From NCBI RefSeq assembly GCF_001475545.1, contig NZ_LDQC01000049.1, positions 1 to 64,000 on the forward strand: a DNA stretch of 64,000 nucleotides. Reading direction: 5' to 3'. The DNA comes from Curtobacterium luteum (GTDB lineage: Bacteria; Actinomycetota; Actinomycetes; Actinomycetales; Microbacteriaceae). A program made the position numbers and the translations under genes. The notes beneath the pieces are model-generated. The model had not been told where the DNA came from. It was given only the letters and a program-made list of their open reading frames with translations, and made no database searches. Shown piece after piece: positions 1-64,000 of the stretch (positions are counted from its first letter, which is position 1; each line of letters opens with the position of its first letter).

Positions 1-529
1 GGTCCGCGACGACCCCGCCGAGCTGCACGACGAACGCCGAGTGCGGCCCCGGCTCACCCGTCACCGCGCAGTCGCCGAACGAGGGCGCCCACCCCGCGAT
101 GCTCATCGCCCGGAGCAGGTACGAGTCGAGCGTCGCCGTCGCGGCGTGCTCCCCGCGCGCCAGGGACCGGAGGGCTCCGACGAGCAGGAGGTACTGCTGG
201 AGTCCGGCGTCGGCCTCGCTCAGCCGGTCGGCGGTCTCGACCATCGCGCTCGCAGCCGTGTACGAGCCGTAGTCGGCGACGATCTGGGCGCCGTACGAGC
301 CGAGCGACTCCGCCTGCGTCACGATGTCGAGGGAGCGTCCCTCGTAGAACTGCGCGTCGACCACCATGAACGGTTCGAGTCGGCTGCCGAACTTCGACGC
401 GGTCCGGCGGACGCCCTTCGCGACCGCTCGGATCTTGCCGTGCTGGCGGCTGAGCATCGTGACGATGCGGTCGGCCTCACCGAGCTTGTGGGTGCGCAAC
501 ACGACGCACTCGTCCCGGTACAGCGGCAT
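1..529 (-). CDS. recO: DNA repair protein RecO, N-terminal part
   Basis: RecO loads RecA and anneals strands in RecF-pathway recombination. The visible 176 codons begin [20 protein letters not shown] and contain the OB-fold opening ([27 protein letters not shown]) and the start of the helical domain; the rest lies beyond the left window edge. The ATG at 529 has a GATACT hexamer (536-541) exactly 6 nt upstream, so the message may be leaderless; a GGAG also lies very close to the start. The gene follows leuA on the same strand, the usual era-leuA-recO order of actinobacteria. Identification is firm; only the C-terminus, with its possible zinc site, is unseen. Confidence 0.93.
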
Positions 530-580
530 TGCTCCAGTATCCCCCTCGCCACCGACGGCGCAGTGCAGCAGGGTGGTCGG

Positions 581-770
581 AACCGGGCGTCCCTGGCCGA
601 ACCGGGCGTCCCTGGCCGAACCAGGCATACCTGGCCGATCCGGGCGTCCCTGGCCGAACCAGGCGTCCCTGGTCGAACCGGGCGTCTCTGGCCGAACCAG
701 GCGTACCTGGCCGAACCGGGCGTCCCTGGCCGAACCGGGCATACCTGGCCGAACCGGGCGTACCCGATCG
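581..770. repeat. 19-bp minisatellite, 10 units
   Basis: Ten consecutive 19-bp units, consensus AACCGGGCGTCCCTGGCCG, start at 581, 600, 619, 638, 657, 676, 695, 714, 733 and 752 without a single indel. Substitutions recur at a few positions (CGGG/CAGG, CGTCC/CATAC/CGTAC). A period not divisible by three shows it is not coding. It occupies the recO-leuA intergenic space, 51 bp upstream of the recO start. Confidence 0.95.
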
Positions 771-847
771 ATACTTCCGACCGTGTACGCCCGAAAGCAC
801 AAGCCACAGCACGCGTTCTGGGAACGTTCGAGCAGGCGCCTGACAGG

Positions 848-900
848 CACGGCCGGGAGGCGCGGTGCGGGACGGACCCACACCGCGCCTCCCGGCCGTG
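848..900 (-). terminator. leuA terminator, GGGAGGC-type palindrome
   Basis: A perfect 20-bp inverted repeat (848-867 with 881-900) with a 13-nt loop lies 7 bp past the leuA stop. The core is GGGAGGCGCGG/CCGCGCCTCCC. There is no T-tract, which is common for actinobacterial terminators. It belongs to a family of similar palindromes found at other places in the window. Confidence 0.8.
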
Positions 901-907
901 GACGTGA

Positions 908-2713
<1,806 letters not shown>

Positions 2714-2730
2714 TCAGGCCACGACGGACT

Positions 2731-2769
2731 CCGCGACGAGGTGGGCCGTTGTGTCAGGCCTCGTCGCGG
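2731..2769 (-). promoter_or_regulatory. Attenuator stem in the leuA leader
   Basis: On the minus-strand RNA, CCGCGACGAGG (2769-2759) pairs perfectly over 11 bp with CCTCGTCGCGG (2741-2731), loop 17 nt. The 5' arm lies inside the last codons of the leader peptide, just after four leucine codons, so a ribosome stalled for lack of charged tRNA-Leu would cover it. A weaker 6-bp stem (2698-2703 with 2721-2726) lies between it and leuA. No T-tract is visible, so whether control is transcriptional or translational is open. Confidence 0.65.
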
Positions 2770-2798
2770 CAGCGAAGGAGGAGGAGCGCCGAGTACAT
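2754..2798 (-). CDS. leuA leader peptide
   Basis: A 14-residue ORF reads MYSALLLLRCRDEA. Codons 5-8 are CTC CTC CTC CTT, four leucines in a row. It ends 70 nt before the leuA ATG and overlaps the 11-bp attenuator stem. Leucine-run leader peptides before leuA are known in actinobacteria. The start probably coincides with the transcript end: TACGGT lies 7 nt upstream and there is no ribosome-binding site. The peptide itself probably has no function beyond sensing charged tRNA-Leu during translation. Confidence 0.75.
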   Translation of the reverse strand: MYSALLLLRCRDEA

Positions 2799-2805
2799 CA
2801 GGACC

Positions 2806-2811
2806 ACCGTA
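2806..2811 (-). promoter_or_regulatory. -10 element for the leuA leader transcript
   Basis: The hexamer TACGGT lies 7 nt before the leader ATG, placing the transcription start at or next to the A of ATG. A weak TTGCAC lies about 19 nt further up. A TGGT-GT-ACCA dyad overlaps the spacer and could be an operator; this is speculative. Confidence 0.45.
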
Positions 2812-2843
2812 GCACTGGTGTACCAACCGTGTGCAAGCAGCCT

Positions 2844-2875
2844 GGAGGCGCGGGGCGGGTCCGCCGCGCGCCTCC
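2844..2875 (-). terminator. Terminator after the ABC permease
   Basis: GGAGGCGCGGGGCGG (2844-2858) pairs with CCGCCGCGCGCCTCC (2861-2875), with one mismatch. It lies 58 bp past the permease stop and shares the GGAGGCGCGG core of the leuA terminator. It separates the ABC operon from the leuA leader promoter. Confidence 0.6.
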
Positions 2876-2933
2876 GTGCCGGGACGTGGTCGCCGTCGGC
2901 CCCTCGTCCGTCCTCCGGCGGGGACGCGCGCCG

Positions 2934-4337
2934 TCAGTCGACCGCCAGTGCCTCCGTCGGCGGCACACGCATCGCGCGTCGCACCGGCGCGATCGTCGCG
3001 ACGACCGCGAGGACCAGTGCGCCGACGATCACGATGCCGACCGTCGTCAGCGGCAGCACGGGTGTGACGACGGTGCCGAGTGTGCCGAGCAACGTCTGCC
3101 CGCCGACCCACCCGTACACGGTGCCGAGCACGAGCCCGGTGACCACCGCCGCGACGACCATCTGCACCGCCTCGGTCACGATCATCCGACGGACCTGCGC
3201 ACCGGTGAGGCCGAGGACCCGGAGGAGGCCGAGCTCACGACGTCGCTGCAGCACGCCGAGTGCGAGGGCGTTCACGACGCCGACCGCGGCGATCACGGCC
3301 GAGAAGCCGACGATCACGCTGACCACGCCGTTCAGCTGCGCGAAGAAGTCGCGCTGCGCCTCGACCATCGCCGGCGTCATGCCGTCCTGCCCGGAGGTCA
3401 CGGTCTCGAGGGTGTGCTGCATGATGCCGAGCGCGACCGCGAAGGTCACGAGGAGCGTCACGCCGATCACGAGCCCGATGGTGGCGCGCGAGGACCGTCC
3501 CGGCGCCCGCATCGCGTTCCGTCCGGCGAGGAGGACCACCGGGTCCTTCGCGCCGATGCGACCGATGAGCTGGAGCACGGGCGGCATCACGATCGTCGCG
3601 CCGACGGCCACCCCTGCGAAGGACACGAAGCCGCCGAGCGCAGCCGGTAGGACCGCGATGGGCGACGCCGCACTGGCCGCGAGGCCGATGGCCATCAGAC
3701 CGCCGCCGACGACCATGAGCACGACTGCCCACACACTGCGTGCACGCCCCGAGCGGACGTCGTCGTGGCTCGGCTCGATGCTCGACGACAGCGCCTCGAG
3801 CGGCGTGACCGTCAGGACCCGCCGCGACCCCACTGCGAACGCACCCCAGGTGGCGAGGACGACTGCCACGATCGGCAGCACGAGTTCCCACGGGACGAGC
3901 GTGTACGCGGTGTCCGGCAGGAAGCCGTTGCCCCGCAGCACCATCACGAACACCGCGCTGAGGCCGGTGCCGACGACGGCGCCGAGCAGGCCGCCGACGA
4001 GTCCGACGAGGAGTCCGGCCCGCGTGATCCGGGACCGCAGCGTGGCTCCGGTCGCGCCGACCAGCCGTTGCAGGGCGATCACGCGCGTCTGCCCGGCGAT
4101 GAGGGTGGCGCACGTGTTCGCCGTGACGATCGCACCGACGTAGAGCGCGATGCCGAGGAACAGCCACCCGACGACCGACAGGATCGCCTTCACGGTGGCG
4201 ATGCCGTCGAGTCCGGTGGTCGCGAGCGCCTCCGACACGATGCCCGGCGCGATGACCAGGGCGGAGCCGAAGGTCGTGCCGAGTGCGGCGACGAGGATCG
4301 TGGCGCGGAACTCCCGCAGGGACGTCACCGCGTTCAC
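2934..4337 (-). CDS. FtsX-type ABC transporter permease
   Basis: Membrane subunit of an ABC exporter of the MacB/FtsX class, 467 aa. N-terminal segments (LVAALGTTFGSALVIAPGIV; VVGWLFLGIALYVGAIVTAN) lead into the first FtsX-like unit (VIALQRLVGATGATLRSRI). The C-terminal unit has the typical LGVLQRRRELGLLRVLGLTG motif and three membrane spans, ending PPTEALAVD. The GTG start overlaps the ATPase stop (GTGA) and has GGAGG 6 nt upstream inside the ATPase gene, so the two are translationally coupled. Substrate unknown; peptide antibiotics or lipids are typical for systems paired with a two-component regulator. Confidence 0.88.
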   Translation of the reverse strand: MNAVTSLREFRATILVAALGTTFGSALVIAPGIVSEALATTGLDGIATVKAILSVVGWLFLGIALYVGAIVTANTCATLIAGQTRVIALQRLVGATGATLRSRITRAGLLVGLVGGLLGAVVGTGLSAVFVMVLRGNGFLPDTAYTLVPWELVLPIVAVVLATWGAFAVGSRRVLTVTPLEALSSSIEPSHDDVRSGRARSVWAVVLMVVGGGLMAIGLAASAASPIAVLPAALGGFVSFAGVAVGATIVMPPVLQLIGRIGAKDPVVLLAGRNAMRAPGRSSRATIGLVIGVTLLVTFAVALGIMQHTLETVTSGQDGMTPAMVEAQRDFFAQLNGVVSVIVGFSAVIAAVGVVNALALGVLQRRRELGLLRVLGLTGAQVRRMIVTEAVQMVVAAVVTGLVLGTVYGWVGGQTLLGTLGTVVTPVLPLTTVGIVIVGALVLAVVATIAPVRRAMRVPPTEALAVD

Positions 4338-5086
4338 GCTGCAGCCTCCATCCCGAGCATCGTCGCGGAGATCTCGGCGGCGTCCATCGCGGGGCGGTCC
4401 CCCACGATGCGCCCGTCCGCCAGGAACAGGATGCGGTCGGCGTTGGCGGCGGCAACCGGGTCGTGCGTGACCATCACGACGCTCTGCCCCCACTCGTCGA
4501 CGGCACCGCGCAGGATCCCGAGGACGTCCCGCCCCGTCCGCGAGTCGAGCGCGCCGGTGGGTTCGTCCGCGACGACCACGGCCGGCCGCGAGGCGAGCGC
4601 ACGGGCGATCGCGACGCGCTGCTGTTGGCCGCCGGAGAGCTGGTGCGGACGGTGCGTCAGACGGTTGCCGAGCCCGAGCATGTCGACGAGCCGGTCGATC
4701 CACGCGTCCTCCTCGCGCGACGTGCGGTGGCCGCCGAGCAGGAACGGCAGTCGGATGTTCTCGCCGACGTCGAGGGTGGGCACGAGGTTGAAGGACTGGA
4801 ACACGAACCCGAGCCGACGACGCCGGAGTTCGGTGAGCTCGCGGTCGCCGAGCCCGGTGATGTCGGCTCCGTCGATCTGGATGCGGCCGCTCGAGACCGC
4901 GTCGAGGCCGGCGGCGACGTGCATGAGCGTCGACTTACCCGACCCCGACGGTCCCATCACCGCAGTGAACTCACCCGAGCCGATGTCGACGCTCACGTCG
5001 TCGAGCGCCGTCACCCGGCGCGCGGCGTCGCCATAGTGCTTGGACACGTGGTCGAGGCGGATGATCGGTGCGTGGCTGCTGGTCAT
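4334..5086 (-). CDS. ABC exporter ATPase (LolD/MacB class)
   Basis: The 250-aa ATPase drives the adjacent FtsX permease. Walker A is GPSGSGKS (45-52); the Q-loop is in FVFQSFNLVPTL; signature LSGGQQQRVAIARAL; Walker B VVVADEPTGALDS; switch VTHD. The 188-bp gap after the response-regulator gene holds a small hairpin (GTCATCC/GGATGAC, 5175-5192). CATCGT lies 6 nt before the ATG, so it may have its own leaderless promoter, plausibly the target of the neighbouring regulator (inference). Confidence 0.92.
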   Translation of the reverse strand: MTSSHAPIIRLDHVSKHYGDAARRVTALDDVSVDIGSGEFTAVMGPSGSGKSTLMHVAAGLDAVSSGRIQIDGADITGLGDRELTELRRRRLGFVFQSFNLVPTLDVGENIRLPFLLGGHRTSREEDAWIDRLVDMLGLGNRLTHRPHQLSGGQQQRVAIARALASRPAVVVADEPTGALDSRTGRDVLGILRGAVDEWGQSVVMVTHDPVAAANADRILFLADGRIVGDRPAMDAAEISATMLGMEAAA

Positions 5087-5274
5087 GCGACCACGATGAC
5101 GGACTGGAGGCTGGTCCCGCGTCGGTCGGTCGGCTCCTGTGGATGGTCCGCTCGGCTTGCTCCCCTGTGGACGGGTCATCCCTCCGGATGACGGGGCGTC
5201 GTGCTGCGGGCGCTGCGGGCGCTGCGCACGTCCGGCCGCCGTGCGGGTGACGCCGCAGGCGCTGCGCGCCGCGC

Positions 5275-5961
5275 TCAGTCCTTCGCGACCAGCCCGTGCT
5301 CGTGCGCGAACACCACGAGCCGCACCCGGTCGCGCAGCTCGAGCTTCGTCAGGACCCGCGAGATGTGCGTCTTCACGGTCGCCTCGCTCACGAACTCGTG
5401 CGACGCGATCTCGCTGTTGCTCAGGCCCTTCGCAGCGAGGTCGAAGATCTCCCGTTCCCGTGGTGTCAGCTCCGTGAACGCCGGGGGAACCGTCTCGACC
5501 GATGTCGTCGAGTCCTCGTAGCGACGGAGCAACTCGCGCGTCGCCGACGCCGCGAACACCGCGGTCCCCGCGTGCACCGTACGGATCGCCGCGAGCAGGA
5601 ACTCGGGGTCTGCGTCCTTCAGCACGAAACCACTCGCTCCCGCACGGATCGCCTTCGCGGCTGCTTCGTCGAAGTCGAACGTGGTGAGCACGAGGACCTT
5701 CGCCCCGTCGGTGCCCGACTGCTCGACGATCCGGGACGTCGCCGTGATGCCGTCCATCACCGGCATCCGCACGTCCATGAGGACCACGTCGGGGCGGGCA
5801 CGCCGCACGAGCTCGACGCCCTCGGCGCCGTCGCCGGCCTCGCCCACGAACTGCAGGTCCGGCTGCGAGTCGATGAGCATGCGGATCCCGGTGCGGAAGA
5901 GCGCCTGGTCGTCGACGAGCGCCACACGGATGCGGGCCTCGGGGTTCGGGGTCGTGGTCAT
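5275..5961 (-). CDS. LuxR/NarL-family response regulator
   Basis: A 228-aa DNA-binding response regulator. The receiver domain has the acidic pair at Asp17-Asp18 and the phosphorylation site Asp63 in LMDVRMPVMDG. The C-terminal LuxR helix-turn-helix is LTPREREIFDLAAKGLSNSEIA...VKTHISRVLTKL. The ATG overlaps the kinase stop as ATGA, so the pair is co-translated. The probable target is the ABC exporter operon directly downstream; no operator could be recognised. Confidence 0.93.
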   Translation of the reverse strand: MTTTPNPEARIRVALVDDQALFRTGIRMLIDSQPDLQFVGEAGDGAEGVELVRRARPDVVLMDVRMPVMDGITATSRIVEQSGTDGAKVLVLTTFDFDEAAAKAIRAGASGFVLKDADPEFLLAAIRTVHAGTAVFAASATRELLRRYEDSTTSVETVPPAFTELTPREREIFDLAAKGLSNSEIASHEFVSEATVKTHISRVLTKLELRDRVRLVVFAHEHGLVAKD

Positions 5962-7196
5962 CGTGCGGTGCGCTCCTGCTGGATCGAGGTGATGCGGTCG
6001 CGGGGCATCTGCCCGCTGGCGGGGACCGAGGGCATCCGGACCGCCACGACGAAGTCGTCACCACGCGGTCCGGCGGTCATCGTCCCGCCCGTCATGGTGG
6101 CACGCTCGCGCATGCCCACGAGGCCGTGACCGGTCCCGGGGCCGGCGCGGCCGTCGTCGGCACGCTCGTTGATGACCTGGATCTCGACCGTGTCCGGCCG
6201 GTAGGTGAGACGAGCACGCACGGGAGCGCCACGCTGCCCGTGCTTGTAGGCGTTCGTGAGGCTCTCCTGCACGATCCGGTACACGGCGAGCTGTGTCGTC
6301 GTCGGCAGGTTCGACGGGTCGCCCTCGCGCTCGACGTCGACGTCGAGCCCGATGTCACGCATCTCCGTCACGAGGTGCTCGATGTCGTCGATGTCCGGCG
6401 TCGGCGCGGTGCCCTGCTCGTGCCGGAGCGTCCCGAGCAGTTCACGGACGTCGCCGAGAGCCCGGCGGGCCGTACCGGAGATCGTCGTCAGGGCCTGGTC
6501 GGCGATCGCCGGATCGGCCTTGAGCGCGTAGCGCGCGCCGTCCGCCTGGGCGATGACGACCGCGAGCGAGTGCGCGACGATGTCGTGCATGTCGCGAGCG
6601 ATGCGGACACGCTCCTGCTCGACGGCGACCGCGCGGTCGGCGCGGGCAGCATCGCGTTCGGCGAGGAGCTGGGCCTCTCGGCTGACGCTCGCGAGCCGAC
6701 GGGTCCGGCGGACCAGCCCGGCGAGCCACGGGAGCAGGAGGACCAGCAGCACCCCGGCGAACGTGCCGAGCACGAGCTGTGCGAACTCCATCGGGGTCCG
6801 CGTGAAGCCGGCGTCGTGCTGCTGCTGCACGTCCTGCAACCCGATGTAGCCCGCGGCCACGAGTGCCCCACCGACCGCGGAGAGGAGTCCTGCGAGCCGG
6901 ACCCTGGCGCTCCCGTACGCGCTCGTGGTGAACATCACGCCCGCGATGAGCACGTTGGCGGGATCAGGGGTCTGCCAGGTCGCCATCTGCAGGACGGCGA
7001 AGAGCCACGCGATACCGAGCGCGAGCCCCGGGGAGAGTCGACGGAGCGCCAGGGACGCCGTGAGCCCGGCGACGACGATGATGCTCAGCGGCCCGTTGCC
7101 ACCACCGGTCCGCAGCAGCAGCAGCACCACGCCGAGGAGGACCGCGACGATGACGTCGAAGAGGACCTGCGAGCGCAGCACGGGACGGAACACCAT
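5958..7196 (-). CDS. Sensor histidine kinase (HisKA_3/DesK type)
   Basis: A 412-aa membrane kinase. The N-terminal half carries five or six hydrophobic segments (e.g. VIVAVLLGVVLLLL, LALGIAWLFAVLQMA, LVLGTFAGVLLVLLLPWLAGLV). A HisKA_3 dimerisation helix with phospho-acceptor His204 (IARDMHDIVAHSL) follows, then a HATPase domain with an N box (IVQESLTNAYKHG) and a G box (GTGHGLVGMRERA). There is no large extracellular loop, so sensing may be within the membrane or through the transporter. TACCGT lies 6 nt before a GTG three bases inside the chosen ATG, so the true start may be 7193. Confidence 0.92.
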   Translation of the reverse strand: MVFRPVLRSQVLFDVIVAVLLGVVLLLLRTGGGNGPLSIIVVAGLTASLALRRLSPGLALGIAWLFAVLQMATWQTPDPANVLIAGVMFTTSAYGSARVRLAGLLSAVGGALVAAGYIGLQDVQQQHDAGFTRTPMEFAQLVLGTFAGVLLVLLLPWLAGLVRRTRRLASVSREAQLLAERDAARADRAVAVEQERVRIARDMHDIVAHSLAVVIAQADGARYALKADPAIADQALTTISGTARRALGDVRELLGTLRHEQGTAPTPDIDDIEHLVTEMRDIGLDVDVEREGDPSNLPTTTQLAVYRIVQESLTNAYKHGQRGAPVRARLTYRPDTVEIQVINERADDGRAGPGTGHGLVGMRERATMTGGTMTAGPRGDDFVVAVRMPSVPASGQMPRDRITSIQQERTAR

Positions 7197-7285
7197 GCCA
7201 CGGTACGGCGCTCCGAGCAGACGCGCGTCAGTCGATCGGCTGACGTGCCCTCGACCTCCCGGCGCGGTCAGTGGACGTCGGGTGT

Positions 7286-8215
7286 TCAGAAACCGAGGCG
7301 GCCGAGCTGCTTCGGGTCGCGCTGCCACTCCTTCGCGACCTTCACGCGCAGGTTGAGGTACACGTGCCGCCCGCCCAGCAGCGACTCGATCTCGGACCGG
7401 GCGCGCGAGCCGACGTCCTTCAGCCGCTCCCCGCCGCGGCCGATGACGATCGCCTTCTGGCTGTCGCGTTCGACGAACAGGTTCGCGAAGATGCGCAGGG
7501 GGCCGTCCGGGTCGTCGTCCTGGTCCGGCTCGACGACGTCCTCCACGACGACGGCGAGTGAGTGCGGCAGCTCGTCGCGGACGCCCTCGAGCGCGGCCTC
7601 GCGGATGAGTTCGGCGATGCGGTCCTCGTCGGTCTCCTCCGTCACGGTCGCGTCGTCGTAGAGCTGCGGCGACTCGGGCAGCAGCGCCGTGATCTCGTCG
7701 AGGAGCGGTTCGAGCTGCAGCCCGCGGGTGCCGGACGTCGGGATGATGACGTCCCACTCGCGCAGCTTCGACACCGCCAGGAGCTGCTCGCCGACCTTGT
7801 CCTTCGACACACGGTCGATCTTCGTGACGATCGCGATCTTCTTCGCTCGGGGGTACTGGTCGAGGGAGTCGTTGATGAACCGGTCGCCCGGGCCGATCGG
7901 CTCGTTGGCCGGGACGCAGAAGCCGATCACGTCGACGTCGCCGAGCGTCGACTGGACCAGGTCGTTGAGCCGTTCGCCGAGGAGCGTCCGCGGTCGGTGC
8001 ACGCCCGGAGTGTCGACGATGATGACCTGACCGTTCGACCGGTGCACGACGCCCCGGATGGCCCGACGGGTGGTCTGCGGCTTCGACGAGGTGATGGCCA
8101 CCTTCTCGCCCACCAGGGCGTTCGTGAGCGTCGACTTGCCGACGTTCGGTCGGCCGACGAAGGAGACGAAGCCCGCGCGGTACGGCTGGCCCTGGGGCGT
8201 GGTGGTGTCGGTCAT
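7286..8215 (-). CDS. era: GTPase Era
   Basis: Ribosome-assembly GTPase that binds the 3' end of 16S rRNA. It is 309 aa with G1 GRPNVGKST (21-29), G2 in the switch region, G3 DTPGVH, G4 TKID, and a C-terminal KH domain (VIGRGGERLKDVGSRARSEIESLLG). The ATG overlaps the stop of the CBS-domain gene (ATGA). It is the last gene of the conserved hrcA-to-era block; the gap to the next gene holds only a weak hairpin (7228-7247). Confidence 0.97.
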   Translation of the reverse strand: MTDTTTPQGQPYRAGFVSFVGRPNVGKSTLTNALVGEKVAITSSKPQTTRRAIRGVVHRSNGQVIIVDTPGVHRPRTLLGERLNDLVQSTLGDVDVIGFCVPANEPIGPGDRFINDSLDQYPRAKKIAIVTKIDRVSKDKVGEQLLAVSKLREWDVIIPTSGTRGLQLEPLLDEITALLPESPQLYDDATVTEETDEDRIAELIREAALEGVRDELPHSLAVVVEDVVEPDQDDDPDGPLRIFANLFVERDSQKAIVIGRGGERLKDVGSRARSEIESLLGGRHVYLNLRVKVAKEWQRDPKQLGRLGF

Positions 8216-9534
8216 GCGGAGGTGTTCCCTGTCGTGGTGGGCGTGGTGTCGTCGAAGGCGCGCTCGACGTCCGCGAGGGCGTCGGTCCGCTCGGCGAGGA
8301 CGGAGACGAGGTGGCGGCGCTTGCCCTCCACCCGGTCGGCGACGAGCACGATCCCGTCGACGGTGACGCGGTCGCCGCGGGTGGCGAGGTGGCCGAGTTC
8401 CTTGACGAGCAGCCCGCCCGCCGTGTCGACGTCGTCGTCGTCGAGTTCGATCCCGAAGAGGTCGCCGAGCTCGTCGACGGGCATCCGGGCCGAGACGCGC
8501 CAGACACCGGGTTCGAGCTCGACGCGGTCGACGACGGCGCGGTCGTACTCGTCCGAGATGTCGCCCACGAGTTCCTCGATGAGGTCCTCCATCGTGACGA
8601 GACCGGCGACGCCGCCGTACTCGTCGACCACGAGCAGCAGGTGGTTCCTGCCCGCCTGCATCGCACGCAGTGTGTCGTCGGCGGCCTTCGACTCCGGGAC
8701 GAACCCGGCCGGACGCAGCAGGGTCGTCACCGGCTCGGCGCCGGCTCCCGGACGTTCGTAGAGCGCACGCGAGACGTCACGGAGGTAGAGCACGCCGAGG
8801 ACGTCGTCGCTGTCCTTGCCCGTGACCGGCATGCGCGACACCCCGGCGACGAGGAACTGCTCCATCGCGCCCGCGAGCGTGTCGGCGCCGTCGACGGTGA
8901 CCATGTCGGTGCGCGGCACCATGACCTCGCGCACGAGGGTGTCGCTGAACGCGAACACCGAGTGGATGAGCTCGCGGTCGTCCGCCTCGAGGACGTTGCT
9001 CTCGGCGGCCTCGTCGACGAGGGACAGCAGCTGCTCCTCGCTCGACACCGTCGACGCGCTGCGACCGCGCCCGGGGGTCACCCGGTCGCCGATGGCCACC
9101 AGGAGCCCGGCGAGGGGACCGAGCACGATCCGCACGGCGCGGACGAGACCGCCCGTGGTGGCGATCAACCGCTCGGCGTGCGCGCGGCCGACGCTGCGCG
9201 GGCTCGACCCCACGAGGACGAACGACACCGCGGTCATCACCGCGGCGGACACGATCAGCGCGACCCACCACGTGTCGAACACGGTCACGAGGGCGATCGT
9301 CACGAGCACCGCGGCGGCCGTCTCGGCGAGCACCCGGACGAAGTTCAGCGCGTTGACGTGTGCGCCGACGTCGTCACCGATCGCCTCGATCGCGCGACGA
9401 CGCTTGGCACCCCGCGCGATCTCGTCGAGGTCGGCGCGGGACAGCACCGACAGCGCCGCATCGGACGCTGCGAGCACACCACCGCCGACGACGAGCACGA
9501 ACGCCACCGCGAGCAGGACGGCGACGAGCAGCAT
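8212..9534 (-). CDS. CNNM/CorC-type transporter with CBS domains
   Basis: A 440-aa membrane protein of the hemolysin C/CorC family, probably involved in divalent cation homeostasis. An N-terminal CNNM (DUF21) region has four hydrophobic segments, starting MLLVAVLLAVAFVLVVGGGVLA. A CBS pair follows (VMVPRTDMVTVDGADTLAGAM; GRNHLLLVVDEYGGVAGLVTMEDLIEELVG), then a C-terminal CorC_HlyC domain (ELEPGVWRVSARMPVDEL...GDRVTVDG). It starts 4 nt after the ybeY stop and sits between ybeY and era, its usual place. Confidence 0.92.
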   Translation of the reverse strand: MLLVAVLLAVAFVLVVGGGVLAASDAALSVLSRADLDEIARGAKRRRAIEAIGDDVGAHVNALNFVRVLAETAAAVLVTIALVTVFDTWWVALIVSAAVMTAVSFVLVGSSPRSVGRAHAERLIATTGGLVRAVRIVLGPLAGLLVAIGDRVTPGRGRSASTVSSEEQLLSLVDEAAESNVLEADDRELIHSVFAFSDTLVREVMVPRTDMVTVDGADTLAGAMEQFLVAGVSRMPVTGKDSDDVLGVLYLRDVSRALYERPGAGAEPVTTLLRPAGFVPESKAADDTLRAMQAGRNHLLLVVDEYGGVAGLVTMEDLIEELVGDISDEYDRAVVDRVELEPGVWRVSARMPVDELGDLFGIELDDDDVDTAGGLLVKELGHLATRGDRVTVDGIVLVADRVEGKRRHLVSVLAERTDALADVERAFDDTTPTTTGNTSA

Positions 9535-9538
9535 CAGC

Positions 9539-10000
9539 TCACCGCCCTCGGTGCTGGGCGGCGAACGCGGAGAGGATCTCGCCCTGGATGCCGAACATCT
9601 CGGCCTTCTCCTCCGGCTCCGCGTGGTCGAACCCGAGGAGGTGCAGGATGCCGTGACACGTGAGCAGCAGCATCTCGTCCGTCGTCGAGTGCCCGGCGGT
9701 CTTCGCCTGCTCCTCGGCGACCTGTGGGCAGAGCACGATGTCGCCGAGGAGCCCGGCGGGCGTCGGGTCCTCTTCGGTGCCCGGCCGCAGTTCGTCCATC
9801 GGGAAGCTCAGGACGTCGGTCGGACCCGGCTCGTCCATCCAGCGCACGTGCAGCTGCTCCATCGCGCCCTCGTCCACGAGCACGATCGCGAGCTCCGCGT
9901 CGGCGTGGACGTGCATCGCGTCGAGTGCGAAGGAGGCGAGGCGCTGGATCGCGGCCTCGTCCACCTCCACCCCGGACTCGTTGTTGAGCTCGATGCTCAC
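9539..10000 (-). CDS. ybeY: Endoribonuclease YbeY
   Basis: Single-strand-specific RNase required for 16S rRNA 3' maturation and ribosome quality control. It is 153 aa. The zinc site [11 protein letters not shown] matches the H-x3-H-x5-H family signature, and [11 protein letters not shown] is also conserved. The ATG overlaps the phoH stop (ATGA), consistent with coupled translation. Confidence 0.96.
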
Positions 10001-11121
10001 CGGTTCCCTCCTCGGGAGTCGTTCTGCGGGTACGGGGAGCGCTGGCGGTCCTGCGGCGGTCGACCCCGGCGCTCGGCGCGGTTCACGCCGGCGGGGTTGC
10101 CCTCCGCTGCCGAGCCACGACCGCCCGGGCGGTACCCGGCCTGCTCTGCGAGCCGCTCCTCGTCGTAGGCGGTGTACGCATCGACGATGCGGCCGACGAG
10201 TGTGTGGCGGACGACGTCCTCGCTGCCGAGGCGGGCGAAGTGGATGTCGTCGACCTCGTCGAGGATCCGTGTGACGAGCCGGAGACCGGAGAGGTTGCCC
10301 GGCAGGTCGACCTGGGTGATGTCACCCGTGACGACCATCTTCGACCCGAACCCGAGGCGCGTGAGGAACATCTTCATCTGCTCGGGCGTGGTGTTCTGCG
10401 CCTCGTCGAGGATCACGAACGAGTCGTTGAGCGTCCGCCCGCGCATGTACGCCAGCGGAGCGACCTCGACCGTCCCGGCCGCGAGGAGCTTCGGCACGAG
10501 CTCGGGGTCCATCATCTCGTTGAGGGCGTCGTACAGCGGCCGCAGGTAGGGGTCGATCTTGTCGGTGAGCGTGCCGGGCAGGAACCCGAGCCGCTCGCCC
10601 GCCTCGACCGCGGGACGCGTGAGGATGATGCGGTTCACCTCACGCCGCTGCAGCGCCTGGACGGCCTTCGCCATCGCCAGGTACGTCTTGCCGGTACCCG
10701 CCGGACCGATCCCGAACGTGATGGTGTTCGCGTCGATCGCGTCGACGTAGGCTCGCTGCCCGTCGGTCTTCGGACGGACCGACTTGCCCCGGCTCGACAC
10801 GATCGGGGTACCGAAGGTGTCCGACGGCTTGCGGTCGTCGTCGAGGATGCGCGCCGACATCGGGATGTCGGCCGGGCCGATGTCCTGCCCGCGCTTGACC
10901 ATGGCGACGAGCTCGTCGACGAGGGCACGGGCACGGGCGACCTCGCGCTCCGGACCGGTGAGGCTCACCTCGTTGCCACGCACGACGACGCGGACCCCGG
11001 GGTACTGGCGTTCGACGGTCTTGAGCAACCGGTCCTGGGGACCGAGCAGCTGCACCATGGCGATGCCGTCGACGGTGAGCTCGGACGTGGTGTCCTGCTC
11101 GAGTGGTTCGTTATCCGGCAA
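9997..11121 (-). CDS. phoH: PhoH-family ATPase
   Basis: Cytoplasmic P-loop ATPase, probably an RNA helicase-like protein acting with YbeY. Walker A is [13 protein letters not shown]; Walker B in [23 protein letters not shown]; an N-terminal KH-like segment precedes the ATPase domain. I chose the TTG at 11121 (374 aa) because AGGAAGG lies 5 nt upstream, overlapping the 3' end of the HIT gene; an ATG at 11142 would add seven residues but has no such site. The C-terminus is low-complexity and basic. It sits between the HIT gene and ybeY. Confidence 0.93.
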
Positions 11122-11464
11122 GGGTGCCTTCCTGCAGTTCACCTGCGAGTACGTGCGCGTGCACGTGGAACACGGTCTGACCGGCGGTTTCGCCGGTGTT
11201 GAACACGAGACGGTACTGGCCGCCGGCGCGCTCGTCGGCGATGCGCTGGGCGGTGGCGACCACGTGGGCGAGGAGGTCGGGGTCCCCGGAGGCGAGCTCC
11301 GTCACGTTGCGGTACTGCTCGGTCTTGGGGACGACGAGCACGTGGACGGGAGCCTTGGGCGCGATGTCCTCGAACGCGATGACACGGTCGTCCTCGGCGA
11401 CGACGGTCGCCGGGATCTCGCGCGCGATGATCTTCGAGAAGACGCTGGGCGTGCTGGTGCTCAT
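11111..11464 (-). CDS. HIT-family nucleotide-binding protein
   Basis: A 117-aa histidine-triad protein of the Hint/HinT class, which hydrolyses nucleoside phosphoramidates. The triad is HVHAHV near the C-terminus, preceded by RLVFNTGETAGQTV. N-terminal VFSKIIAREIPATVVAEDDRV is typical. The ATG has TACGAT exactly 6 nt upstream, so an internal leaderless promoter is likely inside the hrcA operon. The 3' end overlaps phoH. Confidence 0.95.
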   Translation of the reverse strand: MSTSTPSVFSKIIAREIPATVVAEDDRVIAFEDIAPKAPVHVLVVPKTEQYRNVTELASGDPDLLAHVVATAQRIADERAGGQYRLVFNTGETAGQTVFHVHAHVLAGELQEGTLAG

Positions 11465-11470
11465 GTCCCC

Positions 11471-11476
11471 ATCGTA
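11471..11476 (-). promoter_or_regulatory. -10 hexamer for the HIT gene (leaderless type)
   Basis: TACGAT is followed by six bases (GGGGAC) and then the ATG. It would start a transcript at the start codon and let HIT-phoH-ybeY-CBS-era be expressed independently of HrcA control. Confidence 0.45.
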
Positions 11477-11498
11477 GAACGCGCCGCCGACGGCGGGC

Positions 11499-12236
11499 CT
11501 ACCAGCGTCCGAGCCGCGTCTGGAGGATCGACAGGGCGGCCGGGCCCGCGGTCGAGGTCCGGAGCACGGTGTCGCCGAGCCGGACCCGCACGGCGCCCGC
11601 GGCGACGAGGCGGTCGAACTCCGCGCCGTCGATGCCACCCTCGGGACCGACGACGAGCGCGATGTCCTCGACGTCCGCCGGGCGCTCCCACGCGGACAGG
11701 CGGACGTCGCCGACCGGGTCGAGCACGAGCACCGCTCGCCCGGCACCGACCGTGCCGGCCAGCTGCGTGGTCGTCACGGGTGACTCGACGACCGGCACCC
11801 GCGGGCGGATGGCCTGCTTCGCGGCCTCGTGGGCGATGGCCTCCCACCGCGCTCGGCCCTTCTCCACCTTCGCACCCTCCCACCGGGACACGCTCCGGGC
11901 AGCCGACCACGGGACGATGCGGTCGACCCCGATCTCGGTCGACGCCTGCACCGCCATCTCGTCGCGACCGCCCTTCGCGAGGGCCTGCACGAGCGTCAGC
12001 GTGGGCGACGGCGCCGGGGACACGTCGACCGCCGCGACCTCGAGCACGAGGGCGTCACGGTCGGTGGACACCACCGGACCGGTCACCACGGTGCCGTGGC
12101 CGTCTCCCAGGCGCAGCGTCTCACCGACCCGCACCCGGGCGACCGACACCGCGTGGCGACCTTCCGCCCCGTCCAGGGACACCCGGTCGCCGACGGTCAC
12201 GCCGTCGAGCGACGGCACGAGGTACAGCGAGGCCAT
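11499..12236 (-). CDS. rsmE: 16S rRNA (uracil1498-N3)-methyltransferase
   Basis: Methylates U1498 of 16S rRNA using S-adenosylmethionine. It is 245 aa: an N-terminal PUA-like domain (GAEGRHAVSVARVRVGETLRLGDG) and a SPOUT knot with the SAM-binding loop VVGPEGGIDGAEFDRL and C-terminal RLGDTVLRTSTAGPAAL. The start overlaps the dnaJ stop by one base (TGATG). Confidence 0.96.
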   Translation of the reverse strand: MASLYLVPSLDGVTVGDRVSLDGAEGRHAVSVARVRVGETLRLGDGHGTVVTGPVVSTDRDALVLEVAAVDVSPAPSPTLTLVQALAKGGRDEMAVQASTEIGVDRIVPWSAARSVSRWEGAKVEKGRARWEAIAHEAAKQAIRPRVPVVESPVTTTQLAGTVGAGRAVLVLDPVGDVRLSAWERPADVEDIALVVGPEGGIDGAEFDRLVAAGAVRVRLGDTVLRTSTAGPAALSILQTRLGRW

Positions 12237-13345
12237 CAGAAGTTGAAGAAGCGGTCGCGGAGCTTGCCGAACATGCCCTGCTGGAACCGGGCGAGCTGCG
12301 GCTTGGTCGCCTTGTGCGACTTCGCGAGCTGCTCGACGAGCTGGCGCTCCTTGTGCGAGAGCTTCGTCGGCGTCACCACCTGGACGCCGACGCGGAGGTC
12401 ACCGCGCCCGTTGCCGCGCAGCTTGGTGACACCGCGGTCCTTGAGGACGAGCACGTCCGCGCTCTGGACACCCGGACGGATCTCGAGCTCCACCGGGCCG
12501 TCCAGGCCGTCGATCGTCGCCGTCGTACCGAGGATCGCGTCGGTCATCCCGACCTCGAGCGTCGCGAGCAGGTCGTCGCCGTCGCGGCTGAAGACGTCGT
12601 GGTGCCGCACCCGGATCTCGAGGTAGAGGTCACCCGAGGGGCCGCCGGCGGGACCCACCTCGCCCTGGCCCGGCATCTGCAGGCGCAGACCGGAGTCGAC
12701 ACCGGCGGGCACGTCGACCGGGATCGAGCGGCGGGCGCGCACACGACCCTGGCCCTGGCACGTCGGGCACGGGTTCGGGATGACCGTGCCGTAGCCACGG
12801 CAGGTGCCGCACGGGGCGCTCGTCACGACGTTGCCGAGGAGCGATCGCACCTGGCGCTGGATGTGACCCGAGCCGCCGCAGATGTCACACGTCCGCGGGC
12901 TGGTCCCCGGCGCGCAGCACGAACCGTTGCAGGTCTCGCACAGCACCGCGGTGTCGACCTCGACCTCCTTGTGGGTGCCGAAGACGACCTCGTCGAGGTC
13001 GACGTCGATGCGCAGCAGGGCGTCCTGCCCCCGCTCGGCGCGGCTGCGCGGACCGGAGCCCCGGCCACCGCCGCCCCCGCCGAAGAACGCGTCGAAGATG
13101 TCGCTGAAGCCTCCGGCGCCGCCACCGAACGGGCTGTCCGCCTGCGGACCGGCGTCGTACCGACGGCGCTGCTCGGGGTCGCTCAGCACGTCGTAGGCGT
13201 GCGTCACGTCCTTGAAGCGCTCGGCGGCCTCCGGGCTGGGGTTCACGTCCGGGTGGAGCTCACGCGCCAGGCGACGGTAGGCCTTCTTGATGTCGGCATC
13301 GGAGGCGTCCGGCTGGACGCCGAGGACGTCGTAGTGGTCTGCCAC
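12236..13345 (-). CDS. dnaJ: Chaperone DnaJ (DnaJ2 type)
   Basis: Co-chaperone that stimulates DnaK ATPase. It is 369 aa: J domain with HPD in ARELHPDVNPS, a Gly/Phe linker (FGGGAGGFSDIFDAFFGGGGGG), a zinc domain with four Cys repeats (CETC, CDIC, CGTC, CPTC) and C-terminal substrate domains. The first repeat reads CETCNGSC rather than CxxCxGxG. GTG start with GAGGG a few bases upstream. It lies 87 bp after hrcA, so it should be heat-inducible through the HrcA/CIRCE site. Confidence 0.96.
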   Translation of the reverse strand: MADHYDVLGVQPDASDADIKKAYRRLARELHPDVNPSPEAAERFKDVTHAYDVLSDPEQRRRYDAGPQADSPFGGGAGGFSDIFDAFFGGGGGGRGSGPRSRAERGQDALLRIDVDLDEVVFGTHKEVEVDTAVLCETCNGSCCAPGTSPRTCDICGGSGHIQRQVRSLLGNVVTSAPCGTCRGYGTVIPNPCPTCQGQGRVRARRSIPVDVPAGVDSGLRLQMPGQGEVGPAGGPSGDLYLEIRVRHHDVFSRDGDDLLATLEVGMTDAILGTTATIDGLDGPVELEIRPGVQSADVLVLKDRGVTKLRGNGRGDLRVGVQVVTPTKLSHKERQLVEQLAKSHKATKPQLARFQQGMFGKLRDRFFNF

Positions 13346-13432
13346 GTATCCCTCAGAGTGTTTCGGTTCGGTCGGTCTGGAGGCCCGGTGCGGGTCGAGC
13401 GCGTGGGTCGCGCCGATCGCGGTGCGGGCCGG

Positions 13433-14452
13433 TCAATGTTCGCCCAGGAGCTTGGACAGGTACCGTGCGACGGCCCGGACGGCGGCCATGTTGCTGCCGT
13501 AGTCCATCCGGGTCGGCCCGAGCACCCCGAGCCGCGCCACCTCGCCACCGGCGAGGTACCCGCCGGCGACGATGCTCGTGGCGTCGAGGCCGTACTCGGC
13601 GTTCTCGGCGCCGATGCTCGCGGCCACCGCGATGTCGTCCACCTGCATCTCCCCGAACAACCGGAGCAGGGTGACTTGTTCCTCGATGGCCTCGAGCACG
13701 GGGAAGAGACCGCCGGAGAAGTCCGACTCGCTCTTCGCGAGGTTCGCCGCACCCGCCATGAGCAGGCGGTCCTGACGGTTGGCGGCCACCTGCTCGATGA
13801 GGGTCGCCACGACGACCCCGGCGAGGGGCTGCACGTCGGGTCGGAGCTGCTGCGGCACCGCCCGGAGCGCGCCGGGCACGTCCTGCAGGAGCAACCCGAC
13901 CGTCGCGCCGTTCACCACGCTGCGGAGTTCGGTGAGCGCGGACTCGTCGAGGCTGACGTCGCTCTCGACGACGCGCTGTTCGACCCTGGCCGTGTCGGTG
14001 ATGAGCACGACCATGAGCCGGGTGTCCCCGAGCCGGACGAGCTCGACGTGCTGCACCCGGGCGCGCACCATCGACGGGTACTGCACGAGTGCGACCTGGT
14101 TCGTGAGCTGGCTGAGCAAGCGGACCGTCCGGCCGAGGACGTCGTCCAGGTCGCCGGAGGCGTCGAGGAAGGTCTCGATCGCGTGCCGCTGTGCACTGGA
14201 GAGCGGGCGGGCGGCGGCCAGGTGGTCGACGAACACCCGGTACCCCTTGTCGGTCGGCACCCGTCCGGACGACGTGTGCGGCGCGACGATGAGCTGCTCG
14301 TCCTCGAGCTGGGCCATGTCGTTGCGGATCGTCGCCGCACTGACACCGAAGGCGTGCCGGTCGACGATGGACTTCGAGCCGACCGGCTCACGGGAGGCGA
14401 CGTAGTCCCGCACGATGGCCTTGAGGACTTCGAGGCTGCGTTCGCTGACCAC
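13433..14452 (-). CDS. hrcA: Heat-inducible transcription repressor HrcA
   Basis: Represses chaperone genes by binding CIRCE and is inactivated on heat stress. It is 339 aa with an N-terminal winged helix (RSLEVLKAIVRDYVASREPVGSK...ATIRNDMAQLEDEQLI), the conserved HTSSGRVPTDKGYRVFVDHL, and a GAF-like effector domain. GTG start with a GGAAGGGGA purine run upstream. A CIRCE element lies 21 bp before the start, implying autoregulation of hrcA-dnaJ. Confidence 0.96.
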   Translation of the reverse strand: MVSERSLEVLKAIVRDYVASREPVGSKSIVDRHAFGVSAATIRNDMAQLEDEQLIVAPHTSSGRVPTDKGYRVFVDHLAAARPLSSAQRHAIETFLDASGDLDDVLGRTVRLLSQLTNQVALVQYPSMVRARVQHVELVRLGDTRLMVVLITDTARVEQRVVESDVSLDESALTELRSVVNGATVGLLLQDVPGALRAVPQQLRPDVQPLAGVVVATLIEQVAANRQDRLLMAGAANLAKSESDFSGGLFPVLEAIEEQVTLLRLFGEMQVDDIAVAASIGAENAEYGLDATSIVAGGYLAGGEVARLGVLGPTRMDYGSNMAAVRAVARYLSKLLGEH

Positions 14453-14473
14453 TCGATCCCCTTCCCGTTCGCG

Positions 14474-14500
14474 TTGGCACTCTCGTGTGTCGACTGCTGA
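14474..14500. promoter_or_regulatory. CIRCE operator
   Basis: TTGGCACTC, nine bases, GACTGCTGA: 15 of 18 positions match the CIRCE consensus TTAGCACTC-N9-GAGTGCTAA. It lies 21 bp before hrcA. TAGGAT (minus strand, 14505-14500) abuts it and is a plausible hrcA -10 element, so HrcA bound here would block RNA polymerase. Confidence 0.85.
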
Positions 14501-14549
14501 TCCTACGCCCGACGGCCGACAGCGCGGGACGGCCGTCGGCGCTCGTCGG

Positions 14550-14555
14550 TACGCT
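14550..14555 (+). promoter_or_regulatory. -10 hexamer for the DUF4870 gene (leaderless type)
   Basis: TACGCT is followed by six bases and the ATG at 14562. The spacing implies a leaderless message. The CIRCE element lies about 50 bp upstream. Confidence 0.45.
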
Positions 14556-14561
14556 TCCCGC

Positions 14562-14960
14562 ATGACCTACGGACAGCAGCCCGGCGGCCCAGGCGGCCCC
14601 CAGTACCCGCCGAACCACCAGCCGCCCCAGCCGATGAGCCCCGAGGACCAACGGCTCTGGGCGACGCTGACCCACGTCGGCGGGATCTTCTTCAGCATCG
14701 TCGTGCCGATCGTCGCCTACCTCGTGCTGCGCGACCGCGGACGGTTCGTGCGCGAGCACACGAGGGTGGCGCTCAACTTCCACATCACCATGGCGATCGC
14801 CGGTTTCGTGGGCGGCATCACGTCGTGGCTCGGCATCGGGCTGCTCATCCTGCTCGCCGTGGCCGTCCTGACCGTGGTGTTCGCCGTCATGGCGGCGCTC
14901 GCGGCGAACCGCGGCGAGTTCTACAAGTACCCGCTGTCGATCGAGTTCATCAAGCAGTAG
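14562..14960 (+). CDS. DUF4870 membrane protein
   Basis: A 132-aa small membrane protein. A Gly/Pro/Gln-rich cytoplasmic N-terminus (MTYGQQPGGPGGPQYPP) is followed by the DUF4870 core (RLWATLTHVGGIFFSIVVPIVAYLVLRDRGRFVREHTRVALNFHIT) and two more hydrophobic segments. Function unknown. It is divergent from hrcA across 109 bp that contain the CIRCE site, so heat-shock control is possible but unproved. Confidence 0.9.
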   Translation: MTYGQQPGGPGGPQYPPNHQPPQPMSPEDQRLWATLTHVGGIFFSIVVPIVAYLVLRDRGRFVREHTRVALNFHITMAIAGFVGGITSWLGIGLLILLAVAVLTVVFAVMAALAANRGEFYKYPLSIEFIKQ

Positions 14961-14980
14961 CGAGGCGCCCGCCGGCCGAC

Positions 14981-16225
14981 TCAGTCGAGCAGCTCGCGGA
15001 CCACCGCGTCGGCGAGCAGCCGACCCTGCCTCGTCAGCTCGACCCGTCCCCGCACCGCGGCCGCCCCGTCCACCAGACCACGTGCGATGAGTCCGGCGAC
15101 GCGACCACGGGCCTCCCGGCGGAGCTCCGACGTGGCGAGCTCCCCGCGGACCCGTGCCGCGAGCAGCACGCGCTCGACGTACCGGGTCTCGTCGTCGAGG
15201 GTCTCGCGACCGGCGGCCGGCGACTCCCCCGCGAGCACCCGGTTCGCGTACGCGGCCGGGTGCTTGACGTTCCACCAGCGGGTGCCGGCGACCGCGGAGT
15301 GCGCCCCCGGGCCGACGCCCCACCAGTCGTGGCCCTTCCAGTACGACAGGTTGTGCCGACTGGCGTGGCCGGCCGTGCCGCCGTCGGCATCGAGACGTGC
15401 CCAGTTGGACACCTCGTACCAGGAGTACCCGGCCGCGCTGAGCACGTCGTCGGCGAGCTCGTACATGTCGGCGGCGAGGTCGTCGTCGGGAGCCGGCAGC
15501 TCGCCCCGCGCGACCATCCGACCCATCGCGGTGCCCTCCTCGACGATGAGGGAGTACGCCGAAACGTGGTCGGGCGCGCACGCGATCGCCGCGTCCAGCG
15601 AGACCCGCCAGTCGTCGAGGGACTCCCCCGGCGTCGAGTAGATGAGGTCGAGCGACACGTCCAGGCCCTGCTGCTTCGCGAGGTCCACCACGAGCGGCAC
15701 GCGCTCGGGGTCGTGCGTGCGGTCGAGCGTGGCGAGGACGTGCGGCACGGCTGACTGCATGCCGTAGCTGACGCGGGTGAACCCGCCCTCCCGGAGGGTC
15801 TGCAGCGAGGCCGCGTCCACGGAGTCCGGGTTCGCCTCCGTGGTGACCTCGGCGCCGGGCACGATCCCCCACGTCTCGTCGATCGCACGGAGGATCATCA
15901 CGAGGTCGTCGGCCGGCAGCATCGTCGGGGTCCCGCCGCCGAAGAAGACCGTCGTCACCGGACGGCGGGGCACACCGGAGCGCTCGAGGACGTCTGCGGC
16001 GAAGCGGATCTCCTGCACGGCGTGCCCCGCGTAGTCGTCGCGCCGGACCCCGCGCAGCTCGGACGCCGTGTAGGTGTTGAAGTCGCAGTAGCCGCACCGG
16101 ACGCGGCAGAACGGCACGTGCACGTAGACGCCGAACGGGACGTCGCCCGCTCCCGGTCCGGGGGTGACCAGTCCGTCCGACGGAGCGGGATCGGCGATCG
16201 GCAGGGCGCTCGGCATGGACTCCAT
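14981..16225 (-). CDS. hemW: Heme chaperone HemW (radical SAM)
   Basis: Radical-SAM protein related to oxygen-independent coproporphyrinogen III oxidase; HemW members bind and deliver heme. It is 414 aa. The cluster motif is Cys40-x3-Cys44-x2-Cys47 in VPFCRVRCGYCDFNTY. FFGGGTPTML and the C-terminal HemN domain follow. Two starts are possible, ATG at 16225 or 16216; neither has a convincing ribosome-binding site. It converges with the DUF4870 gene across a 20-bp gap. Confidence 0.93.
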   Translation of the reverse strand: MESMPSALPIADPAPSDGLVTPGPGAGDVPFGVYVHVPFCRVRCGYCDFNTYTASELRGVRRDDYAGHAVQEIRFAADVLERSGVPRRPVTTVFFGGGTPTMLPADDLVMILRAIDETWGIVPGAEVTTEANPDSVDAASLQTLREGGFTRVSYGMQSAVPHVLATLDRTHDPERVPLVVDLAKQQGLDVSLDLIYSTPGESLDDWRVSLDAAIACAPDHVSAYSLIVEEGTAMGRMVARGELPAPDDDLAADMYELADDVLSAAGYSWYEVSNWARLDADGGTAGHASRHNLSYWKGHDWWGVGPGAHSAVAGTRWWNVKHPAAYANRVLAGESPAAGRETLDDETRYVERVLLAARVRGELATSELRREARGRVAGLIARGLVDGAAAVRGRVELTRQGRLLADAVVRELLD

Positions 16226-16232
16226 TCTCGGT

Positions 16233-16238
16233 CATGAT
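16233..16238 (+). promoter_or_regulatory. -10-like hexamer for the HAD gene
   Basis: CATGAT is followed by GGAGGC and then the ATG at 16245. The 6-nt spacing matches the leaderless pattern seen elsewhere in the window; the embedded GGAGG is too close to the ATG to serve as a ribosome-binding site. Confidence 0.35.
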
Positions 16239-16244
16239 GGAGGC

Positions 16245-16937
16245 ATGGAGCACCACACCGTCCCCACCACGGTGCTGTGGGACATCGACGGCACCCTCGT
16301 GCTGAACGCCGCGTCGCCGGGCAACCTGTACCACCTGGCGCTCGAGCGGGCGGTCGGCCGCGACCTCACCCTGCGCGTCGGGCACCAGCACGGCCGCACC
16401 GATGCCGGCCTCATCGCCGAGCACGTCCGGGCGCACGACTTCGACGACGCACTCATCCCGACCGTGTCCGCACACCTGCGCGACCTCACCGACGAACGCT
16501 TCCGTGCCGGTGACCACCGGAAGCCGGCACCGGGTGCCCGCGAGCTGGTCCGACGCTTCGCGGTGCTGGGCTGGCGCAACGGGCTGCTCACCGGCAACTC
16601 CGAGCACCGGGCACGGGTCAAGCTGCGCGGCGCAGGGTTCGACCTCGAGGCGTTCGACTGGGCGCACTCGTTCTTCGGCGACGAGGAGGTCGACCGCGCC
16701 GGCGTCACCGGACGTGCGGCCGTGGCGCTCCGGGGCGAGCGGGCCGTGATCCTCGGCGACACCCCGCGCGACGGCGAGGCCGCGGACGTGGCGGGCATCC
16801 CGTTCCTCGCGGTCGCGACGGGCGTCTACGACGTCGAGGCGCTGCGGGCGACGGGCGCGGTCGCGGTGGCGCGGGACTGCCTGCAGGACGTGGCGCTGAT
16901 CGAGGACGCGATCGCCGCGCTCCCATCGCTGCGCTGA
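16245..16937 (+). CDS. HAD-family hydrolase
   Basis: A 230-aa haloacid dehalogenase-like phosphatase, closest in layout to phosphoglycolate phosphatase-like enzymes. Motif I is LWDIDGTLV with nucleophile Asp13 and general acid Asp15; motif II LLTGNS; Lys in RARVKLRGAG; motif IV VILGDTPRDGEAA. Substrate not predictable from sequence. It is divergent from hemW and ends facing the DUF1990 gene across a large inverted repeat. Confidence 0.88.
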   Translation: MEHHTVPTTVLWDIDGTLVLNAASPGNLYHLALERAVGRDLTLRVGHQHGRTDAGLIAEHVRAHDFDDALIPTVSAHLRDLTDERFRAGDHRKPAPGARELVRRFAVLGWRNGLLTGNSEHRARVKLRGAGFDLEAFDWAHSFFGDEEVDRAGVTGRAAVALRGERAVILGDTPRDGEAADVAGIPFLAVATGVYDVEALRATGAVAVARDCLQDVALIEDAIAALPSLR

Positions 16938-16959
16938 CGCCGTCCCTCGGCGCGCGGAT

Positions 16960-17031
16960 GCCGAGACTCGGGTACGCGGACAGTTTCGTGCCGTCCGGCC
17001 CGCGGAAGTGTCCGCCGAGCCGAGACTCGGC
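16960..17031. terminator. Bidirectional terminator-like palindrome
   Basis: GCCGAGACTCGG occurs at both ends of a 72-bp element, and the inside is an imperfect inverted repeat (GCGGACAGTTTCGTG against CGCGGAAGTGTCCGC). It fills the 124-bp gap between the convergent HAD and DUF1990 genes and probably stops transcription from both sides. Confidence 0.5.
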
Positions 17032-17061
17032 AGGCGTCACGTCGGCCGACGCGCGGAGTGC

Positions 17062-17709
17062 TCAGTCGCCGCGCAGTGCCGCGAGGTACTTCTCGGCCAT
17101 GACCTTCTGCTGCCGACGGAGCAGCGGCTCGACGAGGCGCCACTTCCGGCTCGCCGGCTGCGAGAACTGCCGCAGCTGCAGCCAGACCGAGCCGTCCGGG
17201 GTGCGCTCGACGACGAACGACTCCTCGCCGGAGAGCGGGTGGCCCTCGAGCGTGCCGTAGACGAAGCCCTTCCGGTCCGTCTCGTCGATGATCGACACGA
17301 CCCGGACGGGTGCGTGCACGGTCTGGCCGAACGCGTGCATCGTGAGCGTCGCGGTCGTCCCCGCGGTCAACAGCGGCGTGCCGTCGGGCGCGAACCGCTC
17401 GACCTTCGGTGTGCCGATCGACGCGGGAGCGATCGGGACCCCGTGCTCGTCGAACGTCACCGGGTTGTAGCGGACCTCGGCGTCGTCGGGTTGGTCGTCG
17501 ACACGCACGCGGATCCCGCTGCGCTCCTGGATCTGCCAGGACAGCGCCTGCGTCACGGCCGTCTCGAAGCGGGCGTCACCGTGGCCGATCCGGGCACGGG
17601 ACTCGGTGGGCGTGAAGCCCTCCGGCGGGTACGTCATGAGGTCCGATGCCTGGGTCGCGCCGACCGCGCCGTACGTCAGGGCGGTCCGGTAGCTGCCGCG
17701 GGAACTCAT
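17062..17709 (-). CDS. DUF1990 family protein
   Basis: A 215-aa protein of the DUF1990 family (YndJ/plant UPF0548-like). Typical motifs are YGAVGAT near the N-terminus, the VGARF-like IGHGDARFETAVTQALSW, and a C-terminal GTLEGHPLSGEESFVVER followed by the VWLQLRQFSQPA strand. Function unknown. The start is set at the ATG at 17709, where the conserved domain begins. Confidence 0.85.
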   Translation of the reverse strand: MSSRGSYRTALTYGAVGATQASDLMTYPPEGFTPTESRARIGHGDARFETAVTQALSWQIQERSGIRVRVDDQPDDAEVRYNPVTFDEHGVPIAPASIGTPKVERFAPDGTPLLTAGTTATLTMHAFGQTVHAPVRVVSIIDETDRKGFVYGTLEGHPLSGEESFVVERTPDGSVWLQLRQFSQPASRKWRLVEPLLRRQQKVMAEKYLAALRGD

Positions 17710-17794
17710 GCCGACCAGCCTACTTGGGGCGGGAACCGCCCGCTGCACGCGGGGAGCCCCGAACTGGAGGCTCGGACCGCCTCCGCCACACCGC

Positions 17795-17800
17795 TATCGT
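17795..17800 (+). promoter_or_regulatory. -10 hexamer for the small membrane protein gene
   Basis: TATCGT, six bases, then the GTG at 17807. A GGAGGC/GCCTCC 6-bp inverted repeat lies just upstream (17766-17784). Confidence 0.45.
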
Positions 17801-17806
17801 CACCCC

Positions 17807-18295
17807 GTGCCCACCTCGACCGCCGACCCCCGTCCGCGGACCGACCGCACGGTGCGGACGCTCGGCACCCTCACCGCCGCCGCCTTCGCGCTCGCGCTCG
17901 CCGCACGGCTCGTCGTCGACGCGTACGAGGCACGTGCGGCCCTCCCCGTGCAGGTCACGACCGAGCCCCCGCTCGACCCGTACCCGATCGTCAGCACCCT
18001 GCTCGCCGAGGTCGCGGTCGCGGGCGTCGGCGCCGGTGTGCTGTTGTTCGGCGCGCTGCTCGTGGTCGTCGTTCGTCGCTCCCACCGACACGCGATCGTT
18101 CCCTGGCTCGTGGGCGGAACGGTCCTGCTCGCCCTCACCTCGGCCGCGGCGTCCGTCGTCGCGAGTCAGCAGACGACGTTCGTCGGGATGTCGGAGTGGA
18201 GCACCTGGCGGACCGCACTGGCCGGACTCGCCACCGCGTGCCTCCCGGCCGTGTGTCTGGCCGCGTGGCGGGCGCGCACCGATCGCGCCCGCTGA
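17807..18295 (+). CDS. Small four-span membrane protein, unknown
   Basis: Not recognised. The 162-aa product has four hydrophobic stretches (LTAAAFALALAARLVV; LLAEVAVAGVGAGVLLFGALLVVVV; IVPWLVGGTVLLALTSAAASVVA; LAGLATACLPAVCLAAW) and a short polar N-terminus. The GTG start is supported by TATCGT 6 nt upstream and no alternative in frame. It is divergent from the DUF1990 gene and converges on lepA with a 4-bp gap. Confidence 0.75.
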   Translation: MPTSTADPRPRTDRTVRTLGTLTAAAFALALAARLVVDAYEARAALPVQVTTEPPLDPYPIVSTLLAEVAVAGVGAGVLLFGALLVVVVRRSHRHAIVPWLVGGTVLLALTSAAASVVASQQTTFVGMSEWSTWRTALAGLATACLPAVCLAAWRARTDRAR

Positions 18296-18299
18296 GCCG

Positions 18300-20147
18300 C
18301 TACTTCTTCTTCTCCTCGACGTCGCCCGAGAGCGCCGCGATGAAGGCTTCCTGCGGCACCTCGACACGACCCACCATCTTCATGCGCTTCTTGCCCTCCT
18401 TCTGCTTCTCGAGGAGCTTGCGCTTGCGGGTGATGTCACCGCCGTAGCACTTCGCCAAGACGTCCTTGCGCATGGCGCGGATGCTCTCGCGGGCGATGAT
18501 CCGCGCGCCGATCGCAGCCTGGATGGGCACTTCGAACTGCTGCCGAGGGATGAGCTTGCGGAGCCGCTCGGTCATGAGGGTGCCGTACGCGTACGCCTTG
18601 TCGCGGTGGACGATCGCGCTGAACGCGTCCACTTGCTCGCCCTGGAGGAGGATGTCGACCTTGACGAGGTCTGCCGCCTGGTCACCCGTGGGCTCGTAGT
18701 CGAGCGACGCGTAGCCCTGCGTCTTGCTCTTGAGCTGGTCGAAGAAGTCGAAGACGATCTCGCCGAGCGGGATCTCGTACCGGATCTCGACGCGGTCCTC
18801 GCCGAGGTACTCCATGCCGAGCAGGGAGCCGCGGCGCGACTGGCAGAGCTCCATGATCGCGCCGACGTAGTCCTTCGGGGCGAGGATCGCCGCGCGCACC
18901 ATCGGCTCGCGGACCTCGACGATGCGACCGCCCGGGAACTCCGACGGGTTCGTGACCTCGGTGACGGAGTTGTCCTCGTTCGTGACCTCGTAGATCACGC
19001 TCGGAGCAGTGGTGATGAGGTCGAGGCCGAACTCGCGGCTGAGGCGCTCGGTGATGATCTCGAGGTGCAGCAGGCCGAGGAACCCGCAGCGGAACCCGAA
19101 CCCGAGCGCCACGGAGGTCTCGGGCTCGTACACGAGGGCGGCGTCGGACAGCTTGAGCTTGTCGAGTGCTTCGCGGAGGTCCGGGTAGTCGGAGCCGTCG
19201 ATCGGGTACAGCCCCGAGAACACCATCGGCTTCGGGTCGGTGTAGCCGGCCAGCGGGTCGGTCGCGGGCTTCTGCGCGCTCGTGACGGTGTCGCCGACCT
19301 TCGACTGGCGGACGTCCTTCACGCCGGTGATGAGGTACCCGACCTCGCCGACGCTGAGCCCCTTCGTCGGCTTCGGTTCCGGCGACGACACCCCGATCTC
19401 GAGGATCTCGTGTGTCGTCTTCGTGGACATCATCTGCACCTTCTCGCGCGGCGAGATGGTGCCGTCCACCATGCGGACGTAGGTGACCACGCCGCGGTAG
19501 CTGTCGTAGACGGAGTCGAAGATCATCGCGCGGGGCGGTGCGTCGACGGTGCCGACGGGCGGCGGGACCGTGCCGACCACGCGGTCGAGGAGCTCGGGGA
19601 CGCCGACGCCGGTCTTGCCGGAGACGCGCAGTACGTCCTCCGGCTTGCCGCCGATGAGCTGCGCGAGCTCGGCCGCGTACTTGTCCGGCTCGGCGGCGGG
19701 GAGGTCGATCTTGTTCAGGACCGGGATGATCTCGAGGTCGTTCTCGAGCGCCAGGTAGAGGTTCGCGAGGGTCTGCGCCTCGATCCCCTGCGCGGCGTCG
19801 ACGAGGAGGATCGCCCCCTCGCACGCGGCCAGCGAGCGCGAGACCTCGTACGAGAAGTCGACGTGCCCCGGCGTGTCGATCATGTTCAGCGCGTACGTCT
19901 TGCCGTCGAGCTCCCACGGCATGCGGACGGCCTGCGACTTGATCGTGATGCCGCGCTCACGCTCGATGTCCATGCGGTCGAGGTACTGCGCGCGCATCGC
20001 CCGTTCCTCGACGATGCCGGTGATCTGCAGCATGCGGTCGGCCAGCGTGGACTTGCCGTGGTCGATGTGCGCGATGATGCAGAAGTTGCGGATCGCCTCG
20101 GCCGGGGTCGCGGCGGGCTCGAGCGGCGCGGATGCTTGTGGGCTCAC
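18300..20147 (-). CDS. lepA: Elongation factor 4 (LepA)
   Basis: Translational GTPase that acts on stalled or mis-translocated ribosomes. It is 615 aa with G1 AHIDHGKST (26-34), [23 protein letters not shown], an EF-G-like fold and the LepA-specific C-terminal domain ([21 protein letters not shown]...[22 protein letters not shown]). It starts at GTG with GAGGA upstream. Confidence 0.97.
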
Positions 20148-20263
20148 GGTTCCTCAGGGGTCGGGACGGTCGAACGATTGTCCCACGTCCGGGCGCCGGC
20201 AGCGCGCAGTCCCGGGCCGTCGTGTGGAGACCGGGCGCAGCCCTGCGCCCTGTGCAGGAATGC

Positions 20264-20299
20264 CGGGAGGCCTGGGGCGGGGCCGCACCGCGCCTCCCG
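20264..20299 (-). terminator. GGGAGGC-type palindrome after the aminotransferase gene
   Basis: CGGGAGGC pairs with GCCTCCCG (8 bp, 20-nt loop), 42 bp past the aminotransferase stop. It is shorter than its relatives after leuA and the M20 gene but has the same core. Confidence 0.5.
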
Positions 20300-20301
20300 T
20301 C

Positions 20302-20353
20302 CGTCAGACGGTCGCCGTCGCGGCGGCTCGCGCCGTCTCGTCAGACGGTCGCC
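20302..20353. repeat. 15-bp direct repeat over the aminotransferase stop
   Basis: CGTCAGACGGTCGCC occurs at 20302-20316 and 20339-20353, 37 bp apart. The second copy holds the last codons and stop of the aminotransferase; the first is a duplicate outside the gene. Confidence 0.8.
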
Positions 20354-21507
20354 CTGGCCGGCGCAGGGAGCGCACCCAGGCCGCGTCGGAGGTCCTCCGC
20401 GGTGGCCGCCAGCGACACGCGGACCCACCCCTCGCCGGTGCGACCGAACGCGCTGCCCGGCGCCACGGCGACGTGCTCGCGGTGCAGCAGGGCGAGCGTC
20501 CACTCGGCGACGTCGCCGCCCGAGGCGTGCGAGACGTCGACCCAGAGGTAGAACGCGCCCCGTGGGTCGAGGTACCGGATGCCCACGGCGTCGAGGACCT
20601 CCTTCGCGACCTCGAGGTTCGCGCGGTAGTGCTCGCGGGCGTCCCGGACCGCCGAGTGGTCCCCGACGATCGCCGCGAGGGCCGCGTACTGGTCGGGCTC
20701 GGCGACGCAGCTGATCATCGCCTCCTGGGTGGTGCGCATCGTCGGGCCGAGGCCCTTCGGCGTCACGAGGTACCCCACCCGGACGCCCGTCATCGCGTAC
20801 GTCTTGCTCAACGAGAACGCCGAGAACACCCGGTCGTCCTCGTCCAGCGCGGCGATGCTCACGTGCCGGGTGCCGTACGTGAAGTACTCGTAGACCTCGT
20901 CGCTGACGACCCAGAGGTCGTGCCGCTTCGCGAGTGCCAGGAGATCGCGGAGCGTCTCCTCGCCGAAGACCGAGCCGAGCGGGTTCGACGGCGAGTTGAC
21001 GATGATCGCCCTGGTGCGCTCGGTGATGCTCGCCTCCAGCGCCGCGAGGTCCGGCTCGAAGCCGTGCTGCGGCGTCAGCTGGTACGGCACCGGTACCGCG
21101 CCGAGGATGTGCGCGTTCATCGTGAACGTCGTGTAGCCGGGGTCCGGCACGAGGACCTCGTCGCCCGGGCTGAGCACGAGCGTCATCGCCTGGAACAGCG
21201 CCTGCGTCGCGCCGATCGTCATCCAGACCTGCTCGAGGTCGACCTCGATGCGGTTCTCACGGAGCAGCTTCTCCCTGATCGCCTGACGGAGCGGAGCGAT
21301 CCCGCCGTTGGGTGTGTAGTCCGTGCGGTCCTCCGTCCAGGCGCGGCGCGCGGCTTCGCCGATGTGCGGCGCGACCGGGACGTCGGGCTCGCCGATCACG
21401 AGCATCGTGACGTCCGTGCCGTCCGCGCGGAGCAGTGCGGCCTGCTCGAAGACCCTCCGGATGCCGGAGGCGGGGACGGTGTCGATGCGTGGTGCGAGGG
21501 ACGGCAT
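20341..21507 (-). CDS. PLP-dependent class I aminotransferase
   Basis: A 388-aa fold-type I aminotransferase. Conserved features are the DYTPNGGIAPLRQAI substrate loop, NSPSNPLGSVF, VVSDEVYEYF, and the PLP lysine in SLSKTYAMTGVRVGY. It resembles the aspartate/alanine aminotransferase group; substrate is not certain. The ATG at 21507 has TACCGT 7 nt upstream. It is divergent from rpsT. Confidence 0.9.
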   Translation of the reverse strand: MPSLAPRIDTVPASGIRRVFEQAALLRADGTDVTMLVIGEPDVPVAPHIGEAARRAWTEDRTDYTPNGGIAPLRQAIREKLLRENRIEVDLEQVWMTIGATQALFQAMTLVLSPGDEVLVPDPGYTTFTMNAHILGAVPVPYQLTPQHGFEPDLAALEASITERTRAIIVNSPSNPLGSVFGEETLRDLLALAKRHDLWVVSDEVYEYFTYGTRHVSIAALDEDDRVFSAFSLSKTYAMTGVRVGYLVTPKGLGPTMRTTQEAMISCVAEPDQYAALAAIVGDHSAVRDAREHYRANLEVAKEVLDAVGIRYLDPRGAFYLWVDVSHASGGDVAEWTLALLHREHVAVAPGSAFGRTGEGWVRVSLAATAEDLRRGLGALPAPARATV

Positions 21508-21514
21508 GACCGCC

Positions 21515-21520
21515 ACGGTA
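21515..21520 (-). promoter_or_regulatory. -10 hexamer for the aminotransferase gene
   Basis: TACCGT, seven bases, ATG. Leaderless type; no ribosome-binding site is present. Confidence 0.45.
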
Positions 21521-21606
21521 GCGACCGCGTGTTGCCGGGCGGTTTCGGCCCGTTCGGGTGCCGTGTCGTTCCGGCGACCCGGCTCCGGTTCACGGCCTGT
21601 CGAGCT

Positions 21607-21635
21607 TTGGTCGGCAGCCCCGCGCCTGGTAGTGT
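21607..21635 (+). promoter_or_regulatory. rpsT promoter
   Basis: -35 TTGGTC (21607-21612), a 17-bp spacer and -10 TAGTGT (21630-21635). Transcription should start near 21642, giving about 100 nt of untranslated leader with two possible stems (21651-21657 with 21670-21676; 21680-21685 with 21715-21720). Confidence 0.65.
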
Positions 21636-21743
21636 TGGTGGCTGGCTTCCGCGTTCCCCGCCCACGGGTGGAACGCGATGCGACCAAGGGCCCCTCTACC
21701 CAGCGGTCGCGACCACCCGTAGAGACGAACAGGAGCAACACGC

Positions 21744-22004
21744 ATGGCGAACATCAAGTCGCAGATCAAGCGGATCAAGACCAACCTCAAGGCCACCGAG
21801 CGGAACAAGGCGTACCGTTCGGAGCTCAAGACGTACATCCGCCACACCAACGAGGCGATCGCCTCGGGCGACAAGGACAAGGCCGTCGCGGCCCTGGCCC
21901 TCGCGTCGAAGAAGCTCGACAAGGCCGTGAGCAAGGGCGTCATCCACAAGAACCAGGCCGCGAACCGCAAGTCGGCCATCGCGAAGAAGGTCTCCGCTCT
22001 CTGA
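21744..22004 (+). CDS. rpsT: 30S ribosomal protein S20
   Basis: Primary 16S rRNA-binding protein of the small subunit, 86 aa, very rich in Lys/Ala, starting [20 protein letters not shown] as in other bS20 proteins. AGGAG lies 9 nt before the ATG. It is monocistronic: strong promoter upstream and a perfect 14-bp hairpin downstream. The roughly 100-nt leader may take part in S20 autoregulation, which is known in other bacteria; this is inference here. Confidence 0.98.
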
Positions 22005-22020
22005 GCGTGACTCCCTGCAC

Positions 22021-22052
22021 GAAGGCCCCGCACCGTTCGGTGCGGGGCCTTC
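22021..22052 (+). terminator. rpsT terminator
   Basis: GAAGGCCCCGCACC pairs perfectly with GGTGCGGGGCCTTC around a GTTC tetraloop, 16 bp after the stop. The remaining gap to holA (22053-22185) shows no gene, only a short GGTTCG/CGAACC hairpin. Confidence 0.9.
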
Positions 22053-22185
22053 GTCGTTCCCGGGGTGCAAGGCCGGGCTGACGGAACGCGCGCGCTTCGA
22101 CGTTGCAGGGGTTGCTCGACGGCTGGTTCGTCGAACCGGTGTCGCTGGGATCGTCGGCGGACACGGACGCCCGGACGGCCAACGC

Positions 22186-23205
22186 TCAGCGGTCCTCGCC
22201 GCGCCGGGCGATGGTGCGGACCATGACCTCGAGTGCGTAGTGGGCGTCGCGCGAGCCGCCCTTCACCGCCGTGTCCGCAGCCGCGATGCTGAGGATCGCG
22301 TTCGCCAGCCCGGCCTCGCTCCACCCCGCGACGTCCCGCTGCGCACGCTGCACCTGCCACGGCGCCATCCCGAGCGCAGACGCAGCCTGCCCGCTCGACC
22401 CGCGGAACGCACTGACCTTCGCCATCGTCCGGATCTTGCTCGCGAACGCTGCGACGATCGGCACGGGTGCCTCACCCGTGGCGAGCGCGTGCCGGAGCTC
22501 CACGATCGCGGGCGCCGAACGGCCGGCGAGGGCGATGTCCGCCACCTTGAAGGCGTTCGTCTCGACGCGGCCGCCGTAGTACTTGTCGACCACCTTGTCG
22601 GTGATCTCCTCGGCGGAGTCGGCGAGGAGCTGGCGGCACGCCGCCGCGAGCTCGGCGAGGTCGTCAGCGAAGGCCGCCACGAGCGTGCGGACCGCCGACG
22701 GGGCGATCTTGCGGCGGGCGGCCCGGAACTCCGCGTTGACGAAGTCGACACGGTCGGTCTCGCGCTTGAGCTCGTCGCACTGCACCTCGACGCCCCCGCC
22801 GACGCCGCTGCGGATCGTGTCGAGCAGCTTCTTGCCGCGCATGCCACCGCCGTGCCGGAGCACGAGGGTGACGTCGTCCGCCGGGCCTTCGAGGTAGGCG
22901 ATCGTCTCCGTGATGAAGGCGTCGGTGCACTTCTCGACGTTGGTCACCCGCACGAGGCGGGGTTCGCCGAACAACGACGGACTGGCGAGCGTCGCCAGGA
23001 GCCCCGGGGCGTACTGGTCGGCCTCGAGGTCATGGATCTCGAGTGCCGGGTCCTCGCCGACGAGCAGGTCGCGCAGCACGCTGATCGCGCGGTCTGCCAG
23101 GAACGCCTCCGGCCCGGTCACGAGCACGACGGGCGCCGGTCGGACGCCCGACCACGGGACCTGATCGATCTTCGCGGCAGCGCGCGCGGGCTTCCTGGCG
23201 GGCAT
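22186..23205 (-). CDS. holA: DNA polymerase III subunit delta
   Basis: Clamp-loader delta subunit that opens the beta sliding clamp. It is 339 aa: AAA+-like N-terminal domain (PVVLVTGPEAFLADRAI...SLFGEPRLVRVTNVEKC), lid domain, and a collar domain (KVADIALAGRSAPAIVELRHALATGEAPVPIVAAFASKIRTMAKV). It starts at ATG 23205 with GGAAGGA upstream. The first 176 bp overlap the run-on reading frame of comEC. TAGGAT (23257-23252) upstream may be its own -10 element. Confidence 0.94.
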   Translation of the reverse strand: MPARKPARAAAKIDQVPWSGVRPAPVVLVTGPEAFLADRAISVLRDLLVGEDPALEIHDLEADQYAPGLLATLASPSLFGEPRLVRVTNVEKCTDAFITETIAYLEGPADDVTLVLRHGGGMRGKKLLDTIRSGVGGGVEVQCDELKRETDRVDFVNAEFRAARRKIAPSAVRTLVAAFADDLAELAAACRQLLADSAEEITDKVVDKYYGGRVETNAFKVADIALAGRSAPAIVELRHALATGEAPVPIVAAFASKIRTMAKVSAFRGSSGQAASALGMAPWQVQRAQRDVAGWSEAGLANAILSIAAADTAVKGGSRDAHYALEVMVRTIARRGEDR

Positions 23206-25795
23206 GCGGTCCTTCCGGTGCTGCGATCGGCGGTGCGCCGCTCGCGCTGACGATCCTACGGCCGACCGGCGACGCCGGACGTCGACCGGCGACGCCGGAG
23301 GTCGACCGGCGACGCCGGAGGTCGACCGGCGACGTCGGAAGTCGACCGGCGACGCCGGAGGGCGGTCGGCGATGCCGGCAGCCGACCCGCGACGCCGGAG
23401 GTCGGCCGACGGACGCGCGGTCCGACGACGGACTCGGCGCCCCCGACGACCGCTCGGTCCACACGCGCGGCCCGTCCGCTCCCGGCGCCAGGACGACCGA
23501 GCCGTGGACGTCCGTGCGGTAGACGACGGTCCCGGTCGCAGCGAGCAGGTCGAGCGTCCGACGGGTCGGATGGCCGTACGAGTTGTCGGCACCGACCCCG
23601 ATCAGGGCCACGGGCGCCCGGATCGCCCGGTAGAGCCCGGCGTCCTGGTCGGCCGAACCGTGGTGCGACACCTTCACGACGTCGACCGGCTCGAGACCTC
23701 CCCCGCCGCTGCGGGACGACGTCCGCATCCGCCGCTGCGCGGACTCGCCGAGGTCTCCGAGCAGCAGCGCGGACGGGCCCGGGGTGTCGCCGTCCCTCGG
23801 CCCGACGCGCAGGACGATGCTCGCGTCGTTCCCGGACTCGGTCGCCGTCGGCAGCGGCCAGACGACGTCGAGGAGGAGGCGCCCGAGGCCGACGGACGTC
23901 CCGGCGGCGGCGCGGAGCACGTCGGCACCGCCCTGTCGGAGCCCCTGCACCACACGGTCGTCGGCGGGACGGCCGACCGGGCCGACGAGCGCCGTCGTCA
24001 CGGAGCCCGCGACCTCGGGCACCGCTCCGACGTGGTCGCGGTCGAAGTGCGTCAGCACGAGCAGGGCGATCCGGTCGACCCGCAACAGGCGGAGACAGGC
24101 GCGCAGGAGCTCGGGCTCGTCGCCGGTGTCGACCAGCGCGACCGCCGTGCCGGAACGCAGCAGCACGGCGTCACCCTGGCCCACGTCGCACGCGGCGACG
24201 GTCCAGTCAGCGGGGACGCTCCCCCGTACGACGAGCCGTGGCACACCGATCGCCCCGACGCCGACGACCAGGACCACGGCCGACGCGAGCAACAGCCGGA
24301 CGCGGACCGACGTCCCGACGAACACCGCCACGGCGACGCCCCCGCACACCACCACCGCGAGGAGCACCCCGGACGGGCCCGACGGCCACGGCGCCGAGGC
24401 ACCGGGGAACGTCGAGGCCGTCCGAGCGACGTGACCGACGACGCTCGCCGGCACCCACGCCACGCCCGCGACGACCGCTGCTCCGCCCGGCCACACCGGC
24501 GCGACCAGGCACGATGCGAGGCCCAGGACGGTGACGACCGGAGCCAGCGGCTCCGCCAGCAGGTTCGCCGGCACACCGTAGGTCTGCAGGTGCGGTGCGA
24601 GCAGGATCGTGACCGGCCAGCACGCCACCTGCGCCGCCACGGGCACCGCGACCGCCGCCGCCACCGGAGGCCAGACCCGCCGGGCGAGCAGCGCCGTCAG
24701 CGGTGGCGCGAGGACCACGATCCCGGAGGTGGCGAGCACGGACAGGGCGAAGGCGAACGACCTCGAGTACCACGGGTCGATGGTCAGCATGCCCACGACG
24801 GCGAGGGCGATGAGCGGAACGCCACGGACCGGACGCCCCGACAGGTGCACCACGAGCACCACGACCGCCATCACGGTCGCGCGGACGATCGACGGATCGG
24901 GCCGCACCAGCACGACGAAGGCGAGCAGGAAGCCCACGGCGACGGCCGCCCGCACGACCCGGGGCAGCCCGAGCGCACGTCCGAGCAGGACCACGAGGCC
25001 GACGATCACGGCGCAGTTCGCCCCGGACACTGCGGTCAGGTGGGTGAGCGCGGTCGTCTCCATCGCGGCCTCGGTGGCCGGGTCGAGCCCGCTCCGATCG
25101 CCGATCGCCATGCCTCGCAGCAGCGCGGCCCCGGGTTCGGGGAGGTCCGCGGTGACGGCGACGAAGGCCTGCCTCGAACGGTCGGTCGCAGCGAGCAGGC
25201 CGGTTGGTGGGTCCACCCGCACCGAGCCGCGCAGGAACACGACGAACGCGGTCGGCGATCCGGGATCGTCCTGCTCGACCGACGCCGTCGCGTGGACCGT
25301 GCTGCCGGCCGCGAGTCGCCCCGGCGCGCTGGCGTCACCGTCAGGGACCAGACGGACCGGGACGTGGAGCGCCGTCACGCCGTCTGCTGCGGTCAGCGCC
25401 CCCGTCACCGACCGCGCACCCCGTTCGAGGTCACGGTCGATCGTCACCTGCACGGCACTCCGACCGCCTGGGTCGGTCAGGACGCCAGGCGACCGACGCT
25501 CCTGGCCGACGGCGACCGCGACCGAGACCAGGGCGACGAGCAGGGCGGTCGTCACGACGATGGTCACCACGGCCGCGAGCGACACGGCTCCGCCACCCCC
25601 GATGCCCCTGACGAACAGGAGCACGATCCCGACGGCCGCGACCATGCCCGCGGCGACCACCACGAGGACCGCCCGGTCCGGACTCCCGACGAGGACGGCC
25701 GACGCTCCCCAGGCGGACACCGCGGGGACCGCGATGCGCAGGTCCGCGACCCGCGCGCCGACCGTTCGTCCGACACGGGTGATGCCGTCAGACAC
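23030..25795 (-). CDS. comEC: ComEC DNA-uptake channel with MBL domain
   Basis: Inner-membrane channel and nuclease for transforming DNA. The frame is 921 codons. The N-terminal part has membrane spans and an OB-like region; the Competence domain contains the conserved ETTALTHLTAVSGANCAVI; a metallo-beta-lactamase-like domain (about 530-785) has CDVGQGDAVLLR, LTHFDRDHVGAV and VSHHGSADQDAG. After residue ~785 there is no stop: the frame crosses a 20-bp minisatellite and ends inside holA, adding about 135 Arg/Pro-rich residues unlike any ComEC domain. GTG start overlaps the comEA stop by 8 bp. The true C-terminus is the uncertain part. Confidence 0.88.
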   Translation of the reverse strand: MSDGITRVGRTVGARVADLRIAVPAVSAWGASAVLVGSPDRAVLVVVAAGMVAAVGIVLLFVRGIGGGGAVSLAAVVTIVVTTALLVALVSVAVAVGQERRSPGVLTDPGGRSAVQVTIDRDLERGARSVTGALTAADGVTALHVPVRLVPDGDASAPGRLAAGSTVHATASVEQDDPGSPTAFVVFLRGSVRVDPPTGLLAATDRSRQAFVAVTADLPEPGAALLRGMAIGDRSGLDPATEAAMETTALTHLTAVSGANCAVIVGLVVLLGRALGLPRVVRAAVAVGFLLAFVVLVRPDPSIVRATVMAVVVLVVHLSGRPVRGVPLIALAVVGMLTIDPWYSRSFAFALSVLATSGIVVLAPPLTALLARRVWPPVAAAVAVPVAAQVACWPVTILLAPHLQTYGVPANLLAEPLAPVVTVLGLASCLVAPVWPGGAAVVAGVAWVPASVVGHVARTASTFPGASAPWPSGPSGVLLAVVVCGGVAVAVFVGTSVRVRLLLASAVVLVVGVGAIGVPRLVVRGSVPADWTVAACDVGQGDAVLLRSGTAVALVDTGDEPELLRACLRLLRVDRIALLVLTHFDRDHVGAVPEVAGSVTTALVGPVGRPADDRVVQGLRQGGADVLRAAAGTSVGLGRLLLDVVWPLPTATESGNDASIVLRVGPRDGDTPGPSALLLGDLGESAQRRMRTSSRSGGGGLEPVDVVKVSHHGSADQDAGLYRAIRAPVALIGVGADNSYGHPTRRTLDLLAATGTVVYRTDVHGSVVLAPGADGPRVWTERSSGAPSPSSDRASVGRPPASRVGCRHRRPPSGVAGRLPTSPVDLRRRRSTSGVAGRRPASPVGRRIVSASGAPPIAAPEGPHARQEARARCREDRSGPVVGRPTGARRARDRAGGVPGRPRDQRAARPARRRGPGTRDP
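23261..23400. repeat. 20-bp minisatellite, 7 units
   Basis: Seven 20-bp units, consensus GTCGACCGGCGACGCCGGAG, start at 23261, 23281, 23301, 23321, 23341, 23361 and 23381. The middle four are nearly identical; the outer ones are diverged. Read on the minus strand, three units give a 20-residue peptide period (GVAGRRPASPVDLRRR type), placed at the 3' end of comEC and just upstream of holA. Confidence 0.95.
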
Positions 25796-26546
25796 GGACG
25801 CGGTCCCGCAGGTCCGCGAACTTCGCGTCACCGATGCCGCTGACGTCGAGGAGGTCCTCCACCGAGCCGAACCGCCCGTGTTCCGCACGCCAGGCGATGA
25901 TCCGTGCCGCGAGTGCCGGACCGATCCCCGGCAGGGTCTCGAGCGCGTCGGCGTCGGCGCTGTTCAGGTCGACCGCACTGTCCGCGGCGCCGGTGCCGCC
26001 GGCTCCCGAGCTGGCTCCACCGCCCGTCGCACCGCTCTCCGCACCGACACCCGGCGCGATCTCCGGCGGCGGGTCGTCCTCGCCCACGCGTGGCACGTAC
26101 ACCCGTTCACCGTCGACGACGGGACGGGCGAGGTTGAGGCGCCCGAGGTCGGCGTCGCGAGCGGCGCCGCCGGCCCGCTCCACGGCGGCGGCGACCCGAC
26201 TGCCCGCAGGCAGGCTGACGATGCCCGCATCTGCCACCGCCCCGGCGACGTGCACGACGACCACCGACGCCGACGCCGACGACGCACCCACCGACGCGGC
26301 GCCCGACGACCCGGTCGGACCCGGTGAGGCTGACGCCGGGTCCTCCGTCGCCCCGCTCACCACGACCTCGGTCGGTCCCGGTCCCCCACCCGCACCGCCG
26401 CCGCCGAGGACGACGACGGCCAGCGCGACCGCGGCGACCACCCCGGCGAGCAGCACCGCCGCCCGGGGTGTCAACGCGAGGCGCGACGACCACGAGCCCG
26501 ACGATGACGAAGGACCCGACGATGGAGGACCCGGCGACGAAGACAT
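25788..26546 (-). CDS. comEA: ComEA helix-hairpin-helix DNA receptor
   Basis: Membrane-anchored protein that binds incoming double-stranded DNA. It is 252 aa: Ser/Pro-rich N-terminus, one transmembrane helix (AAVLLAGVVAAVALAVVVL), a Gly/Ser linker, an SLBB domain (VVVVHVAGAVADAGIVSLPAGSRV), another low-complexity linker, and a C-terminal helix-hairpin-helix pair (DLNSADADALETLPGIGPALAARIIAW...VSGIGDAKFADL). The operon partner comEC follows with overlap. Confidence 0.95.
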   Translation of the reverse strand: MSSSPGPPSSGPSSSSGSWSSRLALTPRAAVLLAGVVAAVALAVVVLGGGGAGGGPGPTEVVVSGATEDPASASPGPTGSSGAASVGASSASASVVVVHVAGAVADAGIVSLPAGSRVAAAVERAGGAARDADLGRLNLARPVVDGERVYVPRVGEDDPPPEIAPGVGAESGATGGGASSGAGGTGAADSAVDLNSADADALETLPGIGPALAARIIAWRAEHGRFGSVEDLLDVSGIGDAKFADLRDRVRV

Positions 26547-26552
26547 GCCGGA

Positions 26553-26558
26553 ACGGTA
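26553..26558 (-). promoter_or_regulatory. -10 hexamer for comEA-comEC
   Basis: TACCGT, six bases (TCCGGC), then the comEA ATG. It directly abuts the leuS terminator hairpin, so the competence operon probably has its own leaderless promoter. Confidence 0.5.
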
Positions 26559-26587
26559 CGGAGCCCGGCCGTCCGGCCGGGCTCCGT
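26558..26587 (-). terminator. leuS terminator
   Basis: A perfect 13-bp stem (ACGGAGCCCGGCC with GGCCGGGCTCCGT) and a GTCC loop, 76 bp past the leuS stop and 11 bp before the comEA start. Confidence 0.8.
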
Positions 26588-26663
26588 CAGTGCCACCGGT
26601 GGAGAACCCGACCGGTACGCCCCGCAGTGCAGGAACGCGTGCGGAACCGCGTGCAGCCCCGCG

Positions 26664-29219
<2,556 letters not shown>

Positions 29220-29304
29220 GGTCAACAAGGGTACAAGGCCTGGAGGCTCGGCCCGGCCCCGAGACGTCCCCGCCGGCCCGCCAGGTGGCGGCTGAGCAGC
29301 CGCG

Positions 29305-30993
29305 TCACGCGGCGACGAGCCGCCCGGCCCGCATCCGCACGGTCCGGTCGACGAGGTCGGCCGGCACCGGGACGTGCGACACGATGACGACGGTCCGTCC
29401 GGCCCGCCGCGCCGCGCCGACGAGGTCGCGCAGCAGGGCGTCCGCCAGGTCGGGGTCGATGTCGGCCGTCGGTTCGTCCAGCACGAGCACCGGGAAGGCG
29501 TGCAGGAGCGCCCGCGCGAGCGCGAGCCGGTGCGCCTGGCCGCCGGAGACGAGCACGCCGCGCTCCCCCACGCCCGCGTCGAGCCCGCCGCGTCCGGCGA
29601 CCCACGATCCGAGGCCGACGCGGTCGAGCACGTCGAGCAGCTCGGCGTCGGTCGCGGTGTCGCGCGCGAAGAGCAGGTTCTGCCGGACCGACTGGTCGAA
29701 GACGAACGGGTCCTGCTCGATGAGCCCGATGCGCGCACGGACCGCGTCGGGGTGCATGTCCTTCGCCGGCACGCCGTCGATCGTGAAGGATCCCCGGTGG
29801 TCGACGAACCGCACGAGCGCGTCGACGAGCGTGCTCTTGCCCGCGCCGCTCGGCCCCTCGAGGACGACGACCTCGCCGGGCAGCAGGTCGAGCGACACCT
29901 CGGACACGGCGTCGACGCTCGCGCCCGGCCAGCGCACCGACACATCCCGGAGGGACACCGTCACGGGCCCGTCGACCACGAGCGAGGCAGGGTCGGCGGC
30001 TGCGGAGGGCTCCGGCACGATGCCGTCCGGCACGGTCGCGGGCACCACCTGCTCCACGCGGTCCGCCGCCGCCCGGACCCGTCGGAGGGTCAGGACCGCC
30101 AGCGGGACGCCGCCAACGACCTCGAAGAGGGCGAGCGGCACGAACACCGCGAGCGCCCACAGCGGCCCGTCGAGCGCCCCGGAGACCACGGCGGGCGCCC
30201 CGACCGCGAGGATGCCGACGACTGCGCCGCCGCCGATCAACCCGACGAGCGCACCGACGAGCGACTCGACGGCGCCGCGGCGCCGCACCGCCGCGGTGAC
30301 CCGGGCGTCGAGCTGCGCGATGTGGTCGAGCCGTTCGTCGAGCGTGCCGTACGCGGTGAACACGTCGAGGGTGCGGACGGTGTCGAGCACGAGGTCCGCG
30401 ACCCGACCCCGCTCCGCAGCCGTTCGCTCGTCGGAGCGCCGGGCGACCGCGGCGGTCACGACCGAACCGACGAGCGCTGCGACCCCGAGCGCGAGCAGCA
30501 GCACGACCGCGGCCGGTACCGACACGAGCGCGACCGCGACCACCGAGAGCACGGCGACGACCCCGGCGGAGACGAGCGGCCCGACGACCCGGATCGGCAG
30601 GTCCTGCAGCCGGTCGGTGTCGGTGACGAGTCGGGTGAGGAGGTCGCCACGTCCGGTGGCCCCGAGCCCGGCCGGCGCGACCGACGACAACCGGCGGTAC
30701 ATCTCCGTGCGCACGACCGCGAGTTGCCGGAACGACGCGTCGTGCCCGGCGAGCCGGTCGACGTAGCGGAGCGCGGCACGGCCGAGCGCGAACGCGCGCA
30801 CCCCGACCATGACGAGCGTCAGGTACAGGATCGGCGGGTGCTCTGCCGCCCGCGTGATGAGGTAGCCGCTCGCGGCGAGCAGCGCGACCGCGCACAGTGC
30901 GCTGAGCGCGCCGGCTGCCACGGCCTTGCCCCAACCGGCCCCGCGCGGCATGGCGAGCCGCAGGACGGACGTGGGTCGGGCCTCCCGGCTCAT
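29305..30993 (-). CDS. cydC: CydC half of the CydDC ABC exporter
   Basis: One half of the heterodimeric ABC transporter that exports thiols (glutathione/cysteine in E. coli) and is needed to assemble cytochrome bd. It is 562 aa: six-span membrane domain ([28 protein letters not shown]), then an ATPase with Walker [10 protein letters not shown], signature [16 protein letters not shown] and Walker [10 protein letters not shown]. The ATG overlaps the cydD stop (ATGA). Last gene of cydABDC. Confidence 0.93.
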
Positions 30994-32639
30994 GCTCGTG
31001 CCCCGCTCGTCACGGCGACCGACGTGGAGCCGACGTCGACCCGGACGTCCGCCGCTGCCAGGACGGCCGGTCGGTGGCTGGCGACGACCACGACGCGGCC
31101 GTCGGCAGCGAGCCGCCGGATGGTGGCCACGACGCGCGCCTCGGCGTCCGCGTCGAGCGCGGAGGTCGGCTCGTCGAGCAGAACGAGCGGCGTGTCAGCG
31201 CGGGCGACGCGGTACAGGGCGCGCGCGACGGCGACGCGCTGCGCCTGCCCGCCGGAGAGGCCGGCGCCGCCGGATCCGACCGGGAGGCCGGGGTCGAGTC
31301 CCAGCCCCGCCGCACCGAGCGCGGCCGCCACGGCCGGCGCGTCAGGGGTCGCGCTGAGCGCGACGTTCTCCGCGATCGTCCCGCGGACCAGACGCGGGCG
31401 CTGGTCCGCCCAGGTCGTGCGCTCCGCTGCGGTGCTGCCGGCCGAGCCGGGCACCGTCACGGTCCCCTCGTGCGGGAGTGCACCGCGGACGGCGGCGATG
31501 ATGCTCGACTTGCCGGAGCCACTGGGTCCGGAGAGCGCGACGACCGTGCCGGGCGCGGCCCGGAGGTCGATCGGCCCGATGACGACGTCAGGACGGTGGA
31601 TCGTCAGCCCGTCGAGGACGAGGGCGGTCGCTCCCGTTGCGGCGACCGCGGGTGCGCGGTGCCCGTCGCCGGTCGTGTCGTCGTCGAGGACGTCGAGGAC
31701 CGACGCCGCGGCCTCGACGCCGTCCTGCGCAGCGTGGAAGTCGGCGCCGACCTGTCGGATCGGTGCGAACGCCTCCGGGGCGAGGACGAGCACGAACATC
31801 GCGGCCCCGAGGCCGAGCGACCCGTCGACGAGCCGGACGCCGATCGACACGGCGACGAGTGCGACCGCGAGGCTCGCCGCGAGCTCGAGGGCGAAGCCGC
31901 TGACGAACGAGAGCCGGAGGACGCCGATCGTCTGCTTCCGGTAGGCATCCGTGAGCTTCCCGATCCGGCCGACCTGGCGCCGCGCCCGTCCGAAGACCTT
32001 GAGCGTTGCGAGGCCCTCGACCGCCTCGGTGAAGGCGCCGCCGAGGCTCGCGAGGGCGTCCGACTGCTTCCGCTGCAGCGCCTGCGTCGCAAGGCCGATG
32101 AGGATCATGAACACCGGGATGACCGGCAGGGCGCACAGCACGATGAGCCCGCTCGTGAGGTCGCCGACGCCGATCGCCACGAGCAGCGCCGGGGTCGCGA
32201 CGGCCGTGAGCGCGAGCTGCGGCAGGTAGCGACCGAAGTAGGCGTCGAGGGCGTCGAGGCCCGGCCCGAGCGTCGTCGCGAACCCGGCGCTGGACCGCTC
32301 GGCCAGCCACTCCGGACCGCGCTCGGCCGCCCGGGTGAGGACGGTCGCACGCAGCTCGCTCTTCACGCGCGCCGCAGCCCGGGCGGCGAGGTCGTCGGTG
32401 GCCCACGCCGCGACGGCCCGCACGACGAACGCACCGCCGAGCAGGCCGAGCGCCTGGGCGAACGTCGCGGGGAGCGCGCCGTCGCGGACCGCATCGACCC
32501 CGATGGTGACGGCCGCGGCGATGCCCCAGGCGATCGCGATCGTCGCCAGGGTCCGGAGCAGCCCGGTGCCCGCGGCCGCGACGATGAAGCCGCGCGCCGT
32601 GCGCGACAGTCGCAGCAGTCGCGGGTCGAGCGGCTTCAC
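30990..32639 (-). CDS. cydD: CydD half of the CydDC ABC exporter
   Basis: Partner of CydC, 549 aa. The membrane domain contains the typical GRYLPQLALTAVATPALLVAI; the ATPase has Walker A GPSGSGKSS, signature LSGGQAQRVAVARAL and Walker B LVLLDEPTSALD. GTG start at 32639 with AGGAGG 6 nt upstream. A 59-bp gap separates it from cydB. Confidence 0.93.
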   Translation of the reverse strand: MKPLDPRLLRLSRTARGFIVAAAGTGLLRTLATIAIAWGIAAAVTIGVDAVRDGALPATFAQALGLLGGAFVVRAVAAWATDDLAARAAARVKSELRATVLTRAAERGPEWLAERSSAGFATTLGPGLDALDAYFGRYLPQLALTAVATPALLVAIGVGDLTSGLIVLCALPVIPVFMILIGLATQALQRKQSDALASLGGAFTEAVEGLATLKVFGRARRQVGRIGKLTDAYRKQTIGVLRLSFVSGFALELAASLAVALVAVSIGVRLVDGSLGLGAAMFVLVLAPEAFAPIRQVGADFHAAQDGVEAAASVLDVLDDDTTGDGHRAPAVAATGATALVLDGLTIHRPDVVIGPIDLRAAPGTVVALSGPSGSGKSSIIAAVRGALPHEGTVTVPGSAGSTAAERTTWADQRPRLVRGTIAENVALSATPDAPAVAAALGAAGLGLDPGLPVGSGGAGLSGGQAQRVAVARALYRVARADTPLVLLDEPTSALDADAEARVVATIRRLAADGRVVVVASHRPAVLAAADVRVDVGSTSVAVTSGARA

Positions 32640-32698
32640 GAGCGTCCTCCTGGTCTGGGTTCTTCGTCCGGGTCGGCGTGCTTCGCCCGGGTTGCCGG

Positions 32699-33703
32699 CT
32701 AGTGGGCAGCCTGGACGATGTGGGCCCGGGAGACGCGCTTGCGGAAGACCCAGTAGGTCCAGGCCTGGTACGCGAGCACGAGCGGCACGAAGATCAGCGC
32801 CACCCAGCTCATCACGGTCAACGTGTACTGCCCGCTGGAGGCGTTGACCACGGTCAGGCTGTTGGCCGGGTCGTTCGACGCGGGCATCACGTTCGGGAAG
32901 ATCGCGGTGAACATCGCCAGGACGACCGCCGCAATCGTGACCGCCATGAGCGTGAACGCGCGCCCCTCCTTGCCCCACGCGTTGCACAGGACCGCGAGGA
33001 CGAGTGCCAGTGCCGCCACCACGGAGAGCACGAGGCTCGCCGGGGTCGCCCGGACGAACGCCATCGCGACGAGGAACGCCGCGCCGACGACGATCGTGAC
33101 GACGCCCGCACGGGTCGCGAGTCGCTTCGCACGGACCCGGATCTCGCCCTCGGTCTTGAGCGCGACGAACACGGCGCCGTGCGTGAAGAACACCATCAGG
33201 GTCGCGAGGCCGGTGAGCAGCGCGAACGGGTTGAGCAGGTCGAACAGCGTGCCCGTGTAGTTGTGTCCGGCGTCCATCGGGATGCCGCGGACGACGTTGC
33301 CGAACGCGACGCCCCAGAGGAACGACGGCACGGCGCTGCCGACGATGATCATCAGGTCGAAGCGGCGCTTCCACTCGGCGTGCTTGTTCTGGTGGCGGTA
33401 CTCGAAGGAGACGCCGCGGGCGATGAGCGCCGCGAGGATGAGCAGCAGCGCCAGGTAGAACCCGGAGAACATCGTGGCGTACCACTCGGGGAACGCCGCG
33501 AACAGGCAGGCACCGGCGACGATGACCCACGTCTCGTTGAGGTCCCAGACGGGGCCGATCGTGTTGATGAGCACCCGGCGGTCAGTGTCGTCCTTGCCGA
33601 GGAACGGCAGGGACATCCCGACACCGAAGTCGAACCCGTCGAGGACGAAGTACCCGACGAAGAACAGGGCGACGATCGCGAACCAGAGAACAGGCAGGTC
33701 CAT
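32699..33703 (-). CDS. cydB: Cytochrome bd oxidase subunit II
   Basis: Membrane subunit of the high-affinity quinol oxidase, 334 aa. The start MDLPVLWFAIVALFFVGYFVLDGFDFGVG is the family hallmark; PVWDLNETWVIVAGA and several further spans follow. It starts one base after the cydA stop. Confidence 0.97.
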   Translation of the reverse strand: MDLPVLWFAIVALFFVGYFVLDGFDFGVGMSLPFLGKDDTDRRVLINTIGPVWDLNETWVIVAGACLFAAFPEWYATMFSGFYLALLLILAALIARGVSFEYRHQNKHAEWKRRFDLMIIVGSAVPSFLWGVAFGNVVRGIPMDAGHNYTGTLFDLLNPFALLTGLATLMVFFTHGAVFVALKTEGEIRVRAKRLATRAGVVTIVVGAAFLVAMAFVRATPASLVLSVVAALALVLAVLCNAWGKEGRAFTLMAVTIAAVVLAMFTAIFPNVMPASNDPANSLTVVNASSGQYTLTVMSWVALIFVPLVLAYQAWTYWVFRKRVSRAHIVQAAH

Positions 33704-33704
33704 C

Positions 33705-35117
33705 TCAGTACACCGTCACTTCGTGCTTGACCTCACCGGTCTCCGCGTCGACCTCCGCCGGGGCGGCGGGGCCCTCCTGTGCGACCTTCTTGATGAGCCG
33801 GAACTCGACCACCGCCAGGGCGCCGTAGATGAGCGTGAACACGATCAGCGAGATCAGGACCTCGAGCCCGGTCACGTTCGGCGAGACACCGTCGGCGGTC
33901 TTGAGCAGCCCGAAGACCAACCACGGCTGACGGCCCATCTCGGTGAAGATCCAGCCCATGATCATCGCGGCCATCGGCAGCGGCATCGCCCAGGTCGCGA
34001 CGCGCCAGACCCAGCGCTGCTGCGGGAAGCGCCCCTTGCGGGTCAGCCAGAGCCCGACGAGCGACACCAGGACGGCACCCACGCCGAGGGCGATCATCCA
34101 GCGGAACGCCCAGTACGTGACCCAGATGATCGGCTTGTAGTCGCCGGCGCCGTACACCTGCGAGTACTGCGCCTGGAGGTCGTTGATGCCCTCGACCGTG
34201 CCGTTGAACGTGTGGGTCGAGAGGAACGACAGCAGGTACGGGATGCGGATCGAGAACAGCTCGTGCACCCCGTCCGGCGTCCCGAGCGTGAAGATCGAGA
34301 ACGAGGCGTCCTTGCCGGTCGAGGTGTTGTACAGCGCCTCGGCCGCGGCCATCTTCATCGGCTGGGTGTCGACCATCGTCAGGCCGAGCTGGTCGCCGGT
34401 GAGGACCGTGAGCGCCCCGGACGCCAGCATCGTCCACATGCCGAACTTCAGCGCCGGCATCATCGTCTCGAGGTTCTGGTTGCGGGCGAGGTGCCACGCG
34501 GCGACCGCGATGATCACCGACGCGGCGACCATGAACGCGCCGAACAGCGTGTGCGGGAAGGCCGCGAGGGCGACCTTGTTGGTCAGCACGGCCCAGATGT
34601 CGGTGAGCTCGGCGCGACCCTTGGCCTCGTTGATCGCATAGCCGACCGGGTGCTGCATGAACGCGTTCGCCGCGAGGATGAAGTACGCCGACAGCATCGT
34701 GCCGATGCTCACGCACCAGATGGTCGCGAGGTGCACCTTCTTCGGCAGGCGGTCCCAGCCGAAGATCCAGAGGCCGATGAACGCCGCCTCGAAGAAGAAC
34801 GCCAGGATGCCCTCGAGCGCGAGCGGCGAACCGAACACGTCACCGACGAACCGCGAGTAGTTCGACCAGTTCATGCCGAACTGGAACTCCTGGACGATGC
34901 CGGTGACGACGCCCATCGCGAAGTTGATGAGGAAGATGCGCCCGAAGAACCGGGTGAGCTGCAGGTAGTGCGCCCGCCCCGTCCGGACCCACGCGGTCTG
35001 GAACACGGCGACGACCACGGCCATGCCGATGGTCAGGGGCACGAAGAGGAAGTGGTAGATCGTCGTCAGACCGAACTGCCACCGCGACAGGACGAGCGGA
35101 TCGAGGATGTCGTTCAT
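33705..35117 (-). CDS. cydA: Cytochrome bd oxidase subunit I
   Basis: Heme-carrying quinol oxidase subunit, 470 aa (short Q-loop form). It has His22 in TTIYHFLFVPLTIG (high-spin heme ligand), FFFEAAFIGLWIFGWDRLP, the second heme histidine in FMQHPVGY and the Q-loop. First gene of cydABDC, reading through into cydB, cydD and cydC. A promoter with 18-bp spacing lies 100 bp upstream, among several short dyads that could bind a redox regulator. No clear ribosome-binding site precedes the ATG. Confidence 0.97.
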   Translation of the reverse strand: MNDILDPLVLSRWQFGLTTIYHFLFVPLTIGMAVVVAVFQTAWVRTGRAHYLQLTRFFGRIFLINFAMGVVTGIVQEFQFGMNWSNYSRFVGDVFGSPLALEGILAFFFEAAFIGLWIFGWDRLPKKVHLATIWCVSIGTMLSAYFILAANAFMQHPVGYAINEAKGRAELTDIWAVLTNKVALAAFPHTLFGAFMVAASVIIAVAAWHLARNQNLETMMPALKFGMWTMLASGALTVLTGDQLGLTMVDTQPMKMAAAEALYNTSTGKDASFSIFTLGTPDGVHELFSIRIPYLLSFLSTHTFNGTVEGINDLQAQYSQVYGAGDYKPIIWVTYWAFRWMIALGVGAVLVSLVGLWLTRKGRFPQQRWVWRVATWAMPLPMAAMIMGWIFTEMGRQPWLVFGLLKTADGVSPNVTGLEVLISLIVFTLIYGALAVVEFRLIKKVAQEGPAAPAEVDAETGEVKHEVTVY

Positions 35118-35216
35118 GCGGCGTTTCCGAGCCGGGTCGCCGCGCGCTGTTGGTGCACGTCAGTTGCTTCCTGTGGAGGGGGAACTTCTGGTGTCACAGG
35201 CCGTTGGGACACCTCC

Positions 35217-35246
35217 ACGCTACCGTCCGGACACCTGCTTCGACAA
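35217..35246 (-). promoter_or_regulatory. cydABDC promoter
   Basis: -35 TTGTCG (35246-35241), an 18-bp spacer, -10 TAGCGT (35222-35217). The dyad ACAAGTTGT (35243-35251) overlaps the -35; TGCAC-N4-GTGCA and GGCAC-N4-GTGCC dyads lie further upstream. These might be sites for a Rex/Fnr-like regulator, but none matches a known consensus well. Confidence 0.5.
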
Positions 35247-35335
35247 GTTGTAGAACAGCGCTTTGCACGAATGTGCAGGAGAACTGCACGGCACGGTTGT
35301 GCCGAACAAGCGTGCTGTGACGCCGTCGGACAGAA

Positions 35336-35375
35336 CGACGACAGGCGCCGGGCCGAAGCCCGACGCCTGTCGTCG
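35336..35375 (-). terminator. Terminator of the osmoprotectant operon
   Basis: An 18-bp stem with one mismatch (arms around GACGACAGGCG and CGCCTGTCGTC) and a CGAA loop, 15 bp past the stop of the binding-protein gene. Confidence 0.85.
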
Positions 35376-35390
35376 ATCCGTACCGCGGTG

Positions 35391-36326
35391 TCAGAGCAGA
35401 CCGTTGTCCTGCAGGAACGCCTTGGCGACCGAAGCGGCCGACTTCTGGTCGACCGAGTTCTGCTTGTTGAGGTCGATCAGGGCCTCTTGGGTGAGCTTGT
35501 CGTTCACCTTCTCGATGGCGTCGGCGGCCTTCGAGTCGAGGTCCTTCGAGACGATCGGCGTGACGTTGTTCGCCGGCACGAGGTGCTCCGGGTCCTCGAG
35601 GGTGACGAGCTTCTCGGTCTTGATGCTCGCGCTGGCCGAGTAGATGTCCGCGACCTGCGACTGGCCACTCGTGATCGCCTTGATCGTGAGCGGACCACCG
35701 GAGTCGTTCTGTGCGTTGACCTCACCGGTGATGCCGTACTTGGCCTTGAGCCCCTTCGGGCCGTACGCGGCGGTCGCGAACTCGGGGTTCGCGGCGATCG
35801 AGATCGTCCCGCCGATCTTCTTGAGGTCCTCGATGGACTTCAGGTCGTACTTGTCCGCGAGCTCCTGCGTGACGGTGTACGTGTCGGCGTCGGAGGCGTC
35901 AGCCGACGGCAGCGCCTTGACGTCCGACGGCAGAGCGTCGGAGAGGGCGGAGTTGATGCCGTCCGTCGTGGTCTCGGTCGTCGTGTCCTTGCCGTCCTCC
36001 TGCAGGAGGAAGTTGAGGAGGTTGCCGTTGTACTCGGGGAAGACGTTGATGCTCCCCTTCTCGATCTCCGGCCAGTACGCCTTGCGCTGGCCGATGTTGA
36101 GCTGGCGCTTCACGGTGAACCCCTCGTGCTCGAGCTCCTGCGCGTAGAGCTCCGCGATGATCTCGTTCGAGGGGTAGGCCTGCGAGCCGACGGTGATGGT
36201 CTTGGAGGACCCGCCGTCCGAGCCGGAGGACAGCGGGTCGCTCGAGGAGCAGCCCGCGAGGGCGATGGCCGCCGCGGACGCGACCGCGATGGTCGCGGCG
36301 AGGCGCCGGGTCGTTGCTGTGATCAC
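35391..36326 (-). CDS. Osmoprotectant ABC transporter binding lipoprotein
   Basis: Captures glycine betaine, choline or a similar quaternary amine outside the cell. It is 311 aa: signal peptide and lipobox LAGC with lipidated Cys26, then an OpuAC-type binding domain (KTITVGSQAYPSNEIIAELYAQELEHEGFTV; FPEYNGNLLNFLL; GQSQVADIYSAS). GTG start overlaps the upstream permease stop and has GGAAGGAA upstream. Last gene of the operon. The aromatic cage residues cannot be assigned with confidence, so the ligand is open. Confidence 0.92.
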   Translation of the reverse strand: MITATTRRLAATIAVASAAAIALAGCSSSDPLSSGSDGGSSKTITVGSQAYPSNEIIAELYAQELEHEGFTVKRQLNIGQRKAYWPEIEKGSINVFPEYNGNLLNFLLQEDGKDTTTETTTDGINSALSDALPSDVKALPSADASDADTYTVTQELADKYDLKSIEDLKKIGGTISIAANPEFATAAYGPKGLKAKYGITGEVNAQNDSGGPLTIKAITSGQSQVADIYSASASIKTEKLVTLEDPEHLVPANNVTPIVSKDLDSKAADAIEKVNDKLTQEALIDLNKQNSVDQKSAASVAKAFLQDNGLL

Positions 36327-37063
36327 GGGGTGGTTCCTTCCACAGGGGTTTGTGCTCGGCTGCCCGAGCGACGGGTGCTCCGACGCGCATCACCCGACGC
36401 GCCCGCGGAGACACCCGCGGGCACGGCGAGCCGCTGCAGCGCGGCGAAGACGATCTCGGAGACGATGGCGAGGGCGATCACGAGGAGCGATCCCCCGAGG
36501 ACCTCGACGTAGTCGGAGTTGGCGAGGCCCGAAAAGGCGTATCCGCCCAGACCACCGGAGTTGATGTACGCGGCGAGCGTTGCCGTCGCGATGACCTGCA
36601 GCACCGCCGCGCGGATGCCGCCGACGATCAGCGGCAGTGCGAGCGGGATCTCGACCCGCCCGAGGACCTGCCAAGCCGTCATGCCCTGGGCACGTGCGGC
36701 GTCGATGGTCACGCGGTCGATGGCTTCGACCCCGGAGTAGGTGCCGGCGAGGATCGACGGGATCGCGAGGATGACGAGCGAGATGATCGGCGCCTCGAGT
36801 CCCAACCCGATCCACAGCGCCAGCAACGTGAGCACACCGAGGGTCGGGAGCGCGCGGATCCCGCCCGAGATGCCGACCGCGAGCGAACGGCCCTTGCCGG
36901 TGTGCCCGATCACGAGGCCGAGCGGCACGGCGATCACGATGGCGATGAGGACGGTGACGAAGGTGATCCCGAGGTGCTCGCCGAGCCGGACCAGGATCGC
37001 GTTCGACCCGGTGTTGTTCTCGGGCGCGAAGATCCACGCGACGCCCTGTGCGAAGAGGTTCAT
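36323..37063 (-). CDS. Osmoprotectant ABC transporter permease (second)
   Basis: A 246-aa OpuCD/ProW-like permease with five or six spans and the EAA-type cytoplasmic loop (AIDRVTIDAARAQGMTAWQVLGRVEIPLALP). The C-terminal 35 residues are polar and Arg/Ser-rich. It overlaps both neighbours by 4 bp (ATGA upstream, GTGA downstream). Confidence 0.92.
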   Translation of the reverse strand: MNLFAQGVAWIFAPENNTGSNAILVRLGEHLGITFVTVLIAIVIAVPLGLVIGHTGKGRSLAVGISGGIRALPTLGVLTLLALWIGLGLEAPIISLVILAIPSILAGTYSGVEAIDRVTIDAARAQGMTAWQVLGRVEIPLALPLIVGGIRAAVLQVIATATLAAYINSGGLGGYAFSGLANSDYVEVLGGSLLVIALAIVSEIVFAALQRLAVPAGVSAGASGDARRSTRRSGSRAQTPVEGTTP

Positions 37064-37782
37064 GCTGACGCCCCCTCGGTGCGGACCTCACGCACGGCGG
37101 CGCGCCGCACGGACCGGGCCGCACGGCCGGGGCCTCGGGTCCAGGGCATGACCAGACGGCCGAGCAGGACGAGCAGCCCGTCGATGACGAGCGCCAGCAC
37201 GATGGTGAGGACGATGCCGGTGATGATCTCGACGCTGATGCCGCGCTTGAGGCCGTCGGTCAACAGGAAGCCGAGGTTCGGCACGCCGAGCAGCGCACCG
37301 ACGGTGACCAGGCTCACGGTGGACACCGCGACGACCCGGATGCCGGCGAGCAGCACCGGTCCGGACAGCGGCAGCTCGACGCGGAAGAACCGCTGCGCGG
37401 GCGAGTAGCCCAGTGCCTCGGACGCCCTGACCACCTCGACGTCGACGGCGTCGATGGCGTCGGCCGCCGACCGCGCCATGAGCGCGATGCCGTAGACGGT
37501 GAGCGCGATGACGACGTTGACCGGATCGAGGATGCTCGTCCCGAGGATGGCCGGCAGCGCGAGGAAGAACGGGAACGACGGGATCGCGTACAGCAGGCTC
37601 GCGACGACGACGATCGTGGATCCGGTCGCGTGCGCGGCACCGCGTCGGCGACGCAGCCGGGACACGAGCAGGCCGATCGGCACCGAGAGCAGGAAGCTGA
37701 TGACGATCGGCGGGATGGACAACCAGACGTGGGCGATCAGGTTCGAGGTGATCGTGTCGAGGTTGCCCTGGATCCAGTTCAC
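37060..37782 (-). CDS. Osmoprotectant ABC transporter permease (first)
   Basis: A 240-aa OpuCB-like permease. The loop DAVDVEVVRASEALGYSPAQRFFRVELPLSGP is the ATPase contact site. The GTG start overlaps the ATPase stop (GTGA). The C-terminus is Arg-rich. Forms a heterodimer with the second permease (family knowledge). Confidence 0.92.
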   Translation of the reverse strand: MNWIQGNLDTITSNLIAHVWLSIPPIVISFLLSVPIGLLVSRLRRRRGAAHATGSTIVVVASLLYAIPSFPFFLALPAILGTSILDPVNVVIALTVYGIALMARSAADAIDAVDVEVVRASEALGYSPAQRFFRVELPLSGPVLLAGIRVVAVSTVSLVTVGALLGVPNLGFLLTDGLKRGISVEIITGIVLTIVLALVIDGLLVLLGRLVMPWTRGPGRAARSVRRAAVREVRTEGASA

Positions 37783-38645
37783 CGCTCGCCCTCGGACTGC
37801 GGCACGGCGGCCGCTGCGTCCACCACCTGGACGGGTCCGGTCAGGACCCCGGCAGCGCGCCCGTCACCGTCGACGACGATCGGCCCGGTCGGCGTCTGCT
37901 CGACCCGGAGGGCACGACGACCGCGACCGGCCCCGATGAAGTTCGCGACGAAGTCGTCCGCGGGCTCGGCGAGGATCTCGGCCGGGGTGCCCTGCTGCGC
38001 GATCTCGCCGCCCTTCTTGAGGATGACGACCTGGTCGCCGAGCTTGAACGCCTCGTCGATGTCGTGCGTGACGAACACCACGGTCTTGCCGAGCTCGCGC
38101 TGGAGCCGGATGAGCTCGTCCTGGAGGTCGTTCCGCACGAGGGGGTCGACGGCACCGAACGGCTCGTCCATGAGCAGGATGTTCGGGTCGACCGCGAGCC
38201 CGCGCGCGACGCCGACGCGCTGCTGCTGCCCGCCGGAGAGCTGTGACGGGTACCGGTTCGCGAACGCTCGGTCGAGCCCGACGGTGTCCATCAGTTCGAG
38301 GGCACGCTCGCGTGCCTTCGCCTTGGGCACGCCGGTCAGGAGCGGCACGGTCGCGATGTTGTCGACGACCCGCCGGTGCGGGAGGAGCCCGGCGTTCTGC
38401 ATCACGTAGCCGATGCGACGGCGGAGCTGCACGGGGTCGACGGTGGCGACGTCCTCGCCGTCGATGGACACCGATCCCGAGGTCGGATCGACCATGCGGT
38501 TGATCATCCGGAGGAGCGTCGTCTTGCCGCAGCCGCTCGACCCGACGAAGACCGTGGTGGTCCGGGAGGGGATGACGAGGTTGAAGTCCTCGACCGCGGT
38601 GGTGCCGTCCGGGTACGTCTTGCGTACCGAGCGGAACTCGATCAT
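37779..38645 (-). CDS. Osmoprotectant ABC transporter ATPase
   Basis: A 288-aa OpuCA/ProV-like ATPase: Walker A GSSGCGKT (35-42), signature LSGGQQQRVGVARGL, Walker B ILLMDEPFGAVDP, H-loop VTHDID. It is shorter than OpuCA proteins with two CBS domains; after the ATPase only about 40 residues remain, so the usual ionic-strength sensor is absent. First gene of the four-gene importer operon; AGAAGGG lies upstream of the ATG. Confidence 0.93.
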   Translation of the reverse strand: MIEFRSVRKTYPDGTTAVEDFNLVIPSRTTTVFVGSSGCGKTTLLRMINRMVDPTSGSVSIDGEDVATVDPVQLRRRIGYVMQNAGLLPHRRVVDNIATVPLLTGVPKAKARERALELMDTVGLDRAFANRYPSQLSGGQQQRVGVARGLAVDPNILLMDEPFGAVDPLVRNDLQDELIRLQRELGKTVVFVTHDIDEAFKLGDQVVILKKGGEIAQQGTPAEILAEPADDFVANFIGAGRGRRALRVEQTPTGPIVVDGDGRAAGVLTGPVQVVDAAAAVPQSEGER

Positions 38646-38700
38646 GGGTGCCCTTCTGTTCGGAGGTAGCCCGACTCCGCACGAGAGTACCCGCGAGGAC

Positions 38701-38732
38701 CGACACGGGTTCCGTCGTGACGCCCCGTGTCG
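38701..38732. promoter_or_regulatory. Inverted repeat upstream of the osmoprotectant operon
   Basis: CGACACGGG and CCCGTGTCG are perfect inverted arms separated by 14 bp, 56 bp before the ATPase start; a further GCGACACCGG half-site follows. Candidate operator for the TetR protein encoded just upstream. Confidence 0.35.
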
Positions 38733-38770
38733 CATGAGGGACAGCGACACCGGCCGGAGCACGGACGCGC

Positions 38771-38806
38771 CGACGCCCGCGACTCCTCTTCGGAGCGCGG
38801 GCGTCG
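38771..38806 (-). terminator. tetR-gene terminator
   Basis: CGACGCCCGCG pairs with CGCGGGCGTCG (11 bp), with an inner CTCC/GGAG pairing, 20 bp past the stop of the TetR gene. Confidence 0.8.
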
Positions 38807-38825
38807 TCGGATGGGCGGACGCGGC

Positions 38826-39473
38826 TCAGGCGTCGCGGAGGACCGTCTCGAGGTAGCTGTGCGTCATCGCGCGGTACGCCTCGACCAGGGCCTGGTCGGG
38901 GTGGTCGCGGTCGACGTGCGCCCGGGCGAGCACGGCGTGGCCCGACTCGGCGAGGACCGTCCACGCACGGTCGACCGCCTCGCCCGCGGGCAGGTCGAAC
39001 CGCTCGCGCATGACCTGGCTGACGGCGCCCCCGAGCGCTGCCATCCGGTCGTCGTCGTTGCCAGTGCCGGCGTCGGCGGTGTCGCCGAAACCGATCGCAC
39101 GGAAGCCCGGCTCGGTCCGGTACATCTCGGCGGTCATGTCGATGAGGGCGTCGCACCCGGCCTTCCAGTCGGTCGCGCCGCTGGACTCGAGCGCGTCGAC
39201 GAAACGCGCGGCGAGACGCTGGGTGCACCGGATGGCCAGGGCCTCGACCACGGCGATCCGGTCCGGGAAGTAGCGGTAGACAGTGCCGATGGACGCCCCG
39301 GCGCGCTCGGCGACCATGGCCGTGGTCAGGCGCTCGAACCCGATCTCGTCGATGACCGCGGCAGCGGCGTCGAGGAGACCGGCGAGGCGCGCCGAACTGC
39401 GGGCTTGGACCGGCTCGTTCCTGAGCAGTGATGATCCCCCCGGCAGTGCGTTCGAAACCTCGGTGACGAGCAC
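38826..39473 (-). CDS. TetR-family transcriptional regulator
   Basis: A 215-aa repressor. N-terminal helix-turn-helix (LLDAAAAVIDEIGFERLTTAMVAERAGASIGTVYRYFPDR) is classic TetR_N; the C-terminal ligand domain is of the type found with TetR_C regulators of efflux or uptake. GTG start with AAGGAG 5 nt upstream. It lies upstream of, and on the same strand as, the osmoprotectant importer and is divergent from the App1-like gene; either could be its target. Confidence 0.92.
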   Translation of the reverse strand: MLVTEVSNALPGGSSLLRNEPVQARSSARLAGLLDAAAAVIDEIGFERLTTAMVAERAGASIGTVYRYFPDRIAVVEALAIRCTQRLAARFVDALESSGATDWKAGCDALIDMTAEMYRTEPGFRAIGFGDTADAGTGNDDDRMAALGGAVSQVMRERFDLPAGEAVDRAWTVLAESGHAVLARAHVDRDHPDQALVEAYRAMTHSYLETVLRDA

Positions 39474-39537
39474 GTGTACTCCTTCTCGCGTCCTCGACGC
39501 GCTCCCCGCGTGGTCGCCCGCGCGGTGCGTTGTGTTT

Positions 39538-39563
39538 CACCGTCCACACGACAGTGCACGGTG
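39538..39563. promoter_or_regulatory. Inverted repeat between TetR and App1-like genes
   Basis: CACCGT and ACGGTG are inverted arms 14 bp apart, 64 bp before the TetR start. Same arm spacing as the repeat at 38701; a possible autoregulatory operator. Weak evidence. Confidence 0.25.
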
Positions 39564-39659
39564 GTGTCCGGGCAATGTTCGCAGACTTCGTCTGGAACTC
39601 GGCTGCGACTCTCCCGGACGAGGATGAGCAACCTCGGGTCCTGCGTCGCCCCGGCGTGG

Positions 39660-39665
39660 AATGAT
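39660..39665 (+). promoter_or_regulatory. -10-like hexamer for the App1-like gene
   Basis: AATGAT, six bases, ATG at 39672. Fits the leaderless spacing rule. Confidence 0.35.
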
Positions 39666-39671
39666 GGGGCG

Positions 39672-40721
39672 ATGCCCGACCCGACTCCCCACGAGCCGTC
39701 GCTGGCCGAGCCGATCCTCCACCGCGCGGCGCGCATCGAGGACGCCGTGCAGGAGTTCCGCGAGCAGCGCGCCCGTCGACGCGGGCTCGTCCCCACGGTG
39801 ATCCCCTACACCGGCTACGGCGCTCCGGGGTGGGTCCGTGTCCTCGCGCGGGTGCTCCTCACCCGGCGCGGGCTCGCCTCCGACGCGTCGTACATCGGGG
39901 TGCGCGGGTGGCGCAGCTTCACGAGCGTCGCGGTCGACTCGGCCGAGGTCACGATCACGGCCGGTGGCCGCAGCCACGTCGTGCAGTCGGACCGCGGCGG
40001 CGTGGTCGACGCCATCGTCCCGATCGACCTCGAGCCCGGGTGGCGCACGATCGAGCTCTCCGCGGGCGGCCACCGCGCCGTCCAGGCCGACGTGTTCGTG
40101 GTGCACCCGGACACCCGCTTCGGGCTGCTCTCCGACATCGACGACACCGTGATGGTGACGAGCCTCCCCCGCCCGATGCTCGCGGCGTGGAACTCGTTCG
40201 TCCTGACCGAGCACGCCCGGCGTCCGGTGCCGGGCATGTCGGTGCTGTACGAACGCGTGCTGGCGCAGCACCCCGGCGCCCCGACGGTCTACCTGTCCAC
40301 GGGTGCGTGGAACGTCGCGCCGACCCTCCAGCGGTTCCTCACCCGGAACATGTACCCGACCGGCACCCTGTTGCTGACGGACTGGGGGCCGACGCACGAC
40401 CGCTTCTTCCGGAGCGGCCAGTTGCACAAGCAGGAGAACCTCCGTCGCCTGGCCCGGGACTTCCCGGACGTGCAGTGGTTGCTGGTCGGCGACGACGGCC
40501 AGCACGACGAGTCGCTGTACGGCGAGTTCTCGCGGGAGCACCCCGACAACGTCGCCGCGGTGGCGATCCGGCAGCTCTCCACGAGTGAGGCGGTCCTCGC
40601 GGGTGGTCGCTCCAAGGCGCAGGAGCGGTCACGTGACTCGGCGGCACCGTGGGTGTTCGCTCCGGACGGCGCCGGACTCTGGACCGAGCTGCAGCGCGTC
40701 GGGGTCGTCGAGCCCGAGTGA
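39672..40721 (+). CDS. App1-type phosphatase (DUF2183)
   Basis: A 349-aa protein with the conserved App1/DUF2183 catalytic domain: GLLSDIDDTVMVTSLPRP carries the DxDxT motif of the HAD fold, followed by PTVYLSTGAWNVAPTLQRFL, LLLTDWGP and LLVGDDGQHDESLYGEF. In yeast App1 is a phosphatidate phosphatase; the bacterial substrate is unknown. The 40-residue N-terminal part is helical. A 31-bp tandem array starts 13 bp after the stop. Confidence 0.88.
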   Translation: MPDPTPHEPSLAEPILHRAARIEDAVQEFREQRARRRGLVPTVIPYTGYGAPGWVRVLARVLLTRRGLASDASYIGVRGWRSFTSVAVDSAEVTITAGGRSHVVQSDRGGVVDAIVPIDLEPGWRTIELSAGGHRAVQADVFVVHPDTRFGLLSDIDDTVMVTSLPRPMLAAWNSFVLTEHARRPVPGMSVLYERVLAQHPGAPTVYLSTGAWNVAPTLQRFLTRNMYPTGTLLLTDWGPTHDRFFRSGQLHKQENLRRLARDFPDVQWLLVGDDGQHDESLYGEFSREHPDNVAAVAIRQLSTSEAVLAGGRSKAQERSRDSAAPWVFAPDGAGLWTELQRVGVVEPE

Positions 40722-40734
40722 CCCGCGGCCCGGC

Positions 40735-40878
40735 GCGCCGAGCCGGACCGACCCGCGTCCCAGCGCGGCCGAACCAGACCGACCCGCGGCCCAGCGCGGC
40801 CGAGCCAGACCGCCCCGCGGCCGAGCCCGACCGACCCGCGTCCCAGCGCGGCCGAACCAGACCGACCCGCGTCCCAGC
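40735..40878. repeat. 31-bp tandem repeat, about 4.7 units
   Basis: Units begin GCGGCCGAACCAGACCGACC and end CGCGTCCCAGC. They start at 40735 (30 bp), 40765, 40796 and 40848 (31 bp each), with a truncated 21-bp unit at 40827-40847. The words GGCCGAACC and GCGTCCC are shared with the 19-bp array at 581. Confidence 0.9.
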
Positions 40879-40929
40879 GCACCCGGCTGAGCACCTCCTC
40901 AGCGCAGCGTCCGTCGGGCGGTGGCGTGG

Positions 40930-40935
40930 TTCGAT
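40930..40935 (+). promoter_or_regulatory. -10-like hexamer for the GH15 gene
   Basis: TTCGAT, six bases, ATG at 40942. It lies just after the 31-bp repeat array. Confidence 0.35.
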
Positions 40936-40941
40936 CGGGGC

Positions 40942-42816
40942 ATGCACTCTGCTCGCATCGAGGACCACGCCCTGATCGGCGACACGTACACCGCGGCGCT
41001 CGTCACCCGGGACGGCACGGTCGACTGGGCCTGCCTCCCCCGGTTCGACAGCCCGTCCACCTTCGCGGCGCTGCTCGGGTCGGCCGAGCACGGCGGCTGG
41101 TCGCTCCGTCCGACCGATCCGGAAGCGACCGTCCACCGCCGCTACGTCGGTGACTCCCTCGTCCTCTCGACGGTGTGGACGACGAGCACCGGCGTCGTCG
41201 AGGTCACGGACTTCATGCCGATGGGCGCGCACCGGGCCTCGATCGTGCGACGCGTGCGCGGGCTGCGGGGCGAGGTCGAGGTCGAGCAGGTCCTGACGAT
41301 CCGGTTCGACTACGCCAGGGCCATGCCGTGGGTGCGGCAGATCGGTGGCGACGAGGCCCCGGCGCTCCTCGCCACCGCCGGACCCGGGTCGGTCGTCGTG
41401 CGCGGCCCGCGCTTCCGCTCGCACGACCGCCACCACCGGGCGACCGCGACCGTGCGCGACGGTGAGGTCCTCGACACGGTGCTCACCTGGTACCCGTCGC
41501 ACCGCGAGCCGCCGGAGCCCCTCGACGTGACAGCGGCGCTGCACCGGACCACCCGCTGGTGGGAGGACTGGATGACCCCGGTCCGCACCCACGGCCGGTA
41601 CGTCGACGCGACACGGCGGTCCCTGCTCCTGCTCCGTGCGATGACCCACGGCGAGACCGGCGGCGTCGTGGCGGCCGCGACCACGAGCCTCCCGGAGGAC
41701 CCGGGCGGCGAACGCAACTGGGACTACCGCTACGTGTGGCTGCGCGACGCCTCGCTCGCCCTCGCCTCGCTCATCGCGCACGGGTACCGGGACGAGGCCG
41801 CGCACTGGCGCGGCTGGCTTCTCCGCGCGATCGCGGGCGACCCGGCCGACGTGCAGATCATGTACGGCGTCGCGGGCGAGCGCGACCTGCCCGAACGGAC
41901 GCTCGACGAGCTGCCCGGGTACGCGCACTCGACGCCGGTCCGGATCGGCAACGGGGCGTACACCCAGTACCAGGGCGACGTGTTCGGCGAGGTCCTCGCA
42001 GCCCTGCACGACGCACGCGAGCTCGGGGTGGAGGAGAACGCGGACTCGTGGGCGCTCCAGCGGGCACTGCTCGGCTACGTCGAGGAGCACTGGCAGGAGC
42101 CGGACAACGGCATCTGGGAGATGCGGGGACCCCGACGCCACTTCACGCACTCGCGCGCGATGATCTGGGCGGCGTTCGACCGCGGCGTCGCTGCCGTCGA
42201 AGAGTTCGGACTCGAGGGCCCCATCGACCGCTGGCGCACGCTCCGCGAGCAGGTGCGCGCCGAGATCGAGGAGCACGGCTGGAACCCGGAGCGGAACAGC
42301 TACCGGCAGCACTACGACACGGACGAGGTCGACGCGAGCCTGCTCGTGCTGCCGCAGATCGGCTACGTGCCGGCCGACGACCCGCGCATGACGGGCACGG
42401 TCGCCGCGATCGAGCACGACCTCCGCACCGGCGAGGACGGACTGGTGCTCCGGTACCGCACCGAGGCCGGGTTCGACGGGTTGTCCGGCAGCGAGCACCC
42501 CTTCCTGGCGTGCTCGTTCTGGCTCGTCGAGCAGTACGCCGCATCCGGCCGGATCGAGGACGCCGAACGCCTCATGGACGTCTTGGTCGGCTTCGCGAAC
42601 GACGTCGGCATGCTCTCGGAGGAGATCGACGTCGCGACCGGGCACCACATCGGCAACACCCCGCAGGCGCTGTCACACCTGACGCTCGTCTCGGCGGCGG
42701 ACGCCATCGCGCGCGCTCGCGGCGCGTCGGCAGGGCACCGGACGCGGCTCGCCGTCCACGACGGCGGCACCCGCTCCTGGACCGGCGAGGGCGAGCGCGC
42801 CGGCACCGCGTCCTGA
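40942..42816 (+). CDS. GH15-family glycoside hydrolase
   Basis: A 624-aa protein of the bacterial GH15 group that includes trehalases and glucoamylase-like enzymes. An N-terminal beta-sandwich (IEDHALIGDTYTAALVTRDGTVDWACLPRFDSPSTFAALLG) is followed by an (alpha/alpha)6 barrel with NWDYRYVWLRDASLAL (substrate and first catalytic acid region) and EEIDVATGHHIGNTPQALSHLTLV (second catalytic Glu region). Likely cytoplasmic, as there is no signal peptide. The substrate could be trehalose or a maltooligosaccharide; sequence alone does not decide. Confidence 0.92.
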   Translation: MHSARIEDHALIGDTYTAALVTRDGTVDWACLPRFDSPSTFAALLGSAEHGGWSLRPTDPEATVHRRYVGDSLVLSTVWTTSTGVVEVTDFMPMGAHRASIVRRVRGLRGEVEVEQVLTIRFDYARAMPWVRQIGGDEAPALLATAGPGSVVVRGPRFRSHDRHHRATATVRDGEVLDTVLTWYPSHREPPEPLDVTAALHRTTRWWEDWMTPVRTHGRYVDATRRSLLLLRAMTHGETGGVVAAATTSLPEDPGGERNWDYRYVWLRDASLALASLIAHGYRDEAAHWRGWLLRAIAGDPADVQIMYGVAGERDLPERTLDELPGYAHSTPVRIGNGAYTQYQGDVFGEVLAALHDARELGVEENADSWALQRALLGYVEEHWQEPDNGIWEMRGPRRHFTHSRAMIWAAFDRGVAAVEEFGLEGPIDRWRTLREQVRAEIEEHGWNPERNSYRQHYDTDEVDASLLVLPQIGYVPADDPRMTGTVAAIEHDLRTGEDGLVLRYRTEAGFDGLSGSEHPFLACSFWLVEQYAASGRIEDAERLMDVLVGFANDVGMLSEEIDVATGHHIGNTPQALSHLTLVSAADAIARARGASAGHRTRLAVHDGGTRSWTGEGERAGTAS

Positions 42817-42846
42817 AGCCGAACCGTCGGCCAGTCGCGCCGGGTC

Positions 42847-42931
42847 TGGCTGGTGCTTCCGCGCATGGCTGGTGCTTCCGCGCGTGGCTGGTCCTTCCGC
42901 GCGTGGCTGGTGTTTCCGCGCGTGGCTGGTC
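42847..42931. repeat. 19-bp minisatellite, 4.5 units
   Basis: Units TGGCTGGTGCTTCCGCGCG start at 42847, 42866, 42885 and 42904, with a partial unit at 42923. It lies between the convergent GH15 and glucose-6-phosphate dehydrogenase genes. Confidence 0.95.
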
Positions 42932-43033
42932 AACCGGATCCACCAGGTACGCCTGTTTCCCCGAGCCACGTCACCTGGCATGGGAAAGAACGTCCGTCAG
43001 GTCCGCCCGTTCAGGGCGACGTGCACGCGTCCG

Positions 43034-44407
43034 TCAGGACGAGCTCACCCAGTCCGCGGGGCCGCGCGAGCCGGCACGGTACTCCTCGAGCGGGACCTCG
43101 TTCGCCTTCCATGCGTCGACGACCGGTCCGACGATCTCCCAGCAGCGCTCGGCCACGTCACCGCGGATCGAGAGCAGCGGGTCATCGTGGAAGATGCCGT
43201 TGAGGACCTCGCCGTAGGGCGTGAGCTCGCCGTCGTCGAAGGACGAGGAGAGGGTGACCTGGCCCATCTCGAACGGGTTGCCGCCACCGTTCGCCGACAC
43301 GCTCAGCTCGATCTCGTCCGGGTTGAGGACGATGCGCAGCGTGTCCTGCTTCGGCCGACCGGTCAGACCGGAGGGCAGGCGCGTGACCGGCTTGAAGGTG
43401 ATCAGGACCTCCTTGCGGCTGGCACCGAGGGCCTTGCCGGAGCGGAGCGTGAACGGCACGCCAGCCCAACGGGCGGTGTCGACCTCGACCTCGATCTCGG
43501 CGAGCGTCTCGGTGCCGCGCGTCTTGTCGACGCCGTCCTCGTCCTGGTAGGACGGCAGCTCCTTGCCGTCGATCGTGCCGGCGGTGTAGACCGCACGGCG
43601 CGACGCGATCTTGGGGTCGTCGCCCTTGAGCCGCGTCGACCGCAGCACGCGGGCGAGCGAGGACCGGAACTCCACGGCGTCGATCGCGGCCGGGGCGTCC
43701 ATCGTCACGAGCCCGAGGATCTGCAGCAGGTGAGACTGGATCATGTCGACCAGGGCGCCGGCCTCGTCGTAGTACTGCGCGCGGTTCTCGAGGCCGAGGG
43801 TCTCGTCGTAGAAGACGTCGACCTTCTCGATGTTGTCCGCGTTCCAGATCGGCTCGAACAGCCGGTTCGCGAAGCGCAGGCCGATGATGTTGAGCACCGT
43901 GGTGCGACCGAGGAAGTGGTCGGTGCGGTGCACGCGCTCCTCGGGGACGAGCTCGAGGACGGTCTTGTTGAGCGCCTCGGCACTCGCGACGTCGGTCCCG
44001 AACGGCTTCTCGAAGGCGAGCGTCGTGCCTTCGGGGAGCTCGACGCCCTGCAGCGCCTCGCAGATGTCCGAGGCGATCTGCGGCGGGAGCGCGAAGTAGA
44101 GGATCGGCTCGGCCTCGGCTGCGGCGAGGAGTGCCTCGAGGTGCTTCGGGTCGGTCGGGTCGCCCTGGATGAACTGCGTCGACTCGAGGGTCGCATCGAC
44201 CTCCGGGCCCTTCACGTCCTGCGACGCGAACGACTTCGTGACGACGTCCTTCCACTGCTCCTCGCTCCGGGCGCTGCGGCCCGTGCCGATCAGCTGGACG
44301 GGGACCGCTCGACCGCTCTGCAGGAACGTGCCGAGGCCCGGCAGCAGCAGGCGGGAGGCGAGGTCGCCCGTCGCGCCGAAGATGATGAGGGTGCGCTTGT
44401 CGGTCAC
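43034..44407 (-). CDS. Divergent glucose-6-phosphate dehydrogenase
   Basis: A 457-aa homologue of Zwf, which oxidises glucose 6-phosphate in the pentose phosphate route. The N-terminal nucleotide site is IFGATGDLASRLLLPGL; FEKPFGTD is conserved. The usual DHYLGKE motif reads DHFLGRTTV, with His164 kept but the substrate-binding Lys replaced by Arg168; the RDMxQNH motif reads VDMIQSH. It is also shorter than typical Zwf (about 490-510 aa) and is not next to opcA, tal or tkt. GTG start with AAAGGAG upstream. It may be a paralogue with altered substrate or activity. Confidence 0.85.
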   Translation of the reverse strand: MTDKRTLIIFGATGDLASRLLLPGLGTFLQSGRAVPVQLIGTGRSARSEEQWKDVVTKSFASQDVKGPEVDATLESTQFIQGDPTDPKHLEALLAAAEAEPILYFALPPQIASDICEALQGVELPEGTTLAFEKPFGTDVASAEALNKTVLELVPEERVHRTDHFLGRTTVLNIIGLRFANRLFEPIWNADNIEKVDVFYDETLGLENRAQYYDEAGALVDMIQSHLLQILGLVTMDAPAAIDAVEFRSSLARVLRSTRLKGDDPKIASRRAVYTAGTIDGKELPSYQDEDGVDKTRGTETLAEIEVEVDTARWAGVPFTLRSGKALGASRKEVLITFKPVTRLPSGLTGRPKQDTLRIVLNPDEIELSVSANGGGNPFEMGQVTLSSSFDDGELTPYGEVLNGIFHDDPLLSIRGDVAERCWEIVGPVVDAWKANEVPLEEYRAGSRGPADWVSSS

Positions 44408-44552
44408 CTGAGGTGACTCCTTTCGCTGTGGTGGGGGTGGTCCGCTTCGAGTCAAGCCGGTTGCGGGCCGGGTTGTTCCCGGTTCGGTGCCGGGGAGTCG
44501 ATCGGGTGCGGCGGCGGCGCCTCGTCGAGACGGGCTGCCGTGGTCCGGACGC

Positions 44553-44588
44553 ACTTCGGGCGGCACCGGATGTGGTGCCGCCCGAAGT
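44553..44588 (-). terminator. ctaC-ctaD-ctaF operon terminator
   Basis: A perfect 15-bp stem (ACTTCGGGCGGCACC with GGTGCCGCCCGAAGT) and a 6-nt loop, 20 bp past the ctaF stop. Confidence 0.85.
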
Positions 44589-44608
44589 CCGTCAGGGGTT
44601 GGGGAACG

Positions 44609-45028
44609 TCAGTGTCCGAAGTTCCCGCGGTAGTACTCGTAGACCCAGCCCACGAGCGTCACGGCCACGAACGCCATGCCGATCGGAACGAGCCAGAGAC
44701 CGGCCGCCACGCCGAGGAAGCAGATGCCCACGGCGAAGGCCAGGAGGATCGGCCACCACGACCACGGGCTGAAGTGCCCGAGCTCGGCATCCCCGTCCTC
44801 GATGTTCGCGTCGGCGCGGTCCTCGGGGAGGACTCCGCCCTGCGAGGACATGACCTTGCCGAGGTAGAACGCGATGAACGCGGACATGATCCCGGTGAGG
44901 CCGATCGACACCGTGCCGACCCATTCGACGACACCGTTGTAGTAGATGACCGACCAGATCGTGTACGCGGCGTCCGCGAGGATGAAGAAGACGAACAGGA
45001 TCCAGAACAGGTTCTTGTTGGCGCGCAT
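44609..45028 (-). CDS. ctaF: Cytochrome c oxidase subunit IV (actinobacterial)
   Basis: A 139-aa membrane subunit specific to the actinobacterial aa3 oxidase of the bcc-aa3 supercomplex. It starts MRANKNLFWILFVFFILADAAYTIWSVIY and has four hydrophobic segments, ending VGWVYEYYRGNFGH. It begins 4 nt after the ctaD stop; GAGGTGAAG in the end of ctaD serves as ribosome-binding site. Confidence 0.95.
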   Translation of the reverse strand: MRANKNLFWILFVFFILADAAYTIWSVIYYNGVVEWVGTVSIGLTGIMSAFIAFYLGKVMSSQGGVLPEDRADANIEDGDAELGHFSPWSWWPILLAFAVGICFLGVAAGLWLVPIGMAFVAVTLVGWVYEYYRGNFGH

Positions 45029-45032
45029 GGCG

Positions 45033-46772
45033 TTACTTCACCTCGCCCTTCGCGGCGTCGTAGGTCGGGGCGTCGGGGGCGTCCTTCGCCGGGCCCACAC
45101 CGATCGGCACACCGGCCTCGGGGTGGTTCAGGTCGAACGCCGGGGACTCGGAACGGATCCGCGGGATCGACGTGAAGTTGTGGCGCGGCGGCGGGCAGCT
45201 GGTCGCCCACTCGAGCGAGCGGCCGTAGCCCCACGGGTCGTTCACGGCGACCTTCGGCGCGTTCCGCGCGGTCACGTAGATGTTGTAGATGAACGGCAGG
45301 AACGAGATCGCGAGGATCATCGAGCCGATCGTCGACAGCTGGTTCATCCAGGTGAACCCGTCGTTCGGCAGGTAGGTCGCGTAGCGACGCGGCATGCCGA
45401 TGACGCCCAGCCAGTGCTGGATGAGGAACGTCGTGTGGAAGCCGATGAACAGCAGCCAGAAGTGGATCTTGCCGAGACGCTCGTTGAGCATCTTGCCGGT
45501 CCACTTCGGCCACCAGAAGTAGAACCCGGCGAACATCGCGAAGACGACGGTGCCGAACACCACGTAGTGGAAGTGCGCGACGACGAAGTACGAGTCGGAC
45601 ACGTGGAAGTCGAGCGGCGGCGACGCCAGGATCACACCGGTGAGACCACCGAAGGTGAAGGTGATGAGGAAGCCGACGGACCAGAGCAGCGGCGTCTCGA
45701 ACGTCACCGAGCCGCGCCACATCGTGCCGACCCAGTTGAAGATCTTCACGCCGGTCGGGACCGCGATGAGCATCGTCATGAGCGAGAACCACGGGAGCAG
45801 GACGCCACCGGTGACGTACATGTGGTGCGCCCACACCGTGACCGAGAGGGCCGCGATGGAGATCGTCGCGTAGACGAGGGTCTTGTACCCGAAGATCGGC
45901 TTGCGGCTGAACACCGGGAAGATCTCGGACACGATGCCGAAGAACGGCAGCGCGATGATGTAGACCTCGGGGTGGCCGAAGAACCAGAAGAGGTGCTGCC
46001 AGAGGAGCGCCCCGCCGTTGGCCGGGTTGAAGATCTGGGCGTTGAACACGCGGTCGAGACCCAGGCCGAACAGCGCCGCCGCGAGGACCGGGAAGGCCAT
46101 CAGGACGAGGAGCGCCGTGACGAGGGTGTTCCACGTGAAGATCGACATGCGGAACATCGTCATGCCCGGGGCACGCATCGTGATGATCGTCGTGATGAAG
46201 TTCACGGCGCCGAGGATGGTCGAGAAGCCGGTCATGCCGAGACCGAAGACCCAGAGCGTCCCGCCGAGACCCGGTGTGAACGTCGTGTCACTCAGTGGCG
46301 CGTAGGCGAACCACCCGAACGAGGCCGCACCCTGCGGGGTGAGGAAGCCGCCGACCGCGATGAGGGCACCGAAGACGTAGAGCCAGAAGGCGAAGCCGTT
46401 GAGTCGTGGGAAGGCGACGTCGGGCGCACCGATCTGCAGCGGCATGATCGCGTTCGCGAAGCCCGAGAAGAGCGGCGTCGCGAAGAGCAGCAGCATGATC
46501 GTGCCGTGCATCGTGAAGAGCTGGTTGTACTGCTCCTTCGTCGGGACCACGTGCAGGCCGGGCTCGAAGAGCTGGGCGCGGATGACGAGCGCCATCACAC
46601 CCGCGAGCAGGAAGAAGATGAACGACGCGATCAGGTACATGTACCCGATGGTCTTGTGGTCGGTGGAGGTGATCCACCTGACGATGATGTTGCCCTTGCG
46701 GCCCACCTTCGACGCCTGGAAGTCCAGGGTCGTGGTGCCTGCCGCCGGCTGGCCGACGAGCGACGTGGTCAT
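45033..46772 (-). CDS. ctaD: Cytochrome c oxidase subunit I
   Basis: Catalytic heme-copper subunit, 579 aa, twelve spans. Visible features are [13 protein letters not shown] (heme a ligand region), [21 protein letters not shown] (CuB His and cross-linked Tyr region), HHMYVTGG (two CuB His), and [17 protein letters not shown] (heme ligands). It reduces oxygen to water with proton pumping. Second gene of the operon, 12 bp after ctaC. Confidence 0.98.
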
Positions 46773-46784
46773 CTGACGGAGCCC

Positions 46785-47684
46785 CTAATCGTTCTCGGAC
46801 GCCGTCACGGGCGCCTTGTTGTTCGGTTCGTTCGTGTTGGTGTTGTACTCGTCGCCGAGGAGACCGGTCTTGCCCTGCTCCGCGAGGGAGTCGAGGTACT
46901 CCTGGTACTCGGTCGGCGTGACGACCTTCACCTGGAAGAGCATGAGCGAGTGGTACTCACCGCAGAGCTCCGCGCACTTGCCCTGGTACGTGCCGAGCTT
47001 CTCGGGGATGAAGTACTCGTCGTTCTGCTTGCCGGGGATCATGTCCTTCTTGTAGAGGAAGTCGATCACCCAGAAGGAGTGGTTGACGTCGCGGGAGGAC
47101 AGCTCGATGTGCACCTTCTTGCCCTTGGGCAGGTACAGCGTCGGGAGCTGCGACTCGTCGATCGCGCCGTTGGCGTTCTCTTCTTCCTGGGCCTGGATGC
47201 CCTGGTAGTAGACGCTCTTGGACTTGTCGTCCTCGTTGATGTAGTTGAAGTCCCACGCCCAGCGCTTGCCGTAGACGTGGATCGTGGCGTCGGCCTTGGC
47301 GAAGGGCTGCTCGATCGCGGCCTGGTCCTTCGCGGTGAAGGCGAAGAAGCCGAGCACGAGGATGAGCGGGACGATCGTGTAGAAGATCTCGAGCGGCATG
47401 TTGTACCGCATCTGCACCGGGAGGCCGGTCTGGCCCTTCCGACGGCGGTAGACGATCGCGGCCCAGATGATCAGGCCCCAGACGATCAGACCGACCGCGA
47501 GGAGGACGACCCAGCTCGTGGTCCACAGACCGACGATGCGGCTGGTGTGGTTCGTGACGTCACGCGTCTGCTCGGTGCCGGGGAGCCATCCGTTGAGCTG
47601 CTGCTGCGTGCAGCCAGCCAGTGCGATGACCAGACCGACGGCCACCGGGATGGCCGCCCAACGTATACGGCGATTCGAACGCAC
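46785..47684 (-). CDS. ctaC: Cytochrome c oxidase subunit II
   Basis: Electron-entry subunit with the CuA centre. It is 299 aa: lipobox ALAGC with Cys25, a second span (WVVLLAVGLIVWGLIIWAAIVY), and a cupredoxin domain with SSRDVNHSFWVIDF and CAELCGEYHSLMLFQV (both CuA cysteines, His and Met). I chose the GTG at 47684 because GAGAGG lies 5 nt upstream; a TTG at 47699 would add five residues. A TAAGCT hexamer at 47777-47772 may be the -10 element of the operon. Confidence 0.96.
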   Translation of the reverse strand: MRSNRRIRWAAIPVAVGLVIALAGCTQQQLNGWLPGTEQTRDVTNHTSRIVGLWTTSWVVLLAVGLIVWGLIIWAAIVYRRRKGQTGLPVQMRYNMPLEIFYTIVPLILVLGFFAFTAKDQAAIEQPFAKADATIHVYGKRWAWDFNYINEDDKSKSVYYQGIQAQEEENANGAIDESQLPTLYLPKGKKVHIELSSRDVNHSFWVIDFLYKKDMIPGKQNDEYFIPEKLGTYQGKCAELCGEYHSLMLFQVKVVTPTEYQEYLDSLAEQGKTGLLGDEYNTNTNEPNNKAPVTASEND

Positions 47685-47864
47685 TATGACCTCTCGCAAA
47701 GACGTGAACCCGGAGGAGCCGCGACACGAAGGTCGCGCATGGCTCGCTCCCAGCTTGGTTGGAACACTCCTAGCTTACTCGCAGCCGGGGACAGCTCGCG
47801 CCAACCGGAGCTCCGCGTGGCCCCGTTCCGCAACTGTCGGGGCCGCTCTGACCGGGACGAACGG

Positions 47865-47899
47865 GAGCGGGGAGCGACCTGCTCGGTCGCTCCCCGCTC
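47865..47899 (-). terminator. Terminator after the Fe-S carrier gene
   Basis: A perfect 15-bp stem (GAGCGGGGAGCGACC with GGTCGCTCCCCGCTC) and a TGCTC loop, 19 bp past the stop. Confidence 0.9.
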
Positions 47900-47918
47900 G
47901 CGTGTCGGCCGGTGGGCG

Positions 47919-48299
47919 TCAGTGGAAGCTGTCGCCGCACGCGCAGCTGCCCTGCGCGTTGGGGTTGTCGATCGTGAAGCCCTGCTTCTGGATCGTGTCC
48001 TCGAAGTCGATCGTGGCGCCGTCGAGGTACGGGACGCTCATCTTGTCGACGACGACCTCGACGCCGGGCTCGAACTCGGCGGTGGTGTCGCCGTCGAGCA
48101 TGCGCTCGTCGAAGTAGAGCTGGTAGATGAGTCCCGAGCAGCCACCGGGCTGGACGGCGAGGCGCAGGCGGAGGTCGTCACGACCCTCCTGCTCGAGGAG
48201 GCTCGCCACCTTCGCCGCCGCCGCATCGCTCAGCTGCACGCCGTGCGTCGGCGTCTCGGTCGCCGTAGCGGTCTGCGCTTCGGTGATGGTGTCGCTCAT
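47919..48299 (-). CDS. erpA: Iron-sulfur cluster carrier of the ErpA/HesB family
   Basis: A 126-aa A-type carrier that inserts Fe-S clusters into apoproteins. It has the three ligand cysteines, one in QPGGCSGLIYQ and two in the C-terminal GSCACGDSF. A 19-residue Thr/Ala-rich N-terminal extension is unusual but harmless. GGAGGGAGA precedes the ATG. It stands alone, divergent from nothing and upstream of ctaC. Confidence 0.93.
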   Translation of the reverse strand: MSDTITEAQTATATETPTHGVQLSDAAAAKVASLLEQEGRDDLRLRLAVQPGGCSGLIYQLYFDERMLDGDTTAEFEPGVEVVVDKMSVPYLDGATIDFEDTIQKQGFTIDNPNAQGSCACGDSFH

Positions 48300-48420
48300 C
48301 GCGCGTCTCCCTCCGGGCGGTGCGGATCACCGCGCCTCGAGACGATTGTAAGCACGCGCCACCGACGTCCGCAGCAGGCGGCCGCGCGCTGTGGAGGGAC
48401 GGGGCCCTGTGGAGAGCGCG

Positions 48421-48468
48421 GACGGACGGGAGGCCCGTGGCGGCGTCGCCACGGGCCTCCCGTCCGTC
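48421..48468 (-). terminator. GGGAGGC-type terminator after the M20 gene
   Basis: A perfect 22-bp stem (48421-48442 with 48447-48468) and a GCGT tetraloop, 10 bp past the M20 stop. The core is GACGGGAGGC/GCCTCCCGTC, the strongest member of this family in the window. Confidence 0.88.
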
Positions 48469-48478
48469 CTGTGGTGCG

Positions 48479-49927
48479 TCAGCGCGCCGCGAGCCGCGCC
48501 AGCAGGATCGTCTCGGACGCGATCGCGCGGTGCAGCACACCGAGGTGCTGCGACTCGTTCGGGCTGTGCGCGCGGGTGTCCGGGTCCTCGACGCCGGTGA
48601 CCAGGATCTGCGCGTCCGGGAACTCCGCGGCGAGGTCGGACACGAACGGGATCGACCCGCCGATCCCCTGCTCGACCGCGTCCGCGCCCCAGCCCTCGCG
48701 CATCGCGGTCCGCGCGTCCTGCACGGCCCAGCCGGCCGTGTCCACGAGGAAGCCGTCACCGGCGTCGGGTTCACTGATCTCCAGGCGGGCACCGAACGGC
48801 ACGTGCGCGTGGAGGTGGCGCTCGACGGCCGCGTACGCGTCGGTGGCGGACTGCCCGGGGGCGATCCGGACCGAGACGCGCGCCGAGACCGTGGGCAGGA
48901 GCGTGTTCGACGCGTTCGCGACGCTCGGTACGTCCATGCCGGTGACGGTGATCGACGGCTGGAACCACATCCGGCTGAGGACCGGTCCGGTGCCGACCGG
49001 GCGGACGCCGGGCAGCAGGGCGGCGTCCGCAGCGAGCTCTTCGTCGGAGCGCTCGGGGACCGGGCCGTCGTACGAGGTGAGCCCCTCGACCGCGACCGAG
49101 CCGTCGTCGTCGTGGAGCGAGGCGAGGAGGCGCATCATCGGGATCATCGCGTCGGGGGCCGCTCCGCCGAACATGCCGCTGTGGCTCGCGTGCTCGAGCG
49201 TCGTCAGGGTGAGCTTGAACGTGACGTTGCCACGGAGGGACACCGTGATCGACGGGACCTCGGCGGACCAGTTGTCGCTGTCGGCCACCACGATGACGTC
49301 GGCGGCGAGGTGTTCCTTCTGCTCGCGGAGGAACGTGCGGAACGACCGGGAGCCGAACTCCTCCTCACCCTCGACGAACAGGACGACACCGAGGTCGAGG
49401 TCATCACCGAACTGGGCGTGCAGGGCGCGGAGCGAGGCGATGTGGGTCATCACGCCGGCCTTGTCGTCCGAGGCACCGCGGCCGTAGAGGCGGTCCCCGC
49501 GGAGGGTCGGCTCGAACGGCGGCGTGTCCCAGAGGGCGTCGTCGCCCTGCGGCTGGACGTCGTGGTGGGCGTAGAGCATCACCGTCGGCTTGCCGTTCCG
49601 GGCGGGGCGGACGGCGAGGACGGCGGGCTGGCCGAGCTGCTCGTCCGCGTGTTCCTCGGCCACGTCGGACGAGGTGCCCTCGAACGCCGAGCGGACGATC
49701 CGGACGTCGTCCGCGGCGAACACCCCGGTCGACCGGGCCAGGTCCGCGACGGCCTCGGCGCTCGCCCGCACGTTCGCCGGGTCGAACGCCGACCACGACA
49801 CCGAGGGCAGGCGGACGAGGGCGGACAGGTCGGCGATGGTCGCCGGCAGCGCCCCCTGCACGTGTTCGCGCAGGGCGTCGAGGAGTGCGGGGTCGGTGGC
49901 TGCTGCGTGCTGGTCGGTGTCGGTCAT
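48479..49927 (-). CDS. M20-family metallodipeptidase
   Basis: A 482-aa zinc peptidase of the M20/ArgE/DapE type, probably a cytoplasmic dipeptidase. Metal and catalytic motifs: MLYAHHDVQPQG (His, Asp), GRGASDDKAGVM (bridging Asp), VEGEEEFGS (catalytic Glu-Glu), and a late metal His in AHSPNESQHLG. A dimerisation domain sits between. The ATG at 49927 has TAGATT 7 nt upstream. It is divergent from the DUF3043 gene and shares promoter DNA with it. Confidence 0.92.
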   Translation of the reverse strand: MTDTDQHAAATDPALLDALREHVQGALPATIADLSALVRLPSVSWSAFDPANVRASAEAVADLARSTGVFAADDVRIVRSAFEGTSSDVAEEHADEQLGQPAVLAVRPARNGKPTVMLYAHHDVQPQGDDALWDTPPFEPTLRGDRLYGRGASDDKAGVMTHIASLRALHAQFGDDLDLGVVLFVEGEEEFGSRSFRTFLREQKEHLAADVIVVADSDNWSAEVPSITVSLRGNVTFKLTLTTLEHASHSGMFGGAAPDAMIPMMRLLASLHDDDGSVAVEGLTSYDGPVPERSDEELAADAALLPGVRPVGTGPVLSRMWFQPSITVTGMDVPSVANASNTLLPTVSARVSVRIAPGQSATDAYAAVERHLHAHVPFGARLEISEPDAGDGFLVDTAGWAVQDARTAMREGWGADAVEQGIGGSIPFVSDLAAEFPDAQILVTGVEDPDTRAHSPNESQHLGVLHRAIASETILLARLAAR

Positions 49928-49933
49928 GTCCCG

Positions 49934-49940
49934 TAATCTA
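49934..49940. promoter_or_regulatory. Shared divergent -10 element
   Basis: TAATCTA reads TAATCT on the plus strand (toward the DUF3043 gene) and TAGATT on the minus strand (toward the M20 gene, 7 nt before its ATG). Both hexamers fit a -10 element, so the two promoters overlap. Confidence 0.45.
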
Positions 49941-49979
49941 GAGGACGATCCAGCACGCAACCGCAGTCAGGAACGCACC

Positions 49980-50555
49980 GTGGCGAAGGCAGCCCCCAAG
50001 ACCAACACGACCGTCAACCCCGCCGAGGACGAGCTCCTCGAGCAGGGCAAGGGCCGGCCGACGCCGAGCCGTCGTGAGCGTGAGGCTGCGAACCGTCGCC
50101 CGCTCGTCGGCAACTCCCCCGCCGACAAGAAGGCCGCGCGTGCCCGCCTGAACACCGAGCGCGAGAAGGCCCGCGTCGGCATGGCCAACGGCGAGGAACG
50201 GTACCTCCCGGCGAAGGACCGCGGCGAGCAGCGTCGGTTCGTGCGCGACTGGATCGACGCCCGCTGGAACGTGGGCGAGGTCATGATGCCGGTGCTCGTC
50301 ATCTTCCTCATCCTCGGGTTCGCCGCCGCGCAGACCGTGCTCGCCTCGTACGCGCTGCTGCTGGTGTGGGCGTTCGTGGCGCTGTTCGTCATCGACTGCG
50401 TCGTCCTGTGGCTGTCCCTCCGCAAGAAGCTCACGACCAAGTTCGGCTCGATGCAGCGCGGGACGTTCCTCTACATCCTCACGCGTGCGTGGCAGCTGCG
50501 GTTCCTCCGCCTGCCGAAGCCGCAGGTCCGCCGCGGGCAGTACCCCGCCGTCTGA
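49980..50555 (+). CDS. DUF3043 membrane protein
   Basis: A 191-aa actinobacterial protein of unknown function. The N-terminal half is charged and basic (GRPTPSRREREAANRRPL, typical of DUF3043), followed by LPAKDRGEQRRFVRDWIDARWNVGEV and two transmembrane helices (MMPVLVIFLILGFAAAQ; YALLLVWAFVALFVIDCVVLWLSL), ending YPAV. GTG start with AGGAA upstream; an ATG at 49926 would add 18 unlikely residues. Confidence 0.9.
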   Translation: MAKAAPKTNTTVNPAEDELLEQGKGRPTPSRREREAANRRPLVGNSPADKKAARARLNTEREKARVGMANGEERYLPAKDRGEQRRFVRDWIDARWNVGEVMMPVLVIFLILGFAAAQTVLASYALLLVWAFVALFVIDCVVLWLSLRKKLTTKFGSMQRGTFLYILTRAWQLRFLRLPKPQVRRGQYPAV

Positions 50556-50674
50556 CACTGGGGTCGCCCCCTCGGAGCGCCGCTCGACCCCGGTCGGGCG
50601 GCGCTCCGGCGTGTGCAGGCGCGGGCGTCGTGGAGGCGTGGCGGGCTCACCCGGCGCGGATACGTCGCACCCGC

Positions 50675-50799
50675 CGACGTTCCACCTCTCGCCGCACGCG
50701 TGTCGTCGAGGTTCCACGACTCGCCGCACGTGTGTCGTCGAGGTTCCACGGACCGGTCGGCCGCGTGTCGAGGTGCCGAAAGTACGGAAGCTCGACGGG
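50675..50799. repeat. GAGGTTCCACGACTCG repeats, left block
   Basis: Units of about 32 bp (CGAGGTTCCACGACTCGCCG and following bases) start at 50675, 50707 and 50739, then a diverged end (CGAGGTGCCGAAAGTACGGA). Part of the intergenic mosaic between the DUF3043 gene and pyrD. No coding potential is apparent. Confidence 0.85.
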
Positions 50800-50830
50800 C
50801 GCGTGGCGGCGGCGCGAGGCGGCGACGGAC

Positions 50831-50930
50831 CGGGCGCGGGACGGGAGGCGCGGGGCGGGCCGGCGACGAGCCTCCCGGCCGGCGCGCGGGACGGGAGGCG
50901 CGGGGCGGACCGGCGACGAGCCTCCCGGAC
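50831..50930. repeat. Two 50-bp units of the GGGAGGC palindrome
   Basis: Two adjacent, nearly identical 50-bp units (50831-50880 and 50881-50930), each with GGGAGGC and GCCTCCC about 20 bp apart. Relatives of the terminators after leuA and the M20 gene; here they lie between convergent genes and could stop both transcripts. Confidence 0.85.
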
Positions 50931-50942
50931 AGCGCGCGGTCC

Positions 50943-51030
50943 GCGAGGTTCCACGACTCGCCGCACGCGCGTCGCGGAGGTTTCACGGACGGGGCGAACG
51001 CGGCTCGAGATGCCGACATTTTGGAACCTC
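50943..51030. repeat. GAGGTTCCACGACTCG repeats, right block
   Basis: A second copy of the left module: CGAGGTTCCACGACTCGCCG, then CGGAGGTTTCACGGACG, then CGAGATGCCGACATTTTGGA. The end CGGCGAGTC is inverted relative to GACTCGCCG, so the block can also fold back. Confidence 0.85.
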
Positions 51031-51068
51031 GGCGAGTCACGCAGTGCCGCGCGGCACCGGAGCCGCGC

Positions 51069-51105
51069 TCAGCGCGCGGCGCCCCGGCCGCTCAGCGCGC
51101 GGCGC
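51069..51105. repeat. 15-bp duplication over the pyrD stop
   Basis: CTCAGCGCGCGGCGC occurs at 51069-51083 and 51091-51105. The right copy contains the pyrD stop codon and last codons; the left copy lies outside the gene, 22 bp away. Confidence 0.8.
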
Positions 51106-52168
51106 GCCGCAGCCGACGACGCCGCAGGTGGTTGATCCGCGCCGCCCAGGTCGGCCCCTCGTAGAGGAACGCCGTGTAGCCCTGCACGAGCGTCGCCCCC
51201 GCGTCGATCCGGTCCTGCACGTCCCGCTCGCTCGTCACCCCGCCGACCGCGATCACGCAGAAGCCCTCGGGCACGGCGGCACGGACGCGCCGCAGGACCT
51301 CGAGCGACCGCGCGGCGAGGGGTGCTCCGGAGAGTCCCCCGGCGCCCATGGCCTCGACGTCGGCCGCCGGCGTCTTCAGTCCCGAGCGGTCGATCGTGGT
51401 GTTGTTCGCGATGACCCCGGCGAGCCCGAGCTCCACCGCGAGCCCGGCGATCGCGTCGATCTGCTCGTCCGTGAGGTCCGGCGCGATCTTCACGAGCACC
51501 GGCGTCCGGCCGGCGGCGTCCCGCACGGCGGTCAGCAGCGGCCGGAGCTGGTCGAGCTCCTGCAGACCACGGAGCCCCGGGGTGTTCGGCGAGCTGACGT
51601 TGACGGCGAGGTAGTCGGCGAACGGCGCGAGGAGCCTGGTGGACTCGAGGTAGTCGTCGATGGCGTCCGCGACGTCGACCACGCGGCTCTTGCCGATGTT
51701 GACGCCGATGACGGGCCGGCCGGGGTTGCGACGGGCCCGTTCGAGCCGACGCGACGCCGCGGGAGCGCCGTGGTTGTTGAAGCCCATGCGGTTGATGAGG
51801 GCACGGTCCGGGATGAGCCGGAAGAGCCGGGGCTTCTCGTTGCCCGGCTGCGGCTTCGCCGTGATCGTGCCGACCTCGACGTGCCCGAATCCGAGGACCC
51901 CGAGCCCGCGGATGCCCTTGGCGTCCTTGTCGAACCCGGCGGCGAGGCCGAAGCGCGACGGGAAGTGGATCCCCATCGTCGTGATGCCGTCCGCCGCCGA
52001 CGGGCGGGAGGACCGCTCGACGAGCCGGCCGATGAACGGTACGTGCGGGATCACCCGGATCACGGCGAACGCGAGGTGGTGGGCCCGCTCGGGGTCCATG
52101 TTCGCGAACACCGAGCGGAAGACGACCTCGTACCCGCCGCGGATGGCCCGCTCGACGCCGACGCTCAC
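51092..52168 (-). CDS. pyrD: Dihydroorotate dehydrogenase (quinone), class 2
   Basis: Oxidises dihydroorotate to orotate with quinone as acceptor, at the membrane. It is 358 aa with the class 2 N-terminal helix ([29 protein letters not shown]), [39 protein letters not shown] (catalytic Ser loop), and [25 protein letters not shown] (FMN phosphate). GTG start overlaps the nrdR stop (GTGA). The Arg-rich C-terminus abuts repeated DNA. Confidence 0.97.
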
Positions 52169-52641
52169 GCGTCCGCGGCCTCTGCGCGGGAGGCGTGGTG
52201 GTCGAGGCGGAGCTGCCCGATGGCGTCCTCGAAGTCCTCGAGGGAGTCGAAGGCCTGGTACACGCTCGCGAAGCGGAGGTAGGCGACCTCGTCGAGTTCC
52301 CGCAGCGGGACGAGGATCGCGAGCCCGATGTCGTTCGCGTCGATCTGGCTCGACCCGGACGAGCGCACGGTCTCCTCCACCCGCTGTGCGAGGACCGCGA
52401 GGTCGCCGTCGGTCACGGGCCGCCCCTGGCAGGCCTTCCGCACGCCGGAGACGATCTTGTCGCGGCTGAACGGCTCAGTCACGCCGTTGCGCTTCACCAC
52501 GTTGAGTGACGCGGTCTCGGTGGTCGAGAAGCGGCGCCCGCAGTTCGGGCACTGACGACGGCGACGGATGGAGGTGCCGTCGTCGCTCGTGCGGGAGTCG
52601 ACGACGCGGGAGTCCGGGTGGCGGCAGAAGGGGCAGAACAT
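52165..52641 (-). CDS. nrdR: Transcriptional repressor NrdR
   Basis: Represses ribonucleotide reductase genes in response to dATP/ATP. It is 158 aa: zinc ribbon with Cys3, Cys6, Cys31 and Cys34, then an ATP-cone ([29 protein letters not shown]). It starts 12 bp after hisD and overlaps pyrD. No NrdR box was found in this window. Confidence 0.97.
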
Positions 52642-52653
52642 GTCGGACCCAGG

Positions 52654-53961
52654 CTACCGGCTCGTGCGCTCCGTCACGGCGGCCCCGTGCGCCGGCAGCT
52701 GCTCCTCGGTCGCGAGCGCCACGATGTGCGGCGCGACCTCGGCGAGGGCCTCCGGCGAGTAGCGGATCACCTGCTGCGGCCGGAGGAACGTCGAAGCGGA
52801 GAGCCCCGAGCCGAAGCGGGTCTGCCCGCCGGTCGGCAGGACGTGGTTCGACCCGGCCAGGTAGTCGCCGAGGCTGACCGGCGTGCTCGGTCCGACGAAC
52901 ACCGCGCCGGCGGCGTCGATGTCGGCGAGCACGGCGTCGTCGTCGGCGGTCTGGATCTCGAGGTGCTCCGGCCCGTACGCGTTGCTCACGGTCGCGGCGT
53001 CCGCGAGCGAGTCCACGAGGACCACCGCCGACTGCGGGCCGTTCAGCGCGACCTGGAGGCGCGCGGCGGTCCCGACCCGCGCCGTGCGTTCCGGGATCGC
53101 GGCTTCCACCGCGTCGGCGAACGCTTCCGAGGTGGTCACCAGCACGGCGCCCGCCTGCTCGTCGTGCTCGGCCTGGCTGACGAGGTCGGCCGCGACGTAG
53201 CCGGCGTCTGCGGTGTCGTCCGCGATCACGAGGATCTCGGTCGCGCCGGCCTCGGAGTCGATGCCGACGGTGCCCCGCACGATCCGCTTCGCCGCCGCGA
53301 CGTAGTTGTTCCCCGGGCCGGTCACGAGGTCGACCGGCTCGAGGTCGATCTCCGGCACGCCGTACGCCAACGCACCGATCGCCCCGGCGCCGCCCATCGC
53401 GTACACCTCGTCGACGCCGAGGAGCCCGGCCGCCGCGAGGATCGTCGGGTGCACGTGTCCGCCGTGGTCGCGCTGCGGCGGGGACACGAGCGCGATCGAC
53501 CCGACGCCGGCGACCTGTGCCGGGACGACGTTCATGACGACGCTCGACGGGTAGACGGCCTTGCCGCCCGGGACGTAGAGACCGACGCGACGCATCGGCT
53601 GCCAGCGCTGGTGGACCTCGGCGCCGTCGGCGAGGGTCGTCACCGAGCCTGCGGGCACCTGTGCGGCACTCGCGGCACGGACGCGGCGGATGGCCTCGTC
53701 GAGGGCGGCGCGGAGCTCGGGGCTGAGCCCGGCGACCGCGGCGGCGATCTCGGCCGCGGGGACACGCACGTGCTCGGGCGCTCCCCCGTCGAACCGTTCG
53801 GCCTGTTCGCGCAGCGCCGTCGCCCCGTGCTCCCGGACCGCGTCCACGAGCTCGCGTGCGGCATCGACGGCGTGTGAGACGTCGCCGACGGCGCGGGGCA
53901 TGAGTCGGAGGAGTTCGGCACGGGCGGGCAGGCCGCCGCGGAGGTCGATTCGCTGCATCAT
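52654..53961 (-). CDS. hisD: Histidinol dehydrogenase
   Basis: Last two oxidations of histidine synthesis. It is 435 aa with VPGGKAVYPSSVVMN, GPGNNYVAAAKRIV, the zinc and active-site segments DSEAGATEILVIADD and SQAEHDEQAGAVLVT, and GPSTPVSLGDYLAGSNHVLPT. Two adjacent ATGs (53961, 53958) are possible starts. TAGGCT lies 10 nt upstream. First gene of hisD-nrdR-pyrD; no other his genes are in the window. Confidence 0.96.
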   Translation of the reverse strand: MMQRIDLRGGLPARAELLRLMPRAVGDVSHAVDAARELVDAVREHGATALREQAERFDGGAPEHVRVPAAEIAAAVAGLSPELRAALDEAIRRVRAASAAQVPAGSVTTLADGAEVHQRWQPMRRVGLYVPGGKAVYPSSVVMNVVPAQVAGVGSIALVSPPQRDHGGHVHPTILAAAGLLGVDEVYAMGGAGAIGALAYGVPEIDLEPVDLVTGPGNNYVAAAKRIVRGTVGIDSEAGATEILVIADDTADAGYVAADLVSQAEHDEQAGAVLVTTSEAFADAVEAAIPERTARVGTAARLQVALNGPQSAVVLVDSLADAATVSNAYGPEHLEIQTADDDAVLADIDAAGAVFVGPSTPVSLGDYLAGSNHVLPTGGQTRFGSGLSASTFLRPQQVIRYSPEALAEVAPHIVALATEEQLPAHGAAVTERTSR

Positions 53962-54033
53962 CAGGTCGCCAAGCCTACCGAGCACCCCCGACCGCCCCCT
54001 GCGGGCCGTGACCGCCCGCTAACGTGAGGGTCG

Positions 54034-55458
54034 ATGAACTTCGAGAAGGCGCGACGCCTCGTCACCGACCTCGTGCGCGTGAACGAACGGTACGCACGCG
54101 ACGGCCACTACCGGAACGACGTCCGCGAACGACTCGGGCGGACGGTCTCCCGCGTGGACGTCCGCGTGGCGCGACGCGAGCGCGACCGTGCTCCGCTCGC
54201 CGCCCGGCCGTTCGAGGGACTCGTCGAGACCAGCCTCGCGATCGCCGGCGTCCGCACGGTCGACCGCGAGCCCGAGGTCGTCCTCGTCGTCGACGAGCTG
54301 CGCGAGGGCGCGGCGTTCGCCGGCGTGCAGACGGCCCTCGCGGTCGCCCTCGCACTCGGCGAGCGCACCGGCCGCCGGGTCCGCGTCGTGATGGTGCGCT
54401 GGACGACCCCGGGCAACAGCACCGCCGCGGCCGAGGCCCTCGTCGCCGAGCGCTTCCCCGAGTCCCGCGTCGACGGCCGGCCCGGCGTCCGGGTCGTTCG
54501 TCGCGAGGACGTCCTCGACGAGACGTTCGGCCGCGACGACGTGTGGATCGCGACGCACTGGAAGACGGCGCACCCGCTCGACGTCGCCGTCACCGCAGGG
54601 GTCGTGCCGCGTGACCGCGTCGTCTACCTCGTGCAGGACTACGAGCCCGGGTTCAGCCCGTGGTCGACCGAGTACGCCGTCGCCGCCTCGACCTACCGCG
54701 CCGGCTTCCGGATGCTCGTGAACTCCGAGCCGCTCCGGCAGTACCTCGCCGAGGTCGAGGACGTCGACGTACCCCGAGACCGTTCGTTCGCCCCGCACCT
54801 CGACCTGGAGCTGCTCGAACGCGTCGCGGCGGCCCGCCAGCACGAGGACACCGTGCGCGTCCTCTTCTACGGGCGTCCGAGCAAGCACCGCAACCTGTTC
54901 CGTCTCGGCGTCGCGGCCCTCCGCGTCGCGGTGCAGGAGCTCGCGGGTGACGGGCTCCGGGTGGAGTTCCACTCCGCGGGCGAGCAGCACGGCGACGTGG
55001 AGCTCGACGGCGGTGCGGGCGACGTGAAGCTCGTGTCGCACGGGACGATGCCGTGGGACGACTACTTCCGCTTCATCGCGTCGACGAACGTGGTGCTGTC
55101 GCTGCAGCACAGCCCGCACCCGAGCCACCCGCCGTTCGACGGCGCGATCTCGGGCGCGCGCGTGGTGACGAACGAGTTCCGCGACACCCGGGGGCACCTG
55201 CACCCGAACCTGACGGCGGTGCCCGCGGATGCCCGGTCCCTGGGGCTCGCCGTCGCCGACGCGGTCCGGCGGGCAGCGGCCGAGGGCCCGACCCCGTTCG
55301 CACCCGTCGCCGACGGTGCGCTCGGCGGGCCACTCGACGCCGCCGTCGACGCCCTCGCAAGAGCACTGCAGCAGGGCGAGGCGACCGCCGGAGCGCACAG
55401 CGCATCCGGCACTCCCAGCGAGAACCCCACCGACCCCGCCGAGGAGCAGACCCGATGA
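54034..55458 (+). CDS. WsaF-like glycosyltransferase
   Basis: A 474-aa cytoplasmic glycosyltransferase with two Rossmann domains. The first half has VVDELREGAAFAGVQTALAVALALGERTGRRVRVVMV; the middle VYLVQDYEPGFSPWSTEYAVAASTYRAGFRMLVNSEPLRQYL closely resembles WsaF rhamnosyltransferases; the second half has VRVLFYGRPSKHRNLFRLGVAAL and HGTMPWDDYFRFIASTNVVLSLQHSPHPSHPP. The product is therefore likely a rhamnose- or similar sugar-containing surface glycan (inference). TAACGT lies 8 nt before the ATG. It starts a three-gene overlapping operon. Confidence 0.85.
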   Translation: MNFEKARRLVTDLVRVNERYARDGHYRNDVRERLGRTVSRVDVRVARRERDRAPLAARPFEGLVETSLAIAGVRTVDREPEVVLVVDELREGAAFAGVQTALAVALALGERTGRRVRVVMVRWTTPGNSTAAAEALVAERFPESRVDGRPGVRVVRREDVLDETFGRDDVWIATHWKTAHPLDVAVTAGVVPRDRVVYLVQDYEPGFSPWSTEYAVAASTYRAGFRMLVNSEPLRQYLAEVEDVDVPRDRSFAPHLDLELLERVAAARQHEDTVRVLFYGRPSKHRNLFRLGVAALRVAVQELAGDGLRVEFHSAGEQHGDVELDGGAGDVKLVSHGTMPWDDYFRFIASTNVVLSLQHSPHPSHPPFDGAISGARVVTNEFRDTRGHLHPNLTAVPADARSLGLAVADAVRRAAAEGPTPFAPVADGALGGPLDAAVDALARALQQGEATAGAHSASGTPSENPTDPAEEQTR

Positions 55459-56900
55459 CCCGCACCACCCTCGTCGTCGTCCCGGTGTACGGCGACCTCG
55501 AATCGCTCCTCCGCTGCGTGGACGGCCTCGTCGAGCACCTCGACACCGAGCGGCACCGCGTGCTGCTCGTGAACGACTGCGGTCCCGACGCCGACACCAT
55601 CGAGCGCGCGCTCCTCGACCGCACCGCGGGCATCGAGGGCTTCCGGTACGAGCGCAACGACCACAACCTCGGCTTCGTCGGCACGTGCAACCGCGCCGTG
55701 ACCGAGCTGGACCCGGGGCACGACGGCGAGGCCGTCCTCCTGCTCAACAGCGACGCCGTCCCGACCGCGGGCTTCCTCGACGCGATGCTCGCCGTCCTCG
55801 ACGAGGACCGCACCGGTGTCGTCACCGCCCGCAGCGACAACGCGACGATCGCGAGCATTCCCTACCGGCTGACGAACCGCGGCGCCGCCCGCACCGAGGA
55901 ACGCACCCGTGCGGTCTGGGCCGCGATCGCGCCGCTCCTGCCGGCGTCGCAGGTCCTCCCCGTCGCGATGGGCTTCTGCTTCCTGACCCGCCGCGAACTC
56001 ATCACCGAGCACGGCCTCTTCGACGAGGCGTTCGCCCCCGGCTACGGCGAGGAGAACGACTACTGCCTCCGCATCGCCGCGCACGGGTGGCTCGCCAAGA
56101 TCGCGAACCACGCCCTCGTCCTGCACGCGGGCGGCAAGAGCTTCTCCGGCAACCGGAACGCGCTGCGTGCCGCGCACCAGCGCGAGCTCGAGCGGCGGTA
56201 CCCGTTCCTCCCGGACGCGGTGGCCGCCTACCAGCGGCACGGCACGACCGCGACGGAGCGCTTCGCCGACGTGCTCGTCCCGGCAGGTCCGGCAGCGCGG
56301 CTGGCGGTCGACCTGCGGCACGTCGCCGACGCGGACGCGCTGGTCCGGCAGATCGACGCGGCCTTCGGTGACGGCTTCGCCCTGGAGGCGCGGCTCCCCT
56401 CCGGCACGTCGGCCCCCGACACGTGGAGCGTCACCGCCGATGAGCCGAACCCGGACGACCTCGTCACGGTGCAGGTCCTCGTCGACCCGACGCCCGCCGA
56501 GCTCGTCACGGCGAACCGTCGTGCCGCGCACTGGGTCTTCGTCGACACCGGCCCCGCAGCTGCCCCGTGGTCGTCCGAGCAGTACCGCGCCGGGTCGGCA
56601 CGGGTCGCCGACCTCGTGCGGCCGTTCGCGGAGGTCGTGACCCCCGACGAACTCGACAGCGCGCGGGAGGGCGTGGAGAACAGCATGCTCGCCCCGCTCG
56701 ACGGCACCTCGGCCGCACTCGAACGACGCTGGGCCGCGTTCCTGCCACTCGACCTCGCCGCTGCGCAGGCAGCCTCGGCGTCGTCGTCCGACGAGGTCAC
56801 CCGGCTCCGCCGCGAACTCGACGACCTCCGCGCGAGCCGCTCGTTCCGCACCGGCCAGGCCATCGCCAAGGTCGCCTCCCGCCTGCCGGGGCGCCGCTGA
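55455..56900 (+). CDS. GT2-family glycosyltransferase
   Basis: A 481-aa rhamnosyltransferase-like enzyme. The GT-A domain has VVVPVYGDLESLLRCVDGL, VNDCGPDADT, NHNLGFVGTCNRAV-type loop and LLNSDA (DxD position), then EENDYCLRIAAHGW. The C-terminal 190 residues are not recognised and end with a helical RRELDDLRASRSFRTGQAIAKVAS tail often found in multidomain glycan polymerising enzymes. ATG overlaps the upstream stop (ATGA) with GAGGAG before it; the stop overlaps the next start (TGATG). Confidence 0.88.
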   Translation: MTRTTLVVVPVYGDLESLLRCVDGLVEHLDTERHRVLLVNDCGPDADTIERALLDRTAGIEGFRYERNDHNLGFVGTCNRAVTELDPGHDGEAVLLLNSDAVPTAGFLDAMLAVLDEDRTGVVTARSDNATIASIPYRLTNRGAARTEERTRAVWAAIAPLLPASQVLPVAMGFCFLTRRELITEHGLFDEAFAPGYGEENDYCLRIAAHGWLAKIANHALVLHAGGKSFSGNRNALRAAHQRELERRYPFLPDAVAAYQRHGTTATERFADVLVPAGPAARLAVDLRHVADADALVRQIDAAFGDGFALEARLPSGTSAPDTWSVTADEPNPDDLVTVQVLVDPTPAELVTANRRAAHWVFVDTGPAAAPWSSEQYRAGSARVADLVRPFAEVVTPDELDSAREGVENSMLAPLDGTSAALERRWAAFLPLDLAAAQAASASSSDEVTRLRRELDDLRASRSFRTGQAIAKVASRLPGRR

Positions 56901-59545
56901 TGCCCGGCCCCGGGAAGGGTCAGAACGGCACGGCGAGGGGCCAGGACGGCCTCGGCCGGATCGCCCGCGGGCTGGCCCGACGCCTCCGCGGTCCGGAGCG
57001 TCCCCTCACCGTGACGGACCGGCTCGACCGCTGGGCTGCCCGCATCGTCGAGTTCGGCATCGTCGACCGCGCGTACCTCGAGGCGCAGACCGGCCGGACC
57101 TTCGCGACCGACGCCGAGGCGGTGTCGTTCTACGTCCACAACGACGGTCGGCGCGGACTCTCGCTCAGCCCGCTCGTCGAACCGGAGTGGATGCGCGAGC
57201 ACCAGCCGGACGCCCGGATGTCCTGGTACGACGCACTCCACCAGGAGGGGCCCGAGCTCTTCCAGACCGGTCCGCTCTTCGACGCCGGGGTGTGGGCGGC
57301 GTCGCGGCCGGAGGGCCGCCGACCGGCGAGCACGCTCGATGCGCTCCGCGACTTCCTGCGCGAGGCGAGCGACGAGACCGCGCTCCCCGTGCCTCCCGGC
57401 CGACGCGGTGACACGCCCACGTGGGCCGCTGCGCGCGACGCCGCCCTCGACAACGCCCGCGCGTACGCAGCCGCCCAGCACCGCACGCGCCGGCGCTACC
57501 GGCAGCAGTGGGACGGGCCGACCACCGAGGAGGCGCTCGCGGCGCTCCGACGGGGAGCCGCACGCCGTGACGCGGAACGCCCCCTGGTGTCCGTCGTCAT
57601 GCCGGTGTTCCGGCGACCCGACGTCGTGGCGGCCGCGATCCGCTCCGTGCAGGCGCAGATCTACCCGCACTGGGAACTGCTCGTCGTCGACGACGGCTCC
57701 GGCGACGACACGCTCGACGTCGTCCGAGCCGCTGCCGAGGGTGACGACCGCGTCCGGGTGCACGAACGGCCGAACGGCGGCGCCGGCGCCGCGCGCAACA
57801 CCGGACTCGCCGCCGCTCGGGGCGAGCTGGTCGCGTTCCTCGACGCCGACAACACCTGGCGGCCGGAGCACCTCGCCGCCGCCGTCGCCGGGGTCCTCGA
57901 CACCGGGGCGCCGGGTGCGCACACGGGCCTGCGGATGGTGGGCGCGAACAACGACGACGACGCGACCGCCCCGACCGAGACGTTCCGCGGCGAGGACGGC
58001 ACCGTCGAGGACCTCCGCGCCGGCAACTTCATCGACCTCAACGCGCTCGTCGTCCGGCGGGACGTCGCCGACGCCGTCGGTCCGTTCGACGAGACGCTCC
58101 GCCGCTGGATCGACTGGGAGTGGCTGCTGCGCATCGCGCGGCACGCGGGCATGCCGGTGTACGTGCCGGTCATCGGCGTCGACTACGACAACGTCCGCGA
58201 CGTCCGCCGGGTGTCCTCCGGGCAGCCGGCATCGTGGCAGGAGGTCGCCCTCGCGCGCCACCGCCTCGACTGGGACGCCCTCGCCGCTGCACCGCGCACC
58301 GTGGGCCGCGTGTCCGTCGTCGTCCCGACGTACCGCGACTGGACGATGACCCGCCGCGCCGTCGACGCCGTCCTCGGTGCCGCCGACCACGACGGCGACG
58401 ACGTCGAGGTGGTCGTGATCGACAACGGCTCACCCCGCTCGGTCACCGCCGTGCTCGACGCCTGGTTCCGCGACGAACCCCGGGTCGTGCTGCAGCGCGA
58501 GGACCGCAACCGCAACTTCGCCCTCGGCAGCGACCTCGGGCTCGCCCGCTCCACCGGTGACGTCGTCGTGATGCTCAACAACGACACCGAGGTCACCACC
58601 GGGTGGCTCCGACCGCTCGTCACCGCGCTCGACGACCCGACCGTGCTCGGCGTCCAGCCGCTGCTGCTCTACCCGGACGGCATCGTGCAGACCGCCGGCA
58701 CCGTGTTCGGCGGCGACAAGGTCCTGCCCTGGCACTTCCTCGGCGAGCACCCGCGGTACGACGCGACCGCTGCGCTGTCCGACCCGGCAGCCCGTCGCTT
58801 CTCGGCGATCACCGCGGCCGCAGCTGCCTTCCGTGCGGCGGACCTCCTCCGCTGGCACGGCTTCGACCCGGTGTACGCGAACGGCCTGGAGGACGTCGAC
58901 CTCTGCCTCCGCGCCCTCGCCGACTCCCCCGCAGGCTCGGCGTTCGTCGTCGAGCCCGCGTCCGTCGTCGTCCACCACGAGAGCCGCACCGAGGGCCGCA
59001 ACGACGCCCGCATCGAGAACCGCCGGGTGTTCGACGAGCGGTGGCGCGGACGCTACCCGGCTGCCGACGCTGCGCCGCGGTACGAGCCCGCGGGGCTCCG
59101 GTACGCCGGTGTGGCGCCGGGGATGCCGAAGGGGCACGCCGTCATGGTGCGGTCGTCGCGGCCGGTCGTGGTGCGGTCCGTCCCGGGCGTCGGAGTGCGT
59201 TCCGGTGCCTTCGGTGCCGGCGCCGGCGTCGCCCCGCGTGCTCCGCTGCGTGTGGCGGTGAAGCACGACGGATCGCGTCCGCAGGACGTCGCCGCCCTGG
59301 TGTCCGGCCTGGAGGCACTGGGTCACCTCGTGCAGGTCGACGTCCCGTCCGCCTGGTACCGCGGTTCGAGCGGGCTCGACGACGTGACCGTGCTGGTCGC
59401 GTCCGGCACGAGTTCGTGGGTGCCACAGCCCGGCGCACTGAACGCCGCGTGGGGCGCCGTCAGAGCTGAGGATGACTACGCGGTCGTCCTGCCAGCCGAT
59501 CGTCCGGCAGCGGCGATCCTGGAGTCGGTCACAGCAATCGGATAG
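56900..59545 (+). CDS. Glycosyltransferase with two GT2 domains
   Basis: An 881-aa protein. Residues 1-228 form an unassigned, mostly helical region. GT2 domain 1 (about 229-455) has VSVVMPVFRRPDVVAAAIRSV, VDDGSGDDTLDV and FLDADN. GT2 domain 2 (about 470-720) has VSVVVPTYRDWTMTRRAVDAV, VIDNGSPRS, MLNNDTEVT and NGLEDVDLCLRAL. A C-terminal 150 residues are unassigned. Such two-domain enzymes usually extend O-antigen or wall glycans with alternating linkages. Cotranscribed with the two upstream transferase genes. Confidence 0.88.
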   Translation: MPGPGKGQNGTARGQDGLGRIARGLARRLRGPERPLTVTDRLDRWAARIVEFGIVDRAYLEAQTGRTFATDAEAVSFYVHNDGRRGLSLSPLVEPEWMREHQPDARMSWYDALHQEGPELFQTGPLFDAGVWAASRPEGRRPASTLDALRDFLREASDETALPVPPGRRGDTPTWAAARDAALDNARAYAAAQHRTRRRYRQQWDGPTTEEALAALRRGAARRDAERPLVSVVMPVFRRPDVVAAAIRSVQAQIYPHWELLVVDDGSGDDTLDVVRAAAEGDDRVRVHERPNGGAGAARNTGLAAARGELVAFLDADNTWRPEHLAAAVAGVLDTGAPGAHTGLRMVGANNDDDATAPTETFRGEDGTVEDLRAGNFIDLNALVVRRDVADAVGPFDETLRRWIDWEWLLRIARHAGMPVYVPVIGVDYDNVRDVRRVSSGQPASWQEVALARHRLDWDALAAAPRTVGRVSVVVPTYRDWTMTRRAVDAVLGAADHDGDDVEVVVIDNGSPRSVTAVLDAWFRDEPRVVLQREDRNRNFALGSDLGLARSTGDVVVMLNNDTEVTTGWLRPLVTALDDPTVLGVQPLLLYPDGIVQTAGTVFGGDKVLPWHFLGEHPRYDATAALSDPAARRFSAITAAAAAFRAADLLRWHGFDPVYANGLEDVDLCLRALADSPAGSAFVVEPASVVVHHESRTEGRNDARIENRRVFDERWRGRYPAADAAPRYEPAGLRYAGVAPGMPKGHAVMVRSSRPVVVRSVPGVGVRSGAFGAGAGVAPRAPLRVAVKHDGSRPQDVAALVSGLEALGHLVQVDVPSAWYRGSSGLDDVTVLVASGTSSWVPQPGALNAAWGAVRAEDDYAVVLPADRPAAAILESVTAIG

Positions 59546-59637
59546 CCAGCCGACAGTCCGCTGATCCAGTGGGTTCGTTCACGGTTCTCCGAGGCTTCCG
59601 CAGCCATCTGTTAACCGTGGCGGAGGACGATCAAGGC

Positions 59638-59793
59638 ATGTCGCTCCTCTCCGATGCCATCCGCTCGACCTTCACCGTCCGGTGCGTGGTCTGCGGTGCC
59701 GTCATCAGCAAGCGAGCTGCACTCGACCACGACGGACTGGCGTTCTGCTCGGTCCTGCACGAGGCCGAGTACATCGTCGCGACGCTCGACTGA
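59638..59793 (+). CDS. 51-aa zinc-ribbon-like protein
   Basis: Not recognised. MSLLSDAIRSTFTVRCVVCGAV is followed by ISKRAALDHDGLAFCSVLHE; Cys-x2-Cys plus a later Cys and His suggest a small metal site. A GGAGGA run lies 11 nt upstream. An in-frame upstream start at 59569 would add 23 residues. It sits between glycosyltransferase genes on the same strand and its composition is less GC-rich at the third position than its neighbours. Confidence 0.55.
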   Translation: MSLLSDAIRSTFTVRCVVCGAVISKRAALDHDGLAFCSVLHEAEYIVATLD

Positions 59794-59801
59794 GCGCCCC
59801 G

Positions 59802-59807
59802 TAGGAT
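59802..59807 (+). promoter_or_regulatory. -10 hexamer for the GT4-like gene
   Basis: TAGGAT, six bases (CGGGCG), then the GTG at 59814. Leaderless type. Confidence 0.5.
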
Positions 59808-59813
59808 CGGGCG

Positions 59814-60866
59814 GTGCCCGATCGCTCCCTCGTGGTGTTCCCGGCCTACCGGGACAACCCCTACCTCAACCTGATGCTCCTCGCCCCGCGGGCCGCAGGA
59901 TGGAACGTCGTCGAGACACTGCGGCTCGAACAGCTGGAAGGGCACCTCGGGCACCTCGGCGCCGGTGACGTGTTCCACATGCACTGGACCGCCCCGATCG
60001 TGCAGCGCGCCGACGACGACCACGAGGCTGCTCGGGCGCGACTGGACCGCTTCCGGAACGTCGTCGACGCCGCCCGCTCGCGCGGTGCTCGACTCGTCTG
60101 GACGATCCACAACGTCCTCCCGCACGACGCCCGGCACCTCGACCTCGAACTCGAACTGAACCGGTACCTCGCCGCCACCGCCGACGCGGTGCACGTCATG
60201 AACCGTCACACCCCTGCAGCCGTGTCGGACTTCTACACGCTCGACCCCGTTCGCGTCGTCCGCATCCCACACCCGAGCTACCAGGGTGTGTACCCGGCAT
60301 CCGTGACGCGGTCCGAGGCGCGCACTGCCCTCGGGCTCGGCGACTCGGAGCGGACCGTGCTCGCCTTCGGGCAGATGCGTCCGTACAAGGGCCTCGACCT
60401 GCTCATCGACGCCGTTCGGACCCTCGCCCCGTCCGAGCGCCCCGTGCTGCTGTTGGCCGGCCGGACCACCGACGGGGACCGAGCCACCATCGACAGGCTG
60501 CTCGGCGACGACCTCCGTGCCGTCCGCGAGCACGACCACGTCGAGGACGTCGACGTGCAGCGGTGGTTCCGGGCGGCCGACCTCGCGGTGTTCCCCTACC
60601 GGCGTGTGCTCAACTCGGGCGCGCTGCACCTCGCTGCGTCGTTCGAGGTACCGGCGGTGCTGCCGGACGAGCCCCACCTGCGCGCCGAGTTCGGCGACCA
60701 GGGGTGGGTCGAATGGTTCGACCCGGCCGATGCAGTGGGGTCGCTCGCGCGGTTGCTCGCCGGTCCGGTGGAGGCTGCAGAGGGTGCCGCGGCGTTCAGC
60801 CGGCAGCTGTCGCCGTTCGGGCGGTCGCGGGAGTACGCGGGGTTGCTCGACGCCGTGACCGGCTGA
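59814..60866 (+). CDS. GT4-like glycosyltransferase
   Basis: A 350-aa glycosyltransferase of the GT-B fold. The N-terminal half has LVVFPAYRDNPYLNLMLLAPRAAGWNVVET, VFHMHWTAPIVQ and LVWTIHNVLPHDAR; the C-terminal half has TVLAFGQMRPYKGLDLLIDAVR and RAADLAVFPYRRVLNSGALHLAASF (nucleotide-sugar site with the E-x7-E-like region). GTG start at 59814 with TAGGAT 6 nt upstream. It ends 6 bp from the convergent GT2 gene, with a GACCGG/CCGGTC hairpin over the junction. Confidence 0.87.
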   Translation: MPDRSLVVFPAYRDNPYLNLMLLAPRAAGWNVVETLRLEQLEGHLGHLGAGDVFHMHWTAPIVQRADDDHEAARARLDRFRNVVDAARSRGARLVWTIHNVLPHDARHLDLELELNRYLAATADAVHVMNRHTPAAVSDFYTLDPVRVVRIPHPSYQGVYPASVTRSEARTALGLGDSERTVLAFGQMRPYKGLDLLIDAVRTLAPSERPVLLLAGRTTDGDRATIDRLLGDDLRAVREHDHVEDVDVQRWFRAADLAVFPYRRVLNSGALHLAASFEVPAVLPDEPHLRAEFGDQGWVEWFDPADAVGSLARLLAGPVEAAEGAAAFSRQLSPFGRSREYAGLLDAVTG

Positions 60867-60872
60867 GTCCGG

Positions 60873-62543
60873 TCACCGCAGCTTCCGCGCCACCTTGCCG
60901 AGGAACCCGCCGAGCCGCCCACGCGGCTCGGGCCGGCGGTCGACCAAGAACCGCCAGCCGTCCTTTCGGTCTGCCAATGGCTGCATCGGGAACGCGTCGG
61001 CAACCGGAGGCAGTGCCATCCGGGCCGTGACGACCGGGAACCGGCCGGTCACTCCATCGAACGAAGCCGTCACGGCGTAGCGGCCTGGAGCGAACTCCGC
61101 CGCCGCGAGGTCGGCTCGCCATCCCTCGTCGCCGGAGACGACCTCGATGAGCACGTCCTCGTCCGTGGGCCCGGACACGCGCAGGCTCGCTCGCCCGCCG
61201 AACTGCTGGACGTCGGCAGGACCTCCGACGGTCAGGCCGTCGGCCGCTGCCTCCGCCCGGTCGACGACGAGTGGGACGATCCGCCGCAGCCTGGAAACGC
61301 GGGAGACACGCTCTGCCTGCCCAGAGCGGAGTGCAGCGCTCATGGCATCTGCGAGCGGGTTCCCGCTGGACTCGAGCGGGGGACCCTCGAAGCCGGTGAG
61401 CAGCCCACCGAGCACGACGGGCTCGACTTCATCCGCGCCGTTCACGAGCGCCGGGACCAGACCATCGACGGCGAGCTGTCCGGCGACGGCTGGATCCGAG
61501 TGCTGCAGGCGCTGCACCGCACCGGCCCACCCGCCGATGCGGTCTCTCTCCGATGTGCTTCCGGTACCGAGCACGAACGCCCGCGCCGCTTCCCATTCGT
61601 CGCGGATCACGAGCTCCCAGAGCGTGCGACGAGCCGGAGCCACGGCGGCGAGTCCATCGACCGAAACCGCGGACAGCAGTGCCGCGGTGGCAGGAGCCAC
61701 TGCTGCGATCATCTCGTCCGACGGGTCGGTCGCGAGAAACCGGTGGAGGTGCGCCCAGCCGTCCGCATCGAGCACGATCTCGGCGTGCTGCGCGCGCAGC
61801 ACGGGGTCGTCGCGCACCGACGCAGCACAGGCGAGCTCCTGTTCGAGGTACCGAACAGTGACGGTCGCGTCAGCGCGGAGCGACAACGACGATGTGTCAC
61901 CCCGGTCTCGGTACAGGTAGACGCAATCGGGGACGACATCGATGCGCTCCGCGGCGACGAAGGCCCGCGTCATCGGCTCGATGTCCTCGACGCTCGCGAC
62001 CTCCGGGAACCGGAGACCGGCGCGGTCCCAGAACGACCGCCGGAACATCCGGTTCCAGCACGGCCGTCCGGAGAGCAGCTGCGGGATGTCGGCCGGAGCG
62101 ACTGCCTGCAAGTGCCCGTCGAACGGGTGCCAGCGGCGGGTCGGGCTCCACGTCTCCGTGGGCGAGAACTTGAGGTGGTCGCCGATGACCATGTCCGAGC
62201 CGCTCGCCTCGAGTGAGTCGAGCATCGCCCGGTACGCGCCGTCGGGAACGATGTCGTCAGAGTCGGCGAAGACGAGGTAGTCGCCGCGTGCTGCTGCCAC
62301 ACCACCGTTCCTCGACTCGGCGGCGCTCACGGCTCCGGAGGGGATCAGGCGCACCCGAGCATCACGGTCCGCGAAGCCCCGAACGAGGTCAGTCGTGCCG
62401 TCGGACGAACCGTTGACCACGACCAACACCTCGAACTCCCCGACGGCTTGTCGGGCGAGGCTCTCGAGGAGTTCCGAGATCCACGGAGCGCTGTCCCGGG
62501 CTGGGACGACCACGGAGAGCACCGGTCGCGGCTTCGATGTCAT
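60873..62543 (-). CDS. GT2-family glycosyltransferase with C-terminal extension
   Basis: A 556-aa enzyme similar to teichoic-acid and capsule glycosyltransferases. N-terminal GT-A domain (VLSVVVPARDSAPWISELLESLARQ, VVVNGSSDGTTD, YLVFADSDDIVPDGAY) and WNRMFRRSFWDRAGLRFPEVASVEDIEPMTRAF. The remaining 300 residues include an unassigned region and a C-terminal beta-rich segment. The ATG overlaps the upstream acyltransferase stop (ATGA). Confidence 0.88.
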   Translation of the reverse strand: MTSKPRPVLSVVVPARDSAPWISELLESLARQAVGEFEVLVVVNGSSDGTTDLVRGFADRDARVRLIPSGAVSAAESRNGGVAAARGDYLVFADSDDIVPDGAYRAMLDSLEASGSDMVIGDHLKFSPTETWSPTRRWHPFDGHLQAVAPADIPQLLSGRPCWNRMFRRSFWDRAGLRFPEVASVEDIEPMTRAFVAAERIDVVPDCVYLYRDRGDTSSLSLRADATVTVRYLEQELACAASVRDDPVLRAQHAEIVLDADGWAHLHRFLATDPSDEMIAAVAPATAALLSAVSVDGLAAVAPARRTLWELVIRDEWEAARAFVLGTGSTSERDRIGGWAGAVQRLQHSDPAVAGQLAVDGLVPALVNGADEVEPVVLGGLLTGFEGPPLESSGNPLADAMSAALRSGQAERVSRVSRLRRIVPLVVDRAEAAADGLTVGGPADVQQFGGRASLRVSGPTDEDVLIEVVSGDEGWRADLAAAEFAPGRYAVTASFDGVTGRFPVVTARMALPPVADAFPMQPLADRKDGWRFLVDRRPEPRGRLGGFLGKVARKLR

Positions 62544-64000
62544 CCGAGATCGGCACTCGTCAGCGTGACCGTCCCACGCAGCGCCTTGGCGAGCCACGGG
62601 CCGAGCGAGGTGCTGTAGGTGTTGGACAGGTGCGACCCGTCGAAGTAGACCGATACTCCACCGATGGCTGAGTAACAGCGAGACTCGTCACAGAAGCGGT
62701 CCTCGACCGGCACGTAACGGACATCAGCGCCGAGACCGTCATGCCGCATCGCACGGAACACAGCGCTCGTCGATGCTGGGTAGGCCGAGGCAAGCGGGTT
62801 CGAGCACGACGTCGGCGTCTGCTTCGCCAAGCAGTCCGGCCCCCAGACCTTCTTCTCGAGCGTCGGGCCGGTCAGCGGCACATGCTGCATCACCGTGACG
62901 TCACGCCCGACGGCTCGGGTCGACTCGACGAGTCGTTCGTACCCCTTCGCCTGGTTCCCACGCCCGCCGTCGAACACGTAGTTCGCCCAGAGGTCCGCGA
63001 GCACCACTCGGTCGGACTTCGGCACGACGGACTTGAGCACCCACGCGTTGCGTGCTGCGCACCAATGCTGCTGATCCTCGGGCAGCTTCTCGCCCCAGGC
63101 CGTCTCGTCCGGCGCGACCAGGGAGGAGGGACACTTGTTCCGAGCAGCGACGATCACCTTCCAGTGGTTGATCTTCCCCGCGATGTCGAACGCCGACGAC
63201 CAAGCGCCCGCGTGGGAATCCCCCCACAGGAGAACGGTCTCGGTGCCGGAAGGGTCGCCGAGGGAACACAGCTTCTCGGTGTTCTCGGTGATGTCGTCGA
63301 TGCAGTCGTCCTGCCAAGCGACGGGTTTGTCCGCAAGCGATTCCGGCAAGTGGTCCCGATCCAGCTTGCCGAAGGCGGTGCCGCACTCCCGGTTTCCGAG
63401 AGCCGCCGCGGCGTAACAGCTGTCGCCCCTCGTGACCTTTGCGATCAGTGCGGCGTTCTCGGTAGCGGTTGCGGCGTTGCTCACTCCGACCGAGCCGATC
63501 GAGCCGATGACGAGCACTGCCGCCGCAGTCGCGCCGGCCACGAAGCTGCGCCGTCGTCGGGCGGTCAGCCATGGCGCACGCCGGAACGGTTCCTCCACCA
63601 GTCGCTGGCTTGCACCGGCCAGGACGAGCGTCGCCAGGATGATCGCGACCTTCTCGCGGGTGCCGAGGGCGTGACCGAGAGCGACCGGCAGGAGCACGAT
63701 CAGCGGCCAGTGCCAGAGGTACGCAGAGTAGGAGACGTCACCGAGCCAGCGCACCGCGCCGAAGCGGGACGCGTACGCCCACGACCACACTCCGTCTTCC
63801 GACGATCGTGCTGCGATGACGAGTCCCGCACCCACCGTCGGGAGCAGCGCTGCAGCCCCGGGGAACGGCGTCGAGTCCGAGAACGCGAAGGTGGCGACCG
63901 CGATGCAGGCGATGCCGCCCCAGGCAAGCCATCCGGGGAGACGGACACGCTCCGGCAGAAGTGCGATGACAGCTCCGAAGGCGAACTGCCAGGCTCGAGC
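62540..64000 (-). CDS. Membrane acyltransferase with SGNH domain, partial
   Basis: The OafA/YrhL type adds acyl groups to surface sugars. The 486 visible codons contain the last spans of the acyltransferase-3 domain (WLGDVSYSAYLWHWPLIVLLPVALGHALG; RLVEEPFRRAPWL), a single span, then an extracellular SGNH hydrolase-like domain (LLWGDSHAGAWSSAFDIAGKI with the catalytic Ser; FDGSHLSNTYS with the late His). The N-terminus is cut by the right window edge. Confidence 0.9.
   Translation of the reverse strand, partial: ARAWQFAFGAVIALLPERVRLPGWLAWGGIACIAVATFAFSDSTPFPGAAALLPTVGAGLVIAARSSEDGVWSWAYASRFGAVRWLGDVSYSAYLWHWPLIVLLPVALGHALGTREKVAIILATLVLAGASQRLVEEPFRRAPWLTARRRRSFVAGATAAAVLVIGSIGSVGVSNAATATENAALIAKVTRGDSCYAAAALGNRECGTAFGKLDRDHLPESLADKPVAWQDDCIDDITENTEKLCSLGDPSGTETVLLWGDSHAGAWSSAFDIAGKINHWKVIVAARNKCPSSLVAPDETAWGEKLPEDQQHWCAARNAWVLKSVVPKSDRVVLADLWANYVFDGGRGNQAKGYERLVESTRAVGRDVTVMQHVPLTGPTLEKKVWGPDCLAKQTPTSCSNPLASAYPASTSAVFRAMRHDGLGADVRYVPVEDRFCDESRCYSAIGGVSVYFDGSHLSNTYSTSLGPWLAKALRGTVTLTSADLG

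Follow-up and report, generated by a model that had tools for sequence, protein, structure and literature searches.

A derived LEU element upstream of leuA in Curtobacterium and its candidate role as a translational attenuator

Upstream of leuA in Curtobacterium luteum lies a short open reading frame (ORF) with a run of leucine codons, its end overlapping an inverted repeat, and the question raised by this locus is how such an arrangement might control the gene. A sequence-only reading of the window (the whole 64-kb stretch of DNA analyzed here) had proposed a leader ORF with four Leu codons whose 3′ codons take part in a perfect 11-bp stem, spanning 2731–2811, and both the features and the span are confirmed (Table 1). 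That reading left undecided whether transcription is stopped or ribosome binding is blocked; the sequence leans to the second, because no intrinsic terminator was found and because the 3′ arm of the stem is complementary to the leuA ribosome-binding region.

Table 1. Features of the leuA upstream region of C. luteum, in window coordinates
Feature	Position	Strand	Description	Basis
leuA	908..2683	minus	2-isopropylmalate synthase	NCBIfam NF002991 and TIGR00970, both above cut-off
Site B	2688..2694	minus	GCGACGA, 7-nt complement of P1 3′ arm, 4 nt before leuA ATG	duplex -13.0 kcal/mol
Weak Shine-Dalgarno	2694..2698	minus	GAAAG, best match to 16S tail	longest exact match
Site A	2697..2702	minus	CGACGA, complement of P1 3′ arm	exact-complement search
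Possible pseudoknot partner	2717..2720	minus	GGCC, 10 nt after P1	could pair with 2744..2747
Stem P1, 3′ arm	2731..2741	minus	CCTCGTCGCGG, also complementary to leuA ribosome-binding region	sequence, comparison, model
Possible pseudoknot strand	2744..2747	minus	GGCC, in P1 loop	other pairing best in part of genus
Leader ORF	2754..2798	minus	MYSALLLLRCRDEA and stop, probably leaderless	sequence; relatives keep in-frame start, Leu run, and stop position
Stem P1, 5′ arm	2759..2769	minus	CCGCGACGAGG, inside last codons of leader ORF; 11 bp, all Watson-Crick (2769-2759 with 2741-2731)	sequence; conservation
Leu codon run	2775..2786	minus	CTC CTC CTC CTT, four consecutive Leu codons	sequence
-10 hexamer	2806..2811	minus	TACGGT, 7 nt before leader ATG	sequence; TANNNT box conserved
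Possible weak -35	2831..2836	minus	TTGCAC, 19-nt spacer	by eye; consensus scan gave no promoter

The leader ORF and the P1 stem

The leader has 14 codons, from an ATG at 2798–2796 to a TGA at 2756–2754 (ATG TAC TCG GCG CTC CTC CTC CTT CGC TGC CGC GAC GAG GCC TGA). A TANNNT box lies 6–9 nt before an in-frame start in every one of the 179 upstream regions described below, and 6 or 7 nt before it in 165 of them, a count for which several candidate starts were tried, spacings of 3–10 nt were allowed, and no shuffled null was used. From this spacing the leader mRNA is probably leaderless, with the transcript start expected at or next to the leader ATG to judge by the placement of TACGGT, although a scan by consensus rules found no sigma-70-type promoter at the leader. 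The leaderless start proposed earlier thus gains support, both from the spacing and from LeuL1 of Streptomyces lividans (MRFGLLLLSCRGEGL), a homologous leader that is reported to be transcribed without a leader, and that is also alike in having no typical terminator and an SCRG-type end (PMC8079986, in the passages on this peptide). Two repeats lie nearby: a short GC-rich stretch at 2836–2883, between the leuA promoter region and an ORF ending at 2934, has 54 other matches elsewhere in this genome and is perhaps a terminator-like or mobile repeat, and past the 3′ end of leuA, at 580–761, there is a tandem array of 9.6 copies of a 19-base unit (87% matches).

Of 2000 dinucleotide shuffles of the 128-nt region, only 3 yield a stem of 11 perfect pairs closing a loop of 3–30 nt, and the window as a whole holds 13 clusters of such stems, P1 among them. 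The complete 145-nt leader folds no better than its shuffles (z = 0.13). When 30 nt of leuA are included, the minimum-energy fold contains a helix between the 3′ arm and the ribosome-binding site and lacks the 11-bp stem, whereas with 24 nt of leuA P1 dominates; because the dominant helix shifts over so small a change in length, the RNA looks near-balanced between the two. The earlier remark that there is no T-tract also holds, as a scan found no terminator-like site (no GC-rich hairpin with a U-tract), and a T-rich tail follows P1 in just 5 of the 179 upstream regions. Rfam models, including T-box and riboswitch families, gave no match at an E-value of 10 or below between 2500 and 3000; at five other loci there was one match to an Rfam family, at chance level and under its gathering score.

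The four nearest named leuA genes belong to Curtobacterium, at 94, 92, 92, and 86% identity, and the match coordinates of one equal those of genus member G163. The comparison with relatives draws on leuA matches in 57 of 59 genomes and, for a sample of the family, in 142 of 150, the C. luteum genome being counted in each. The 179 upstream regions come from the genus (38), other genera of the family (127), and the order (14), and they leave aside 7 of the 21 order genomes and 12 of the 139 other-genus family genomes with a leuA match, as well as second leuA-like matches in four genus genomes. The sequence-only reading had made its proposal depend on conservation of the Leu run and the stem in relatives, and both are kept: P1 is present in all 179 regions (171 with every one of its 10 core pairs, and eight with 9), and at least three consecutive Leu codons are found in 177, with two codons in the other two. 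The leader stop begins 3 nt past the 10-nt P1 5′ arm in 148 of the 179 regions, and all three stop codons are used (TAG in 79, TGA in 54, and TAA in 46).

The compensatory changes in the stem that had been suggested as a check are also seen. In an alignment of 55 diverse sequences there are 23 cells with changes on both sides of a P1 pair, compared with 7.7 in shuffles, and none of 500 shuffles reaches 23; the proportion of P1 cells that can pair is 96.0% versus 92.9%. Other measures separate less well: P1 pairs with a two-sided change number 4 versus 3.0 (42/500), further pair types show no excess (9 versus 9.2), and a control structure slid by -3 columns has a covariation score of 0.153, near the 0.166 of P1 itself. 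A covariance model built from the 55 sequences (R1) matches in 137 of 148 genomes of the class, with the proviso that the alignment includes the window, whose own match follows from how the model was built, and also part of the 148, and the element is by this comparison homologous to elements of other actinobacteria.

Relation to the LEU element and the leuA ribosome-binding site

Leifsonia xyli is a member of the Microbacteriaceae. It was among the genomes in which Seliverstov et al. (2005) described the LEU element of actinobacterial leuA, whose features are an ORF with a Leu run, a stem and pseudoknot, a base stem joining the Leu codons to the Shine-Dalgarno sequence of leuA, and no obvious terminator (PMC1262725). 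The LEU element is the precise precedent for the earlier, general statement that leucine-responsive leuA leaders are known in actinobacteria, and the Curtobacterium leader shares with it the position before leuA, the Leu-run leader ORF, the stem, and the lack of an obvious terminator. It differs in that the base stem is weak and the ribosome-binding site is instead exactly complementary, over short stretches, to the 3′ arm of P1. The leader descends from the LEU element and so is not a new kind of element, a basic Leu leader before leuA being already known, and we class it as a LEU variant rather than a member because its base stem of Leu run and Shine-Dalgarno sequence is no stronger than with shuffled sites.

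Two other systems invite comparison. Like leuL of Corynebacterium glutamicum and LeuL1 of S. lividans, the Curtobacterium leader places consecutive Leu codons ahead of leuA, but the passages concerned with those leaders speak of attenuation and describe no complement of the ribosome-binding site (PMC8079986, PMC4046766, PMC8709942). With transcription attenuators of the trp type it has in common a leader rich in the end-product residue and alternative pairing, and it is set apart from them by having no intrinsic terminator.

Duplex energies and ribosome positions were compared in the genus and family sequences, and the weakness of the base stem in the genus is evident from the first of these. 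Pairing of CTCCTCCTT with the leuA ribosome-binding region averages -10.8 kcal/mol in the family (41 of 127 sequences below a z of -2), whereas the duplex of Leu run and Shine-Dalgarno sequence is weak in the genus, at -4.6 kcal/mol in the window and -5.3 kcal/mol on average, with a mean z of +0.72 and none of 38 sequences below -2. The choice of Leu codons is narrow throughout the 179 leaders. CTT ends the run in 177 and CTC in two, and the two preceding positions hold CTC or CTT in 176 and 169 respectively, yet CTT accounts for none of 1273 Leu codons within 32 leuA genes of the genus and for 1.3% of 1271 in 27 genes of the family. Because CTT is kept in the leaders yet rare in leuA, the run seems to be maintained at the level of RNA or tRNA, beyond its coding for leucine. 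Pairing with the ribosome-binding region, as in the family and the published LEU element, is one reading of this, and decoding of CTC and CTT by a single tRNA isoacceptor would be the other.

The leuA gene of Curtobacterium has a poor Shine-Dalgarno sequence, the longest exact match to the 16S tail being 5 nt in all 38 genus members; a 16S end with CACCTCCTTTCT is present in the C. luteum genome. Close to the leuA start there are stretches exactly complementary to the P1 3′ arm, 6–9 nt long in the genus, and their position varies by species, upstream or downstream of GAAAG, with one on either side in the window. Within the 30 nt that precede leuA, a complement of at least 6 nt is present in 37 of the 38 genus members (9% with shuffling), 15 of 127 family members (6%), and none of 14 order members (7%), and for complements of at least 7 nt the corresponding figures are 26 of 38 (2%), 4 of 127 (1%), and none of 14. 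The genus members are closely related, and so the 37 are not independent events; the one exception (L037) has a complement of 5 nt. Duplex energy between the 3′ arm and the ribosome-binding site shows only a small contrast, at -12.7 kcal/mol in the genus and -11.8 kcal/mol in the family, with 7 of 38 and 36 of 127 sequences respectively beyond a z of -2 relative to shuffled sites. Because the energies hardly differ, imperfect pairing between the 3′ arm and the ribosome-binding site may be older than the genus. A further Curtobacterium, strain Leaf261 (L303, outside the 38), has no exact complement, and its Leu run pairs with CGAAGGA at -13.9 kcal/mol; this arrangement looks like the ancestral state, although it is possible that it is an intermediate.

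The pseudoknot is supported more weakly than the other parts of the element. In the window it would consist of GGCC paired with GGCC, 4 bp only. In the genus the pseudoknot score reaches 12 in all 38 members compared with 37% of shuffles, and 11 of the 38 prefer another pairing with another spacing. Outside the genus, loops score 12.26 against their own partners and 10.99 against permuted ones (sd 0.24, with a maximum of 11.54 in 300 permutations); if all distinct pairs are counted, a score of 11 or more is reached by 0.68 with their own partner and 0.63 with a swapped one, a small margin.

Candidate mechanisms

We consider it somewhat probable that this derived LEU element works as a translational attenuator of leuA. 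Shortage of leucyl-tRNA would stall the ribosome early in the Leu run, so that P1 could form ahead of it, occupying the 3′ arm and leaving leuA to be translated. With plentiful leucine the ribosome would reach the leader stop and cover the P1 5′ arm, and the freed 3′ arm (TCGTCGC) would pair with GCGACGA or CGACGA by the leuA start and block initiation.

Modeling of ribosome positions is consistent with this direction of control, although the differences are modest. In the model a stalled ribosome has its A-site at the last-but-one Leu codon, a ribosome at the stop masks the RNA there, and pseudoknots are not represented. With the ribosome at the stop P1 cannot form, and the expected pairs between the 3′ arm and the ribosome-binding site number 6.6 in the genus, 6.9 in the window, and 3.1 in the family, where 5.0 expected pairs with the site come from the Leu run. 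In 36 of the 38 genus members (48% when the sites are shuffled) and in 97 of 127 family members (55%), a stalled ribosome leaves the ribosome-binding site more open than a ribosome at the stop does. Mean openness in the genus is 0.51 stalled, 0.39 at the stop, and 0.42 with the RNA free of ribosomes, and mean P1 formation is 0.74 stalled and 0.92 ribosome-free; since the site is only 0.42 open in free RNA in which P1 is formed at 0.92, formation of P1 is not by itself enough to open it. For the window, openness is 0.53, 0.46, and 0.40 with the A-site at the second, third, and fourth Leu codons, 0.41 at the stop, and 0.42 in free RNA, and P1 formation falls from 0.91 through 0.39 to 0.00 over the same three codons, so that a ribosome stalled at the final Leu codon would not free P1. 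A first form of the model, which omitted L100, L123, L156, L164, and L177, showed no direction in the 14 order sequences, with openness at the stop lower in five and higher in four. The strongest published evidence against translational attenuation is the work on leuA leader mutants of Streptomyces coelicolor (Craster 1999), which, as cited in PMC1262725, behaved unlike classical attenuation.

The main competing explanation, which we regard as unlikely but deserving of weight, is transcription attenuation, probably Rho-dependent, in which translation of the leader would control early termination. The case for it comes from C. glutamicum, and is quoted here from the passages on leuL: attenuation there was predicted from transcripts (PMC4046766), a review terms it transcriptional (PMC8709942), and in a (p)ppGpp-null strain leuA and leuL RNA were up together at 5 min of total starvation (PMC6892785). 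The scan for terminator-like sites and the scarcity of T-rich tails after P1 argue against it in Curtobacterium, and termination does not need an exact complement of the ribosome-binding site. A decidedly improbable alternative is the one favored by Seliverstov et al., that a regulatory protein reads the pseudoknot and stem and the ORF is incidental (PMC1262725). It would account for the conservation of P1 past the needs of pairing, in that 3 of its 11 pairs never vary, for the better fit of loops outside the genus to their own pseudoknot partners, and for the mixed codons of most leuB leaders (see below); a protein site explains none of the in-frame start kept next to the -10 box, the stop position, or the Leu codons. 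Least probable of all is that the ancestral base stem is still active, with the Leu run and following codon pairing with the ribosome-binding site, as a ribosome-free model gives this stretch 3.8 expected pairs with the site (genus mean) but the window duplex is no better than with shuffled sites and far from the family mean.

Elements at other leu genes

How the LEU element works was left open in 2005, as regulatory codons, a pseudoknot, and a missing terminator fit no single model (PMC1262725). The apparent exchange of the strand that covers the ribosome-binding site, with leader and stem kept, lends itself to a direct test between translational attenuation and protein binding. We can put forward, tentatively and as something short of an even prospect, a broader proposal: that Curtobacterium replaced an ancestral switch in which Leu codons act as an anti-Shine-Dalgarno sequence, its ribosome-binding site having evolved copies of the P1 5′ arm so that a single strand switches between pairing with the final leader codons and pairing with the ribosome-binding site, and that LEU elements at large would in that case attenuate translation of leuA, leuC, and leuB across actinobacteria. 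For the leucine pathway PMC1262725 names only leuA, leuS, and ilvB, and a search of the open literature with loose terms, most subscription papers lying outside its coverage, gave no recognized description of leuB or leuC leaders. Elements before leuC and leuB would make LEU a pathway-wide signal.

R1 gave no match at an E-value of 1 or below upstream of leuC (taken as the best aconitase-family match) in nine other genus genomes, each assembled in one or two contigs. In C. luteum leuC starts at a contig edge, so that its upstream sequence is absent, and leuB follows directly on the end of a serA-like gene with no leader visible by eye. Candidates for a second element in this genome were set aside: below the match at leuA the ranked R1 matches begin at an E-value of 0.0115, and the next four (L189–L192) have no leu gene beside them by eye and look like chance.

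Elsewhere the element is found at other genes of the pathway. Among the family matches listed, 46 that are not at leuA were picked by hand, and 44 of these precede a same-strand leuC by 22–259 nt, the other two being in one fragmented genome. Inspection by eye of 20 sites from the family, order, and class placed four before leuC, seven before leuB (with two more likely), and seven before leuA, and a further 16 sites included 12 before leuA (with one more likely) and three before leuB. The leuC-linked loci among the sites fetched are L225, L226, L227, and L242, and those linked to leuB, in other actinobacteria, are L228, L229, L230, L231, L232, L239, L244, L289, L290, and L295; NCBIfam confirms two leuC and two leuB proteins, which are all of those tested. 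The leaders before leuB mostly carry a mixture of Val, Ile, and Leu codons in place of a Leu run.
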